Positions 1 through 64,000 of a DNA stretch of 64,000 nucleotides are shown here, in pieces. This DNA comes from Kordiimonas sp. SCSIO 12610. GTDB taxonomy: Bacteria > Pseudomonadota > Alphaproteobacteria > Sphingomonadales > Kordiimonadaceae. The notes beneath the pieces are model-generated. The model did not search any database. It was given only the letters and a program-made list of their open reading frames with translations, and had not been told where the DNA came from. Every line of letters begins with the position of its first letter. The stretch's first letter is position 1. The DNA lies in the NCBI RefSeq assembly GCF_024398015.1, contig NZ_CP073747.1, positions 2,304,501-2,368,500 of the forward strand, given 5' to 3'. A program made the translations under genes and the position numbers.

Positions 1-518
1 TCTAGCGCTGCATCATCATGCCTGTTCAGGATCAGCACTTGCATTCGTGAAAGAAGGGCGCCATTAATCTCAAACGATGGGTTTTCGGTCGTTGCCCCAA
101 TCAGGGTGATGGTTCCGTCCTCTACATAGGGTAAGAAGCTATCTTGCTGTGACCGGTTAAACCGATGGATCTCGTCTACAAATAAAAGTGTTGACCTGCC
201 CCCAATGCGGCGTGCCTTAGCGGCCTCAAAAACTTTTTTGAGGTCTGCCACACCAGAGAAAATCGCGGATATCTGTTCGAACGCTAAATCCAGATGATCA
301 GCAAGCAAGCGTGCGATCGTCGTTTTTCCCGTACCCGGTGGCCCCCATAGGATAAGTGACGTCATTTTGCCTGACGCCAACATGCGCCCTAGCGGTGCAT
401 CGCTTCCAAGAATATGATCCTGCCCGACGACATCTTCGATACTTTTCGGACGCAATTTATCAGCGAGGGGGCGATATGCCCCCTCATCAAGTCCTGCATT
501 CTCGAAAAGATTAGTCAC
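1..518 (-). CDS. rarA: Replication-associated recombination protein A (RarA/MgsA), N-terminal part, cut by window edge
   Basis: AAA+ ATPase of the RarA/MgsA/WRNIP1 family, which acts at stalled replication forks. About 172 N-terminal residues are visible; the rest lies beyond position 1. Walker A GPPGTGKTT is at residues 59-67, Walker B LLFVDEIHRF at about 111-120, and the family motif GATTENPSFE follows at about 141-150. These motifs separate it from clamp-loader subunits and RuvB. I chose the GTG at 518-516 because the protein then begins with the usual N-terminus (TNLFENAG) and there is no ATG upstream. It starts 23 nt after the htrA stop on the same strand, so co-transcription with htrA is likely. 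Confidence 0.93.
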   Translation of the reverse strand, partial: MTNLFENAGLDEGAYRPLADKLRPKSIEDVVGQDHILGSDAPLGRMLASGKMTSLILWGPPGTGKTTIARLLADHLDLAFEQISAIFSGVADLKKVFEAAKARRIGGRSTLLFVDEIHRFNRSQQDSFLPYVEDGTITLIGATTENPSFEINGALLSRMQVLILNRHDDAAL

Positions 519-541
519 TGTATAATCGTAATGTGTTTAAT

Positions 542-2008
542 TTACTGAACAGCACGGCAACGGCGATTACCGCGAGACGTGACCAAACATTCAGCAAGTT
601 GCCCCCGACGGCGGAAACGATAGACATACTGGCCTGATGTTTCATCAATTGCTTCGTTTAAGTCTTCGACACGGTTGATATCAACACCGTTCATCGAAAT
701 CAGAATATCACCCGGCGCCATCAATTGGTAACGTCCTGCAGGGGTGCGTGGGTTCACTTCTAAAACGACAACCCCTCGCAAAAACGGATTCAATTGAAGT
801 TCATCGTTAAACCGTGGCGACATATTGCCGACTTTTACACCCTGAAACGGATGGCGACCATCAAGTTCTGAAATATTACGCTCTGGTACTTCTGGTGGCA
901 ATGCAAGTGAGACATCGGCTTCCTCGAGGAAACCACCTTTCAAAACACCAAGTTTCACATTTTCACCTTGCTGCTTTGTCGCAATACGGAAATTCAAGCC
1001 GCCTTCATCAATGATTTCAACACCTTCGGCGGCTAAAATTACATCACCGATCGAAAGCCCAGCCTGTGCAGCAGGGCTTCCTGGGAAAATATCATCAATC
1101 AAAACCCCGCCCGGGCGGTCAAGGCCAAGGCTAGATGCCAGTTCGCTATTCACTGTTTGTCCTTGAATACCAAGCCATGGGCGGACTAACTGTCCCTCAT
1201 CAAGGGCGGCACGCAGTACTGATTTTACCATGTTTGCAGGTACAGCGAAGCCAATACCGTTGGAAGCGCCTGTGCGGCTATAAATCGCTGTATTAATGCC
1301 TAATAGCTCACCGTTAATACCAACAAGAGCCCCGCCCGAGTTGCCGGGATTTACCGCAGCATCGGTTTGAATAAAGAAACCGAAATCTGAAATGCCCTCT
1401 TGTGTCCGAGCGGTCGCAGACACAATACCGCTCGTAACCGTTTGGCCAACACCGAATGGGTTCCCTATCGCGAGCACTAAATCACCAACGAGTACAGTAT
1501 CAGAGTTAGAGAGCGATAAAGTGGAAAGCGCCTCTTCGCCAGTATCGATTTGAAGGATTGCCAGATCGGTTCTCGGGTCCGCGAGAACAATCTTGGCTTC
1601 AAATTCACGGCGGTCAGAAAGCACGACTGTGATTTCATCCGCCCCCTCGATCACATGATTATTTGTTACGATGACACCGTTAGCGCGTACGATAACACCA
1701 GACCCCAATGAGCCCTGTACCCGTTCCCTTGGTGCACCAAACGAATTATTACCGTCAAAGAAACGGCGAAATATCGGGTGATCATAAAGGGCGGAGCGCC
1801 GCGAGCGTACAATTTTTTTTGTGTAAATATTCACAACCGCCGGAGATGCGTTTCTAACCACTGGTGCATAGGATAGCTGTACCTGTTCGCGCGACTGCGG
1901 GACCGTCCGTGTATCAAAAGCTTGATCCTGCGCTGATAGCCCAGAGCCAAACACACTCGCACCAATCATCAAAATGCTAAAAATGCCTGTTATTTTATTC
2001 TTCAGCAT
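542..2008 (-). CDS. Periplasmic serine protease, DegP/DegQ (HtrA) type
   Basis: Trypsin-like periplasmic protease/chaperone of the HtrA family, 488 aa. Seen: an N-terminal signal peptide ending near SGLSA; catalytic triad His118 (NNHVIEG), Asp148 (DPRTDLAIL) and Ser224 (NPGNSGGAL); then two PDZ domains at roughly residues 270-360 and 395-480. Length and two PDZ domains fit the DegP/DegQ branch rather than the single-PDZ DegS. A GGAG sequence precedes the ATG. The gene follows the terminator of the ribosomal cluster, so it should have its own promoter in the roughly 100-nt gap, but I cannot name one. rarA follows closely downstream. Confidence 0.93.
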   Translation of the reverse strand: MLKNKITGIFSILMIGASVFGSGLSAQDQAFDTRTVPQSREQVQLSYAPVVRNASPAVVNIYTKKIVRSRRSALYDHPIFRRFFDGNNSFGAPRERVQGSLGSGVIVRANGVIVTNNHVIEGADEITVVLSDRREFEAKIVLADPRTDLAILQIDTGEEALSTLSLSNSDTVLVGDLVLAIGNPFGVGQTVTSGIVSATARTQEGISDFGFFIQTDAAVNPGNSGGALVGINGELLGINTAIYSRTGASNGIGFAVPANMVKSVLRAALDEGQLVRPWLGIQGQTVNSELASSLGLDRPGGVLIDDIFPGSPAAQAGLSIGDVILAAEGVEIIDEGGLNFRIATKQQGENVKLGVLKGGFLEEADVSLALPPEVPERNISELDGRHPFQGVKVGNMSPRFNDELQLNPFLRGVVVLEVNPRTPAGRYQLMAPGDILISMNGVDINRVEDLNEAIDETSGQYVYRFRRRGQLAECLVTSRGNRRCRAVQ

Positions 2009-2111
2009 CTATTTTTATCTCCGTCCAAATAGGTCTTTTGAAAATTGACTATGGCGCAGCCACAAGGCACGCGCAAGCCATCTCTCGATATCTCGTTCAT
2101 ATAGTGGGATA

Positions 2112-2149
2112 AAAACAAATAAAAAGGGCAGCACGATGGCTACCCTTTT
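2112..2149 (-). terminator. Rho-independent terminator after rplQ
   Basis: On the minus strand an 11-bp stem (AAAAGGGTAGC paired with GCTGCCCTTTT, one G-U pair) with a 6-nt loop at 2122-2149 is followed by a T-rich run. It lies 28 nt after the rplQ stop and marks the end of the rpsL-to-rplQ transcription unit. Confidence 0.85.
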
Positions 2150-2176
2150 AAATTCAGATATTGTCGTCAAAAAGAC

Positions 2177-2602
2177 TTATGCTGCATCCGCCTCATCAGC
2201 GCCTGTTTCAGCAGTTGGGCCACTGTCTTGGCCTTTAGCGTCTTCATTACGATCAACAAGCTCGATAACAGCCATTGGTGCGTTATCACCGTGGCGGTAG
2301 CCAGCTTTAAGAACACGTGTACAGCCGCCTGCGCGCTCTTTGTAACGTTCAGCAAGTTCACCAAACAGCTTACCAACAAGTGCTTCATTCTGTAGACGAG
2401 CAATTGCAAGACGACGGTTGGCAAGGCCACCTTTTTTACCAAGCGTGATATATTTCTCAACGATTGGTGCAAGTTCCTTAGCTTTTGGAAGCGTTGTAAC
2501 AATCTGCTCGTGCTTGATTAGCGCCTGAGCAAGATTTTGGAACATTGCCTTACGGTGGCTAGCGGTTCTATTAAGTTTACGACCTGATTTACGATGGCGC
2601 AT
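2177..2602 (-). CDS. rplQ: 50S ribosomal protein L17
   Basis: Large-subunit protein L17, 141 aa, last gene of the cluster. The N-terminus [20 protein letters not shown] and the internal [16 protein letters not shown] stretch are diagnostic. The C-terminal 20-odd residues are acidic and Ala-rich, an extension common in alphaproteobacterial L17. It lies downstream of rpoA, separated by a gap with two hairpins, and ends just before the operon terminator. Confidence 0.97.
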
Positions 2603-2635
2603 TGCGCTACTCCTTAATTGCCTATCCGGCCTTGC

Positions 2636-2702
2636 GCCCCTTCCTCATTGAAGGGGCATAGTACCGGTAGGTGTCTCATTCTGCCTAAAGGAAAACCTTT
2701 AG
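2636..2702 (-). promoter_or_regulatory. Paired intercistronic hairpins between rpoA and rplQ
   Basis: Two perfect stem-loops fill the 112-nt gap: GCCCCTTC/GAAGGGGC (2636-2657, 6-nt loop) and CTAAAGG/CCTTTAG (2685-2702, AAAA loop in the plus reading). Neither has a clear T-run, so they look like processing or stability elements rather than terminators. Function is inference. Confidence 0.5.
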
Positions 2703-2714
2703 AAGATGAGAGGT

Positions 2715-3731
2715 TTAATAATCATTCTCTAATTTCTTAGCGAGTTCTTCGATGTTTTCTGGTGGCCATGTTGGTAATTCCATACCAAGGCGAAGCCCCA
2801 TATTCACAAGCACTTCTTTGATCTCGTTCAACGACTTACGACCAAAGTTAGGCGTGCGAAGCATTTCCGCTTCTGTTTTCTGAACAAGATCACCGATATA
2901 GACGATGTTATCGTTCTTCAAGCAGTTCGCAGAACGAACAGAAAGCTCAAGCTCGTCAACTTTCTTGAGAAGCTGACGGTTAAATTCTGGTTCGCTATCT
3001 TCTTCGTCTTTAACAACTTCTTCCGGTTCTTCGAAGCTGATGAAGACAGTTAACTGATCCTGAAGAATACGCGCAGAGAATGCTACTGCGTCTTCAGGTG
3101 TTACTGTACCATCGGTTTCGATTTCCATCGTAAGCTTATCATAATCAAGAACCTGGCCCTCACGGGTGTTCTCAACTTTATAGCTTACTTTCTTAACCGG
3201 GCTGTAGAGTGAATCTACAGGAATAAGACCAACTGGTGCGTCTTCTGGACGGTTACGGTCTGCTGCTACATATCCTTTACCGCTTGATACAGTAAGATCC
3301 ATGTTTAGCGTTGCGCCTTCGTCCAAGTGACAGATCACAAGGTCTTTATTTAGGATATCAACGTCAGCGACTTCACTGATTTGACCAGCTTTCACCTCAC
3401 CCGGGCCAGAGGCCGTAAGGTGAAGGCGCTTGATACCGTCGCTTGTTACGCGAACAGGAAGCTGCTTGATATTCAATACGATATCAGTCACATCTTCACG
3501 CACGCCCGGTACGGATGAAAATTCGTGCAAAACGCCTTCGATCTGTACGCTGGTAACAGCACCACCCTGGAGCGATGACAAGAGAACACGACGGAGTGCA
3601 TTACCGAGTGTCATGCCATAACCACGCTCAAGTGGTTCTACAACGATTTTCGCCTTACGTAGCGGGTCATTACCCGGCTGGATTGTAAGACCATTTGGTT
3701 TAATAAGTTCTTGCCAGTTTTTCTGGATCAC
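2715..3731 (-). CDS. rpoA: DNA-directed RNA polymerase subunit alpha
   Basis: RNA polymerase alpha, 338 aa from the GTG at 3731-3729. An open frame continues 14 codons upstream to an ATG at 3773. I chose the GTG because the protein then starts [14 protein letters not shown], as in the family, and GAGGG lies about 8 nt before it. N-terminal assembly domain occupies about residues 1-230 ([16 protein letters not shown] near 45) and the C-terminal DNA/activator-binding domain about 250-330 ([18 protein letters not shown], ending in [12 protein letters not shown]). It is placed between rpsK and rplQ as usual for the alpha operon; no rpsD is present here, as in other alphaproteobacteria. Confidence 0.97.
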
Positions 3732-3810
3732 GATGCAACCCTCATATTGATTGACGCAACTATTTCGCGCCAAAGGTTTCGTGTCAATACTCTACGTACT
3801 CAACGATGCC

Positions 3811-4200
3811 TTAAACGCGACGGCGCTTAGGCGGACGACAGCCATTATGCGGAATAGGTGTCACGTCCTTGATTGAAGTTACAGTAAAGCCAATTGCCTG
3901 TAGAGCACGCAGTGCGCTCTCACGACCAGCACCTGGGCCTTTAACTTCTACTTCAAGGGATTTCATACCATGTTCCTGAGCTTTCTTGCCTGCGTCCTCA
4001 GCAGCAACCTGTGCTGCGTACGGAGTAGACTTACGAGAGCCTTTGAATCCCATCATACCAGCTGAAGACCAGGAAATAGCGTTTCCTTGTACATCAGTGA
4101 TAGTAACCATTGTGTTGTTGAATGAAGCGTTTACATGTGCAACGCCATTCGTGATGTTTTTACGCTCGCGGCGCTTAACACGACCAGTATCTTTAGCCAT
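3811..4200 (-). CDS. rpsK: 30S ribosomal protein S11
   Basis: Small-subunit platform protein S11, 129 aa, full length. It shows the conserved [19 protein letters not shown] region, [16 protein letters not shown], and the basic C-terminus ending CRPPKRRRV. It lies between rpsM and rpoA on the same strand. Confidence 0.98.
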
Positions 4201-4260
4201 CTCTATCAGACCCTATTTGTTTTGGGGAGCCCTAAACAGCAAACCAAAATAAAAAATTAA

Positions 4261-4629
4261 TTACTTCTTCTTACCGGCAATCGGAATTGCTTTACCCTTA
4301 CGAGTACGAGCATTCGTTGATGTACGCTGACCACGTACCGGTAATTTATTACGGTGACGAAGACCACGATAAGTCTTAAGGTCCATCAACCGTTTAATAT
4401 TCATAGCAACTTCACGACGGAGATCACCTTCTACAGTAAATTCACCATCGATCATTTCACGGATTTGAATAACTTCTGAATCCGTAAGTTCCGACACACG
4501 ACGTTCACGTGGGAAATTCAGCTTATCGCAAATTCCCTTGGCCGAAGTTGGGCCAATACCGTGGATATATGTCAAAGCGATTTCTACACGCTTATTTGTC
4601 GGAATGTTAACGCCAGCAATACGCGCCAC
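4261..4629 (-). CDS. rpsM: 30S ribosomal protein S13
   Basis: Head protein S13, 122 aa. The frame is open to an ATG at 4677, but the GTG at 4629-4627 is the likely start: it gives the family N-terminus [18 protein letters not shown] and has AGGAG 7 nt upstream. The C-terminal [16 protein letters not shown] tail, which contacts the P-site tRNA, is intact. The gene follows adk; no rpmJ or infA is found between secY and rpsM. Confidence 0.97.
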
Positions 4630-4744
4630 AACCGTTCTCCTGATCAAACTAAGTTCACGTTCAATATACAGAATCACTGAACGTGCAAAGTCCGGGGATT
4701 ATATGGAGAAACCCTCGAACGTCAACCATTCAGTGATAGTTTTT

Positions 4745-5392
4745 TTACACCGCCAAAATATTGGCGATTTGGGAGGTTACTTCATCAATAGCAGCCATGC
4801 CATCAACACTCTGTAAAACCCCTTTATCAGCATAATACGGCAATACCGGAGCCGTTTGTGCATAATATTCTTTCAATCGTTTCCCAACCGTCTCGGCATT
4901 GTCATCCGGGCGACGTTTGAATTCTGTTGAACCACAATTGTCACAAACCCCTTCAACCTCAGGCTTAAGGTTTGTATCGTGATATCCTTCATTACATCCA
5001 GCACATGTATAGCGACCGGCGATTCTCTCTACCAGTGCTGCATCATCCACTTTCATTTCAATCACAGCATCAAGCTTCAGCGACTGATTGCTCAACATCG
5101 CATCCAATGCTTCTGCCTGAGCAACGGTACGTGGGAAACCATCAAGGATGAAACCATCCTTACAATCATCTTCCTGGATACGGTCATTGATAATACCAAT
5201 AACGATATCGTCGGATACGAGCGCCCCTGCGTCCATTTTGGACTTAGCAAGTTTACCCATTTCGGTGCCAGCTGCTACCGCAGCGCGAAGCATATCACCA
5301 GTAGAAAGTTGAACCAAACCATGCGCTTTCTCGATACGCTGCGCTTGAGTTCCTTTACCCGCGCCCGGAGGTCCAAATAGTATTAAGATCAC
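4745..5392 (-). CDS. adk: Adenylate kinase, long form with four-cysteine LID
   Basis: Catalyses ATP + AMP = 2 ADP. 215 aa. P-loop GPPGAGKGTQ is at residues 7-16 and the AMP-site region DGFPRTVAQAEAL is conserved. The LID has CAGC and CDNC pairs (Cys-x2-Cys ... Cys-x2-Cys), the structural zinc arrangement known from Gram-positive and some proteobacterial enzymes. The start codon overlaps the secY stop by 4 bp, so the two are translationally coupled. Confidence 0.97.
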   Translation of the reverse strand: MILILFGPPGAGKGTQAQRIEKAHGLVQLSTGDMLRAAVAAGTEMGKLAKSKMDAGALVSDDIVIGIINDRIQEDDCKDGFILDGFPRTVAQAEALDAMLSNQSLKLDAVIEMKVDDAALVERIAGRYTCAGCNEGYHDTNLKPEVEGVCDNCGSTEFKRRPDDNAETVGKRLKEYYAQTAPVLPYYADKGVLQSVDGMAAIDEVTSQIANILAV

Positions 5393-6711
5393 CGGCGGGC
5401 CCCTTTTAATCTTGTTTTCTTCAACAGGCTTTCATACTGCTGAGCCATCAAATGGCTATGGATTTGCTGAACAGTATCCATTGTAACATTCACCACAATC
5501 AAGAGGCTCGTACCGCCGAGATAGAACGGTACTGCAGACTGTGAAATAATCAATTCGGGGATCACACACACAACAGAAAGATAAGCTGATCCAATCACTG
5601 TTAAGCGTGTAAGCAAATAATCAAGATATTCAGCAGTTCGTTTACCTGGGCGAATGCCTGGAACGAATCCACCATGTTTCTTTAAGTTATCCGCAGTTTC
5701 CTCAGGATTAAACTGAATAGCTGTATAGAAGAAACAAAAGAATACGATAAGGGCGATATAGAGCGCGATATAAATCGGCTTACCTGGCCCAAGCACTGCA
5801 GTTACGCTTGTAATCCACTCTGCGTCAGAGAAACCTGCCACTGACAAAGGCATCAACAATAGCGAACTCGCGAAGATCGGTGGGATAACACCAGCAACGT
5901 TCAATTTAAGCGGCAAGTGTGACTTGTCACCTTGCATTACGCGGTTACCCTGCTGCCTCTTGGGGTACTGAATGACCACCCGGCGCTGGGCGCGCTCGAA
6001 AAATACGATAAACCAGATAAGCGCAGCTGCACCAATAAGGATCAATAGCAAAACAGTCACAGAAAGACTGCCAGTACGGCTTAAGTTGAAAGCCTGTGCT
6101 AACGTTCCAGGGAGCTCCGCAACAATACCTGCGAAAATAATAAGAGAAATTCCGTTACCAATACCACGCTGTGTGATCTGTTCACCAAGCCAAACAAGGA
6201 ACATCGTACCGCCAAGAAGCGTAACAACTGCGGTAATGATGAAGAACCAGCCTGGGTTCACGACAACACCCGGTTGCCCCTGAAGGCCAGATACAATCGC
6301 ATAGCCCTGCACCAATGTCAGAAGAACCGTACCATACCGTGTATATTGGTTAATTTTTTTACGCCCCTGCTCGCCTTCTTTTTTGAGTTGACCAAGTGTC
6401 GAACTCATAGACGTCAGAAGCTGCATGATAATAGAGGCCGAGATATACGGCATAATACCTAGCATAATGATTGAAGTACGCTGAAGGGCACCGCCAGAGA
6501 ACGTGTTGACGATATCGATAAACCCACCACCAAGGTTTGCAAACATCTGCTCAACAGCAGATGGGTCCAAACCAGGAATAGGTATGTAGGAACATAGTCG
6601 ATATACAATCAACGCACCAAGAGCAAACCAGATCCGTTTCTTCAGTTCATCGGCTTTACCGATTGCACCAAAATTCAGATTAGCAGCTAATTGTTCAGCA
6701 GCAGATGCCAT
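5389..6711 (-). CDS. secY: Preprotein translocase subunit SecY
   Basis: Central channel subunit of the Sec translocon, 440 aa with about ten hydrophobic segments. Signature stretches include IPIPGLDPSAVEQMF near residue 43, the TM2 region IMLGIMPYISASIIMQLL, and the C-terminal DTVQQIHSHLMAQQYE. It lies in the spc operon between rplO and adk. Confidence 0.98.
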   Translation of the reverse strand: MASAAEQLAANLNFGAIGKADELKKRIWFALGALIVYRLCSYIPIPGLDPSAVEQMFANLGGGFIDIVNTFSGGALQRTSIIMLGIMPYISASIIMQLLTSMSSTLGQLKKEGEQGRKKINQYTRYGTVLLTLVQGYAIVSGLQGQPGVVVNPGWFFIITAVVTLLGGTMFLVWLGEQITQRGIGNGISLIIFAGIVAELPGTLAQAFNLSRTGSLSVTVLLLILIGAAALIWFIVFFERAQRRVVIQYPKRQQGNRVMQGDKSHLPLKLNVAGVIPPIFASSLLLMPLSVAGFSDAEWITSVTAVLGPGKPIYIALYIALIVFFCFFYTAIQFNPEETADNLKKHGGFVPGIRPGKRTAEYLDYLLTRLTVIGSAYLSVVCVIPELIISQSAVPFYLGGTSLLIVVNVTMDTVQQIHSHLMAQQYESLLKKTRLKGARR

Positions 6712-6757
6712 ATACTCACTCCAGCCTTATGCTATTATTATCTCGGCCTTATATTAT

Positions 6758-7216
6758 TTAGGAAGCAACTGTTACTTTACCACCTGCTTTTTCAACTGCT
6801 TCAACAGCAGCCTTAGAAGCACCAGTAACAGTAATGTCTAGCTTCGCTTTCAATTCACCTTTGGCAAGAAGACGGACACCGTCCACAACTTTACCAACAA
6901 CACCTGCTTCCACAAGTGTTTCAATGGTGATTGCTTTTTTGGCATCAAGCGTGCCAGCGTCAACAGCCTTTTGAAGGCGACCAACGTTAACAACCTGATA
7001 GTCTTTTTTGTTCAAAGAATTGAAACCACGTTTTGGCAGACGCATGTAGATAGGCATCTGACCACCCTCGTAACCATTGATGGCTACACCAGAGCGTGCT
7101 TTCTGACCTTTGTGACCAGAACCGGCAGTTTTACCTTTGCCGGAACCGATACCACGACCAACGCGCATAGCAGATTTGCGAGCGCCTTTATTGTCGTTTA
7201 GTTCATTGAGTTTCAT
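6758..7216 (-). CDS. rplO: 50S ribosomal protein L15
   Basis: L15, 152 aa from the ATG at 7216-7214; an in-frame TTG two codons upstream is less likely because GGAG is well placed for the ATG. The Gly-rich N-terminal stretch ([20 protein letters not shown]) and the LPKRGF motif are typical. It is followed by secY. Confidence 0.97.
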
Positions 7217-7239
7217 GTTCAATCTCCAACACGCGAAGC

Positions 7240-7431
7240 TTAATCTTCAACGCGCACCAAGTGGTGCACCTTGTTGATCATGCCACGAACAGCTGGTGTA
7301 TCTTCCAGCTCGCGTGTGCGATGCATCTTGTTAAGGCCAAGCCCAACCAACGTTGCACGCTGGTCGCCACGACGGCGAATAGGACTTCCGATCTGAGTTA
7401 CCTTCAGTGTCGCTTTTTTCTTAGCAGCCAT
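7240..7431 (-). CDS. rpmD: 50S ribosomal protein L30
   Basis: Short L30, 63 aa, with the conserved [20 protein letters not shown] core and the [20 protein letters not shown] segment. It lies 8 nt downstream of... rpsE is immediately upstream in transcription (6-nt gap) and rplO follows. Confidence 0.97.
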
Positions 7432-7437
7432 TGATCG

Positions 7438-8031
7438 TTACTCCGCTACTTGAGCGCTGTCTTCAGCGCCGTCGTTGCTTGCAACAACCTTCACATCGCC
7501 GCGACGTGCAACAATATCAGCAACCTTACGGCCACGTTTTGCTGCCACCTGACGTGGTGAAACCTGATTTGCAAGAGCATCAAATGTAGCCCGGACCATG
7601 TTATATGGGTTTGATGTACCCTGTGACTTTGTCACAACGTCTTGTACACCAAGCGCCTCAAACACTGCACGCATTGGACCACCAGCAATGATACCTGTAC
7701 CTGGAACCGCAGTACGGATAAGAACCTTACCTGCACCGTGGCGACCATGGATATCATGGTGAAGCGTACGTCCCTCACGAAGAGGAACCCGGATCATGTT
7801 TTTCTTCGCAGCTTCGGTCGCTTTACGGATTGCTTCAGGAACTTCCTTCGCTTTACCTTTACCGAAACCTACGCGGCCACGTTGGTCACCAACAACCACA
7901 AGGGCTGCGAAACCGAAACGACGACCACCTTTTACAACCTTGGCCACACGGTTAATGTGAACAAGCTTTTCTAATAGTTCGCTTTCTTCCCGATTGCGTT
8001 CAGAGCGATTATTGCGTTCTGGGCGTGCCAT
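7438..8031 (-). CDS. rpsE: 30S ribosomal protein S5
   Basis: S5, 197 aa, with the double-stranded-RNA-binding S5 domain ([20 protein letters not shown], then [17 protein letters not shown]) and the C-terminal domain ([20 protein letters not shown]). The tail after about residue 165 is a variable, acidic extension. It is transcribed between rplR and rpmD. Confidence 0.97.
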
Positions 8032-8055
8032 TGGACATCCTTCTCCTTATCAGCC

Positions 8056-8412
8056 TTAGAAGTCCAAGCCGCCATCGCGCGCTGCTACAGCAAGTGCTTT
8101 TACACGGCCATGGTAGAGGAAACCACCACGGTCAAACACAACTGTTTCAACGCCGGCTGCTTTGGCTCGCTCGGCAATCAGTTTACCAACGCTTGTTGCT
8201 GCTTCGATGTTCGAAGTTGCACCAGAGCGGAGATCTTTTTCAGTAGTAGACGCTGCTGCGAGCGTTTTACCGTTAACATCGTCAATAACCTGCGCATAGA
8301 TATGCTGGTTAGTACGGTGAATAGAAAGACGCGGCCTACCCACACTCTTCTTGCGAAGTTGAGTGCGGTTGCGCTGGCGGCGCTTTTCAAATAGTGCTTT
8401 AGTTGAAGCCAT
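8056..8412 (-). CDS. rplR: 50S ribosomal protein L18
   Basis: 5S-rRNA-binding protein L18, 118 aa. The ATG at 8412-8410 is preferred over an in-frame GTG three codons upstream because AGGTGG lies 5 nt before it. Seen: [20 protein letters not shown] and the C-terminal [18 protein letters not shown] signature. Confidence 0.96.
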
Positions 8413-8424
8413 TGATGCCACCTA

Positions 8425-8958
8425 TTACTTCTTCTTACCTTCTTTACGGAAGATATATTCGCCTTCGTACTTGATACCCTTACCTTTGTATGGCTCAGGC
8501 TTGCGATACTCACGGATCTTCGCCGCAGTCTGACCGACTTTCTGCTTATCAATACCAGAGATGATCACTGTAGTTTGATCAGGTGTCTCGATCTTGATGC
8601 CTTCCGGCACAGGAAAATCTACGTCATGGCTGAAACCAAGCTGCAAGTTGAGGGAAGAACCCTTCATGCTCGCACGGTAACCAACACCATTGATTTGAAG
8701 CTTTTTAGAGTAACCATTGGTTACGCCTTCAAACATGTTAGCAACCATAGTACGCTGCATACCCCACATAGAGCGGGCACGCTTTGTTTGATTGATCGGC
8801 GCAACTGTAATGCCAGCATCATCCTGAGATACAGAAACCTCAGGTACAAATGTCATGGCAAGCTCGCCTTTTGGGCCTTTCACAGAAAGGTCTGAACCGT
8901 TCAAGGAAACGGTTACGCCAGACGGTACTGCGACTGCCTTTTTACCGATACGGGACAT
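8425..8958 (-). CDS. rplF: 50S ribosomal protein L6
   Basis: L6, 177 aa, with two related RNA-binding folds. It starts [15 protein letters not shown] and ends with the conserved [20 protein letters not shown] signature. It is transcribed between rpsH and rplR. Confidence 0.98.
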
Positions 8959-8972
8959 ACTTCACCCTTTCC

Positions 8973-9371
8973 TTAGAATACGGTACAAAGAACTTCGCCG
9001 CCCACATTGTTCTCACGCGCTTCAGCGTCTGAGAGAACACCCTTAGGTGTGGAAACGATCGAAATACCAAGACCATTATGAACACGTGGAAGATCACTAA
9101 CTGCGCTGTACACACGGCGACCAGGCTTAGATACGCGATTAAGCGTACGAATTACCGGCTCACCTTCATGGTACTTAAGCTCGATAGAAAGTTCAGCTTT
9201 GTTCGCATCGCCTTCTACACGTGAATAACCACGGATATAACCTTCCCGCTCAAGAACGTCGAGCACACGCTGACGAGTTTTAGAAGCAGGTGATGAAATA
9301 ACAGACTTGCGGGCTTGCAAGCCGTTACGGATACGGGTCAACATATCGCCGATTGGATCTGTCATCGACAT
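8973..9371 (-). CDS. rpsH: 30S ribosomal protein S8
   Basis: S8, 132 aa, primary 16S rRNA binder and, in E. coli, the autogenous repressor of the spc operon. It has [15 protein letters not shown] at the N-terminus and the [20 protein letters not shown] motif near the C-terminus. Confidence 0.98.
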
Positions 9372-9382
9372 GAGCGTTCCCC

Positions 9383-9688
9383 TTACCAGCTAGACTTCAC
9401 AATGCCAGGAATTTTACCGTCGGAACCAAGTTCACGAAGGGAAATTCTAGACATTTTGAATTTACGATAATAACCACGAGGACGACCAGTTACTTCACAA
9501 CGATTGCGAAGACGGTTTGCCGCACCATTACGTGGCAACTTAGCGAGTTGTAGCGCAGCCAACCAACGCTCGTCGTCAGAAAGGTCTTTGTTATAAACCT
9601 GTTCTTTCAACTGAGCACGTTTAGCAGCATATTTTGCAACTAACTTCTCGCGCTTCAAATTCTTATTAACGGCACTTTTCTTAGCCAT
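9383..9688 (-). CDS. rpsN: 30S ribosomal protein S14, zinc-free form
   Basis: S14, 101 aa. This is the long C-minus type: the [20 protein letters not shown] segment lacks the CxxC pairs of the short zinc-binding S14, so it needs no zinc. It lies between rplE and rpsH as in most proteobacteria. Confidence 0.97.
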
Positions 9689-9712
9689 AATATCTCTCCT
9701 AACGACTACCGT

Positions 9713-10264
9713 TTATTTTTTGAACGGCATCTGGAAACCAGCAAGAAGCTCACGAGCTTCGTCATCTGATTTCGCAGTCGTGCAGATAATGATGTCCATT
9801 CCGCGAATTGTGTCAACTTCATCATAGTTGATTTCCGGGAATACGATCTGTTCCTTCAAGCCCATCGCATAGTTACCACGACCATCGAAAGACTTAGGAT
9901 TCACACCCTGGAAGTCACGAACACGTGGAAGTGCGATAGTGATCAGACGATCAAGAAACTCGTACATACGATCAGAGCGAAGTGTTACCTTCACACCGAT
10001 TGGCATACCGTCACGAAGCTTAAAGCCCGCGATCGATTTCCGTGCACGTGTTACAACAGGCTTTTGACCAGAAATCGCTGTGATTTCTTTCAAAACCTTA
10101 TCGATCTTCTTCTTGTCCTGAACAGCTTCACCAACACCAACGTTGATTACAACTTTGTCCAGTTTCGGAATCTGCATGGAGTTTTTATATTCGAAACGCT
10201 CCTGAAGGGCGCCACGAACAGTTTCTTCATACTGTTTACGAAGACGAGGTTGTGCATTAGCCAT
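9713..10264 (-). CDS. rplE: 50S ribosomal protein L5
   Basis: 5S-rRNA-binding L5, 183 aa from the ATG at 10264-10262; a TTG one codon upstream is less likely. It overlaps the end of rplX by 8 bp, with its GGAG inside rplX, indicating coupling. Conserved: [38 protein letters not shown], and the C-terminal [19 protein letters not shown]. Confidence 0.97.
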
Positions 10265-10574
10265 CAATCATCTCCCCAGATTTTTTCGCAAAGCGAACCT
10301 TGCGACCATCTTCTAGAGTCTTGAAACCAACACGGGTAGGAGCGCCGTCTTTCGGATCCTCAATCATGAGGTTAGAAAGCTGGATAGGAGCTTCTTTTGT
10401 TTCAATACCACCCGCACTAACTTGTGTTGGACGATTGTGGCGCTTTACAAGGTTAACACCTTGAACAAGAGCACGGTCTTCTTTCGTCAACACGCGTGTG
10501 ATTTCGCCGCGCTTGCCTTTATCTTTACCAGCAACCACAACGACCTTGTCACCTTTTTTAAGCTTCGCGGCCAT
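10257..10574 (-). CDS. rplX: 50S ribosomal protein L24
   Basis: Assembly-initiator L24, 105 aa, with the KOW motif in [20 protein letters not shown] at the N-terminus. Its ATG directly abuts the rplN stop codon, and its end overlaps the rplE start. Confidence 0.97.
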
Positions 10575-10943
10575 TTATAGTACCTCCGGTGCAAGCGAGA
10601 TGATTTTCATATGCTTCTTTGCACGCAATTCACGAACAACCGGGCCAAAGATACGTGTACCGATTGGTTCATGTGATTTATTAACAAGTACCGCTGCATT
10701 CCGGTCAAAGCGAATCGCTGTGCCATCCTTGCGGCGAACTTCCTTAGCAGTACGAACGATGACAGCACGGTGTACGTCACCCTTCTTAACACGACCCCGT
10801 GGGATCGCCTCTTTCACTGAGACGACGATAATGTCGCCAACTCCAGCAGTTTTACGCTTGGAACCACCAAGCACTTTAATGCACTGCACCCTCTTGGCCC
10901 CAGAGTTATCGGCCACATCGAGGTTGGTTTGCATTTGAATCAT
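10575..10943 (-). CDS. rplN: 50S ribosomal protein L14
   Basis: L14, 122 aa, exactly the usual length. [20 protein letters not shown] at the N-terminus and the basic [20 protein letters not shown] stretch are diagnostic. Located between rpsQ and rplX. Confidence 0.98.
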
Positions 10944-10993
10944 GGGTTCAACCCTTTACTTAATTAAATGCCGTATTAAAGGACGATGAGGCA

Positions 10994-11230
10994 CTAAGCC
11001 TCACCACCTACAACACGCCACGACTTCAATTTCGAGATAGGGCGACATTCTTCGATACGAACAATTTCGCCAACCTTAACTTGGTTACTCTCATCATGAG
11101 CGTGGTACCTTTTAGAGCGTCGAATAATTTTGTCAACCAAAGGATGCTTCACTCGACGTTCAACTTTAACAACAACGGTTTTATCACCTTTGTCGCTTAC
11201 CACAGTTCCTTGTAATATACGCTTTGGCAT
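10994..11230 (-). CDS. rpsQ: 30S ribosomal protein S17
   Basis: S17, 78 aa, an OB-fold primary 16S binder. Starts [20 protein letters not shown] and contains [20 protein letters not shown]. Transcribed after rpmC. Confidence 0.97.
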
Positions 11231-11240
11231 GGGCTACTCC

Positions 11241-11432
11241 TTACGCCTCAGCTGACTGGTTCAAGATCGTCAGGATACGCGCAACATCGCGGCGCACTTG
11301 ACGAGCTCTAGCAGTGTTTTCTAATTGCCCGGACGCAGCCTGAAAACGCAGGTTAAACTGCTCTTTTTTCAAACTTTCAAGCTCAACACGGAGCTCGTCT
11401 GCCGTTTTGGCACGAAGATCAGATGCCTTCAT
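11241..11432 (-). CDS. rpmC: 50S ribosomal protein L29
   Basis: Small helical L29, 63 aa, at the polypeptide exit tunnel where trigger factor and SRP dock. [20 protein letters not shown] is the family signature. Between rplP and rpsQ. Confidence 0.97.
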
Positions 11433-11449
11433 TTTAAGTCTCCGTTTAC

Positions 11450-11860
11450 TTAATGCATCCGGCTTACGATACGTGTACCAACGGACAGCTTAGCTGCTGC
11501 TCGCTCGAACGCACCGCGTGCCAGTTCTTCAGAAACCCCGTCGATTTCAAACATGATACGGCCAGGTTTAACCTTGCACGCCCAGTAATCAACAGAGCCT
11601 TTACCTTTACCCATACGAACCTCAGCAGGTTTCGACGTAACAGGTGTATCAGGGAAAATTCTGATCCACACTTTACCAGACCGTTTCATGTGACGGTTCA
11701 TGGCACGACGAGCTGCCTCGATTTGACGAGCAGTTACCCGGCCAGGATCGGTTGCTTTTAAACCGAACTGACCGAAATTCAATGTAGTTCCGCCCTTGGC
11801 ATTGCCGTGGATGCGGCCCTTATGGGCTTTCCGGAACTTTGTACGTTTTGGTTGCAACAT
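11450..11860 (-). CDS. rplP: 50S ribosomal protein L16
   Basis: L16, 136 aa, near the A-site tRNA and peptidyl-transferase centre. Starts [36 protein letters not shown] and [18 protein letters not shown] are conserved. Between rpsC and rpmC. Confidence 0.98.
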
Positions 11861-11891
11861 GTCTTGTCGCTCCTATCACTACCACCCGGCC

Positions 11892-12587
11892 TTAGCGGCG
11901 AGATGGACCACCTTGGCTTTGCGCTTCGTTTGCACGACGCTCATGAGCCATTGGGTCATGTTCCAAAATTTCGCCCTTAAACACCCATACCTTGATGCCA
12001 CAAACACCATAGGCAGTGTGCGCAGAGCCAACACCATAATCGATATCCGCACGAAGTGTGTGCAATGGCACACGACCTTCACGGTACCATTCTGTACGAG
12101 CGATCTCAGCACCGCCAAGACGACCAGAACAGTTGATACGAATACCACCAGCACCAAGGCGAATAGCGCTTTGTACTGAACGCTTCATTGCGCGGCGGAA
12201 AGCCACACGGCGCTCGAGTTGCTGTGCGATATTATCTGCGATCAATTTCGCATCAATCTCAGGCTTACGAACTTCAACGATGTTGAGGCTCACCTCAGAA
12301 GATGTGTATTTGGCAATTTTAGAACGCAGCTTTTCAATGTCTGCACCTTTTTTACCAATGATCACACCAGGGCGTGCTGAATAGATTGTCACACGGCATT
12401 TTTTCGCAGGACGTTCGATAACGACTTTTGAAATACCAGCCTGTGAAAGGTTCTTCAGAACAAACTCACGGATGCGAAGGTCTTCATGAAGAAGGCTACC
12501 ATATTCTTCGCCTTCAGCGTACCAGCGCGAATCCCAAGTGCGGTTTACACCCAGGCGCAGACCAACGGGACTTACTTTCTGACCCAT
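11892..12587 (-). CDS. rpsC: 30S ribosomal protein S3
   Basis: S3, 231 aa, part of the mRNA entry helicase. [20 protein letters not shown] at the start, KH domain with [15 protein letters not shown] near residues 75-90, and the C-terminal domain with [17 protein letters not shown]. Its start overlaps the end of rplV by 1 bp. Confidence 0.98.
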
Positions 12588-12967
12588 TATGCTGACTCCT
12601 CAACTTCGCGCACAACGATGCGCAGACGACTGAACGGCTTAATGATCTTGCCAACACGACCGCGTGCCCGAGCACGAAAACGCTTCATTACAAGCGCTTT
12701 ACCAACGGTTGCTTCAGCAACAACAAGGCTGTCCACATCCAGGTTATGATTGTTTTCTGCGTTAGCAACTGCAGATTCCAATACTTTCTTAACGTCGATT
12801 GCATTACGGCGACGGTTGAAAGAAAGCGACGTAAGCGCCTTCTCAACTTTCATACCGCGAATGCTGGCTGCTACCAGATTAAGTTTCTGGGGCGAGCCAC
12901 GAAGCATAGTAGCTGTTGCTACCGCTTCATTATCCGCCAAACGGCGTTTTGCTGATTGCTTGCCCAC
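12587..12967 (-). CDS. rplV: 50S ribosomal protein L22
   Basis: L22, 126 aa, whose beta-hairpin lines the exit tunnel. The tunnel-loop region [20 protein letters not shown] near the C-terminus is intact, with no insertion or deletion of the kind linked to macrolide resistance that I can recognise. Confidence 0.97.
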
Positions 12968-12969
12968 AG

Positions 12970-13251
12970 TTACTTCCTCTTAGCTTTCTTGTCAGCCGCG
13001 TGACCCCAATATGTCCGGGTCGGTGAAAACTCACCAAGTTTATGACCAACCATATCGTCAGTTACATAAACAGGGATAAATTTTTGCCCGTTGTAGACAT
13101 TGAAAGTCAGCCCAACAAAGTTTGGCAGAATTGTAGACCGGCGTGACCAAGTCTGAATTACTGCGTTGCTTTTGCCGCTATCGAGAGCTGCTTCAACCTT
13201 CTTGAGAAGGTGCATGTCAACGAAAGGGCCTTTCCATACAGAGCGTGCCAT
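12970..13251 (-). CDS. rpsS: 30S ribosomal protein S19
   Basis: S19, 93 aa. [20 protein letters not shown] start, [19 protein letters not shown] core and the [20 protein letters not shown] signature. Between rplB and rplV. Confidence 0.98.
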
Positions 13252-13263
13252 ATCTTAGACTCC

Positions 13264-14100
13264 TTAGCGTTTCTTGCGCTCATGGCGAGAACGGATGATA
13301 AACTTGTCAGACGCTTTATTAGAACGTGTACGTTTACCTTTCGTTGGTTTACCCCAAGGTGTCACTGGGTGACGACCACCAGAGGTACGACCTTCACCAC
13401 CACCATGTGGGTGATCAACCGGGTTCATGGCAACACCACGAACACTTGGTCGTTTACCAAGCCAACGATTCCGACCCGCTTTAGCGAGCTTAGTGTTTTG
13501 ATTGTCTGGGTTAGAAACAGCACCAACTGTTGCGACACACTCGCCGCGGATGATGCGAACTTCACCAGAAGACAAACGAAGCTGTGCATAGCCACGGTCA
13601 CGACCGATAAGCTGTGCGTATGCACCAGCTGAACGAGCAATCTGACCGCCTTTACCTGGTTTCATTTCCACATTGTGGATAATTGTACCAACAGGCATGC
13701 TTGAAAGTGGCATTACGTTACCAGGCTTCACGTCAACCTTTTTACCAGCGATAACAGTATCACCAGCAGCAAGGCGTTGTGGCGCAAGGATATACGCTAG
13801 TTCACCATCTTCGTATTTAATAAGCGCAATGAATGCTGTGCGGTTAGGATCGTATTCGATACGTTCCACAGTTGCCGCTACATCCCATTTAGCACGCTTA
13901 AAGTCGATTTTACGGTAAGTACGCTTGTGACCACCACCACGACGACGTGATGTGATACGGCCAGTATTGTTGCGACCACCAGATTTGGTAAGACCCTCGG
14001 TTAGCGCTTTAACAGGTTTACCCTTGTGAAGACCTTCACGGTCAACAAGAACAAGCCCACGCTGTGCCGGAGTTACCGGTTTATATTGCTTGAGTGCCAT
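13264..14100 (-). CDS. rplB: 50S ribosomal protein L2
   Basis: L2, 278 aa, needed for subunit association and peptidyl transfer. The essential histidine motif [14 protein letters not shown] is present near residues 225-238. N-terminal OB-fold and C-terminal SH3-like domain are complete. Confidence 0.98.
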
Positions 14101-14103
14101 CGG

Positions 14104-14397
14104 TTAAACCCCCGTAGTCACGTCAATGCTATGGCCTTCTTCCAAGGTAACCATGGCTTTTTTGTACTCGGCACGTTTACCGATTACACCACGGAATCTT
14201 TTTACCTTGCCTTCCTGGCGAAGCGTATTGACTTTCTTGACTTTCACACCAAAGAGCGCTTCAACCGCTGCTTTAATCGCAGGCTTGTTAGCGTCGATAG
14301 CAACTTTGAAAGTCACCTGGTTGTTTTCCGAGCCCATTGTTGCCTTCTCGGTGATAATTGGGCTCTGAATTACGTCATAATGCTTGACATCAATCAT
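14104..14397 (-). CDS. rplW: 50S ribosomal protein L23
   Basis: L23, 97 aa, trigger-factor and SRP docking site at the tunnel exit. The [20 protein letters not shown] start and the [20 protein letters not shown] loop are typical. Its ATG overlaps the rplD stop by 4 bp. Confidence 0.97.
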
Positions 14398-15014
14398 TTG
14401 AGCCTCTCCTCGAGTTTAGCAACCGCAGCCTTAGTGAGAACAAGCGTATCACGACGAAGAATGTCATATACGTTTGCGCCCTGGCTTGGGAGCACATCAA
14501 CATTTGGGATATTGCTTACAGCGCGTTTGAAGTTTTCATTCACTTCTGCACCATCAACGAAAAGAGCGTTCTTAAGGCCAAGCTTCTCTAGCTTAGCAGT
14601 AAGATCTTTTGTCTTACCATCTTTAAGTTCAGCAACATCAACAACGATGAGTTTACCGTTTGCTTGTTTTGTACTTAGCGCAGTCTTAAGACCAAGCTGA
14701 CGTACTTTCTTAGGCAAGCTGAAACCGTGATCGCGTGGGATCGGGCCAAACGCGCGTCCACCACCAATAAAGATGTTAGAGCGACGTGAACCGTGACGCG
14801 CACCGCCTCCGCCTTTCTGACGGCCGAACTTTTTACCAGTACGAGCGATATCAGAACGGAATTTAACGGCGTGTGTACCTGCGCGACGTTTCGCAAGCTG
14901 CCAGTTTACAACACGGTGCAGGATGTCTGCACGTGGTGTTACGCCAAATACTGCGTCATCAAGATCGATGTCGCCAGCCTTTTTGGCTTCTAATGTAAGA
15001 ACATTCGCCTTCAT
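14394..15014 (-). CDS. rplD: 50S ribosomal protein L4
   Basis: L4, 206 aa; in E. coli the autogenous repressor of the S10 operon. The extended tunnel loop [20 protein letters not shown] is intact. It overlaps rplW by 4 bp and follows rplC. Confidence 0.97.
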
Positions 15015-15019
15015 GACGC

Positions 15020-15784
15020 TTATTCCTCAGTTGCTTCAGCTGGTGCTGCAGCTTCTGCCTCTGCTGCTTCCGCAGGTGCCTCAACAGGCGCCGCTTCTTC
15101 AGCCTTAGCAGGAGCGCGGAACGCTGCTGGCATAGGAAGGCCTTCAGGAAGAGCTTTCTTTGTTGCGTCAGAGATAAGAACCCAGCCCTCTTTGGAACCA
15201 GGGATACCGCCGCGAACAAGGATCAAGCCCTCATCAGCCCGTGTTTCTACAACTTCAAGGTTTTGAACAGTTGTACGTGCATCACCCATGTGACCAGCCA
15301 TTTTCTTACCTTTGAAAACGCGACCTGGATCCTGACACTGACCTGTTGAACCATGAGAACGGTGAGAGATAGAGACACCGTGTGACGCGCGAAGACCACC
15401 AAAATTGTGACGCTTCATCGCACCAGCGAAGCCTTTACCTTTGGATGTACCAACGACGTCCACTTTCTGACCAGAAATAAAGTGATCAGCAGTAAGTTCA
15501 GAACCAACCTCAACGAGGGCATCTTCGCTTACACGGAACTCGGCAACTTTCATCTTTGGTTCAACCTGCGCTTTCGCGAAGTGACCACGCATTGCCTTTG
15601 ATACGTTTTTCACCTTACGGCCACCAGCACCAAGCTGTAGTGCAGTATAGCCATCTTTTTCGTTCGTACGCTGTGCAACAACCTGACAGTTATCCAACTG
15701 TAATACTGTTACCGGTACGTGCTGACCTGCATCATTAAAGACGCGAGTCATACCAACTTTTTTTGCAAGAAGACCTGTACGCAT
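15020..15784 (-). CDS. rplC: 50S ribosomal protein L3 with acidic C-terminal tail
   Basis: L3, 254 aa. The first roughly 215 residues are a complete L3, including the loop [20 protein letters not shown] whose glutamine is the PrmB methylation site in other bacteria. The last 35 residues are almost only Ala, Glu and Pro, an extension also common in other alphaproteobacteria. Between rpsJ and rplD. Confidence 0.97.
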
Positions 15785-15789
15785 TGATC

Positions 15790-16104
15790 TTATCCTTGCA
15801 GTTTAATTTCAACGTCAACGCCAGCAGCGAGGTCAAGCTTCATAAGAGCATCAACCGTTTGCGGGGTTGGGTCAATAATGTCGAGTAGACGCTTGTGCGT
15901 ACGCATTTCGAATTGCTCACGTGATTTTTTGTTCACGTGCGGGCTACGGAGAACCGTAAACTTCTCAATTCTGGTTGGCATCGGGATAGGACCACGAACC
16001 ATAGCGCCTGTGCGTTTGGCAGTATTAGCGATCTCACCAGTTGCTTGATCAAGCACACGGTGGTCGAACGCTTTTAGCCGGATGCGGATATTTTGCGCTT
16101 CCAT
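15790..16104 (-). CDS. rpsJ: 30S ribosomal protein S10 (NusE)
   Basis: S10, 104 aa, also the NusE component that couples ribosome to NusG/Nus[21 protein letters not shown] start and [20 protein letters not shown] signature. First gene of the S10 part, 57 nt after the tuf stop; no separate promoter is obvious in that gap. Confidence 0.98.
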
Positions 16105-16161
16105 TGCTTTAACACCTAATAATGAGGCGCCGGTATAAAAGCCGACGCCTAAGTTACAGAA

Positions 16162-17352
16162 TTATTCGATAATAGTTGAGACGACGCCAGCGCCCACAGT
16201 ACGGCCACCTTCACGGATCGCAAAACGAAGACCTTCGTCCATCGCGATTGGCGCGATAAGCTGAACTGTTAGGTTCACGTTATCACCAGGCATAACCATC
16301 TCTGTACCTTCTGGTAGCTCAACTGTACCTGTCACGTCAGTTGTACGGAAGTAGAACTGTGGACGGTAGTTAGCAAAGAATGGTGTGTGACGGCCACCCT
16401 CGTCTTTTGACAGGATGTATGTCTCTGCTGTGAATTTTGTGTGCGGTGTGATCGAACCAACGTGCGCAAGAACCTGACCACGCTCAACATCGTCACGTGC
16501 AACACCACGAAGAAGCGCACCAATGTTATCGCCTGCTTCACCTTGATCAAGAAGCTTACGGAACATTTCAACACCAGTAACTGTTGTTTTCGCTGTATCC
16601 TTGATACCAACGATCTCAATCTCGTCACCAACTGTTACGATACCACGCTCTACACGGCCTGTCACAACTGTACCACGACCAGAGATAGAGAATACGTCCT
16701 CAACAGGCATTAGGAACGCGCCGTCAATAGCACGATCAGGCTGTGGGATATATTCGTCAACAGCAGCCATCAGCTCAAGGATCTTCTCTTTACCGATGTT
16801 GTCGTCACGACCTTCCATTGCAGCAAGGGCAGAACCCGCAACAATCGGAATATCATCACCAGGGAATTCATAGTCAGAAAGAAGTTCACGAACTTCCATC
16901 TCTACAAGCTCAAGAAGCTCTTCGTCGTCAACCTGGTCAACTTTATTCAAGAATACTACAAGCGCTGGTACACCAACCTGACGTGCAAGAAGGATGTGCT
17001 CACGTGTTTGTGGCATTGGTCCGTCTGCTGCGTTAACAACAAGGATACCACCGTCCATCTGTGCAGCACCAGTGATCATGTTCTTCACATAGTCAGCGTG
17101 ACCTGGGCAGTCAACGTGCGCATAGTGGCGTGCTTCTGTTTCATACTCAATGTGAGCTGTTGAAATCGTAATACCACGCTCACGCTCTTCAGGAGCCTTG
17201 TCGATGTTCGCAAAATCAACCGCTTCACCGCCTTGTACTTCTGATAAAACTTTAGAAATCGCAGCTGTCAACGTCGTCTTACCATGGTCTACGTGACCAA
17301 TCGTTCCAATGTTACAGTGCGGCTTATTCCGCTCAAACTTTTCCTTAGACAT
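16162..17352 (-). CDS. tuf: Elongation factor Tu, copy 1
   Basis: Translation factor EF-Tu, 396 aa, GTPase delivering aminoacyl-tRNA. G1 GHVDHGKTT near residues 18-26, G3 DCPGHADY near 80-87, G4 NKVD near 135, followed by domains 2 and 3. It lies between fusA and rpsJ. The protein is identical to that of the copy at 33224-34414, and the genes differ at only four third-codon positions by direct comparison, while their flanks are unrelated. Confidence 0.98.
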
Positions 17353-17373
17353 TTTAATCTACCTTCTTATCGG

Positions 17374-17392
17374 CCCCCGGTTTTGCCGGGGG
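17374..17392 (-). promoter_or_regulatory. Strong hairpin between fusA and tuf
   Basis: A perfect 7-bp GC-rich stem (CCCCCGG/CCGGGGG, 5-nt loop) sits in the 66-nt gap. It has no T-run, so it is not a standard terminator; it may slow RNase or act as a processing site that lets tuf be expressed more than fusA (inference). Confidence 0.5.
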
Positions 17393-17418
17393 AGCCATAA
17401 CAATTATTGTTTTTTAAA

Positions 17419-19500
17419 TTAACCAGCCAATTTTGACTTGATTTCATCAGCGACAGCGTTCGGAACACCGTCATAATGGTCGAACTGCATAGTAAACTGT
17501 GCACGGCCCTGCGTGAATGAGCGAAGCTCGTTCACATAACCGAACATATTTGCCAGCGGCACCATTGCATTAACAACCGTAGCTGGACCACGAGCTTCAG
17601 AGCCCTGGATCTGACCACGACGTTTGTTAAGGTCACCAATAACATCTCCCATGTACTCATCAGGAGTTACAACTTCGACCTTCATGATTGGCTCAAGCAG
17701 TTTAATACCCGCCTGAGACGCAGCTTCACGCATCGCACCGCGACCAGCGATCTCAAACGCGAGAACACTAGAGTCAACATCGTGATATGCGCCATCCGTA
17801 AGCGTCACAGAGAAGTCAATGATCGGGAAACCGATAAGAGCACCGGATTCAGCGATATCATTAACACCCTTTTCAACACCTGGGATGTATTCTTTAGGGA
17901 TGTTACCACCCTTAATTTCGTCAGTGAATGTGATACCAGAACCACGTTCACCTGGAGTGATTGTCATTTTCACACGACCGAACTGACCAGAACCACCAGA
18001 CTGTTTCTTGTGTGTATAATCAACATCAACTGCTTTCGCGAATGTTTCACGGTATGCCACCTGAGGTGCACCCACGCTACATTCAACTTTGAATTCACGC
18101 TTCATGCGATCAACAAGAATATCAAGGTGAAGCTCACCCATACCCGCAATCACAGTCTGGCCAGATTCTTCATCAGACGTTACGCGGAAAGATGGATCCT
18201 CAGCAGCCAAACGGCTAAGCGCGATACCCATTTTCTCTTGGTCAGCTTTAGATTTCGGCTCAACCGCAACTTCGATAACTGGATCAGGGAATTCCATACG
18301 TTCAAGAATAACCTGTGAGTTATTGGCACAAAGCGTATCACCAGTTGTTGTGTTCTTAAGACCAGCAAGCGCAATGATATCACCAGCACGAGCTTCCTTG
18401 ATGTCTTCGCGGCTGTTCGAGTGCATCTCAAGCATACGACCAACTTTTTCTTTACGCTGCTTCACTGAGTTCGTTACCTGAGTACCAGCCTCAAGAACAC
18501 CAGAGTAAATACGAGCGAAAGTAAGTGATCCAACGAATGGGTCGTTCATAATTTTAAATGCAAGCGCAGAGAACGGCTCATCATCAGATGACGCACGAGC
18601 AATCTCTTTCTCATGATCGTTAGCATCCACACCTTTAATCGCTTCAACGTCAGTTGGAGCAGGCATGAAATCAACAACCGCATCAAGAAGTGGCTGAACA
18701 CCCTTGTTCTTGAAAGCTGTACCATTAAGAACAGGAACGAAGTCACCAGCGATTGTACCCTTGCGGATAGCGCCTTTGAGTTCTTCTTCAGAAATCTCCT
18801 CACCTTCGAGGTATTTCTCCATAAGAGCCTCATCAGCCTCAACAGCCGTCTCGATCATTTCCATGCGAGCAACTTCAACAGCTTCTGCAAGCTCTGGGCG
18901 TACATCAACATAGTCGTATGACGCACCAAGGTCTTCACCCTTCCAAAGAACTTCTTTGTTCTTGATAAGGTCGATCAAACCTTCGTACTCAGCCTCAGCA
19001 CCAATAGGAAGCTGAACAACGAGTGCTGTTGCACCAAGACGTTCCTTGATCATATCAACGCAGCGCTCAAAGTTAGCACCCATACGGTCCATCTTGTTGA
19101 CAAAACACATACGAGGAACGCCGTACTTATCAGCCTGACGCCAAACAGTCTCTGACTGCGGCTCAACACCAGCAACTGAATCAAATACAGCTACCGCACC
19201 ATCGAGGACACGAAGTGAACGCTCAACTTCAATTGTGAAGTCAACGTGACCAGGTGTATCGATGATATTAATGCGGTGATCATTCCAGAAACAAGTTGTT
19301 GCAGCAGAGGTAATTGTAATACCACGCTCCTGCTCTTGCTCCATCCAGTCCATAGTAGCGCCACCATCGTGCACTTCACCAATTTTGTGACTACGTCCTG
19401 TATAATAAAGAATACGTTCTGTTGTCGTTGTTTTACCAGCATCGATGTGTGCCATGATGCCGATATTGCGATAACGATCTAGTGGCGTTCTACGTGCCAT
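17419..19500 (-). CDS. fusA: Elongation factor G
   Basis: Translocase EF-G, 693 aa. G1 [13 protein letters not shown] at residues 17-29, G3 DTPGHVDF near 83-90, G4 NKMD near 137, then domains II-V with the domain IV region [15 protein letters not shown]. Length is standard. It lies between rpsG and tuf in the str part of the cluster. Confidence 0.98.
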
Positions 19501-19525
19501 GTGACTGATCCCTAATTCCTACCAA

Positions 19526-20011
<486 letters not shown>

Positions 20012-20017
20012 TCAACC

Positions 20018-20389
20018 TTACTTCGGACGCTTCGTACCGTATTTCGAACGGCTACGACGACGATCTGCAACACCTTGTGTATCAAGGACACCACGTAGAG
20101 TGTGATAACGAACACCCGGCAAGTCTTTTACACGACCGCCGCGGATCAAAACCACAGAGTGCTCTTGAAGATTGTGACCTTCACCAGGGATGTATGAAGT
20201 TACCTCATGGCCGTTTGACAGGCGCACACGAGCAACTTTACGAAGCGCTGAGTTAGGTTTCTTAGGTGTAGTTGTATAAACACGTGTACAAACGCCACGT
20301 TTCTGAGGGCAAGCCTCAAGTGCCGGCACTTTGTTGTGCACCGGCTTTGCCTTACGCGGTTTGCGTACGAGCTGATTAATGGTAGGCAT
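20018..20389 (-). CDS. rpsL: 30S ribosomal protein S12
   Basis: Decoding-centre protein S12, 123 aa from the ATG at 20389-20387; AAGGA lies just before it. An open frame extends 29 codons further upstream but gives a non-S12 sequence, so I trimmed it. Lys43 (TPKKPNSA) and Lys88 (GGRVKDLPG) are the usual residues, so the allele looks streptomycin-sensitive. First gene of the str-S10-spc-alpha cluster. Confidence 0.97.
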
Positions 20390-20576
20390 ATTTTTTCCTT
20401 GCCGTTTTTCTCTGTCACCATTACCGAGCCACCTCTTTTGCATGCAACAAAAGTACCTGCATCGGTGCTCAATCACTCCGACGAGGTAACTCGCTATAAT
20501 TCAATTGTATCTCTAAGCTAGCTAACCACTGCGTCTAACAAGGTTTTGTTACCACCAGTGCTCTAGCGAGGTGCGC

Positions 20577-20605
20577 AATATATGCATGCGACCTATCCTC
20601 GTCAA
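20577..20605 (-). promoter_or_regulatory. Sigma70 promoter of the rpsL-rplQ cluster, GC-rich discriminator
   Basis: Minus strand: -35 TTGACG at 20605-20600, 17-nt spacer, -10 TATATT at 20582-20577. The bases directly after the -10 are GCGCACC, a GC-rich discriminator typical of promoters inhibited by ppGpp/DksA. No equally good promoter was seen inside the downstream 18 kb, though that search was not exhaustive. Confidence 0.8.
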
Positions 20606-20772
20606 CCGAAAAAGTATCTGAGTAATATTTTACTCTTTTTCGTCGTAAAAACAGGCTATTTCGTGCTTTTTCGCCCTGTTTACACATCGCTTTGGCCCGC
20701 ATAGGTAAAATTACTGGTAGAATCACATGTAATAAAATTTCACCTGAGGCGGATATTCTAGTAACCAGATAC

Positions 20773-20804
20773 AAAAAAGGGCCCGTGATAATTCACAAGC
20801 CCTT
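20773..20804 (-). terminator. Rho-independent terminator after rpoC
   Basis: Minus strand: 12-bp stem (AAGGGCTTGTGA with TCACGGGCCCTT, two G-U pairs), 4-nt loop, then a run of T. It lies 21 nt past the rpoC stop and separates rpoBC from the rpsL cluster. Confidence 0.9.
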
Positions 20805-20825
20805 TCTAAACTCTATGAAAAGCGA

Positions 20826-25076
<4,251 letters not shown>

Positions 25077-25133
25077 TTATCTTGGCGGGCTTTTGCCCAA
25101 TCTTGCTTATCTATCGACGATAAGCCGCTCAAG

Positions 25134-25160
25134 GGAACGGGCAGAACCCTGCCCTGTTCC
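25134..25160 (-). promoter_or_regulatory. Stable hairpin in the rpoB-rpoC gap
   Basis: An 11-bp stem with a single-base bulge (GGAAC/GTTCC plus GGGCAG/CTGCCC) and a 4-nt loop sits 14 nt past the rpoB stop, with no T-run. In E. coli the rpoBC gap carries an RNase III processing hairpin; a similar role is an inference. Confidence 0.45.
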
Positions 25161-25174
25161 TCGAATTCAAACGC

Positions 25175-28100
25175 TTATTCAGTGCCTGTGATCAATTCAA
25201 CATTCAAGCAAAGCGATCTCATTTCCTTCACAAGTACGTTGAAGGATTCTGGAATACCTGCCTCGAATGTATCATCACCGCGAACAATTGCTTCATAGAC
25301 TTTCGTACGACCAGAAACGTCATCCGATTTCACAGTCAACATTTCCTGAAGCGTATAAGCAGCACCATATGCCTGAAGTGCCCACACTTCCATCTCACCG
25401 AAGCGCTGACCACCAAACTGGGCCTTACCACCAAGCGGCTGTTGGGTCACAAGGCTGTATGGGCCAATTGAACGGGCGTGGATCTTATCATCAACAAGGT
25501 GATGCAGTTTCAACATGTAAATGTAACCAACAGTTACTTTACGGTCGAATTTTTCACCAGTACGACCATCATAAAGATCAACCTGACCAGAACCGTCAAG
25601 GCCTGCTTCTTCCAAAAGCTCAACGATATTCTGCTCAACAGCACCGTCAAACACCGGCGTACCCATTGGAACACCGTTCGTAAGGTTACCAGCGAGCTCA
25701 ATGATCTGATCATCATTCAATTCAGCAACATCGCTTTCATACTGCTTGTCACCGTAAACGCGCTTGAACTTATCACGCATATCATCAAGGTTTTCAGCGC
25801 CGTGACGGTATGCATCCAGCATCCCATCAATCTGACGGCCAAGACCGCGTGATGCCCAACCAAGGTGAGTTTCCAAAATCTGCCCCACGTTCATACGTGA
25901 TGGTACACCAAGCGGGTTCAGCACAACATCAACTGGTGTGCCGTCCTCAAGGTGAGGCATATCTTCAATCGGCATGATGCGAGAGATAACCCCTTTGTTA
26001 CCGTGGCGACCAGCCATCTTATCACCAGGCTGAAGCTTACGCTTAACGGCTACGAAGACTTTAACCATCTTCAAGACGCCAGGCTGAAGCTCGTCACCAC
26101 GCTGGAGTTTTTCAATCTTGATATCAAAACGTTGCTGAAGTGACGCACGACTTTCATCAAACTGACCGCGAAGCGCTTCGATAGTTGTCATCGCTTCTTC
26201 ATCATCAACGGCGATATCCCACCACTGAATTTTAGTAAGTTCAGCGAGGGCTTCCTCTGTAACAACATTACCTTTCTTAAGATCTTTGTTGCCTGAAGTA
26301 ACCGTGCGGCCCAGAAGCAATGGCTTCAAACGACCATAGATGTTGCGCTCAAGAATACCGCGCTCATCTTCGCGGTCTTTCGTAAGACGCTCAATCTCTT
26401 CACGTTCGATAGTCAGAGCACGCTCATCCTTGTCAACACCGTGACGGTTGAAGACACGAACCTCAACAATTGTACCAGCAACACCAGGTGGCAAACGAAG
26501 TGATGTATCACGAACATCAGAAGCTTTCTCACCGAAGATCGCACGAAGGAGTTTCTCCTCTGGCGTCATTGGGCTTTCGCCTTTTGGTGTAATCTTACCA
26601 ACAAGGATATCACCAGGATGAACTTCTGCACCGATGTATACGATACCAGCCTCATCAAGGTTCTTCAGGCCCTCTTCACCCACGTTAGGAATATCACGTG
26701 TGATTTCCTCTGGACCAAGCTTCGTATCACGTGCCATCACTTCGAATTCCTCGATATGGATCGAAGTAAAGACATCTTCTTTCACGATACGCTCTGAAAT
26801 AAGGATTGAATCCTCAAAGTTGTAACCATTCCAAGGCATGAACGCCACAAGTGCGTTACGGCCAAGCGCCAGATCACCAAGTTCCGTAGACGGTCCATCA
26901 CAAATGATGTCGCCTTTGCGGATTTCATCACCCACTTTCACAAGTGGACGCTGGTTAATACATGTGTTCTGGTTTGAACGCTGGAATTTCTGAAGCGTGT
27001 AGATATCAACGCCTGACTTACCAGGATCCAAATCTTCTGTTGCGCGGATAACGATACGTGTTGCGTCAACCTGCTCCACAATACCTGTACGGCGAGCAGC
27101 AATCGCAGCACCACTATCGCGAGCAACAACGCTTTCCATACCAGTTCCAACAAACGGTGCTTCAGCACGCACAAGCGGAACGGCCTGACGTTGCATGTTT
27201 GATCCCATCAATGCGCGGTTCGCGTCATCGTTTTCAAGGAACGGGATCAAGGATGCCGCAACAGATACAAGCTGCTTCGGTGATACGTCCATCAGGTCAA
27301 TATTGCCAGGCTGTGACATAATAAACTCGCCGGCTTCACGACATGACACAAGGTCATTTGCGAAACTACCATCGTCATTCAAATCAGCATTTGCCTGCGC
27401 AACTGTGTATTTGGTTTCTTCCATTGCCGACAAGTAGATAACTTCTTCTGTTACCTTGCCATCAACAACTTTACGATATGGGCTTTCAATAAAGCCATAC
27501 TTGTTAACCTGCGCATATGTAGCCAACGAGTTGATCAAACCAATGTTTGGTCCCTCTGGTGTCTCAATCGGGCAGATACGACCATAGTGCGTTGGGTGTA
27601 CGTCACGAACCTCAAAGCCCGCACGCTCACGCGTCAAGCCACCAGGGCCAAGCGCTGACATACGACGCTTGTGAGTAATTTCTGATAGTGGGTTCGTCTG
27701 GTCCATAAACTGCGAAAGCTGTGAAGAACCAAAGAATTCACGTACAGAAGCCACAACAGGCTTCGCATTGATAAGGTCATGCGGCATCACTGTATCGATA
27801 TCAACAGATGACATACGCTCACGGATCGCACGCTCCATACGAAGAAGACCGATGCGATATTGATTTTCCATCAACTCACCAACCGAGCGAACACGGCGGT
27901 TACCAAGGTGGTCAATATCGTCGATTTCGCCCTGACCATTCTTAAGAGAGATAAGTGTCTTAAGCGTTTCAAGAATATCTTCACGGCGAAGAACACCAAC
28001 TGTGTCTTCACAGTCGAGGTTCAAGCGCATGTTCATTTTCACACGGCCAACGTCAGAAAGGTCATAACGCTCTGCATCAAAGAACAGGCTATAGAATAAT

Positions 28101-29272
28101 GCCTCCGCTGTTTCTTTTGTAGGCGGCTCACCCGGGCGCATAACTTTGTAGATTTCAGCTAATGCACCATCAAGCGTTTCAACCTTGTCTGCTTTAAGCG
28201 TATTTCTAAGGAACACACCTGTTGCAGCGTCATCAACATTGAGAACGCGAATTTCATCAACACCTGTTGCAGAGAGAGCTTCAATGGTTTCTTCTGTCAA
28301 CTCGTCACCAGCTTCAACATAGATCGCACCAGTGTTTTCATTGATGATATCGTCAGCAGCAAATTGACCGATGATCATATCTTCAGGAACCAAAATTCCT
28401 TCAACACCACCACTTTCAAGCTTCTTCACCAAACGAGGTGTGATCTTCTTACCAGCTTCTACGACAACTTCGCCGCTATCGGCGTCAACCAGATCAAAAT
28501 CAGGTTTCTGACCACGCCATGCATCAGCGTTAAACGGCACACGCCATCCACCTTCTGCGCGTGTATAGCTCATAGTGTCATAGAAATAATGAAGAATATC
28601 TTCAGATGACAGACCAAGCGCATACATCAACGTTGTCGCAGGTAATTTACGGCGACGGTCAATACGAACGTTTACGATGTCTTTGGCATCAAATTCAAAA
28701 TCGAGCCAAGAGCCACGGTAAGGAATTACACGAGCAGCAAACAGGAATTTACCTGATGAATGTGTTTTCCCTTTATCATGATCGAAGAACACACCAGGAG
28801 AACGGTGCATTTGAGATACGATAACACGCTCCGTACCATTAACAACGAAGGTACCGTTATCAGTCATCATAGGCAGGTCGCCCATGTATACATCTTGTTC
28901 TTTAATATCGAGAACGGATTTCGCTTCTGTTTCCGGGTCAATCTCGAAAACAATCAGGCGTAGTGTAACGCGAAGCGGAGCTGCGTATGTAATATCGCGC
29001 TGCTGACATTCTTCAACGTCATACTTGGGCTCTTCAAGCTCATACCGGACATATTCAAGCGAGGCAGTTCCCGCAAAATCTTGTATCGGAAATACTGATT
29101 TCAAAACTTTTTCCAGCCCTGAACTCAGTCTTTCTTCTTCCGTAGCTCCCGGCTTAAAGAAATGGTCATAGGATTGACGCTGAACCTCAATAAGGTTTGG
29201 CATCTCAGTCACCTCGAAAATACGACCGAAATCTTTCCGTACACGCTTACGACCAGTAAATGAAGTCGCCAT
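25175..29272 (-). CDS. rpoB: DNA-directed RNA polymerase subunit beta
   Basis: RNA polymerase beta, 1365 aa. The frame extends upstream to 29386, but the ATG at 29272-29270 gives the family N-terminus ([16 protein letters not shown]) and has GAGGG just before it. The rifampicin pocket ([20 protein letters not shown] followed by [12 protein letters not shown]) keeps the Asp, His and Ser residues whose changes give resistance, so the allele looks sensitive. The C-terminal switch region [20 protein letters not shown] is complete. Confidence 0.98.
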
Positions 29273-29460
29273 GCTTCGCCCTCGTTTTCTAAAATTTTTA
29301 GCCTGACTGTCGCTATCCACGCCCCAATCAAGCATACCAAATAGCCATTTAGATGCACAATGTACCTTAAACGGCTGAAATTCCAAGTTTTTTCAGATAT
29401 TCACATATTTCATATCTGAAACGGTGGTTATTTTATCGTCCTCACCTTTCAAAGACGCCG

Positions 29461-29489
29461 AAAGGCCGAGTGCATGAACACACCCGACC
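29461..29489 (-). promoter_or_regulatory. Attenuator-like hairpin between rplL and rpoB
   Basis: Minus strand: 9-bp stem (GGTCGGGTG paired with CACTCGGCC, two G-U pairs), 8-nt loop, then only TTT. It lies 24 nt after the rplL stop. E. coli has a partial terminator at this place that lowers rpoBC relative to rplJL; the short T-run fits a leaky one (inference). Confidence 0.55.
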
Positions 29490-29512
29490 CTTGGTAAAAG
29501 TAACTTAAGAAA

Positions 29513-29887
29513 TTACTTAAGTTCAACTTTCGCACCAGCAGCTTCAAGCTTACCTTTAAGCTCTTCTGCTTCGTCTTTAGAAACGCCTTCTTTAACTGGC
29601 TTAGGAGCACCTTCAACAAGGTCTTTTGCTTCCTTAAGACCAAGACCAGTGATGCCGCGTACTTCTTTAATCACGTTGATTTTCTTCGCACCAGCGTCAG
29701 CAAGAATTACGTCAAACTCGTCTTTCTCTTCAGCAGCAGCTTCACCGCCAGCAGCAGCTGGACCAGCTACAGCAACAGCAGCAGCGGCAGAAACGCCCCA
29801 TTTTTCTTCAAGCATTTTTGAAAGCTCAGCAGCTTCCAGAACAGTCAATGCAGACAATTCTTCAACAATCTTTTCAAGATCAGCCAT
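29513..29887 (-). CDS. rplL: 50S ribosomal protein L7/L12
   Basis: Stalk protein L7/L12, 124 aa, recruiting GTPase factors. N-terminal dimerisation domain ([20 protein letters not shown]), Ala-rich hinge near residues 37-50, and C-terminal domain with [20 protein letters not shown]. Follows rplJ by 97 nt. Confidence 0.98.
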
Positions 29888-29984
29888 GATCTTATCTCCA
29901 ATATATTAGCCCTAAATATGTAATGGGCTGAATTTAAATCGTACAATCAGGCGACCAAGGCCACCTGGGTTTCCATTAAATAGA

Positions 29985-30503
29985 CTAAGCTGCGTCTGTA
30001 TTGCCGTAAGCACCAAACACACGAGCGAGCTGACCAGCAGGCGCCTGAGTAACAGAAGCAACCTTCTGCGCAGGAGCTTGAATAAGGCCAACAAGTTTAC
30101 CGCGAAGCTCATCAAGTGATGGCAAGCTAGCAAGAGCTTTCACACCATCAACGTCCAGAACCGTCTGATCCATGCCACCACCAAGAATACGAAGCTTTTC
30201 GTTTTTCTTAGCAAATTCAGCAAGAATTTTAGGCGCTGCAACAGCGTCACCTTCAGCATAACCAATTGCTGTAGGGCCTGTGAACAAATCTGCGATACCT
30301 TCGTAGTCAGTACCTTTCAGCGCAAGACGAGTTAGCCGGTTTTTAGTAACTTTCAAGCTTGCTCCAGCTTCGCGCATTTGCGAACGCAAGTCAGTAATTT
30401 CCGCAACACTCAAGCCATCATAGTGAACTACGATAACAGAAGCAGATGCAGAAAAAACTTCATGCATGGAAGCAATCAGTTCCTGTTTCTCGGCTCTTTC
30501 CAC
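29985..30503 (-). CDS. rplJ: 50S ribosomal protein L10
   Basis: Stalk base protein L10, 172 aa from the GTG at 30503-30501. An upstream start at 30533 in the same frame gives ten extra residues foreign to the family; the GTG has GGAG 8 nt upstream and yields [17 protein letters not shown]-terminal helices that bind L12 dimers are present. Preceded by a long leader. Confidence 0.95.
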
Positions 30504-30868
30504 TTTCTCGTCTCCAACTTTGAAAATCACCACCCGAGAGAGTATGATTTTCGTTTAATTGAGCCATGCATTCTCTGAAGTCAGAGGATACATTCCTCTG
30601 TCCGAGGGTTTAAGCTTACGCTTAGGCTCCGTTAGAGCGAACGAACCTTGTTCGACTTATGGAAACCACGATCGCTATCTTAAAAAGACAACAATTCTTT
30701 AACCCCGTCTCATACAGGCCAGATTTTAAACTTTGAAGGTCTATAACTAGAAACACACTTCAAAGCACCTGTAATCTCGGACAGTTTACTAGCGCACAAG
30801 CAATACACCCGCCTATGCGATCGGCCAGCTCCATCCAAAGACAAAACTGACCAAATCCTTATCAGCGA
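30504..30868 (-). promoter_or_regulatory. Probable L10-type leader of rplJL
   Basis: A 365-nt gap between rplA and rplJ with no gene. In many bacteria this leader folds and binds the L10-L12 complex to repress rplJL. Here the minus strand contains several stem-loops, the clearest being CAGAGGA/TCCTCTG (5-nt loop) about 80 nt before the rplJ start, and a purine-rich stretch ending GAGACGGGGTTAAAG. I did not identify the kink-turn with certainty, nor a promoter. Confidence 0.5.
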
Positions 30869-31564
30869 TTACTCGCTAAGAGTTGCAACATCAATTTTAA
30901 GGCCAGGGCCCATTGATGACGTCACGCCAACACGCTTAACGTAAGTACCTTTAGCGCCTGATGGCTTCGCTTTAACAACAGCATTGATGAATGTGTTAAC
31001 ATTCTCAACGATCTTGTCAGCGTCAAAACTTGCCTTTGCGACACCACCGTGAATAATACCAGCCTTCTCAACGCGGAACTCAACCTGACCAGCTTTGGCA
31101 GCTTCCACAGCAGCCTTAACATCCATAGTTACAGTACCAAGCTTCGGGTTTGGCATCAGACCTTTAGGACCAAGGATCTTACCAAGGCGACCAACAACAG
31201 CCATCATATCCGGAGTTGCGATGCAACGCTCAAAATTGATCTCGCCTTTTTGACAAGCTTCCATCAAATCTTCTGCACCAACTACGTCAGCGCCAGCTTC
31301 TTTCGCTTCATCAGCCTTAGGACCGCGAGCGAACACAGCAACACGTACTGTTTTACCTGTACCATTAGGAAGCGATACAACGCCGCGAACCATCTGATCA
31401 GCGTGACGTGGGTCAACACCAAGGTTCATTGACACTTCGATTGTTTCGTCGAATTTAACCGCCGAGCGATCTTTAAGAACACTTACAGCTTCTTCAACAG
31501 TGTAAAGCTTTTCGCGGTCAAGACCTTCGTAAGCTTTCTGCATTCTTTTTGCTACTTTTGCCAT
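30869..31564 (-). CDS. rplA: 50S ribosomal protein L1
   Basis: L1, 231 aa, stalk protein that helps release E-site tRNA and in E. coli represses its own operon. Motifs [19 protein letters not shown] and [19 protein letters not shown] are present. Four nt downstream of rplK. Confidence 0.98.
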
Positions 31565-31568
31565 CGTA

Positions 31569-31997
31569 TTAGCCCTTCACCTCAAGACCCATAGAACGAG
31601 CAGAACCTTCGATGATAAGCATCGCAGCTTCAATGTCGTTCGCGCTAAGGTCAGCCATTTTCGCTTCAGCAATCTCACGAACCTGATCTTTTGTCACAGA
31701 ACCCGCAACAGCACGACCAGGAGTAGAACCACCAGACTTAAGGCCAGCCGCTTTCTTTAAAAAGTAAGAAGCAGGAGGTGTTTTAGTGACAAATGTGAAT
31801 GATTTATCAGCAAAAATAGTCAAGATAGTCGGGATTGGCATCCCTTGTTCCATCTTCTGTGTTTGCGCATTAAACGCCTTACAGAATTCCATGATGTTTA
31901 CACCACGCTGACCAAGCGCAGGACCAATTGGAGGTGACGGATTGGCTTGACCAGCCGGCACCTGCAGCTTTAAATAGCCGTCAATCTTCTTCGCCAT
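31569..31997 (-). CDS. rplK: 50S ribosomal protein L11
   Basis: L11, 142 aa from the ATG at 31997-31995 (AAAGGG just before it); a longer frame to 32018 was trimmed. It binds the GTPase centre and is needed for RelA activation. [20 protein letters not shown] start and the C-terminal [20 protein letters not shown] are typical. The 111-nt gap from nusG holds a small hairpin (AGGATC/GATCCT) and an imperfect GTGC-rich stem that could be an L1 site, but I see no secure promoter. Confidence 0.97.
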
Positions 31998-32108
31998 TTT
32001 ATTCCCTTTCAAAAACAAACAGGATCAACTGATCCTAGGGGTGCGCGGTACGACCAATGACGGGCCTCCCGCACGCTTTAGCCTGAACAAACGCTCAAGC
32101 AATAAACT

Positions 32109-32645
32109 TTATGTAATCTTTTCAACTTGTGTGTACTCAAGCTCAACAGGCGTTGCACGACCAAAGATCGAAACAGACACTTTCAAGCGAGCACGGTCCT
32201 CGTCAACACCCTCAACCATACCATTGAAGGACGCAAACGGACCGTCGATAACTTTTACTTCTTCACCAACTTCGTAAACAATATTCGGACGTGGGCGCTC
32301 AACACCTTCCTCAACCTGGTTAAGGATACGAGCTGCCTCTGCATCGGAAATCGGGCTCGGCTTACCTTGCGGCCCCAAGAAACCAGTTACTTTCGCATGG
32401 GCGTTGACTAGATGGTATGTATCATCTGTCAGAACCATTTTAATTAATACATAGCCTGGGAAGAACTTCTTCTCGGCTGTAACTTTTTTACCCTTACGAA
32501 CCTCGATAACTTCTTCAGTTGGGACGATAACCTCATCAACCAACCCATCAAGGCCTTGCTGAATAGCCTGCTCTTGAATAGCGGCAGCAACTTTATTCTC
32601 AAAACCGGAATAAGCGTGGATAATATACCAACGTGTCTTAGCCAT
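32109..32645 (-). CDS. nusG: Transcription termination/antitermination factor NusG
   Basis: NusG, 178 aa from the ATG at 32645-32643 with GGAGG upstream. N-terminal NGN domain ([20 protein letters not shown], then [10 protein letters not shown]) binds RNA polymerase; the C-terminal KOW domain ([20 protein letters not shown]) contacts Rho or S10. Directly follows secE. Confidence 0.98.
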
Positions 32646-32646
32646 C

Positions 32647-32844
32647 CTAGCCTCCAAATCCCAAGAGCCACTGAATGCCAGCATTCAAGACAAAATCAAC
32701 ACCAAGGAAAAACACTGCCATAATTGTAACCATCACAAAAACCATAAAAGAAGTTACCGTCGCCTCCTTCGGAGTCGGCCAAGTCACTTTCGAACCTTCG
32801 CGTTGTACCTGACGTACAAATTCACCCGGGTTGGTTTTTGCCAT
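32647..32844 (-). CDS. secE: Preprotein translocase subunit SecE
   Basis: SecE, 65 aa, single-span type usual outside enterics. ATG at 32844-32842 with AAGGA upstream; a longer upstream frame was trimmed. The amphipathic helix with [20 protein letters not shown] precedes one transmembrane helix ([19 protein letters not shown]). One base separates its stop from the nusG ATG. Confidence 0.96.
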
Positions 32845-32978
32845 TATGACATCCTTCTTCCAAATCGTCCCACCAGAACCTGATAGCTTAAGCGAGAAAA
32901 AGTTCTTATCTATTTGTTTCACAAGTATATATTTCAACTTATCAAACAAACAATCTCAGCTACATGCCCTATCAAGTT

Positions 32979-33054
32979 TGGCAGGGGCGGAGGGACTCGA
33001 ACCCCCGACACCCGGTTTTGGAGACCGGTGCTCTACCAACTGAGCTACGCCCCT
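32979..33054 (-). tRNA. tRNA-Trp (anticodon CCA)
   Basis: 76-nt cloverleaf on the minus strand with encoded CCA end. Acceptor AGGGGCG/CGCCCCT, D-arm GCTCAGTTGGTAGAGC, anticodon loop CTCCAAA (CCA read at positions 34-36), T-arm GGGGGTTCGAGTCCCTC. It precedes secE-nusG, an arrangement common in proteobacteria. Confidence 0.97.
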
Positions 33055-33088
33055 AAACTTAACAAAACAGCAATACTAGGTGGTGCGG

Positions 33089-33115
33089 TTTACAGCCGAA
33101 GTGCCTAGGTTGCAA
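33089..33115 (-). promoter_or_regulatory. Possible promoter of tRNA-Trp-secE-nusG
   Basis: A promoter is needed here because a terminator lies just upstream. The best candidate is TTGCAA at 33115-33110 with TGTAAA at 33094-33089 (15-nt spacer; TAAACC gives 17), followed by a GC-rich CGCACC. The match is modest. Confidence 0.35.
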
Positions 33116-33180
33116 GCATTTTTTTTACTATAAAAAATATAGTATAAATCTGAAGACCAATGCCGAGGTATCCAGACATG

Positions 33181-33206
33181 AAAAACGGGCTGATTAAATC
33201 AGCCCG
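33181..33206 (-). terminator. Rho-independent terminator after tuf copy 2
   Basis: Minus strand: perfect 9-bp stem CGGGCTGAT/ATCAGCCCG with a 3-nt loop (33186-33206) followed by TTTTT. It ends the tRNA-Tyr/tRNA-Gly/tuf unit 18 nt after the tuf stop. Confidence 0.92.
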
Positions 33207-33223
33207 CCTTTAAAAACGTTCTA

Positions 33224-34414
33224 TTATTCGATAATAGTTGAGACGACGCCAGCGCCCACAGTACGGCCACCTTCACGGATCGCGAAACGAAGACCTTCGT
33301 CCATCGCGATTGGCGCGATAAGCTGAACTGTTAGGTTCACGTTATCACCAGGCATAACCATCTCTGTACCTTCTGGTAGCTCAACTGTACCTGTCACGTC
33401 AGTTGTACGGAAGTAGAACTGTGGACGGTAGTTAGCAAAGAATGGTGTGTGACGGCCACCCTCGTCTTTTGACAGGATGTATGTCTCTGCTGTGAATTTT
33501 GTGTGCGGTGTGATCGAACCAACGTGCGCAAGAACCTGACCACGCTCAACATCGTCACGTGCAACACCACGAAGAAGCGCACCAATGTTATCGCCTGCTT
33601 CACCTTGATCAAGAAGCTTACGGAACATTTCAACACCAGTAACTGTTGTTTTCGCTGTATCCTTGATACCAACGATCTCAATCTCGTCACCAACTGTTAC
33701 GATACCACGCTCTACACGGCCTGTCACAACTGTACCACGACCAGAGATAGAGAATACGTCCTCAACAGGCATTAGGAACGCGCCGTCAATAGCACGATCA
33801 GGTTGTGGGATATATTCGTCAACAGCAGCCATCAGCTCAAGGATCTTCTCTTTACCGATGTTGTCGTCACGACCTTCCATTGCAGCAAGGGCAGAACCCG
33901 CAACAATCGGAATATCATCACCAGGGAATTCATAGTCAGAAAGAAGTTCACGAACTTCCATCTCTACAAGCTCAAGAAGCTCTTCGTCGTCAACCTGGTC
34001 AACTTTGTTCAAAAATACTACAAGCGCTGGTACACCAACCTGACGTGCAAGAAGGATGTGCTCACGTGTTTGTGGCATTGGTCCGTCTGCTGCGTTAACA
34101 ACAAGGATACCACCGTCCATCTGTGCAGCACCAGTGATCATGTTCTTCACATAGTCAGCGTGACCTGGGCAGTCAACGTGCGCATAGTGGCGTGCTTCTG
34201 TTTCATACTCAATGTGAGCTGTTGAAATCGTAATACCACGCTCACGCTCTTCAGGAGCCTTGTCGATGTTCGCAAAATCAACCGCTTCACCGCCTTGTAC
34301 TTCTGATAAAACTTTAGAAATCGCAGCTGTCAACGTCGTCTTACCATGGTCTACGTGACCAATCGTTCCAATGTTACAGTGCGGCTTATTCCGCTCAAAC
34401 TTTTCCTTAGACAT
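33224..34414 (-). CDS. tuf: Elongation factor Tu, copy 2
   Basis: EF-Tu, 396 aa, protein identical to the copy at 16162-17352. By direct base comparison the genes differ at four third-codon positions, while flanks are unrelated, which points to gene conversion. This copy sits downstream of tRNA-Tyr and tRNA-Gly and upstream of tRNA-Trp-secE-nusG, like E. coli tufB. A terminator directly follows. Confidence 0.98.
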
Positions 34415-34525
34415 TGCCCGTCTTCCTTACAAGCCAGTCCCATGATGTCACATCATGGGCTTTATCCATCGACCCAACAGCATCAAATGATACTGCATGA
34501 AAAAGACGCCCTGAGGGCGTTAAAT

Positions 34526-34599
34526 TGGAGCGGGTGAAGGGAATCGAACCCTCGTCGTAAGCTTGGAAGGCTTCTGCTCTACCATTGAGCTACACCCGC
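34526..34599 (-). tRNA. tRNA-Gly (anticodon TCC)
   Basis: 74-nt tRNA on the minus strand with encoded CCA. Acceptor GCGGGTG/CACCCGC, D-arm GCTCAATGGTAGAGC, anticodon loop CTTCCAA (TCC), T-arm GAGGGTTCGATTCCCTT. It lies 111 nt upstream of tuf copy 2. Confidence 0.96.
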
Positions 34600-34655
34600 A
34601 TATCATCTTACCGACACCAGACACCTTACCCGTAACAATTGGGATAAGGGAAAGG

Positions 34656-34741
34656 TGGTGGAGGGAGCAGGATTCGAACCTGCGTACTCATACGAGAACG
34701 GATTTACAGTCCGTCGCCTTTAACCACTCGGCCATCCCTCC
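34656..34741 (-). tRNA. tRNA-Tyr (anticodon GTA)
   Basis: 86-nt class II tRNA on the minus strand with long variable arm and encoded CCA. Acceptor GGAGGGA/TCCCTCC, anticodon loop CTGTAAA (GTA), T-arm GCAGGTTCGAATCCTGC. First gene of the tRNA-tuf unit. Confidence 0.96.
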
Positions 34742-34787
34742 GACTGCGACTACGAAAAGAGCGTATCCTTTCGAAACAGTGAGGCGC

Positions 34788-34815
34788 AATATGCCCATAT
34801 CTTTTGTCATGTCAA
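34788..34815 (-). promoter_or_regulatory. Sigma70 promoter of tRNA-Tyr/tRNA-Gly/tuf
   Basis: Minus strand: consensus -35 TTGACA at 34815-34810, 16-nt spacer, -10 CATATT at 34793-34788, directly followed by GCGCCTC. The stretch ATATTGCGC is shared exactly with the rpsL promoter at 20577, suggesting common stringent control. Confidence 0.8.
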
Positions 34816-34987
34816 CATCAACTTAGCGACTTTTTATTTTTTTTGGTCAGATAAACATTTTGAGAACAGGATTTTCAGCCCAAACCCAGCATTATCGCAG
34901 ACTAATGAGTGTCACGTTTTAAATTGGAAACTTCGCTTTCAACTCCTATAATCTGGAGAATTACCGAATTATATTAAGAGTGAAATA

Positions 34988-36094
34988 GTGACTCCGAGTA
35001 AAACCTCAACAAAATCGAAACTTCACACCCGGCTGTTTGGCTACATTCACTCCTCAAATGACCCAGTATACCTGTACACTTTCGAAAATAGTAATGGTTC
35101 GTCCGTATCAGTTACAAATCTGGGTGCCGCGATCACATCGATTAATATACCTGATCATCAAGGTAACTGCGAGGACATAACCCTTGGCTTCGACACGCCT
35201 CAGGACTATCTGGATCACACAGCATATTTTGGCGCGACAATTGGCCGGTTTGCAAATCGCATACAAAATGGGCGGTTTTCGCTGAATGGTAAAAGCTATC
35301 AACTTAACCAAAATGAAAACCGTCATTGTTTGCATGGTGGCCATAGCGGATTTGATACGAAGCTATGGCAAGCAAACATCATACAAGGTCAAGACGGTAA
35401 CGACCTATTGGCACTGAGTTTGGAGAGCCCGGACGGAGACGAAGGGTTTCCTGGACAATTAAATATCAAGACGCTTTTCAGTTTCGACGGTACCGATTTA
35501 AAAATCAAATATTTGGCAACCACCAACAAAACCACAATCATCAACCTTACAAATCATTGCTATTTTAACTTAAAGGGTCACAGGTACGGCTTAGCGACAG
35601 ACCATAATCTAATGATCAAAGCATCCGATTACACACCCCTTAACAGTGATTACACACCGCTCGGCGAAATTAGATCAGTATTCGATAGCCCGTTTAATTT
35701 CAATCAAACCAAGCCAATCAGGCAGGATATAAACGCTGAGCATCCCCAGATTAACCTAGCAAACGGATATGATCACAATTGGGTACTTAACGGCTATGAA
35801 GATGAGACACTTAAGCATGCAGCGCGCCTTTCCTGCCCTGAAACGCTGCGAACACTAGATATCTACACGGATCAGCCCTGCATACAGTTCTATTCCGGTA
35901 ATTTTATTCCTGCTGCCCCAGCAGGCAAAGGTAACATACAGTACCAACCAAGAAGCGGTATCTGCCTGGAAGCGCAAGGTTTTCCAGATAGCCCGAATAA
36001 CCCAAATTTTCCTCAGAGCATTTTAAGACCCGAAGACACTTACACCAAACACATTACATATAGATTCGGCGTATTGGGAAAAAACTATACTTAG
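34988..36094 (+). CDS. Aldose 1-epimerase (galactose mutarotase family)
   Basis: GalM-type enzyme, 368 aa, interconverting alpha and beta anomers of aldohexoses. Family motifs seen: RFANRIQNGRFSLNGKSYQL, the LHGG turn near residue 117, the catalytic-site His in NLTNHCYFNL, and the C-terminal Glu in GICLEAQGFPDSPN. GTG start at 34988; no ATG is available nearby and the ribosome-binding site is weak, so the exact start is uncertain. No signal peptide. It stands alone, without other sugar genes, so its substrate cannot be inferred from context. Confidence 0.9.
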   Translation: MTPSKTSTKSKLHTRLFGYIHSSNDPVYLYTFENSNGSSVSVTNLGAAITSINIPDHQGNCEDITLGFDTPQDYLDHTAYFGATIGRFANRIQNGRFSLNGKSYQLNQNENRHCLHGGHSGFDTKLWQANIIQGQDGNDLLALSLESPDGDEGFPGQLNIKTLFSFDGTDLKIKYLATTNKTTIINLTNHCYFNLKGHRYGLATDHNLMIKASDYTPLNSDYTPLGEIRSVFDSPFNFNQTKPIRQDINAEHPQINLANGYDHNWVLNGYEDETLKHAARLSCPETLRTLDIYTDQPCIQFYSGNFIPAAPAGKGNIQYQPRSGICLEAQGFPDSPNNPNFPQSILRPEDTYTKHITYRFGVLGKNYT

Positions 36095-36522
36095 AAACCA
36101 TACTCATCACCGATCAGACACATAATAATATTGCGTCAACACCGTAATAATCTTTAGTTACACACTAAAATGTGAGCATTAGGCTATTAAAAGATAACAA
36201 AGCAGTGAGATTTTTCGTGAAAATATACACGAAAAAAATGGCAGTTATCACATCTCTCTCAAAACAAATCTGATCCTGCAATCTGGGTTTGACCTCGGAT
36301 AAAATCCCTTCATATTTCCGTTCAAGCGCAAAGAGTTACAGCTTTGAATTAAGCGGTAACCGTTCGTGCGTTACGTTGGCAATTAAGAGAAGATAAATCC
36401 GTGTGTAGATGTATGAGTTCCACCGAACTTTCTCGAAACCAACAAAAAGAATGGGGACAGCTGCATATTAAAATATGCGGAAAGGGAATATCGCCGCTAA
36501 GGCGATCATGAAAGGGACTTTG
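36095..36522. other. 428-nt gap between galM and the barrel gene
   Basis: AT-rich, no convincing gene. It contains an inverted repeat at 36211-36236 and a small GCATAT/ATATGC hairpin just before the barrel gene. No secure promoter was identified. Confidence 0.5.
36211..36236. repeat. 9-bp inverted repeat
   Basis: TTTTTCGTG and CACGAAAAA are perfect complements separated by 8 nt. There is no T-run after it on either strand, so it is not a standard terminator; it could be an operator for the downstream barrel gene. Confidence 0.5.
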
Positions 36523-37338
36523 ATGCTCAACTCTAAAAAATTAATTCCAATCGCACTATGCGCCATGGTTGCTGCCCCTGCCCCAGCCTTCGCTGGCGCC
36601 TGGACAGCAAAAAAAGGATCAGCGTACAATAAATTTGCAATTAACACATTTGATAGTTCTGCCCTGTTTGGAACGCAGGAAGAAGGCTTCGAAGAATTTA
36701 CAGATCTTAACTTCACCTTCTACGGCGAATACGGAATAACCGACGATCTAACCTTTTTCGGATCAGCAGCATTAAAGCGCATCACTCGTACCGATTTCGG
36801 CGTGCAAGTAACTAACGAAGGTGTCGGTGACGTTGACCTTGGCCTGAGGTATAATTTCTATAATGATGACTTTGTCTTCTCTGGTCAGTTTTTATTCAAA
36901 GCCCCATACCTTTATGACGAAGATGCCGACCTGCCTCTCGGTAACGGTCAGGAAGATTATGAATTCCGCCTTCTCTTCGGTAAAACATTGGGTAGACTTG
37001 GTTATTTCGGAGCAGAAGCAGGCTATCGCTTCCGCGCAGGCGACCCTGTTGATGAATTCCGTTACTTAATTGAGTACGGATTTGATGTAACAGACAATGT
37101 TTACCTTCGTGCAAAACTGGACGGGACCTTGAACGCACAAAGCGGCGATAATCTTGTTGATACCACATCGGCTAACCCGGCTTTACCGCTCGCTTTCGAT
37201 CTGGGTAAATTGGAAACAACCGCAGGCTGGAAAATCAACGACAATTTTGTTGGCGAATTTACCGTTACCAGCAACATATACGGTGACAACACGCTTCGTG
37301 GTACGAACTTCCAGTTCGCCGTCGTTTACAGCTTCTAA
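36523..37338 (+). CDS. Outer-membrane beta-barrel protein, unknown function
   Basis: 271 aa from the ATG at 36523. I chose this start because it gives a clean signal peptide (MLNSKKLIPIALCAMVAAPA, cleaved after AFA) and has AGGG 7 nt upstream; the frame opens earlier at 36475. The mature protein has alternating strands rich in Tyr, Phe and Gly (DVDLGLRYNFYNDDFVFSGQ, LGYFGAEAGYRFRAG) and ends in Phe (FAVVYSF), the C-terminal signature of barrel proteins inserted by BAM. I do not recognise a specific family. Two glycosyltransferase genes start 16 nt downstream, so it might serve glycan export, but it could equally be a porin-like protein. Confidence 0.8.
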   Translation: MLNSKKLIPIALCAMVAAPAPAFAGAWTAKKGSAYNKFAINTFDSSALFGTQEEGFEEFTDLNFTFYGEYGITDDLTFFGSAALKRITRTDFGVQVTNEGVGDVDLGLRYNFYNDDFVFSGQFLFKAPYLYDEDADLPLGNGQEDYEFRLLFGKTLGRLGYFGAEAGYRFRAGDPVDEFRYLIEYGFDVTDNVYLRAKLDGTLNAQSGDNLVDTTSANPALPLAFDLGKLETTAGWKINDNFVGEFTVTSNIYGDNTLRGTNFQFAVVYSF

Positions 37339-37354
37339 TTCGGTAAAACACACT

Positions 37355-38845
37355 ATGGATATTTTGGCGTCTCTGATTCTTGCGGGTCATTTTGGGCTTT
37401 TGCTTTTGTTATGTTTTTACGGGGCCCACAGGCTTTACCTCGCCCGTATGGCGAAACGCCTGTATAAGCCCTTGACGCCAAAATATCACTTTGACGACCT
37501 ACCTGTTGTTACTGTTCAACTTCCTGTTTTTAACGAAAAGTTTGTTGTTGAACGCCTTATTAAAACAGTCACAGAATTAGACTATCCTACCGATAAGCTT
37601 CAAATTCAGGTTTTGGACGATTCCACAGACGAAACACGTGACCTAATTGCATCACAGGTCGCCAGTTACAAACAGCAAGGTATATGGATAGATCATATCC
37701 ACCGCGTTGACCGTCGTGGCTTTAAGGCAGGTGCGCTCGCAGACGCAATGCCGCTTGTTGCCGGAGATTTTATCGCAATTTTTGATGCGGACTTTATGCC
37801 CAGCCGTGATTTGTTGATGAAATCTATCCATCATCTTGCAGACCCGGAAATCGGAATGGTTCAGACACGCTGGGATCACCTGAACAGAGATTTTAGCCTA
37901 CTGACGAAAGCACAGGCAATTATGCTTGATGCCCACTTTGTTATCGAACAGGTCGCCAGAAATCAAAGTGGAGCATTCTTCAACTTCAATGGAACAGCCG
38001 GTATATGGCGCAAAGCCGCAATCCTTGATGCAGGTGGTTGGCAAGCAGACACAATCACAGAAGACCTGGACCTAAGTTACCGTGCTCAACTCAAGGGATG
38101 GAAGTTCCAATATCTTCGTGATGTCGGGTGTCCAAGCGAACTCCCTGTGAACATGAATGCCTTCAAAAGCCAACAACATCGCTGGGCCAAAGGGGCGATT
38201 GAAGTGATGAAAAAGCTTTTGATCACCATATGGAAAGCTCCCATAACCCGTGGTCAAAAAATTGAAGCTTCCCTTCACCTGACAAGTAACCTTTCCTACA
38301 TGCTTATGCTTGTCGATAGTTTGTTCTTTCTGCTGCCAAGTATATTTATTACCGGGCAAGATCGCCTAGGGCTTGCGTTATGGATTGACCTCCCCCTCTT
38401 TGCCCTTGCAACCCTCAGTCACCTATATTTCTTCATGATGGGGCAAAAATTATTTTTCGGACGTGTTGCGGATAAACTGATCTATATCCCGCTTTTGATG
38501 GCAATTGCTATTGGCCTTAGCATCAATAATGGTCGGGCCGTGCTGGAAGCACTTTTTGGACACCGCAGCGCCTTCATTAGGACACCCAAGTTAGGCGACG
38601 CAGCGATCAACAAATCCCTAAAACCACAACGCCAGTCAGCTTATGCCTCTGTTATCTCTCGCTGGGGTGATATGATTGAACTCGCCCTAGGCATATTTTA
38701 CGCTTCGTTCCTCGCGGCTGCGGTTTATCATGAACTTTGGATGGTCATCCCGTTCCTCACGATTTTCACAGCGGGTTTTTTCTTTGCAGGCACAGAAAGC
38801 ATAAAAGAAAGACTAAGCGATCGTATTCGCCTTAAGCGAACCTGA
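37355..38845 (+). CDS. Membrane-bound family 2 glycosyltransferase, cellulose-synthase-like
   Basis: 496 aa from the ATG at 37355. The same frame is open back to 37154, but that stretch overlaps the barrel gene out of frame. One N-terminal transmembrane helix, then a GT2 domain: VLDDSTDETRD near residue 88, the metal-binding DAD (IAIFDADFMPSRD), TEDLDLSYRA, and QQHRWAKG (the Q-x-x-R-W motif of processive enzymes). Several C-terminal membrane helices follow. This layout resembles cellulose/mannan synthase-like enzymes without a PilZ domain. Product unknown. It lies between the barrel gene and a second glycosyltransferase. Confidence 0.9.
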   Translation: MDILASLILAGHFGLLLLLCFYGAHRLYLARMAKRLYKPLTPKYHFDDLPVVTVQLPVFNEKFVVERLIKTVTELDYPTDKLQIQVLDDSTDETRDLIASQVASYKQQGIWIDHIHRVDRRGFKAGALADAMPLVAGDFIAIFDADFMPSRDLLMKSIHHLADPEIGMVQTRWDHLNRDFSLLTKAQAIMLDAHFVIEQVARNQSGAFFNFNGTAGIWRKAAILDAGGWQADTITEDLDLSYRAQLKGWKFQYLRDVGCPSELPVNMNAFKSQQHRWAKGAIEVMKKLLITIWKAPITRGQKIEASLHLTSNLSYMLMLVDSLFFLLPSIFITGQDRLGLALWIDLPLFALATLSHLYFFMMGQKLFFGRVADKLIYIPLLMAIAIGLSINNGRAVLEALFGHRSAFIRTPKLGDAAINKSLKPQRQSAYASVISRWGDMIELALGIFYASFLAAAVYHELWMVIPFLTIFTAGFFFAGTESIKERLSDRIRLKRT

Positions 38846-38854
38846 CGATAGTCC

Positions 38855-40186
38855 GTGCTCAATTTGAACATAAAATATCATCTGGGGCCGAAACACTCTA
38901 ATGCAGCTACAACACTATTGTGTGCTGCATTCATAATGCTGATCCTGTTCAGTGTCTTTATTCCCAATGTTACAGAGGATTATACTGGTAGCTTATACAT
39001 CGCGTGCCATATCGGTTTGACGATTATCATGTTGCTGGCTTGGTGGCTGAACTCCAGAAACCCATCATCCAACAAGCAACTATGGATTATGTATGGCGCG
39101 GTCGCAGCTCAAATCATTCTGCTGATGGCTTCACCCTTCACAACGCATGACACACAGCGCTACCTATGGGACGGCGCTGTATTTCTAAACGGCCTGGACC
39201 CATACATCACAACGCCCAATGACCCCGAGGCAGCGTACCTTAGAACAATATGGCCAACACCCGCAGAGCACGCGAAGTACCCAACAATATACCCACCAGC
39301 AGCGATTGGCATCTTTGCATTTGCCGCAATGTTTGGGTCAACATTGGGGCCGCTCATATGGAAAATATTGATCGCCCTCACAACAATAGCTACTATTGTT
39401 TCAGGCCGAAAATTATTAATCCTATATGGAAAATCCGAGAACTTACCGCTCTTCGCCCTGTCACCATTATTGATGTTAGAAACAGGCATTGGTGGCCATT
39501 TAGATGTTTTCTGTGTTTTACTGGTAACATTGTCGCTCATATGCTGGAAGCAAGAACGCTACGGTCTGACCGGACTATTTCTGGGGTTATGTTTTACTAT
39601 AAAATTTTTACCCGCAGTTATTTTATTTCCACTTGCGATCAACGCTGGCTTTCCACGCCTCAACCATAAGACACTATCGCTTTGTAGCAGTTTCGCCGCC
39701 TCTGTGATCGCAGTATATGGTGGCTTCATCCTACTAGGGTACGAAGTAATCGGTGTCCTGCCTACATTCATCGAAAAATGGCGATTTGGTTCACCATTAT
39801 TTTCCCTCGCATCAAATCTGGTATCAGGCCAAGCCTTAATCATTACTATCGCGGCTATAGCGTTGCTTATGCTGATGTTGGTTTACAAAGTTAGCCGTAC
39901 TTCACCTATTCTTGGCTGCCAGATCATGTACGCTATCCCGCTTTTGATTAGCCCCGTAGTCTTCCCTTGGTACTTGTGTGCATTTGTTCCCTTATTTGCC
40001 ATCAGGCCAACAGCTACAATTCTATTATGGTCGAGTGCACTCCCCCTCACCTATGAAGTGATTAATCAATATAATGCATCGGGCATCTGGGAAATCGCAA
40101 CCTGGCCCATAGGTGTTATAGCCACAGCGATTCTGATCGGAATTGGGCTCGATACAACACCTAGTAACACACCTATCAAACACTAA
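38855..40186 (+). CDS. Polytopic GT-C type glycosyltransferase
   Basis: 443 aa with about ten or more hydrophobic helices. Early in the chain is the motif THDTQRYLWDGAVFLNGLDPY, an acidic first-loop signature of GT-C (DUF2029/GT87-like) enzymes that use polyprenyl-phosphate sugars. GTG start at 38855, 9 nt after the previous stop; no ATG is available. Co-transcribed with the GT2 gene. One plausible scheme is that the GT2 enzyme makes a lipid-linked sugar or glycan and this protein transfers it on the outer face of the inner membrane (inference). Confidence 0.75.
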   Translation: MLNLNIKYHLGPKHSNAATTLLCAAFIMLILFSVFIPNVTEDYTGSLYIACHIGLTIIMLLAWWLNSRNPSSNKQLWIMYGAVAAQIILLMASPFTTHDTQRYLWDGAVFLNGLDPYITTPNDPEAAYLRTIWPTPAEHAKYPTIYPPAAIGIFAFAAMFGSTLGPLIWKILIALTTIATIVSGRKLLILYGKSENLPLFALSPLLMLETGIGGHLDVFCVLLVTLSLICWKQERYGLTGLFLGLCFTIKFLPAVILFPLAINAGFPRLNHKTLSLCSSFAASVIAVYGGFILLGYEVIGVLPTFIEKWRFGSPLFSLASNLVSGQALIITIAAIALLMLMLVYKVSRTSPILGCQIMYAIPLLISPVVFPWYLCAFVPLFAIRPTATILLWSSALPLTYEVINQYNASGIWEIATWPIGVIATAILIGIGLDTTPSNTPIKH

Positions 40187-40276
40187 TAAAACACCTAAGC
40201 ACAAAATAAACATAATAAAAAACTATTTACTTTCAACGCTTTAATATATTTTCAGTCAATATTTTGAAAAATATAC

Positions 40277-40305
40277 TTGTCAATTCTGATTAGGTGTACT
40301 ACATA
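40277..40305 (+). promoter_or_regulatory. Sigma70 promoter of the YtrA/ABC operon
   Basis: -35 TTGTCA at 40277-40282, exactly 17 nt spacer, -10 TACATA at 40300-40305. Predicted transcription start is near 40312, giving a leader of about 265 nt before the first small gene. Confidence 0.7.
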
Positions 40306-40316
40306 ACTAATACACC
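40293..40316 (+). promoter_or_regulatory. Probable YtrA-type operator
   Basis: Perfect inverted repeat GGTGTA-N12-TACACC covering the -10 element and the predicted start site, where a bound repressor would block transcription. Known YtrA-subfamily operators have GTGTA ... TACAC half-sites at similar spacing. A YtrA-type gene is in the same transcript, so autoregulation is expected. Confidence 0.65.
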
Positions 40317-40338
40317 GGCACGATAAAACGCCTAAACA

Positions 40339-40577
40339 GTTCAAAAGAACGGAAGGCACAGCGAGGAAAAAGCCGGGGTAACTTGGATCTCTCCCAGTCC
40401 GGGTTACGACAGCGAAAGAAAAAAAGAGCCCACCAAATAAAAATAAGGCTCAGGACAGCGAGGAAACAAAATGGGGGTCGGCGACACACCGATCCCCATT
40501 TTCTAAAAAACGACAGCAAATAAAAAATAACTGGTCACAAAAAAACAAACGACCAGAACAACAGTGAGGAAAAGATT
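40339..40577 (+). repeat. Structured leader: five hairpins, each followed by an ACAGCGAGGAAA-type linker
   Basis: Linker copies start at 40358, 40409, 40456, 40513 and 40561 (spacing 51, 47, 57, 48 nt): ACAGCGAGGAAA, ACAGCGAAAGAA, ACAGCGAGGAAA, ACAGCAAATAAA, ACAGTGAGGAAA. Before each lies an unrelated stem-loop: GTTC/GAAC (40339-40350), a 10-bp stem (40378-40407), GAGCC/GGCTC (40426-40452), a roughly 13-bp stem (40470-40502) and CTGGTC/GACCAG (40531-40556). Linker sequence is kept while stem sequence varies, which points to an RNA function. The last linker is the ribosome-binding site of the 45-codon gene. The fourth hairpin contains an 11-codon frame (ATG at 40472) that follows the third linker. 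Confidence 0.7.
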
Positions 40578-40715
40578 ATGTCTATCACACGATACCAAAA
40601 ACTGAAACGCAGCGAACGCCGCATCCGCCGCATTGCCCGCACAACTGGCAAGGCTCAAGGTTCAGTTCAGCAAAACATGGCAATTGCCACTTTTGCTTTC
40701 GCACAAATTTCCTAG
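40578..40715 (+). CDS. Small basic protein, 45 aa, unknown
   Basis: ATG at 40578 preceded by GAGGAAA at ideal spacing, stop TAG at 40713-40715, 13 nt before the gntR ATG. The N-terminal half is strongly basic (MSITRYQKLKRSERRIRRIA) and the C-terminal third is hydrophobic/Ala-rich. It is the first gene after the structured leader. I do not recognise it; coding is supported by the ribosome-binding site and operon position, not by homology. It could be a leader peptide controlling the downstream genes. Confidence 0.5.
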   Translation: MSITRYQKLKRSERRIRRIARTTGKAQGSVQQNMAIATFAFAQIS

Positions 40716-40728
40716 GAAAGGATAGTTT

Positions 40729-41088
40729 ATGAAGCCGGATTGGACGGATACTCAGCCGATCTACCGGCAACTGAAGGACAAGGTAGTGACAGCAATTATG
40801 GAAGGCGCTCTCGCCGAAGGTGAAGCCCTACCCTCTGTCAGAACAGTTGCAGTTGATCTGCAAATAAACCCAATTACTGCCTCAAAAGCCTATCAGGAGC
40901 TGGTTATGGATGGATTAGTCGAGAAACGTCGCGGACTAGGAATGTTCGTGGTGGACGGTGCGCGTGATAAGCTGATGGAGGCTGAACGCGATCGCTTTTT
41001 AAACGAAGAATGGCCGCGTGTGATGGAAACAATCAGACGTCTTGGCCTTGATGCGGATGAGCTGCTTAAACGCGGCTTATCGAACTAG
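40729..41088 (+). CDS. GntR family regulator, YtrA subfamily
   Basis: 119 aa. N-terminal winged helix of the GntR type (PIYRQLKDKVVTAIMEGALA, then LPSVRTVAVDLQINPITASK and LVEKRRGLGMFV) and a short C-terminal helical part of about 45 residues, the hallmark of the YtrA subfamily, which has no large ligand domain and usually represses its own ABC-transporter operon. AAAGGA precedes the ATG. The operator candidate lies at 40293-40316. Confidence 0.92.
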   Translation: MKPDWTDTQPIYRQLKDKVVTAIMEGALAEGEALPSVRTVAVDLQINPITASKAYQELVMDGLVEKRRGLGMFVVDGARDKLMEAERDRFLNEEWPRVMETIRRLGLDADELLKRGLSN

Positions 41089-41097
41089 GAGGGGATC

Positions 41098-41955
41098 ATG
41101 AGCGAATATGTGATTGAAGCACAAAACCTCTCTAAAACATTTGGTGATTTTAAAGCGCTAGACAACGTAAGCTTCAAAATGCCAATTGGCCGTATCGTTG
41201 GTGTTATCGGTGAAAATGGTGCCGGCAAAACCACAATGCTGAATGCTGTTCTTGGCCTTAGCTCTTACGAGGGTGAACTTAGCGTTAACGGCCACAACCC
41301 AATGACAGAACGCAACAAACTGATGCAGGATGTTTGCTTTATCGCAGATGTTGCAACGCTTCCAAAATGGATGAAAGTTGCTGACGTTATCGATTATGTT
41401 GAAAGCATACACCCACGCTTTAACCGCGAAAAAGCGATGGACTTTCTGAACCGCACGAGCGTTCCATTGAACCGCAAGGTAAAAGCGCTTTCAAAAGGAA
41501 TGACCGTTCAAGTTCATTTGGCCGTGGTTATGGCAATTGACGCCAAACTATTAGTTTTGGACGAGCCAACACTTGGCCTTGATATCATCTTCCGCAAACA
41601 ATTTTACCAAAGCCTACTCGAAGAATATTTCGATGAAGAACGCACAATCATCATCACGACCCATCAGGTCGAGGAAGTTGAGCATATCTTATCGGACGTC
41701 ATCTTCATCAAAGGCGGTAAAATCGTTCTTGAAGAAGAGATGGAAGACCTGACACAGAACTTCATTGAACTAATGGTAGCACCAGGCAATGAAGAAAAAG
41801 CTCAGGCCTTGGGTCCAATCAGAAAAGGTGCCAACTTTGGCCGCACAACATGCATCTACAAAGGCGTTTCACGCGAGGAATTGAACGCACTTGGCGAGAC
41901 AAGAAGACTTGGCCTTGCTGATATCTTTGTAGCGACAATGACAGGAGAAGGGTAA
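41098..41955 (+). CDS. ABC transporter ATP-binding protein (ABC-2 type)
   Basis: 285 aa. Walker A GENGAGKTT near residues 38-46, signature LSKGM in place of LSGGQ, Walker B LLVLDEPTLGLD, switch His in ITTHQVEEVEH, then a roughly 65-residue C-terminal domain. The degenerate signature is common in YtrB-like exporters. Perfect AGGAGG-like site before the ATG. It overlaps the permease start by 1 bp. Substrate unknown; YtrA-controlled systems often respond to cell-envelope stress. Confidence 0.92.
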   Translation: MSEYVIEAQNLSKTFGDFKALDNVSFKMPIGRIVGVIGENGAGKTTMLNAVLGLSSYEGELSVNGHNPMTERNKLMQDVCFIADVATLPKWMKVADVIDYVESIHPRFNREKAMDFLNRTSVPLNRKVKALSKGMTVQVHLAVVMAIDAKLLVLDEPTLGLDIIFRKQFYQSLLEEYFDEERTIIITTHQVEEVEHILSDVIFIKGGKIVLEEEMEDLTQNFIELMVAPGNEEKAQALGPIRKGANFGRTTCIYKGVSREELNALGETRRLGLADIFVATMTGEG

Positions 41956-42884
41956 TGAACAATAATTATATAGCCCTCATTAAACGCGATTATTTGGAAG
42001 GAAAAGGTGGGTACTTCTGGGCGCCATTGGTTGCTCTTGGTATTGCAGTATTCTTTTCCCTACTTCCAATACTTGGCCTTACTGACAGCGGGAATGTCTT
42101 TGTTATCAATTCTGATAATATCGACCTACAGGAATTCTTGCGACGGATTAATGAACACACTCCTGAAGAAATAAGTGCAGGAGCAACATTTATCCTGAGT
42201 GGCTTTGCATCACTTGTATGGGTACCGCTTCCTTTCGTGATTGTGTTTACATTGCTTGATCAGCTTTATAGCGAACGTAAGGATAAATCAGTTTTATTCT
42301 GGAAATCCATGCCAGTGTCTGACACTGAGGAAGTTCTAGCAAAGTTCATCATGCCAGTATTCATCGCACCTGTAATTTACTTGGCTATCTTCTTTGTTGG
42401 AACGTTGATCTTTGCTTTCATCTTAAGCATTGTATCGCTTTTCCTAGGTGGGCCACTTGTTGAATTATGGCCAATTTGGAACCTTATCCAAGGATGCATT
42501 GTCTTTATACTAACCTTCTTCACAATGATTTTGTGGGCTGCCCCATTACTTGCATGGTTCATGCTAGTATCAGCATATGCTCCGAAGGTTCCCTTTATCT
42601 TTGCCTTCGCACCACCAGCGTTCATTATGGCACTTGAAGGTATTATGTTTGAAGGCACAAACTTTGCTGAATGGATTGGCACGCGTCTTGGTGGCTGGCT
42701 CGGCAGCGTAGAAGGCATTCGCCACTATAACGTAAACGATGTTGAAGACTTGTTTACTGTTGGATGGGACTTCTTGGGCACAATAGTTGGCCATAGCCTC
42801 ACAAGTGGAAATTTCTGGGTAGGTATTATCATCGCTGCAGCCTTCCTTTTCGGAGCAATCGAAATCCGCAAACGGGCGATGTAG
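41955..42884 (+). CDS. ABC-2 type transporter permease
   Basis: 309 aa, about six hydrophobic segments; it begins MNNNYIALIKRDYLEGKGGY with a cytoplasmic coupling region and has a large extracytoplasmic loop around residues 35-75. The stretch SERKDKSVLFWKSMPVSDTE after the second membrane segment is typical of ABC-2 permeases of the YtrC/D type. Partner of the ATPase just upstream. Confidence 0.88.
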   Translation: MNNNYIALIKRDYLEGKGGYFWAPLVALGIAVFFSLLPILGLTDSGNVFVINSDNIDLQEFLRRINEHTPEEISAGATFILSGFASLVWVPLPFVIVFTLLDQLYSERKDKSVLFWKSMPVSDTEEVLAKFIMPVFIAPVIYLAIFFVGTLIFAFILSIVSLFLGGPLVELWPIWNLIQGCIVFILTFFTMILWAAPLLAWFMLVSAYAPKVPFIFAFAPPAFIMALEGIMFEGTNFAEWIGTRLGGWLGSVEGIRHYNVNDVEDLFTVGWDFLGTIVGHSLTSGNFWVGIIIAAAFLFGAIEIRKRAM

Positions 42885-42894
42885 GAGAGAACAG

Positions 42895-42996
42895 ATGACA
42901 CAGAAACTATCACTTCTTTCCAAGCTGACGCGAAATAATGCAAAAACCGAAATGCCAGTACATTTGATACGGCACGCAGAAAAAAAGAAACGCTAA
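42895..42996 (+). CDS. Small basic protein, 33 aa, unknown
   Basis: ATG at 42895 with AGGAGA directly upstream, 10 nt after the permease stop; TAA at 42994-42996. The product (beginning MTQKLSLLSKLTRNNAKTEM) is basic and ends in a Lys/Arg run. No family recognised. Support is the strong ribosome-binding site and its place between the permease and the operon terminator. Confidence 0.45.
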   Translation: MTQKLSLLSKLTRNNAKTEMPVHLIRHAEKKKR

Positions 42997-43010
42997 ACAA
43001 GCGCTAAACA

Positions 43011-43039
43011 AAAAAAAGGCAGGGTAACCTGCCTTTTTT
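43011..43039 (+). terminator. Rho-independent terminator of the YtrA/ABC operon
   Basis: GGCAGG/CCTGCC stem with GTAA loop, flanked by A7 and T6, at 43018-43039. The A and T tracts make it work in both directions, so it could also serve the convergent rlmB-like gene. Confidence 0.92.
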
Positions 43040-43114
43040 ATTTGCCCGATTATTATTTATTGAGCACTTATTTGCCTGCCTTTTATTTGTAAGGTTCCTA
43101 TTTGCCCAACTCTT

Positions 43115-43999
43115 TTATTCTTTGGGCGTCCCCAACATTTCATAAAGCGCAATCGCAGCTGCGTTGGAGACATTCAGGCTTTCAACCAGCCCTGTCATCG
43201 GAATTTTCGCAATAAGGTCACAGCTTTTTCGAATAAGCGGTCGCATCCCCTTGCCTTCTGATCCCATAACAAGAACGATATTATCTCCCATAGAAATATC
43301 ACGGATCGACTGATTAGTACCCCCGTCTAGCCCCACATGCCAGTACCCCATATTCTTTAACGTATCGAGGGCCTGCGCCAAGTTTGCAACTTGCACCCAC
43401 GGAAGCGTTTCAAGGCCGCCCGCAGCGGCGCGTGCTAAAACACCACCTTCAATCGGGCTATATCGGTCCTGCGTTATAATAGCACGAGCACCAAGCGCGG
43501 CCGCAGAACGTATACAGGCACCAACATTATGCGGGTCTGTTACCTGATCCAACATCAGAATAATATTTTTCCTATCCGCAAGCGGTTCCAAATCGAGTAA
43601 ATCAAAACCGGCCAAGGGTCTGACTTCAAGCACGATACCTTGATGCGGACTATCACTGGAAACCAAACCATTAAGGTCATCACTGCTGACTTCTTCTATT
43701 TTAAGCGAAGGTTTTAATAGTTCCCGCTTTACGCCCATCAACGCCTTTTTTGTACCCAGCAACCTCAAGCACTCGCGCTTACTATTTTTCAGCGCTGCTT
43801 CCACAGGATGGCGGCCATGCAGGAAAATACTATCCTTGCCAAGTGGCTTGATTACCCGTGTTTCAACATGTGCAGGCTCCGACGATGGGCGACGCCCTTG
43901 GCTATGGTTGCTATGGGCCTGCTTGCCAGAAGCACTTTTATTCTGTCTGGCCTTAGGGTTAGATCGCTTAGCTTTATTAGGCTGTGGCTTTTTAGCCAT
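43115..43999 (-). CDS. rlmB: 23S rRNA (guanosine-2'-O) methyltransferase, TrmH/RlmB family
   Basis: SpoU/TrmH-type SAM methyltransferase, 294 aa. A strongly basic N-terminal tail of about 40 residues precedes the substrate-binding domain (DSIFLHGRHPVEAALKNSKR). The trefoil-knot motifs follow: motif 1 DQVTDPHNVGACIRSAAALG, motif 2 VLVMGSEGKGM, motif 3 IPMTGLVESLNVSNAAAIAL. Most likely RlmB, methylating G2251 of 23S rRNA; tRNA targets cannot be excluded from sequence alone. Transcribed convergently with the ABC operon. Confidence 0.87.
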   Translation of the reverse strand: MAKKPQPNKAKRSNPKARQNKSASGKQAHSNHSQGRRPSSEPAHVETRVIKPLGKDSIFLHGRHPVEAALKNSKRECLRLLGTKKALMGVKRELLKPSLKIEEVSSDDLNGLVSSDSPHQGIVLEVRPLAGFDLLDLEPLADRKNIILMLDQVTDPHNVGACIRSAAALGARAIITQDRYSPIEGGVLARAAAGGLETLPWVQVANLAQALDTLKNMGYWHVGLDGGTNQSIRDISMGDNIVLVMGSEGKGMRPLIRKSCDLIAKIPMTGLVESLNVSNAAAIALYEMLGTPKE

Positions 44000-44136
44000 A
44001 AACTTATCCTGTCATCATGTTCTCTTTGTACCGTTCTATGCCACAAGCGCCTTCACGGTAAAATGATTATATTTATTGACCCAAAAATATACTGATACGG
44101 TAACATCCATGAAAAGGGAAAACTGGGAGGCTGGAT

Positions 44137-44937
44137 ATGAAAGCACATACTAAAATTTCGGTCGCTGCTACACTGTTTGCAGCTATGTCATTTCAAAGTG
44201 AGGCACAGGTCATTGACCTTGGAAAATCAAAGATTGTCGATTTAAGTCATACATATGATGAAAATACTCTCTATTGGCCAAATTCGCCTTCCAAATTTGA
44301 CCATAAAACACTCGCATACGGCCCAACCGACGCTGGTTATTTTTACTCAGCTTACACTTTTGCAACGCCTGAACACGGCGGTACACATCTGGATGCGCCG
44401 ATCCATTTTCACAAGGACGGCGATACAGTTGAAAAAATCTCGACAGAGAAACTGGTTCTTCCTGCAATCGTAATTGATATTTCCGAGAAGGCCAACAAAA
44501 ACCACGATTACCGTTTGCAATTATCAGACATAAAAACGTTTGAAGAAAAACACGGTACGATCCCATCTGGTGCAGCGATTTTACTGCGAACAAAATGGGA
44601 TCGTTTCTGGCCTGATGCTAAATCCTACCTGGGTGATGATACACCTGGTAAAACAACTGATCTACATTTTCCAAGCTTTGGTGCCGAGGCAACGCGCTTT
44701 CTTGTGAATGATCGCGGTGCTGCAATGATCGGGATTGATACAGCCTCAATTGACTATGGACCAAGTCAGGATTTTATCGTGCATCAGATCGTTGCCGAAA
44801 AAAACATCCCTGATCTGGAAAACCTAACCGGACTGGATAAACTGCCAGAAACCGGCGCAACGATTATTGCCCTACCGATGAAAATTGCCAAGGGTTCGGG
44901 CGCGCCTGTTCGGGTTATCGCGGTGGTACCAGAATAA
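44137..44937 (+). CDS. Secreted cyclase-family metal-dependent hydrolase
   Basis: 266 aa with a signal peptide (cleavage near FQSEA). The motif HGGTHLDAPIHF (His80, His84, Asp86, His90) is the metal site of the cyclase/kynurenine-formamidase family (PF04199). A good GGAGG precedes the ATG. Cytoplasmic KynB acts on N-formylkynurenine; secreted relatives have varied or unknown substrates, so I do not assign one. It is convergent with the hydroxyproline operon. Confidence 0.88.
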   Translation: MKAHTKISVAATLFAAMSFQSEAQVIDLGKSKIVDLSHTYDENTLYWPNSPSKFDHKTLAYGPTDAGYFYSAYTFATPEHGGTHLDAPIHFHKDGDTVEKISTEKLVLPAIVIDISEKANKNHDYRLQLSDIKTFEEKHGTIPSGAAILLRTKWDRFWPDAKSYLGDDTPGKTTDLHFPSFGAEATRFLVNDRGAAMIGIDTASIDYGPSQDFIVHQIVAEKNIPDLENLTGLDKLPETGATIIALPMKIAKGSGAPVRVIAVVPE

Positions 44938-44980
44938 TAACCTAATCACTGACACTCATGGTGATCAAACAAACCCAATA

Positions 44981-45010
44981 CACTAAGTCCAGTTCTGACT
45001 GGGCTTAGTG
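44981..45010 (-). terminator. Hairpin across the end of the hydroxyproline operon
   Basis: 12-bp stem (CACTAAGTCCAG with CTGGGCTTAGTG, one G-T pair), 6-nt loop, overlapping the last codons of the dehydratase gene. No T-run follows on the minus strand, so it may be a 3'-end stabiliser rather than a true terminator. Confidence 0.45.
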
Positions 45011-46041
45011 GGCTCAAGAAAGCCATCATACAGCGGATCATCATTTTCAACATGATAGGTACTTTTACCCGCGTAATATCCACGTCCACAAATTTCAGTA
45101 ATTACGCCACTGGTTCCATTTTCCTCGGCACTTCTAATAATTTCACCATCAAAAGCGACGCCAGAGACACCAGAGAAACTGACCTTCTCCTTTAAACCCA
45201 CCTGTCCTTTGGCGTGAGCAAGCGCAAGCCTAGCGGTTACACCGCTACCCGTTGGGCTACGGTCTAATTGTGCTTCTGCAAAAAAGCATAAATGATTATT
45301 GCATTCGCTCGGTTTCACGCCGTCGTTTTCCGTAACAATCGTACCGTATAAAAACCCAAGGTCCGAAGCGTCAGGACTTTCAATTTTGACCTGTGTACGA
45401 ATAGTGTCGGTAAGCAAGGTGGCGCGCGCGCGAACCTCGGACAGGTCACTTTTATCCAGATCAAGCCCAAGCTCTTGGGCTGCTATAAATGCATAATAGG
45501 CACCACCATACGAAATATCGTACGTTACGTTACCCAACCCATCCAATTCGATCTTTTGATCAAGGCTATGCGCGTAGCCACGTACGCTTTCAAAACTGGT
45601 TTGCCCTATGACACCATTTTCAACCTGAGTTGTGACATAAACAAGACCGCATGGGCATTCGAGTACAAACCTGGTTTCTGGTTCAGTGACCTCAACCAAT
45701 CCTTCATCTAATGCCCACCGACCAATGGCGATCGTCGCGTGTCCACACATTGTGCTATAACCAGAGCAATGCATGAAGAGAACAGCAAGGTCGGCATCAG
45801 GATGGCTAGGCTCAACAGGGATAACACCGTACATATCCTTGTGCCCACGAGGTTCCAGCATCAACAAACGCCTGATATGATCGTGATTTTGTTCAGCGTC
45901 ACGACGTTTTTCTAAAATAGTGTTTCCCTGTAGTTCAGGATATCCACCGGTTACGATACGAACAGGCTCACCAGCGGTGTGCATATCGGTCACTGTCAGA
46001 TTTAACTGTTCCAATTTATGCCTCGTATCCAAAGGGGTCAT
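44983..46041 (-). CDS. Proline racemase family; probable trans-3-hydroxy-L-proline dehydratase
   Basis: 352 aa. Catalytic Cys99 lies in STMCGHATIAIG. The partner position is Thr264 (RSPTGSGVTAR), where racemases and 4-hydroxyproline epimerases have Cys; a Cys/Thr pair is the mark of trans-3-hydroxy-L-proline dehydratases, which yield pyrroline-2-carboxylate. The ATG at 46041 overlaps the upstream gene by 26 bp; a TTG at 46014 with GAGG before it is an alternative start. Its operon partner is a prolidase-like peptidase, which fits release and breakdown of hydroxyproline. Confidence 0.85.
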   Translation of the reverse strand: MTPLDTRHKLEQLNLTVTDMHTAGEPVRIVTGGYPELQGNTILEKRRDAEQNHDHIRRLLMLEPRGHKDMYGVIPVEPSHPDADLAVLFMHCSGYSTMCGHATIAIGRWALDEGLVEVTEPETRFVLECPCGLVYVTTQVENGVIGQTSFESVRGYAHSLDQKIELDGLGNVTYDISYGGAYYAFIAAQELGLDLDKSDLSEVRARATLLTDTIRTQVKIESPDASDLGFLYGTIVTENDGVKPSECNNHLCFFAEAQLDRSPTGSGVTARLALAHAKGQVGLKEKVSFSGVSGVAFDGEIIRSAEENGTSGVITEICGRGYYAGKSTYHVENDDPLYDGFLEPTKPSQNWT

Positions 46042-47230
46042 CGATTGAATAGCTGGGCTCAGTGAACCATTTAGGCCCGTTGTCGGTCATGTAAAAATGA
46101 TCTTCCAAACGCACACCAAATTCGCCGTAAATACAGATCATCGGCTCGTTGGAAAAACACATGCCTGTTGCAAGCGGTGTATCGTCGCTGCGAACCAAAT
46201 ATGGCCATTCATGAATATCAAGGCCAATACCATGCCCTGTGCGGTGCGGAAGTCCAGGCACGGCATAATCAGGGCCATACCCTTCCCTCTCTAAATAACT
46301 GCGTGCGGCAATATCCGCATCACCGCAGCGCACACCAATTTTTGCTGCGTCAAACGCCGCTAACTGCGCTGTTTTTTCATCGTTCCAAACCTTGCGCTGG
46401 CGCTCAGTTGGGGTTCCAAACACATAAGTGCGTGTGATATCACTGTTATAGCCATGAAGCTTACACCCCATATCAATTAAGACCATATCACCGTCTTTTA
46501 ATATCTGCGGGTCTTTCACACCGTGCGGGTATGCTGTTGCTTCCCCGAACAAAACGATACAAAAACTTGAACCGGCTGCTCCAACAGCTTTATGTGCTTC
46601 ATTGATAAAGGCAGTAACCTCGGTTGTAGACATGCCTGCTTTGAGTATTTTTGCCGCTGATTTATGAACCTCTAGGGTCATGTCCTTCGCGCGCTGCATC
46701 AAGGCAATTTCACCATCGGATTTACACATGCGGCACCCAGCTGTCACGGGCTTGGCATCTACATAATCATAGGTATTTGCTGATTTGCGCATGCCATCAA
46801 ATAAGAAGAAAGAGGCACTTTCATCAACACCAACTTTGCCAGACACTACACCAAGGCGTTTCAATGTATTGGCAAATAAATCATAAGGACTTTCATCTTC
46901 CTGCCATCCATTCACAGGCCCCTTGACAACCATGAAACTCTCAAGCGTACTGATCTCAAAGTATGGAGCAATATACTCAAGAATACCCTCTTTTGTTAGG
47001 ATTGCCCCGACCATACGTTCGCTTGCATGCCAACTCGTGCCAGTGAAATAGGTAAGACTTGATCCAGCATTCAGGTATATTGCTTCGATATCATTATCGA
47101 CCATAAGACCACATGCTTTTTCCAAGCGCGCTTTATATTCTGCGTCTGTTATTGGATTTACACCCGCTGTCATATCCTTAAGCTTCGAGAGCTCGGTTTT
47201 TATATCCGATCCACCAACACCAATTGTCAT
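46016..47230 (-). CDS. M24 family metallopeptidase (Xaa-Pro dipeptidase-like)
   Basis: 404 aa. N-terminal creatinase-like domain (about 1-175) and a pita-bread M24 domain with all five metal ligands: Asp253 (LIDMG), Asp264 (SDITRT), His333 (TGHGIG), Glu362 (NEP) and Glu376 (RLEDH). No signal peptide, so cytoplasmic. AAGGAT precedes the ATG. Translation is coupled to the hydroxyproline dehydratase downstream, pointing to cleavage of Xaa-hydroxyproline peptides. Other M24 roles (for example DddP or ectoine hydrolase) are possible but the neighbour argues against them. Confidence 0.87.
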   Translation of the reverse strand: MTIGVGGSDIKTELSKLKDMTAGVNPITDAEYKARLEKACGLMVDNDIEAIYLNAGSSLTYFTGTSWHASERMVGAILTKEGILEYIAPYFEISTLESFMVVKGPVNGWQEDESPYDLFANTLKRLGVVSGKVGVDESASFFLFDGMRKSANTYDYVDAKPVTAGCRMCKSDGEIALMQRAKDMTLEVHKSAAKILKAGMSTTEVTAFINEAHKAVGAAGSSFCIVLFGEATAYPHGVKDPQILKDGDMVLIDMGCKLHGYNSDITRTYVFGTPTERQRKVWNDEKTAQLAAFDAAKIGVRCGDADIAARSYLEREGYGPDYAVPGLPHRTGHGIGLDIHEWPYLVRSDDTPLATGMCFSNEPMICIYGEFGVRLEDHFYMTDNGPKWFTEPSYSIDDPFGYEA

Positions 47231-47257
47231 CGTTTATCCTTCATATTTACATATGCC

Positions 47258-47289
47258 TTCAAGCCTAAGCCAACAGTTATAGGCTTGAA
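47258..47289. repeat. 9-bp inverted repeat upstream of the prolidase/dehydratase operon
   Basis: TTCAAGCCT-N14-AGGCTTGAA, perfect, 28 nt before the M24 start codon and just after the terminator of the upstream gene. It may be the operator of a hydroxyproline-responsive regulator or a leader hairpin; no regulator gene is adjacent. Confidence 0.5.
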
Positions 47290-47296
47290 TTTCAGG

Positions 47297-47330
47297 TAAA
47301 AAATAACCCACCCTAAAAGGTGGGTTATTT
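47297..47330 (-). terminator. Rho-independent terminator after the BNR-repeat gene
   Basis: Perfect 12-bp stem AAATAACCCACC/GGTGGGTTATTT with 6-nt loop, then a T-run on the minus strand, 19 nt past the gene's stop. Confidence 0.92.
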
Positions 47331-47348
47331 TACCATTTTTCCCTCAGT

Positions 47349-50300
47349 TTATTCGCTTAACAGACTAAGTCCGCTTGCAGCATAGGCATCACGGAACGCC
47401 TTAAGATCACCTGCATAAAAGGCGTCAATATCAGCGCGGATAACCTTCAACGCGTTCTCAGCTTTTGTGCGATATACCATAGAAGCTGGGCCAGGTTTCC
47501 CTGCATAGCTACCGGCATGGAAGGTCGCGTCACCGATAATCGCCATAACCTTATCTGCGTTATAATGAATGCCCTCTTCCCGTGTCTGCGGTACGATACG
47601 GTCCTCAAGCTTTTTAATCGCTTTGGTCACATCGCCCGCCTGTTTCACAAGATCTTTAAGCCCTTTCTTGGCGTCTTCGCCTTCTGCCTTTTTCATTGCG
47701 GCTTCGGCAATTGCCTTGATTGTTGCAACATCTTTAGTGGTGGCACGAAGGCGCTTAACAGCCTTAATCGCAGTATCACTAAGGTCACGCATTTCAAGCA
47801 TATAAGTTCTGCGTTCCTGACGGTCTGCCATTGAATAACTGACACGTGGGTCATCCATAACTTTCAGACTACCCTCAGCCGTGCTTTCACCAAGCGTAAG
47901 CTTCACTGTATAATCACCCGGCAAGGCCGTTAAACCGCCAGGCAAATCAGCGTCAGCTTGACGGTCCCGGAGGCTATGTTTACTACCATCTTCTTCCATA
48001 CCCCATACGATACGGTTAATACCTTTATGGACAGGGCGCGTGAATGTACGAACAAGCTTTCCGGATGCATCAAAGATTTCAGCCTTTACCTTAGCTGGCT
48101 TTTTCGCTTTCTTATCTTTTTTGTCCTTATCATCCTTATCTTTATTAGGCTTCCTGTTCGCAGCTTCTGCACGTTTTGCAATTTGACGCTCTTTTTCAGT
48201 TTCTGCATCTGGATGCGGAAGATCATCACCAGAGGCCATGAACGTAATCATCGCGCCTCGTGGCTGATTATCACCAATGAAGGCCGTGCTTGCAACAAAC
48301 CGTGTGCCCGGCGTTTGCTCAGGGTCATACGTGATACCATCAGTTGTCGACAGAAGCTTTAGAGGAGCGTTGAAATCATCCTCGCTAAGGTTTCTAAGGC
48401 CAGAATAATCATCAATGACAAAAATTGCACGGCCATGCGTTCCAAGAACAAGGTCATTTTCACGCTCTTGAATAGCCATATCCATAACAGATACCGTCGG
48501 CACACCAGCGGTCCATTTCGTCCATTTCTTCCCATCGTTATGAGACACGAACAGGCCAAACTCTGTTCCAAGGAACAAAAGGTTAGGGTCAACATGGTCT
48601 TGCTGGATAGAAAGCGCATACCCTTTTACATCATCGGTCGCGATATCCTTCCAACGCTTACCAAAACGTTCAACCTTGTAAACATGTGGGTCTTTATTGC
48701 CGCGGCGATGATCATCAAAAACAACATAGGCAACGGATGCATCATGTGGACTTGGTTCAATATGTGGTACCCATGACCCTTTCACGGAACCACGTTTGCT
48801 GTCTGCAATGGCTTCCCATGTTTTACCACCGTCTTGAGTTACATGAACACGGCCATCATCCGTACCAACCCAGATAACGCCTTCTTGCAGTTTGCTGGGT
48901 GCAATCGCTGTTATGGTTTGCCAGTTCTCAGCGGCAGTAACATCAGCCGTAATACCGCCTGATTTTTTAAAGCGCTGGAGTTCTGGATTGTTTGTTGTCA
49001 AATCACCCGAAATCGTTTCCCAACTGTTTCCTTTATCCGTTGACTTATGAAGGAACTGCGATCCGTAATAAATTGTTGAATTATCAAATGGGTCTTGCGC
49101 AAAGCCGGAGTTCCAATTGAAACGAAGTTCTGTATCAGGGGTTGGTGGGCTTGGCCTGATATAGCGTCTTTCACCGGTGTGAAGGTTCCAGCGATTGAGC
49201 GATCCACCCTGGCTCATACTATAGCCTTTTTTACTGTCATCAGGGTCCGGTGCCGCGTCAAAGCCATCACCAAAACCAATTTCCTGCCAATGGAAATTGC
49301 GAATGCCGCCGTTTTCCCAAACTTCTGATGGACCGCGGAAAGAGCCATTATCCTGAAGGCCGCCATAGATATTATACGGTAGATCATTGTCCACATTAAT
49401 TTGGTAGAACTGAGCGAGCGGCAGGTTCGCAACAAAGCGCCAGGTTTCGCCCTTATCATATGTGATACCAAGGCCGCCATCATTCCCCAAAATCATATGA
49501 TTGGAATTTGCCGGGTTGATCCATAAACTATGCAAATCAATGTGAAGACCGCGTGGGTTACCACAACAATTTACGCTTGAGATATTTTCAAAGTTTTTCG
49601 CGCCATTGTTCGAAACATTTAGTGTCGTTGCGATATTATAAACTGTTTCTTTGTCATTCGGGTCAACGAGCAATTCCATATAGTAGAATGGTCGGTTTGC
49701 AATTCCCCTGTCGTTATTAACCTGACGCCAGGTACGTCCACCATCGTCTGAGCGAATGATCGCACTTTTCTTTGCTTCAACCAGAGCGTAAACCGTGTTT
49801 GTATCGCTTGGGGCGATTGTAAAAACACTTCGACCCAGATCACCCTTCGGCAAGCCATCTTCTTCAGTAAGTTCTCGCCATGTTTCACCGCCGTCATGAC
49901 TGACATGAAGGCCTGATCCCGGTCCTCCAGATTCAAAATAATCCGGGTACCTGCGAAACTGCCACATACTGGCAAATAGATTATTCGGGTTTTCGGGATC
50001 CATTTTAATGTCGGTTGCGCCAGTTTGCGCGTTTTCACCGGCAAGAACCAATTTCCAGGTCGCCCCACCATCCGTGGTTTTATAGACACCGCGCTCGCCG
50101 CCATCAGACCATAAATGCCCCATTGCTGCTACATAAGCGACATCAGGGTTGGTGGGATCAAGTGCAATTCGGTTAATATGCTCACTGTCAGGCAGTCCCA
50201 TATTTTTCCATGTTTTACCGCCGTCCATGGATTTATAAACGCCGTCACCAACGGAAACCGAGTTACGAACATTTCCTTCACCGGAACCAACCCAAATAAT

Positions 50301-50624
50301 GTCTGGATTGCTTTGGTTGATCGCGAGGGCGCCAATTGATGCCACAGGCTGATCGTCAAAAAGTGGTTCCCATGTTGCACCCGCGTTTATTGAGTGCCAC
50401 ACGCCCCCCGATGCAGAGGCAACGTAGATGTGGTTTGGATCATTTGCGACAACATCGATCGCTGCAACACGGCCTGACATTGTAGCAGGACCAATTGTTC
50501 GCGCCTCCAACCCTTTGTAAAGATGACTATCCTGTGCCCCCGCTGGTGCAACAGTACCAATCGTTGCAGCAAGTGCCACCGCGATAATCGCTGATAATGA
50601 TGATGATCGTTTTTGCCCAAACAT
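47349..50624 (-). CDS. Large secreted VPS10/BNR-repeat propeller protein
   Basis: 1091 aa with signal peptide (cleavage after VAPAGA). Residues about 35-760 carry many Asp-box (BNR) repeats: SINAGATW, SMDGGKTW, TTDGGATW, SHDGGETW, SDDGGRTW, STDKGNSW, TQDGGKTW. These form beta-propeller blades as in sortilin/VPS10 and sialidase-like proteins. A very basic Lys/Asp linker near 830-860 leads to a C-terminal region with an Ig-like part (KAEIFDASGKLVRTFTRPVH) and helices. Homologues are often called glycosyl hydrolases, but I see no catalytic residues to support that. Function unknown. Confidence 0.88.
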   Translation of the reverse strand: MFGQKRSSSLSAIIAVALAATIGTVAPAGAQDSHLYKGLEARTIGPATMSGRVAAIDVVANDPNHIYVASASGGVWHSINAGATWEPLFDDQPVASIGALAINQSNPDIIWVGSGEGNVRNSVSVGDGVYKSMDGGKTWKNMGLPDSEHINRIALDPTNPDVAYVAAMGHLWSDGGERGVYKTTDGGATWKLVLAGENAQTGATDIKMDPENPNNLFASMWQFRRYPDYFESGGPGSGLHVSHDGGETWRELTEEDGLPKGDLGRSVFTIAPSDTNTVYALVEAKKSAIIRSDDGGRTWRQVNNDRGIANRPFYYMELLVDPNDKETVYNIATTLNVSNNGAKNFENISSVNCCGNPRGLHIDLHSLWINPANSNHMILGNDGGLGITYDKGETWRFVANLPLAQFYQINVDNDLPYNIYGGLQDNGSFRGPSEVWENGGIRNFHWQEIGFGDGFDAAPDPDDSKKGYSMSQGGSLNRWNLHTGERRYIRPSPPTPDTELRFNWNSGFAQDPFDNSTIYYGSQFLHKSTDKGNSWETISGDLTTNNPELQRFKKSGGITADVTAAENWQTITAIAPSKLQEGVIWVGTDDGRVHVTQDGGKTWEAIADSKRGSVKGSWVPHIEPSPHDASVAYVVFDDHRRGNKDPHVYKVERFGKRWKDIATDDVKGYALSIQQDHVDPNLLFLGTEFGLFVSHNDGKKWTKWTAGVPTVSVMDMAIQERENDLVLGTHGRAIFVIDDYSGLRNLSEDDFNAPLKLLSTTDGITYDPEQTPGTRFVASTAFIGDNQPRGAMITFMASGDDLPHPDAETEKERQIAKRAEAANRKPNKDKDDKDKKDKKAKKPAKVKAEIFDASGKLVRTFTRPVHKGINRIVWGMEEDGSKHSLRDRQADADLPGGLTALPGDYTVKLTLGESTAEGSLKVMDDPRVSYSMADRQERRTYMLEMRDLSDTAIKAVKRLRATTKDVATIKAIAEAAMKKAEGEDAKKGLKDLVKQAGDVTKAIKKLEDRIVPQTREEGIHYNADKVMAIIGDATFHAGSYAGKPGPASMVYRTKAENALKVIRADIDAFYAGDLKAFRDAYAASGLSLLSE

Positions 50625-50935
50625 TAAAGAAACCCCTCTGATCTGAAATAATATAAGTATGCAGCCCCCACCAGCTATACCGCACCCTATTCAACAATAG
50701 TTTTGACTGTCAATGTCAGACGCGTCAAATAGTTTTCCAGAGGCGATAAACAGTTACCCTGAAACCCTAGCCAAAATTTATTTTTCACGGATAGCGTCAC
50801 ATCAAAGAATAATTTTCTATTTCCAACAGTGAAAACTTCTGTAAATATATGGAAAATTCAGTTTTGATTAATAAAGAAACAGGTAAATCTGTCCGACAGT
50901 AGCGAACGTAAACAGGGAAACAGGAGCTTAACCTC
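50625..50935. other. 311-nt divergent gap
   Basis: Separates the minus-strand BNR gene from the plus-strand DUF6134 gene. AT-rich; it should hold promoters for both. Only weak matches are seen (for example TTGACT at 50703 with AATAG about 18 nt on), and no TGATC-N16-CGTA box. Confidence 0.5.
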
Positions 50936-51643
50936 ATGTCGTTTCGTATAGTACCGCTGTTATTGCTTGTATCGAGTTTTTCGCTTTTAACTGCAACATT
51001 AGAGGGAAAAGAGCCCTCTGAGGCCGAAATTGAATACGGCCCAGCCATTGCCACAAACAGCTACGAAGTATTGCGCAAAGGCAAGAAAATCGGCACGCAC
51101 ATCATTCGCTTTTATGATCAAGGCGATACCCTAAAAGTCCTCGCTGAAACGAATATGAAGGTCAAAGTTCTCTTCATCACGGCCTTCAAATATAAATATG
51201 TCTCAGAGGAAACGTGGCAGAACGGCGAACTTATGGGCGTTGAAACTGCGGTTAACGACAACGGCAAAAAACTGACGACATTGATTAAACGTATCGATGG
51301 CGGCTTTCAGGTAAACACGGATGAAGATGAAATCTTTATTGAAGACGAGTTTATGACAACCAATCACTGGACCAAAACCGTTGTAAACTATGATGCGCTC
51401 CTCAACACTGTTACAGGCGATATCATGCCCGTTGAAATCAACCCGGATAGCAATGACGAAAAACGTTATCTGGTCCGCGGTAAATTAAATATTGATACAT
51501 TCTACAACGCAAAAGGCGATTGGCTGGGTATGGAATTTGAACACCCCAAAGGTGGAAGAATTGAATTTCGTTGCCTAGACTGCGAAAACACACCAATCGT
51601 AACCGCACCACAGCTAGCGGATAATGCTCAAGCGATATTATGA
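50936..51643 (+). CDS. DUF6134 family periplasmic protein
   Basis: 235 aa with an N-terminal signal sequence (hydrophobic segment to about residue 22). The opening of the mature domain, YEVLRKGKKIGTHIIRF, and the tail GRIEFRCLDCENTPIV fit the DUF6134 family; the fold is probably mostly beta strand. Function unknown. AGGAG lies upstream of the ATG. The last 4 bp overlap the SDR start, so the two are coupled. Confidence 0.75.
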   Translation: MSFRIVPLLLLVSSFSLLTATLEGKEPSEAEIEYGPAIATNSYEVLRKGKKIGTHIIRFYDQGDTLKVLAETNMKVKVLFITAFKYKYVSEETWQNGELMGVETAVNDNGKKLTTLIKRIDGGFQVNTDEDEIFIEDEFMTTNHWTKTVVNYDALLNTVTGDIMPVEINPDSNDEKRYLVRGKLNIDTFYNAKGDWLGMEFEHPKGGRIEFRCLDCENTPIVTAPQLADNAQAIL

Positions 51644-52401
51644 CGCGCCAGCGCGTGATATGGATAACCGGGGCAAGCTCTGGTATCGGTGAAGCACTCG
51701 CGCTAGAATATACCCGCCGCGGTAATATTGTTTATGGTAGTGCACGCTCTGCGGACAAATTGAACGACGTGCGGGAAAGATCTAAGTCTGCCAAAGGTAC
51801 GTTTCATCCTGTTACAGCGGACGTCTGTGACCTTGATGCACTAAAGCGTGCCTATCAATCAATACAAGCGCAAAGCGGCACACCTGATCTTGTCATACTC
51901 AATGCGGGCACACACAAGCCCACATCAGCACTAGAATTTTCGTTAGCCGATCATAGAAGCCTGATTGAGATCAATTATATGGGCGTCCTAAACTGCATGG
52001 ATATTATCCTGCCATCGTTCCTCGAGCGCAGGTCAGGCCAGATAGCGATCGTGTCCTCGGTCGCGGGCTATCGCGGTCTTCCAAAGGCCAGTGGATACGG
52101 GGCATCAAAGGCAGCACTGATCAACTTTTGTGAAAGCATAAGGGAGGAACTCAAATCTCAAAACGTTGACTTACGCATGGTTAACCCTGGGTTTGTAAAA
52201 ACCCCTTTAACCGATTTAAACGAGTTTCCAATGCCGTTCCTTATGCCAGTTGATGATGCGGTTAGAGCCATGATCAAAGGGCTGGAAAGCAAGAAATTTG
52301 AGATTACTTTTCCCGCGACCTTTGCTTTTCTTATGAAACTCTTGAGGCGGCTGCCTACATTCATTCATATGGCGATTACGCGTAAAATAGTGGGTAGCTA
52401 A
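51640..52401 (+). CDS. Short-chain dehydrogenase/reductase
   Basis: Classical SDR, 253 aa. NAD(P) site TGASSGIGEAL at residues 10-20, NAG motif in ILNAGTH, catalytic Ser in IVSSVAG and YGASK as the Y-x3-K. Substrate unknown. SDR, DUF3833 and MFS genes recur next to ChrR/ECF sigma loci in proteobacteria, so membership of that stress locus is plausible, but no sigma-type promoter was found upstream. Confidence 0.92.
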   Translation: MTRQRVIWITGASSGIGEALALEYTRRGNIVYGSARSADKLNDVRERSKSAKGTFHPVTADVCDLDALKRAYQSIQAQSGTPDLVILNAGTHKPTSALEFSLADHRSLIEINYMGVLNCMDIILPSFLERRSGQIAIVSSVAGYRGLPKASGYGASKAALINFCESIREELKSQNVDLRMVNPGFVKTPLTDLNEFPMPFLMPVDDAVRAMIKGLESKKFEITFPATFAFLMKLLRRLPTFIHMAITRKIVGS

Positions 52402-52455
52402 CCTGCCAATTAGAATTTAAGATCAACAAATGATTGATGATAACGCGTTCAATCC

Positions 52456-52947
52456 TCAGGGGTTCTTCGCTAAATCCGGGATATCTTTCGCGAAGGAAAT
52501 GAACACAGTTCCCAGTTTCACTCCCCACCTGGTGACTGTTGCTTTGTTCAGTAAAACTCCATCCGGCTGAAGGAACATCCAGTCATCAAATTTAACTTTC
52601 CAAAAATTATCGCCAACCTTTAAATTGAACGTGTATCGCCAGTTAAAACTATTGGCGACAACCTCGCCTTTAGCCGCACCAACAACGCTATCTGTATATC
52701 CAATATAACCACTATTGCCCTGCTTCTTTAACTCCCACCGTCTGCATTCTGTTTCACCGTCGGAGTATAAGAAATCTTCGTCTAATACTAATGTTTCCCC
52801 GTCCCAAGTGCCTTCAATTTGAACAGTAAACTGGTTTCTAACCTTGCCAAAGCGGTCCTCGAACAATCCATAGGCTCTCGTCTTGCCTTGAAAATAATCT
52901 TCAAGCGTAAGTGTAGGGCTGATTGATTTGAAATCTTGGACTGTCAT
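52456..52947 (-). CDS. DUF3833 family protein
   Basis: 163 aa. LTLEDYFQGKTRAYGLFEDR and WMFLQPDGVLLNKATVTRWG match the DUF3833 pattern, a probable beta-barrel lipocalin-like fold often found near photooxidative-stress sigma factors. This copy has no signal peptide or lipobox, unlike many relatives. It is 93 nt downstream of the MFS gene on the same strand, so it may be in its transcript. Function unknown. Confidence 0.8.
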   Translation of the reverse strand: MTVQDFKSISPTLTLEDYFQGKTRAYGLFEDRFGKVRNQFTVQIEGTWDGETLVLDEDFLYSDGETECRRWELKKQGNSGYIGYTDSVVGAAKGEVVANSFNWRYTFNLKVGDNFWKVKFDDWMFLQPDGVLLNKATVTRWGVKLGTVFISFAKDIPDLAKNP

Positions 52948-53040
52948 TATCGCACCACAATATAAAGACCATTAATCGTTCAAAGCTGATTTAAGCGTTA
53001 TCACTTGTCGCTGTATCGCTGGTTCTCTATACAGTTTACG

Positions 53041-54336
53041 CTAATTTTCGTTGATTAGATCACGCTCAGCGTCCGTGAAAGGGAAGCGCTTCAATAACAA
53101 AATTGTTGGTATTTTAAATATAACGGGCAACCCTGCATATAAGATCGCAACAGCAAACGCATACGCTGAATTCTCAAAAATAATTTCTGCCAGTTCAAGA
53201 AACCCAAAGGCAAACAAAACTGCAAACGCTAACGCAAGCTTACTGACAACACCCCAGCAGGCAAAATGAATACCGGTTCGATCATATCCTGTTTGGATAC
53301 GCGACAGATGGGTCAAGTCGGCAAGGATTGACGGCGCCAACACCAATTCCGCCGCCAGCGCAAAGCCTGTTATAATGCACACAATATAGAATGCATAAAC
53401 GGCACCACTCGGCAGAAATGCCGCCACCGGGAAGCCAAGGCAAACGATAGTAATACTAACCGCCATGATCTGATGCTTGAAGCTGCCTTTTGCAATTAAG
53501 TTCCAGAAAGGCATTCCCGCCACCGCAGCAGCAAAATATATGAATATCGAGAGGTTTTGCTCATTTTCAGTCCCTTCCAGCACACTCGAGACATAAACAG
53601 GGAACAGTACTGAAGGGATTGCACTTGCTGTTGATGTTAAAAACCAAATACTCAGTATTTTCTTCATCAAAGGCTGGTTAATGACATCCTTAAATACACT
53701 AAACTGGATCGCATTTTCATTTGCCTTCAAATCAGTTTGTGCCGCTTCCGGAACAAAAACAATAAGGCAAAGCAAGCTTACAAAACCAAAGGGCAGAATA
53801 TAGTAAGGAATAGACTGAAGTATCGGGCCTTCGATGATCAAGGGAAGCGATAACGCCGTCAACATGCCAATAAGAGAGAATACTTCCCTAACAGAAACAA
53901 ACGCGGTTTTGGCATCATACCCATCTGCAATATCAGCCCCTAATGCTAGATAGGGAACCATCACAAAAGTCCAGCCAATGTATAGAATAGCTGACCATAG
54001 CCCCAGATATTCTACACTCACGCCCGCACTTGCCGTTGCTAATTGATAGAGTGCGAACCCGGCCACAAGCCCACCTAAAAACATCCAGATTTTCCGGTGA
54101 CTACCAAATAATGAAAATTTATCGCTTACAAAACCCGCGACTGGGTCACTTACGACATCAAACAGACGCGAAATGAACAAGGCTATACCAACACTCAAAA
54201 ATCCAAGCCCCAAGTCTTCTGCATAATATTCAGGAAGAAACACCGCAAACGGGATCAAAGGAAAGGATAAAGCTATGGAAGGCAACCCGTAAAAGAAGAG
54301 ATGAACCAAGCTAGGCTTGCGGCGTTCGGTGTTCAT
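53041..54336 (-). CDS. MFS transporter, GPH (glycoside-pentoside-hexuronide) type
   Basis: 431 aa with about twelve transmembrane segments. The loop between helices 2 and 3 reads RLFDVVSDPVAGFVSDKF, the GPH/MelB-like signature (Asp for cation binding). It is divergent from the ECF sigma gene and has its own TGATCT-N16-CGTA promoter, so it is likely in the sigma regulon. Substrate unknown. Confidence 0.87.
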   Translation of the reverse strand: MNTERRKPSLVHLFFYGLPSIALSFPLIPFAVFLPEYYAEDLGLGFLSVGIALFISRLFDVVSDPVAGFVSDKFSLFGSHRKIWMFLGGLVAGFALYQLATASAGVSVEYLGLWSAILYIGWTFVMVPYLALGADIADGYDAKTAFVSVREVFSLIGMLTALSLPLIIEGPILQSIPYYILPFGFVSLLCLIVFVPEAAQTDLKANENAIQFSVFKDVINQPLMKKILSIWFLTSTASAIPSVLFPVYVSSVLEGTENEQNLSIFIYFAAAVAGMPFWNLIAKGSFKHQIMAVSITIVCLGFPVAAFLPSGAVYAFYIVCIITGFALAAELVLAPSILADLTHLSRIQTGYDRTGIHFACWGVVSKLALAFAVLFAFGFLELAEIIFENSAYAFAVAILYAGLPVIFKIPTILLLKRFPFTDAERDLINEN

Positions 54337-54468
54337 AGTTAGGACCCAATTCCTTCGTTAAAGCGACACTTCCTGAAGTCAGAATTCTCACTCGTCGATT
54401 ATATCCGTAGCAATAATGTTCAACGTCAGTGACCTGTCAACATTCGCAAAAATTATGAATGCACACAA

Positions 54469-54498
54469 TTCGTACGCATGCCCACGGTGGCCAGATCA
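54469..54498 (-). promoter_or_regulatory. ECF11/RpoE-type promoter of the MFS gene
   Basis: Minus strand: TGATCT at 54498-54493, 18 nt, TACGAA at 54474-54469; counted the other way TGATCT-N16-CGTA. ECF11 (RpoE/ChrR) promoters have a TGATC -35. It matches the sigma gene's own promoter element for element. Confidence 0.68.
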
Positions 54499-54530
54499 TT
54501 AGTCTTGAATAGTTAAATTTTTCAAGACCT

Positions 54531-54560
54531 TGATCTATTTCATCCACTATTCCGTAAAGA
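54531..54560 (+). promoter_or_regulatory. ECF11/RpoE-type autoregulatory promoter
   Basis: TGATCT at 54531-54536, 18 nt, TAAAGA at 54555-54560 (TGATCT-N16-CGTA). Transcription would start near 54567, which rules out the ATG at 54565 as the sigma start and supports the GTG at 54691. Confidence 0.72.
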
Positions 54561-54690
54561 CTTTATGCAAACAGTAAGCGTTAAAATTAAAAGCCAGTCA
54601 CTATCCTCTCGTTTGGATACAGTTCAAAGCTTGACACCAGCCAAGCCTAATGTGAAACATTGCGGTATGCACAACCGCAAGGGATCGATA

Positions 54691-55257
54691 GTGGCATTAA
54701 ATTTAAAAACTGACTCTGTCACTCATGAGGACCTTGTCCTCAGGATCGCCAAAGAGCGAGATCGTGCAGCCTTCAAGCAGTTATTCGCGCACTTTGCACC
54801 CCGTGTAAAATCATACCTGCTAAAATTGGGTTTGGATGACCATAAGGCAGAAGATTTAGCACAGGATGTTTTGGTTACCGTTTGGGTTAAAGCAGAGCAA
54901 TTTGACCCGAAAAAAGCAAAACTTTCCACTTGGATATTCAGGATATCCAGAAACAAATTTATTGATTTAACCCGAAAACAGAAATACCCGGAAGTCAACG
55001 CTGATGACCATCTGCCAGATATGGTAGCACCGGAGGAAACAGACAGACCAGTAGAAGCTATGCAAACGGCTTCCATTGTCGGTTCTGCCCTTACAAAGCT
55101 AAACCCAGACCAGCAGAAAGTGATTAAACTTTCATTTTATGAAGAAATGTCACATTCGGAAATTTCAGCACATCTTTCGCTACCGCTTGGAACCGTGAAA
55201 TCCAGAATAAGAATGGCGTTTCAGGCACTACGTAAAGAGTTAGGAGAAAAAGAATGA
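54691..55257 (+). CDS. rpoE: ECF RNA polymerase sigma factor, RpoE/ECF11-like
   Basis: 188 aa from the GTG at 54691, which has AAGGGA 6 nt before it; an ATG at 54565 in the same frame would fall at the predicted transcription start. Region 2 (FKQLFAHFAPRVKSYLLKLG, then AEDLAQDVLVTVW) and region 4 (LNPDQQKVIKLSFYEEMSHS, LPLGTVKSRIRMAFQAL) are complete. The next gene, overlapping by 4 bp, is its ChrR anti-sigma. In Rhodobacter and Caulobacter this pair responds to singlet oxygen and related stress. Confidence 0.92.
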   Translation: MALNLKTDSVTHEDLVLRIAKERDRAAFKQLFAHFAPRVKSYLLKLGLDDHKAEDLAQDVLVTVWVKAEQFDPKKAKLSTWIFRISRNKFIDLTRKQKYPEVNADDHLPDMVAPEETDRPVEAMQTASIVGSALTKLNPDQQKVIKLSFYEEMSHSEISAHLSLPLGTVKSRIRMAFQALRKELGEKE

Positions 55258-55907
55258 AACCACATGGTCTCATTCCAGATGAATGGCTTTTGTCCTATGC
55301 CGCAGGTGCACTAAGCGAAGCGCATGCACTTTTGGTAGCCAGCCATGCCGAATATCACCCAGAGCTTAAAAGCAAGATCAAGGATGCGGAAGACATCGGC
55401 GGTAGCATGATGGATGAATTCGAGCCATCTGACATAAACCAGGATGCCCTGGATAACGTGTTCGCACGGATTGACGCATTGCCTGCTGACACTCCGGTGG
55501 ACGTTACTGACAAATTTGATAGTAACCTGCCCTTACCTTTAGCAAATTACCTTGATGGTGATTTAAGTGACCTAAAATGGCGTATAATGGGGCCAGGAAT
55601 GTCGCAAGTTCGCCTCTGGACAGGCCCGAATGATGAACGTCTTTGGCTGCTTAAGGCTCGCGGTGGTACAGAAATCCCTAAGCATGATCACTCAGGGAAC
55701 GAAATGACTTTAATCCTGCAAGGAGGTTACCGCGTTGGTGATAAGCATTTCACTGTTGGTGACCTAGAGCTCGCCGATAATGAAATGGTTGAACATCAAC
55801 CTATCATCGATGAAGGGGAAGACTGCATTTGCCTTGTGGTAACTGAAGCCCCAATCAAACTGCACAGTTTCATTGGCCGCATGATGCAGCCATTCATTGG
55901 CCTCTAA
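55254..55907 (+). CDS. chrR: ChrR family anti-sigma factor with altered zinc site
   Basis: 217 aa. The N-terminal anti-sigma domain (WLLSYAAGALSEAHALLVAS) normally binds zinc through two His and a CxxC. Here His4 and His31 remain, but the CxxC positions read His35 and Leu38 (HAEYHPELK). The C-terminal cupin keeps its metal ligands His144, His146, Glu150 and His181. The only cysteines are 191 and 193, near the cupin end. Start overlaps the sigma gene by 4 bp. Zinc binding by the first domain is therefore doubtful although the overall fold looks intact. Confidence 0.9.
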   Translation: MKPHGLIPDEWLLSYAAGALSEAHALLVASHAEYHPELKSKIKDAEDIGGSMMDEFEPSDINQDALDNVFARIDALPADTPVDVTDKFDSNLPLPLANYLDGDLSDLKWRIMGPGMSQVRLWTGPNDERLWLLKARGGTEIPKHDHSGNEMTLILQGGYRVGDKHFTVGDLELADNEMVEHQPIIDEGEDCICLVVTEAPIKLHSFIGRMMQPFIGL

Positions 55908-55935
55908 GTCCTGATAAGAAAATCAATAATTTCCG

Positions 55936-55961
55936 CACCTACTCTCATACAAGGGTAGGTG
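55936..55961 (+). terminator. Weak terminator-like hairpin after chrR
   Basis: CACCTAC/GTAGGTG stem, 12-nt loop, followed by TATTTCGTTTT. It lies 28 nt after chrR and shortly before the convergent MATE gene end. Confidence 0.5.
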
Positions 55962-55976
55962 TATTTCGTTTTGGCA

Positions 55977-57473
55977 TTATTCGGACTGTTCAATAATGTC
56001 TTTCGACGAATAATTGAATGTACGTGCTGAGGAATATGGCATCAACTGCGGCTGGTCGTTATCAGCCGTTTCCATTTGTGCTTTGCGCTGATCATTGTTG
56101 CGCCTTGCTGCAACCACCTTGTCGATCGTATATAGGCAAAAAATAACGCCGACAAATCCAAAGATTGCTGCCCCAATGGCTTGTCCGATCAACACACCTT
56201 CTGCCCCGTACAATTTTGACCCATAGTATGCAAAGGGAATGGTTCCGATCGTTGCTTTCCCCACATTAAAGAAGGTTGCTCTAAGGGGGTGACCAAGGTT
56301 GTTAAACGCAGCATTCGAGAGGAACAGGATACCAAGAAACATGGTCAACGGCACAACCCAATTACAAAATACTCTTATCATCGCGCCAGCGTCTTCACTC
56401 GCACCGAACAGAGCAATAATCATATCCTGACTGAGATAAAAAATCGGCCATAGAATGACGGTATAGCCGATAATAAACTTTAATGAAGCGTAGATACTCT
56501 CTTTTACCCGATCATACTCTTTTGCGCCTAAATTCTGACCAATGATGGGACCAATTGAACCTGAGAGCGAGAAGAACAAAGCAAATGCCACAGGGGTTAT
56601 TCTGGCGACAATGGTATTACCCGCGATTGCGGCATCGCCGAACATTGAAATTTCAGTAATTACATAAGCGTTCCCAATCGGCGTAGCGATATTCGTGAAT
56701 ATGGCAGGCATCGCAACCTTAAGCATCGGAGACAGGTTCCGTTTAAAAATCCTGAAATTGATCCGAATACCGAGATCATGTTTCCTAAAAATCAGATATA
56801 GCCCAACGCCTGCAAGCGTAATGCGTGCAGAAACAGAGGCTAGTGCCGCGCCCTGAATATGCAGATCGAGACCGAAAATAAAAATAGGATCAAGCACCAA
56901 GTTAACTGCGCTACCAATCAAGGTTACCATCATAGCGCCCTTTGCGTCACCGACGGCGCGCAAGACCCCTCCTGTACTCATGCCAAGGCCAAGAAAGCCA
57001 AGTGTCGGCAACAGGATTTGTAGATAATCCATAGCAAGCGAATGTGTGCGCCCGGCTGCACCGAGCATTTCAAGGATCATCGGAGTGAGCGGAAAGATAA
57101 CAATCGATGTTGCGATCGCAATAATCGCGCTAAAAAACAGGGCTGTCATAACGACTTGCCTTGTTCTACGATCTTTGCCTTCGCCCACAGCTTTTGCTGT
57201 TACAACACCCGTTGCAATCGAAAGTCCGATAGAAATAGACGCTGTAAAGAATAGAATAGTTCCCGCGTACCCGATTGCCGCAGCCAGCTCTGTTTCACCC
57301 AACAAACTCAGGAAATACATATCAGCCAAATCGACAAAAAATAGCGCCAGCAAGCCGATACCGCCGGTCACACTCATGACCACAATATGGTTAAAGATAG
57401 ACCCCGAAGTAAATCTTGAATGGACTGTTTTTTGTCTGCTGTCAGCCAACTGGGGCTCCATTTTATTAGACAA
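55977..57473 (-). CDS. MATE family efflux transporter
   Basis: 498 aa, about twelve transmembrane helices in two related halves (GLLALFFVDLADMYFLSLLG in the first, ATPIGNAYVITEISMFGDAA in the second). MATE proteins export cationic drugs or metabolites using sodium or proton gradients. Basic N-terminal tail of about 25 residues, polar C-terminal tail of about 45. Convergent with chrR. Substrate not predictable. Confidence 0.9.
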   Translation of the reverse strand: MSNKMEPQLADSRQKTVHSRFTSGSIFNHIVVMSVTGGIGLLALFFVDLADMYFLSLLGETELAAAIGYAGTILFFTASISIGLSIATGVVTAKAVGEGKDRRTRQVVMTALFFSAIIAIATSIVIFPLTPMILEMLGAAGRTHSLAMDYLQILLPTLGFLGLGMSTGGVLRAVGDAKGAMMVTLIGSAVNLVLDPIFIFGLDLHIQGAALASVSARITLAGVGLYLIFRKHDLGIRINFRIFKRNLSPMLKVAMPAIFTNIATPIGNAYVITEISMFGDAAIAGNTIVARITPVAFALFFSLSGSIGPIIGQNLGAKEYDRVKESIYASLKFIIGYTVILWPIFYLSQDMIIALFGASEDAGAMIRVFCNWVVPLTMFLGILFLSNAAFNNLGHPLRATFFNVGKATIGTIPFAYYGSKLYGAEGVLIGQAIGAAIFGFVGVIFCLYTIDKVVAARRNNDQRKAQMETADNDQPQLMPYSSARTFNYSSKDIIEQSE

Positions 57474-57952
57474 TACTATTGCGTAGGATTGAATATGCTT
57501 TTTCTATTTTTGTATTTCAGACGTTATAGGTGGACAATTTAGTATGACACGAACTTTTTTGATCAGGTAATCTGTTACACATCGCTGAAATTAAATTTTA
57601 TTCAATAAATTCAACACCCTAAGGTCCATTTTTTGAAAAAGGTTTACATGATCAAAATTCCGTCAACACAAGTAAATATAAGAAAACTGATCGATTTATA
57701 AATTTCCAATGACACCCCTAAACGGTCTGGCCCGAGATCGATTCCCTATCATTAGAAATTCAACTATCCCACCTCGTCGTTACGTAGTCCAACAAAGCCT
57801 GAGAGGCACCTCCCAGACAATTTAAAGCCATGAAAACTAAAGGCAATCACCGTGGCCAATATGAAAAACAGAGCTTTATCAGATAAACACTTTCTTTCTA
57901 AAAATGTTATGGTATACCATATACAAAATTAATTAATGGCAAAGTCAAACCC
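57474..57952. other. 479-nt divergent gap between MATE and DUF1826 genes
   Basis: AT-rich with no convincing gene. It holds the Zur-box-like palindrome at 57901-57923. On the minus strand TGATCA-N18-TAAATT lies about 80 nt before the MATE start, a weak ECF-like match lacking CGTA. Confidence 0.55.
57901..57923 (+). promoter_or_regulatory. Zur-box-like palindrome upstream of DUF1826 gene
   Basis: Starts AAAATGTTATGG and continues TATACCATATA. Against the proteobacterial Zur consensus (half-site AAATGTTAT, dyad centre at base 12) I count 17 of 22 defined bases matching. Its core TATGGTATACCATA (57908-57921) is a perfect 14-bp palindrome, which also resembles FadR-type GntR operators. It ends 30 nt before the ATG. 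Confidence 0.5.
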
Positions 57953-58555
57953 ATGATTTTAGAGACAAGCGCAGTAGCGTCGGATCACGCGAGCGTCTTT
58001 GGCGATATCCAAAGCGCGAACTGCAATTTGTGTATTTGGCAAAGGCCACCGCCGGTAACAGCATCGAACCTCCTCGATATGGAACCAAAAAGCTTTCGAT
58101 TACTTGTGGGCCCAAACACGATCGAGTCCAGGCTACGCTTGGCTATACTGCAAGCAGGTTATAGTTTATCTAAGCCGACATCGGACCTTATCGATGATAT
58201 CCTTCAACTTTATGATTTATTTCGACCACATACCGATACGCCTGAGATGCAGTTGCGTCTAGAAATCATCGACGATGATGCATGCAGGAAATTTCACAGC
58301 GATTTTGTCAAAGTTCGATTGATCACTACCTATATCGGCCCCGGCACTCAATGGTTGGATATAAGTGCAAAAAGCCAACCAGGTGAAATCGAACCAGAAA
58401 TGATCAATGAAATGAGCGCTGGTGACGTTGGAATTCTAAAAGGACGTCAATCCACCGACAACCCTGCCATTCACAGATCACCACCGATTAGTGGTACTGG
58501 CAAAAAACGACTAGTTCTTGTTCTAAATCCTGCGGATGAGGACTGGTGGTCATGA
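57953..58555 (+). CDS. DUF1826 family protein
   Basis: 200 aa, no signal peptide. The segment CRKFHSDFVKVRLITTYIGP and the later GDVGILKGRQ ... AIHRSPPISGTGKKRLVLVL are the DUF1826 core; conserved His residues hint at a metal site, possibly an oxygenase-like fold (inference). The gene sits behind a Zur-like box. Function unknown; a role in zinc limitation is suggested by context only. Confidence 0.8.
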   Translation: MILETSAVASDHASVFGDIQSANCNLCIWQRPPPVTASNLLDMEPKSFRLLVGPNTIESRLRLAILQAGYSLSKPTSDLIDDILQLYDLFRPHTDTPEMQLRLEIIDDDACRKFHSDFVKVRLITTYIGPGTQWLDISAKSQPGEIEPEMINEMSAGDVGILKGRQSTDNPAIHRSPPISGTGKKRLVLVLNPADEDWWS

Positions 58556-58835
58556 TTTCTATGGTTACAGTCGTCGCAAATTATAAACAGAGAGCCTTCT
58601 TTGCAAAATTCCCTGAGGTTCTCGACAATAAGCTCGGTCAAAACGAGCATTATACCCAAGATCCAAATCACATTCTTGAGTAGTTTTACTTCTCCCACTC
58701 TCAGACATTCCAAAAATGATATTCCCACCCATCACTTTATGGAGTTGTCTGGGAGAGTTTTTTTAGGATACACTAGGATAAATACTTTTTGCGATTATTG
58801 GAACCAATAGCACACCCAATGCCGAGGCGATCACT
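58556..58835. other. 280-nt gap between DUF1826 and PhoX genes
   Basis: No gene seen. Near 58744 TTGTCTGGGAGAG is followed by TTTTTTT and can pair imperfectly with CTCTCAGAC about 40 nt earlier, a possible weak terminator. The PhoX gene may therefore have its own promoter. Confidence 0.4.
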
Positions 58836-60212
58836 ATGGATATAAATCGACGTCATTTCACCCTTCTTGCAGCTGCTTTTGCCTTTAGTGGATTAGCGAA
58901 ATGCACCAATGCCCGTGAACAGAACATGTCACAAATAGTTAAGGGCTACGGCGACCTAATCCCTGATCCTGACGGGCTGCTCGATCTACCAAAAGGGTTT
59001 TCTTATGAAATCATTTCCGCTTTCGGCGAAACCATGGATGACGGGCTAAAAGTACCAGACGCAGCCGACGGTATGGGCTGTATACCATTATCGGATACTT
59101 CTGTAGCCCTGATCAGGAACCACGAACTTAGAGTCAATAAATATGAAGAAGGCCCACAAACCGAAACAGTGAGCAAAATTACGAAAGCATTTGATTTCAT
59201 TGAAGATGATGACCTGGCTTTACCTGGTGGCACCAGTACACTCATTTATGACCTCGAACAAAATAAAGTAACACGGCAGTTCCTAAGCCTTTCGGGCACA
59301 ATTCGTAACTGTGCTGGCGGCGTTACTCCTTGGGGTAGCTGGCTAACCTGCGAGGAAGATGTTACAAAAGCGGGCGACGGTGTCACCAAAGACCACGGCT
59401 GGGTGTTTGAAGTTCCAGCCAGTTCAGAAACACTGATAGACCCGGTCCCCTTGAAGGACTTGGGGCGTTTCAACCATGAAGCCACCGCAGTAGACCCCGA
59501 AACCGGTATCGTTTACATGACGGAAGACCGGGATGACAGCCTGTTTTATCGTTTCATACCTGATACTTACGGCAAGTTGAACGAAGGTGGACGTTTGCAG
59601 GCGCTTGGGTTCAAAGACACTTCAATACCCTCTGATAGCCGTAACAGTGATACGCTTGTCTGGAAAACTGGTGATTGGCAGGATGCGATTTGGATCGACC
59701 TAGAGGATACCCACAGTCCTGAGGACGACCTTCGTAATAGAGGTCATGCCAAAGGTGCCGTTATCTTTGCTCGCGGCGAAGGTATTCACTGGGGTGATGA
59801 TGAACTCTATTTTTGCTGTACTTCCGGCGGTGAAGCGGGCCTGGGACAGATCATGCGCTACAAACCTTCACGAGATCAAGGGCTTGAGAATAAAGGCGCG
59901 AGCACAGGAAAAATTCAACTGTTTCTGGAATCAACTGACCCAACACACTTTAACTTCGGTGATAATTTAACGATCGCAAGCAATGGACATCTATTTGTGT
60001 GCGAGGACCAATATAGTTTCCTACCTGAAAATCATATTCGCGGTGTAACCAACAGCGGCGCGATCTATGACTTTGCCCGTATCCGCGTCGATACGGAACC
60101 CGCGGGGGCATGTTTTTCACCGGATGGTTCGATATTATTTGTTAACCTCTACAGTCCTGCAAAAACACTTGCAATCAAAGGCCCTTGGGCATCCGTATCA
60201 GAACAAGCTTAA
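58836..60212 (+). CDS. PhoX-type phosphatase family protein (DUF839), Tat-exported
   Basis: 458 aa. Twin-arginine signal at the N-terminus (INRRHFTLLAAAFAFSG). The motif TIRNCAGGVTPWGSWLTCEE carries the Cys that binds the Fe-Ca cluster in PhoX; RFNHEATAVDPETGIVYMTE and NFGDNLTIASNGHLFVCED supply acidic ligands. PhoX alkaline phosphatases use calcium and iron instead of the zinc used by PhoA. Phosphatase activity is likely but not certain, since the DUF839 family is broad. Confidence 0.85.
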   Translation: MDINRRHFTLLAAAFAFSGLAKCTNAREQNMSQIVKGYGDLIPDPDGLLDLPKGFSYEIISAFGETMDDGLKVPDAADGMGCIPLSDTSVALIRNHELRVNKYEEGPQTETVSKITKAFDFIEDDDLALPGGTSTLIYDLEQNKVTRQFLSLSGTIRNCAGGVTPWGSWLTCEEDVTKAGDGVTKDHGWVFEVPASSETLIDPVPLKDLGRFNHEATAVDPETGIVYMTEDRDDSLFYRFIPDTYGKLNEGGRLQALGFKDTSIPSDSRNSDTLVWKTGDWQDAIWIDLEDTHSPEDDLRNRGHAKGAVIFARGEGIHWGDDELYFCCTSGGEAGLGQIMRYKPSRDQGLENKGASTGKIQLFLESTDPTHFNFGDNLTIASNGHLFVCEDQYSFLPENHIRGVTNSGAIYDFARIRVDTEPAGACFSPDGSILFVNLYSPAKTLAIKGPWASVSEQA

Positions 60213-60248
60213 CGGGAAACGCAGTTCTGTTTCATGCAAAATCATGTT

Positions 60249-60280
60249 ATGGACATGGGATAACAACCATGTCCATTTTT
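60249..60280 (+). terminator. Terminator-like hairpin just before the ABC operon
   Basis: Perfect 10-bp stem ATGGACATGG/CCATGTCCAT with an 8-nt loop, then TTTTT. It lies 36 nt after the PhoX stop and only 13 nt before the ATPase start, so it could end the PhoX transcript or act as an attenuator for the ABC genes. Confidence 0.8.
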
Positions 60281-60293
60281 GAGTTTTGATATT

Positions 60294-60965
60294 ATGACCA
60301 CCAAAACACCCTTGATTGATATCGTCAGCCTTCGCCATGCATTCGGGCAGAAGGAAGTCCTGTCAATCGATCAATGGTCAATGATTAAAGGTCAAAACCA
60401 ATTGCTGCTTGGTCCTTCAGGAAGCGGCAAAACCACTTTCCTTTCGATCATTACGGGCCTTTTAAAGCCGACAAGTGGCGATGTTTTCATTCATGCTGAA
60501 GGCAATGACCACAAGCTACCTCATGAACAAATTGAAAAACATATAGCAACGTTATTCGGGATTGTGTTTCAGGACCATCATTTAATATCAAGTTTGAACC
60601 TGGAAGATAATCTAAGACTAGCGCAGCAACTGTCGCAGAAAGGCATCGACAATGAGTGGTCAATGCACCTGCTCGAAAAATTGGGCCTATATTCAAGGCG
60701 CAAGGACAAGCCTGTTGCCTTCAGCCGGGGCGAAATACAGCGTGCTGCAATTGCCCGCGCTGCGGCAACAAGGCCTGCTATTTTAATTGCTGACGAACCG
60801 ACCTCCGCGCTTGATGACCGCAATAGCGAACAGGTTATGGATATCCTAACGGATTTATCATCACATGCTGGATCAACATTATTGGTTGCAACACACGATA
60901 AGCGAATAATGCCTTATTTTTCAGAACATTTGAAACTCAAGCACCATGCCGATGGGGGCCAATAA
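60294..60965 (+). CDS. ABC transporter ATPase, LolD/MacB type
   Basis: 223 aa from the ATG at 60294; an in-frame TTG at 60279 lies inside the hairpin's T-run and is less likely. Walker A LGPSGSGKTT, Q-loop in FGIVFQDHH, signature FSRGEIQRAAIARA, Walker B ILIADEPTSALD and ATHD. This is the MacB/LolD/FtsE branch, which pairs with FtsX-type permeases. The stop overlaps the permease ATG by 1 bp. With the next two genes it resembles a Zrg-like zinc-uptake module. Confidence 0.9.
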   Translation: MTTKTPLIDIVSLRHAFGQKEVLSIDQWSMIKGQNQLLLGPSGSGKTTFLSIITGLLKPTSGDVFIHAEGNDHKLPHEQIEKHIATLFGIVFQDHHLISSLNLEDNLRLAQQLSQKGIDNEWSMHLLEKLGLYSRRKDKPVAFSRGEIQRAAIARAAATRPAILIADEPTSALDDRNSEQVMDILTDLSSHAGSTLLVATHDKRIMPYFSEHLKLKHHADGGQ

Positions 60966-62305
60966 TGTGGATTGCATTTAAGCTTACCTGGGCAAATCTG
61001 ATCAGCCGACCATTATCAAGCTTGCTCACCATCATAACGCTTTCTGTTGCAGTCGCATTGATATCGCTTTTATTGCAGTTTTCAGCCATCGTTGAAGAAC
61101 GACTGGAGAAAGACACTGCAGGCATTGACTTAATCGTAGGGTCCAAGGGTAGCCCACTTCAGCTTATTTTATCTGCGCTGTTTCATGTTGATGTTCCCAC
61201 AGGCAATATTCCCCTTGCTGATGCACAGCCGATCATGAAACACCCAATGATCAAAAGCGCTACACCGCTCGCCCTCGGTGATAGTTTTCGTGGCTTTAGG
61301 GTTGTCGGCACTACACCAGACTTCATTACCCTGTATGGCGCTAAACTGACTGACGGACGCGTTTGGGAAAGTGCACAGGAGGTGATCATTGGATCCCGCC
61401 TTCAAAAAGAATTGGGTTTGGGTATAGGGCAGCAGTTTGTGACTGCCCACGGCCTCAACATATCTGACGGTGACATAAATCAGCACGCGCATGCCCCCTT
61501 TGAGGTTGTTGGAATTTTGGAGCAAACCAATAGTGTCATTGATCGCCTAATCGTCACCTCCGTAGACAGTGTATGGCGCGCACATGGCACCCTGCCGGAT
61601 CACGAGCATCATGATGATAATGAAGGGCACCACGAAGCTGACGATATTCACGAAGATCAAGATGCACACGATGAACACCAAGATGAACACGAAGAGCATG
61701 ACACACATCAAAACCGTGATGGAGAGCTAACAAATCTCAGAACTATCGACCCGGATGATTTGGAAATCACAGCCCTTTTAATTCAATATAGAACCCCTAT
61801 CGCGGCCGTAAGGCTTCCCCCAACCATCAACAGCCTCAAAGGCATACAAGCCGCAGTTCCCGCTATCGAAATTACCAGACTGTTTCGTCTTTCAGATGGC
61901 CTCGTGAACAGTACACAAATTCTAGGTTTCTTATTGGTCTTGATCGGCGGACTTGGTATTTTCGTTACCATGAGCAACACTGCAGCCCAGAAGGCGTATG
62001 ATATTGCGTTACTACGGTCGATGGGCGCCCGGCCAATTATAATCATGCTTCAACAGATAATCGAAGGCAGTATAATCGCCGCTTTAAGCGGTATTACAGG
62101 AGTAGCATTTGCCCATAGCCTGCTATTTTTCGCATCACAAATTTCTGCCCCCTTGCAGACAATCGGAATTGATGGTGGATTATTTTCCAGTTCCGAATAT
62201 TATCTGTTCTGGGCAACATTACTGATAGGCATAATCGCCTCGGCGTGGCCCGCGATTAAAAACTACAGATTGGACCCAATCATCCTACTTCAGAGAGGTC
62301 GTTAA
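60965..62305 (+). CDS. FtsX-type ABC permease with His-rich periplasmic loop
   Basis: 446 aa. One N-terminal transmembrane helix, a large periplasmic (MacB-PCD-like) domain, then three C-terminal helices (FtsX domain from about residue 315), the usual topology. Within the periplasmic domain, residues about 212-256 form a low-complexity stretch with about eleven His among many Asp and Glu (for example DEHQDEHEEHDTHQ), a likely zinc-binding loop. Coupled to the ATPase by a 1-bp overlap and followed after 1 nt by DUF3299. Confidence 0.9.
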   Translation: MWIAFKLTWANLISRPLSSLLTIITLSVAVALISLLLQFSAIVEERLEKDTAGIDLIVGSKGSPLQLILSALFHVDVPTGNIPLADAQPIMKHPMIKSATPLALGDSFRGFRVVGTTPDFITLYGAKLTDGRVWESAQEVIIGSRLQKELGLGIGQQFVTAHGLNISDGDINQHAHAPFEVVGILEQTNSVIDRLIVTSVDSVWRAHGTLPDHEHHDDNEGHHEADDIHEDQDAHDEHQDEHEEHDTHQNRDGELTNLRTIDPDDLEITALLIQYRTPIAAVRLPPTINSLKGIQAAVPAIEITRLFRLSDGLVNSTQILGFLLVLIGGLGIFVTMSNTAAQKAYDIALLRSMGARPIIIMLQQIIEGSIIAALSGITGVAFAHSLLFFASQISAPLQTIGIDGGLFSSSEYYLFWATLLIGIIASAWPAIKNYRLDPIILLQRGR

Positions 62306-62306
62306 A

Positions 62307-62828
62307 ATGAATATTGTTCAGAGTTTCATCATTACGACGATTTGTGTGCTTGGATTATCTATCACATCGCACGCCCAATTCTTTAAGCAAGAACGTGGCC
62401 TCGACCTTCTTGATGATGGGGAAACGCAAATCTGGCTCCCCGCACCACCACCGCCCGGAGCAATCGATTGGAATATATTGATTGATGTCGAAACCCGCGA
62501 AGAAGTTGTTGATGATTTTATCCAAGCCATTCCAACCTTCCCAGCTCATGTGAAGGTTCTTGATAAAACAACGGTTAAACTAAACGGCTATATGTTGCCC
62601 CTTGAAGCGGGTGACAAACAAAGTCATTTCATCCTACAGGCCTTTCCCCATTCATGTCCTTTTCACCTGGCTGGCGGCCCCGGCGGCTACGTTGAAATCA
62701 TGGCAGATATTCCGATAGAGTTCTCTTATGAACCTGTTTTGATTGAAGGATATTTTCAATTACTTGAGGATTTTTCAGGCGGCGTGTTTTATAGGATTAG
62801 CGCGGCAAGAGTAGTCAAACAAAAGTAA
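62307..62828 (+). CDS. DUF3299 family periplasmic protein
   Basis: 173 aa with signal peptide (cleavage after ITSHA). The motif PHSCPFHLAGGPGGYVEI and the preceding LNGYMLPLEAG are typical of DUF3299; family members often have CPFC-type sequences, whereas here the second Cys is His. Such proteins accompany LolD/FtsX-like transporters in zinc-regulated (zrg-like) operons. It is the last gene of the operon; no clear terminator follows. Confidence 0.85.
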   Translation: MNIVQSFIITTICVLGLSITSHAQFFKQERGLDLLDDGETQIWLPAPPPPGAIDWNILIDVETREEVVDDFIQAIPTFPAHVKVLDKTTVKLNGYMLPLEAGDKQSHFILQAFPHSCPFHLAGGPGGYVEIMADIPIEFSYEPVLIEGYFQLLEDFSGGVFYRISAARVVKQK

Positions 62829-62912
62829 ACTCAAAAATTTCATCCAAGTTTCTAAGCGGTTTTCGTTCATTCAGGGTTGGCTAACCTATGCCTTATGACT
62901 GAACAAAAATCA

Positions 62913-63623
62913 TTAGCCATAGACATACCCAAGGCCATGAACTGTTCTTATTACCGAGGGCTTTGATGGATCAGTTTCAATCTTGCGACGAAGCCTTGAA
63001 ATACGCAAATCTATTGATCGGTCAAAAGGCTCCCAACCTCTATCATGCGCTTGCTCCAACAGCTGATCTCGGCTTAATACTCGCCCCCTATTCTCAGCAA
63101 AAACACAAAGCAGCCTGTATTCCATTGCAGTGATCGGAATTGGCTCGCCTTGCCGATCATATAGTTTCGCTGTTCCCGTATCTAGGCGACAACCGCCAAA
63201 ATCTATGTCGCCCTCATTTTTACTGCCCTGGTGACTATCACCTTGTGGCACTTTACCCCGGCGAATTGCCGCTTTCACCCGTGCCTGTAATTCCCGAAGG
63301 TCCACGGGCTTAACCAGATAGTCATCAGCCCCAAGTTCCAAGCCCAATACTTTGTCAACAATTTCGCCAGCTGCCGTCAACATCATAACTGGAACATTTG
63401 ATCCTTTTCGTATCTCCCGCAAAGTCTCTAAGCCATCAACGCCGGGCATTCGAACATCCAGAATAATGAGGCTAGGTTCACTGGCACCCAGAAGCGAATT
63501 AAGAACGGATGCATTTTCTGCTTCATCCACCTTGTAACCACATTCCCCAAGATGATCTTTCAACATTTTACGGATTGGGGCTTCGTCATCACAAACAATG
63601 ATATGATCTGCGGATACCTGCAT
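62913..63623 (-). CDS. OmpR family response regulator
   Basis: 236 aa from the ATG at 63623-63621, overlapping the upstream stop by 1 bp. Receiver domain with acidic pocket (VCDDEAP), phospho-acceptor Asp56 (LIILDVRMPG) and conserved Lys in LVKPVDL, followed by a winged-helix DNA-binding domain (ITAMEYRLLCVFAENRGRVL, then IDLRISRLRRKIE). Its sensor is probably the truncated upstream protein. Target genes unknown. It is convergent with the DUF3299 gene. Confidence 0.93.
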   Translation of the reverse strand: MQVSADHIIVCDDEAPIRKMLKDHLGECGYKVDEAENASVLNSLLGASEPSLIILDVRMPGVDGLETLREIRKGSNVPVMMLTAAGEIVDKVLGLELGADDYLVKPVDLRELQARVKAAIRRGKVPQGDSHQGSKNEGDIDFGGCRLDTGTAKLYDRQGEPIPITAMEYRLLCVFAENRGRVLSRDQLLEQAHDRGWEPFDRSIDLRISRLRRKIETDPSKPSVIRTVHGLGYVYG

Positions 63624-64000
63624 CAATGCACCTCATCATTAGGTGATAATAGCGAAACAAGTTCCATGAGTTCTTCATTCAAAATCGGCTTTTCAATATG
63701 AGGGCGACCTGACATTTCAAAAAACTTCATGACTTTTTCACTCATCGCATCACCGGTGATAAATCCAATTCTGTCTACACACTCAGGTGCGATTACCTTT
63801 AAGGCCTGATAAAAATCTTCGCCGTCCATACCCGGCATTTTAAAATCACTTAATATAAGATCAAAGGTCTGGCTTTCGAGGATATTCAGCGCCGATTGCG
63901 GGCTAGTGCTTTGCATCGGCTGGAAGCCCTGTTCGGATAAAAGGTCGTAAATCAATTGCGCAACGCCCTCCTCGTCATCAACAATCAATACCGTCTTTTG
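63623..64000 (-). CDS. Receiver domain, probably the C-terminal end of a hybrid histidine kinase, cut by window edge
   Basis: The frame is open from the window end; the visible 125 residues are a full receiver domain: IVDDEEG acidic pocket, phospho-acceptor Asp in LILSDFKMPGMDG, Thr in FITGD and Lys in IEKPI. Because coding runs on beyond 64000 and the domain starts without a good start codon, this is most likely the C-terminal receiver of a hybrid kinase, coupled to the OmpR-type regulator that follows. Confidence 0.85.
   Translation of the reverse strand, partial: QKTVLIVDDEEGVAQLIYDLLSEQGFQPMQSTSPQSALNILESQTFDLILSDFKMPGMDGEDFYQALKVIAPECVDRIGFITGDAMSEKVMKFFEMSGRPHIEKPILNEELMELVSLLSPNDEVH

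Follow-up and report, generated by a model that had tools for sequence, protein, structure and literature searches.

A conserved hairpin leader with tandem candidate pairing sites for one predicted sRNA, upstream of an Arg-rich small ORF in Kordiimonas and related families

Upstream of an Arg-rich reading frame of 45 amino acids, and downstream of a promoter-like sequence with an operator-like palindrome, the genome of Kordiimonas sp. SCSIO 12610 has a leader (40312-40577, extent approximate) in which five hairpins alternate with five short linkers, and the question is what such an arrangement might be for. Positions given here are those of the window, that is, the whole stretch of 64,000 nucleotides that was analysed. 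The stretch 40312-40582 has a predicted minimum free energy of -67.7 kcal/mol (z = -4.66, with none of 200 shuffles equally low), and its linkers follow each other at intervals of 47, 50, 54 and 52 nt. The first-pass annotation, which described five hairpins with linkers about every 50 nt, was right in this. It also gave all linkers as ACAG(C/T)GAGGAAA, and this applies to three of them (starting at 40358, 40455 and 40561; the outer two had been placed correctly, the middle one at 40456). The other two, ACGACAGCGAAAG and ACGACAGCAAATA, lack GAGGA and carry ACGACAGC, at 40406 and 40510, respectively. What all five have in common is the core ACAG(C/T)(G/A)A and not GGA, which is missing from two of the five. 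The linkers had been called single-stranded, and this holds for some more than for others: the probability that 8 nt are unpaired is 0.62, 0.19, 0.30, 0.48 and 0.09 for the candidate sites 1 to 5 of Table 1, where the value for site 2 refers to its ACGACAGCGA part.

The promoter-like elements were found by reading, and their layout looks similar in relatives by eye. A consensus promoter scan does not list 40277..40305 and has another match on the plus strand, at 40249-40277 (6 matches, 4.7 expected). Transcription would start at about 40311-40313, and the palindrome GGTGTACTACATAACTAATACACC is presumably the site of the GntR-family repressor encoded downstream. Attenuation by an intrinsic terminator was rejected, as a terminator-like site is absent from the plus strand of the leader. 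A short ORF in each unit was also considered and rejected; an 11-codon frame follows linker 3, and its stop is missing in the leader of a same-genus relative (L014). No Rfam family reaches its gathering score over the leader, the sole match up to E 10 scoring 9.2 bits, in agreement with the earlier remark that no named RNA family has this layout. Elsewhere in the window, an Alpha operon ribosome binding site (RF00140) at 4597-4688 on the minus strand scores above the gathering score, which is an ordinary feature.

Table 1. Features of the leader region, the genes behind it and the predicted sRNA gene (window positions unless a contig is named)
Feature	Position	Strand	Remark
Promoter-like -35 TTGTCA (40277), 17 nt, -10 TACATA (40300)	40277..40305	+	by reading
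Palindromic operator-like GGTGTACTACATAACTAATACACC	40293..40316	.	similar palindrome 5' of orthologous genes
Hairpin 1	40330..40357	+	predicted fold
Candidate sRNA site 1, ACAGCGAGGA	40358..40367	+	10 pairs, -17.3 kcal/mol
Hairpin 2	40372..40413	+	predicted fold; 3' arm holds part of site 2
Candidate sRNA site 2, UCCGGGUUACGACAGCGA	40398..40415	+	18 contiguous pairs (3 G-U), -32.3 kcal/mol
Hairpin 3	40426..40451	+	predicted fold
Candidate sRNA site 3, GACAGCGAGGA	40454..40464	+	11 pairs, -20.2 kcal/mol
Hairpin 4	40468..40502	+	predicted fold, 14 bp
Candidate sRNA site 4, ACGACAGC	40510..40517	+	8 pairs, -12.2 kcal/mol
Hairpin 5	40531..40556	+	predicted fold
Candidate sRNA site 5, ACAGUGAGGA	40561..40570	+	10 pairs (1 G-U), -15.4 kcal/mol
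45-aa Arg-rich small ORF (MSITRYQKLKRSERRIRRIARTTGK...)	40578..40715	+	87% identity in same-genus relative
GntR-family regulator	40729..41088	+	PF00392; best NCBIfam match PmtR, below cut-off
ABC transporter ATP-binding protein	41098..41955	+	PF00005
Putative ABC-2 type membrane protein	41955..42884	+	PF12730, 23.3 bits, below cut-off 27
Predicted sRNA gene (L208, L238, L275)	G000 contig 1, about 794063-794180	-	outside window

The regulator gene behind the small ORF, which we take to be of the YtrA subfamily, is called ytrA in the following. A small basic ORF of 33-48 amino acids with 5-10 Arg is found in the equivalent position in 28 loci of the host's family. Four of these small-ORF proteins matched zero Pfam families at E <= 10 and do not belong to the DUF1127 type by this measure, and the only NCBIfam match of the small ORF has an E value of 0.12, far under the cut-off of that model. 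Attenuation before a DUF1127 gene has been described, with a different mechanism, in the part of PMC12218461 used here. In one relative (L035, G002) the Arg-rich small ORF is doubled in tandem 5' of ytrA, and in some others (L070, L071, L073) a different tiny ORF (e.g. MLPVPAWIATPFWERKTR) is found there and no such leader was seen.

A ytrA-type gene is present in 28 of the 29 genomes of the host's family (f1), with G028 giving no match, and the leaders before it are 206-439 nt long. All 28 of them have two to seven copies of the motif, at a median spacing of 53.5 nt, and all fold with z < -2 (40 shuffles each). The leader is thus a real and conserved feature, in which linkers and strong folding are both kept among relatives, as the first-pass annotation had anticipated. 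At the level of single words, ACGACAG occurs 43 times in these leaders (present in 25 of the 28) compared to a mean of 1.36 in 100 shuffles, and AGCGAGGA occurs 60 times (in 27 of the 28) compared to 0.62; on the reverse strand of the same leaders there are zero occurrences of either. The U content is 10.8% in the f1 leaders and 19.7% between the start of the small ORF and ytrA. The idea that unrelated stems are kept paired agrees with a reading of single leaders, but covariation hardly shows it, with double changes in 3 of 24 pairs in an alignment of 8 leaders.

In three further families of the order (f2, f6 and f7) the leaders are shorter, 45-142 nt with the exception of one of 427 nt. Here, ACGACAG is found in one to four copies in 15 of 16 loci, and AGCGAGGA in 3 of 16. 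These counts cover the 28 f1 and 16 f2/f6/f7 leaders; the f3 locus (L136) is truncated by a contig end and was dropped, and the f4 genomes have no ytrA match. In some of these loci the beginning of the small ORF contains the motif, and as the frame differs (ATGTTAAACACGACAGCG in L131, ATGGTAAACGACAGC in L135) the motif is taken as a nucleotide-level one. Twelve f5 and seven f8 loci were read and no such leader was seen in them. Stray words do occur, such as ACGACAG just inside ytrA (L158) and AGCGAGGA just upstream of ytrA (L148). In the genome of the window, ACAG(C/T)GAGGAAA is found at 6 places elsewhere; of the five that were read, four precede an ORF and one is apparently coding.

A possible partner for the linkers is encoded outside the window. 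In the 29 f1 genomes, the pattern CCCGRG-N(1-4)-ACGACAG occurs at 131 places and its reversed form at 27, and the matches to CCCGAGTCACGACAG include one conserved class that lies between larger ORFs and whose antisense strand reads as an sRNA-like gene. Around the antisense matches 36 loci were inspected, with the sRNA in 28 and absent in 8. The gene consists of a promoter-like TTGACC (by inspection), two hairpins, a seed, and a GGCC terminator with a T-run, and the stretch between the two hairpins and the terminator is UAUCCUCGCUGUCGUGACUC. The locus in this genome folds with z = -5.81. With a gene of its own between ORFs, a conserved structure, a seed and an intrinsic terminator, it is best explained as a predicted trans-acting sRNA. 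Its two upstream helices do covary: among 24 of the 28 f1 copies (L242, L258, L263 and L264 were left out), double changes are found at 15 of 16 pairs, and double-change cells number 75 compared to 21.9 in shuffled data, where 0 of 500 shuffles came as high, and to 2-17 in slid controls.

The seed itself, ATCCTCGCTGTCGTGACTC, is identical across 43 aligned copies from 42 genomes, and 19 seed columns are invariant. This overstates the real invariance, because the copies were gathered by exact match to CGCTGTCGTGACTC(A/G)GGC, which is much of the seed, and copies with altered seeds would be missed. ACTC(A/G)GGCC and ATCC, which flank the 11-letter core, are conserved yet were not imposed by the pattern search. 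A four-pair helix is predicted within the seed, which is a point against the proposed pairing. In 10 loci, of which seven carry the sRNA, no Rfam family reached gathering level, and the sRNA is apparently undescribed.

Each of the five linkers is complementary to a part of the seed UAUCCUCGCUGUCGUGACUCGGG, over 10, 18, 11, 8 and 10 contiguous positions, respectively. The complement of this one seed includes both AGCGAGGA and ACGACAGC, which overlap in it, and this explains the alternation of the two motifs between linkers. Site 5 and the Shine-Dalgarno-like GAGGA ahead of the small ORF overlap; for sites 1-4, the distance from their first position to the start codon is 68-220 nt. When a strict site is defined by at least 8 pairs and an energy of -12 kcal/mol or lower, and one f1 seed is used for all f1 leaders, the 28 leaders contain 106 sites (1-7 per leader) compared to a shuffled mean of 8.16 and a maximum of 16. 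Among the controls, the reverse strand has 6 such sites, and 3,898 nt of small-ORF regions and 10,185 nt upstream of the operator have 2 each. With a looser cut and the seed of each genome itself, 40 leader/sRNA pairs give 175 sites, against 38.2 with shuffled leaders and 41.1 with shuffled seeds. These pairs leave out G027, G029, G040 and G058 (sRNA not found) as well as G028 and G300 (no ytrA match), and G052, which has two sRNA copies, is represented by one of them. By itself, the energy rule is unspecific, giving at least one chance site in 11 of 12 f5 and 2 of 7 f8 upstream regions. A site begins 15-19 nt ahead of the small ORF in 21 of 27 paired f1 leaders. In f2/f6, 7 of 12 leaders have a site that begins at the start codon (0 to +10), and this is taken as the older arrangement. 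Judged by these sequence comparisons, in which seed-complementary sites are well above chance, the predicted pairing of linkers with the sRNA is well supported.

Two further observations bear on the pairing. All eight f2 copies of the sRNA have CUCAG where the others have CUCGG, and the sole f2 leader site that reaches the variant position (L130) has CUGAG and not CCGAG. This weakly suggests one compensatory change between the two molecules, a single event, because the f1 seed would also pair there by wobble (-29.8 vs -30.5 kcal/mol). The other observation is on accessibility. An initial result, that sites are more open than background (P about 1e-11, using the 154 sites out of 175 that have at least 8 pairs), was discarded as unfair, since site maxima had been compared to single windows. 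Against equal-length random windows drawn from these leaders, the openness of the sites is not clearly raised, with a mean of 0.195 vs 0.173 (sd 0.020) and maxima of 0.219 vs 0.208.

The distribution of the two elements is similar. By an exact seed-plus-T-run pattern, the sRNA was looked for in 296 genomes of the order and is found in 28 of 29 genomes of f1, 7 of 8 of f2, 6 of 7 of f6 and 1 of 2 of f7, i.e. in 42 of the 46 genomes of the four families that have the leader in its full or short form. In the order's other families it is found in 0 of 250 genomes (f3 0/1, f4 0/4, f8 0/32; in f5 the pattern has 2/213, two chance matches without the GGCC terminator). The sRNA-positive families are thus the four with the leader or its short form. 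There are exceptions at the level of single genomes: G027, G029, G040 and G058 have a motif leader without a pattern-detected sRNA, and G034 (f7) has the sRNA and a leader without a qualifying site.

Several known systems resemble one or the other partner. CsrB/RsmZ-type sponges and leaders have repeated GGA-containing sites in a structured RNA and bind CsrA, and a protein such as CsrA had been proposed as the partner of the linkers. This is probably wrong, and a CsrA sponge is rejected here, as a CsrA gene is found in 0 of 29 f1 genomes (3 of 14 control genomes were positive); the GGA-free linkers also differ from such sites. The 5' UTR sponge for MicF is known as OppX. Sponge RNAs that sequester an sRNA include CrfA in Caulobacter (CrfA/SisA-D) and SroC for GcvB, and MicF is sponged by a 5' UTR (all from the part of PMC12559287 used here). 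The present leader would share with the CrfA/SroC/OppX type the pairing with an sRNA, with sponging as a candidate function, but it differs in having up to seven tandem strict sites for one sRNA, separated by hairpins. Searches of an open-access library brought up no report of a conserved leader in which sites for one sRNA stand in tandem.

On the side of the sRNA, SorX and SorY from Rhodobacter sphaeroides have a similar hairpin, C-rich segment and GGCC terminator, and their models align end to end (L263, L238); the C-rich segment is CCUCCCUGUUGGA in the models and CCUCGCUGUCGUGA in the present sRNA. The best scores, 31.0 bits for SorX (RF02784) and 33.2 bits for SorY (RF02651), are below the gathering scores of 46.6 and 111, and the seed differs. 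The present sRNA has a promoter-like sequence of its own, unlike SorX, which derives from a 3' UTR according to the part of PMC8625941 used here. It may be a distant, sub-threshold relative of the two. Matches to suhB/mmgR (RF00519) are very weak (17.6 and 15.7 bits, gathering 41), and unrelated families also match the sRNA loci weakly, e.g. sraA with 27.1 bits (gathering 56) on the other strand of L312. SorX and SorY function in oxidative stress in Rhodobacter (PMC8625941 and PMC7074977, both in part), which fits an oxyR-like neighbour of the present sRNA and proves nothing. Of 26 sRNA loci, 21 adjoin oxyR-like or ahpDC-like genes, with an oxyR-like gene downstream in 16 and an ahpD/ahpC-like gene in 5; in this genome the neighbours are ahpD/ahpC-like. 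A common upstream gene, called tadC-like without a family match, is found in 22 of 26. The neighbour proteins that were tested are fragments and fall below NCBIfam cut-offs except for an AhpD core domain.

Taken as a whole, we consider it quite likely that the linkers are pairing sites for one trans-acting sRNA, with the hairpins as spacers, and that the small ORF is repressed in this way. If both RNAs are transcribed and meet in the cell, as we infer, the sRNA would pair with the linkers through its seed while the hairpins keep the sites apart, and Hfq could assist. Since site 5 overlaps the Shine-Dalgarno of the small ORF, an sRNA bound there would cover it and most likely keep the small ORF from being translated, and the ytrA-ABC mRNA would be lowered as well through coupling or decay. 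Sites 1-4 would most likely raise occupancy, recruit decay, or titrate the sRNA once the operon is derepressed; at site 2, which overlaps the 3' arm of hairpin 2, the unpaired part is a possible toehold. The leader would then probably be a multi-site target of the sRNA, and perhaps a sponge for it too. This is close to the earlier ideas of a sponge or of a leader that sets expression, with the protein replaced by a putative docking array for an sRNA, and the earlier interpretation is thus partly supported. To our knowledge, sRNA targets mostly have one or two sites. The present analysis would supply the two partners of a regulatory RNA circuit that is apparently unreported, an sRNA with a seed conserved across four bacterial families and a leader with up to seven strict sites. 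With a conserved 5'-leader array of this kind, one can test directly whether the number of sites determines how strong repression is or makes the mRNA a sponge, and the circuit gives a first hint at the regulation of an undescribed group of Arg-rich small proteins.

How much of this is repression and how much is sponging can be weighed from the position of the sites. It is plausible, if somewhat short of what we expect, that the leader is mainly a sponge, so that the induced operon sequesters the sRNA and frees its other targets, and repression of the small ORF is secondary. Four of the five sites are too distant from the start codon for a direct block of initiation, the number of strict sites in f1 leaders goes up to seven, and a separate tandem array is found in G004. 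On the other hand, the start-codon sites of f2/f6 are in leaders that are mostly short, and the older role thus looks like ordinary repression. A more elaborate version, which we regard as somewhat less likely than not, is a signal-gated sponge: once the repressor leaves the promoter, each transcript would bind several copies of an oxyR-linked sRNA, and the signal for the ABC transporter would thereby free the other targets of this sRNA, including other Arg-rich small proteins.

Other explanations do without the sRNA or make it secondary. The linkers could tune translation of the small ORF as ribosome standby sites or as Shine-Dalgarno decoys, since three of them have the sequence of ribosome-binding sites before other genes of the genome. 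This is improbable, as it leaves unexplained why linkers free of GAGGA are retained and why all five complement one sRNA seed; in addition, an ATG follows closely only behind linkers 3 and 5 in the window, and the form that is widespread in f2/f6/f7 is ACGACAG and not AGCGAGGA. Autoregulation by the Arg-rich small protein through binding to the ACGACAGC RNA motif, with the match to the sRNA being secondary, is very improbable in our view. The motif does precede Arg-rich small ORFs at unlinked loci, and CcaF1 of Rhodobacter is a described example of a small RNA-binding protein (PMC10253847, in part), but the motif complements a conserved sRNA seed, and long sites are also found in other 5' regions, before ORFs whose products are not of this Arg-rich small type (L186, L200, L212, L216, L222). 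Lastly, the units could be inverted 3' ends of the sRNA, terminator hairpin plus seed, that spread as a repeat without a regulatory role. Leaders do have a GGCC hairpin followed by CGAG-N-ACGACAGC, which looks like the sRNA terminator and seed read on the other strand. We give this very little credence: between units and between species the stems vary and the sites are retained, the counted motif words are confined to the sense strand, and the motif is kept over four families.

Pairing with the sRNA may extend to other genes. ACGACAGYRA...GAGGA...ATG is found at 22 places in the 29 genomes, against 0 for the reversed pattern; three of these are ytrA leaders and some are apparently coding. Unlinked Arg-rich small ORFs with a similar leader are found in L166, L172, L174, L175, L191, L206 and L207, with an RNase HII-like gene downstream in L166, L172, L174 and L175, and an opposite-strand ORF in between in L166 and L175. 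In L213 (G004 contig 42), six tandem 13-nt units of CCCCGAGTTACGA are followed by CCCGAGTTACGACAGCGA and a predicted ORF of 443 amino acids at the contig end; this is a repeat-type array of the candidate sRNA site. A pspA-like gene in L232 (G018) has a leader with CCCGGGTACGACAGCGA and hairpins, and in L193 and L199 (G011 and G009) ACGACAGCGAGACAGCGA is found upstream of an ahpC-like gene near the sRNA.
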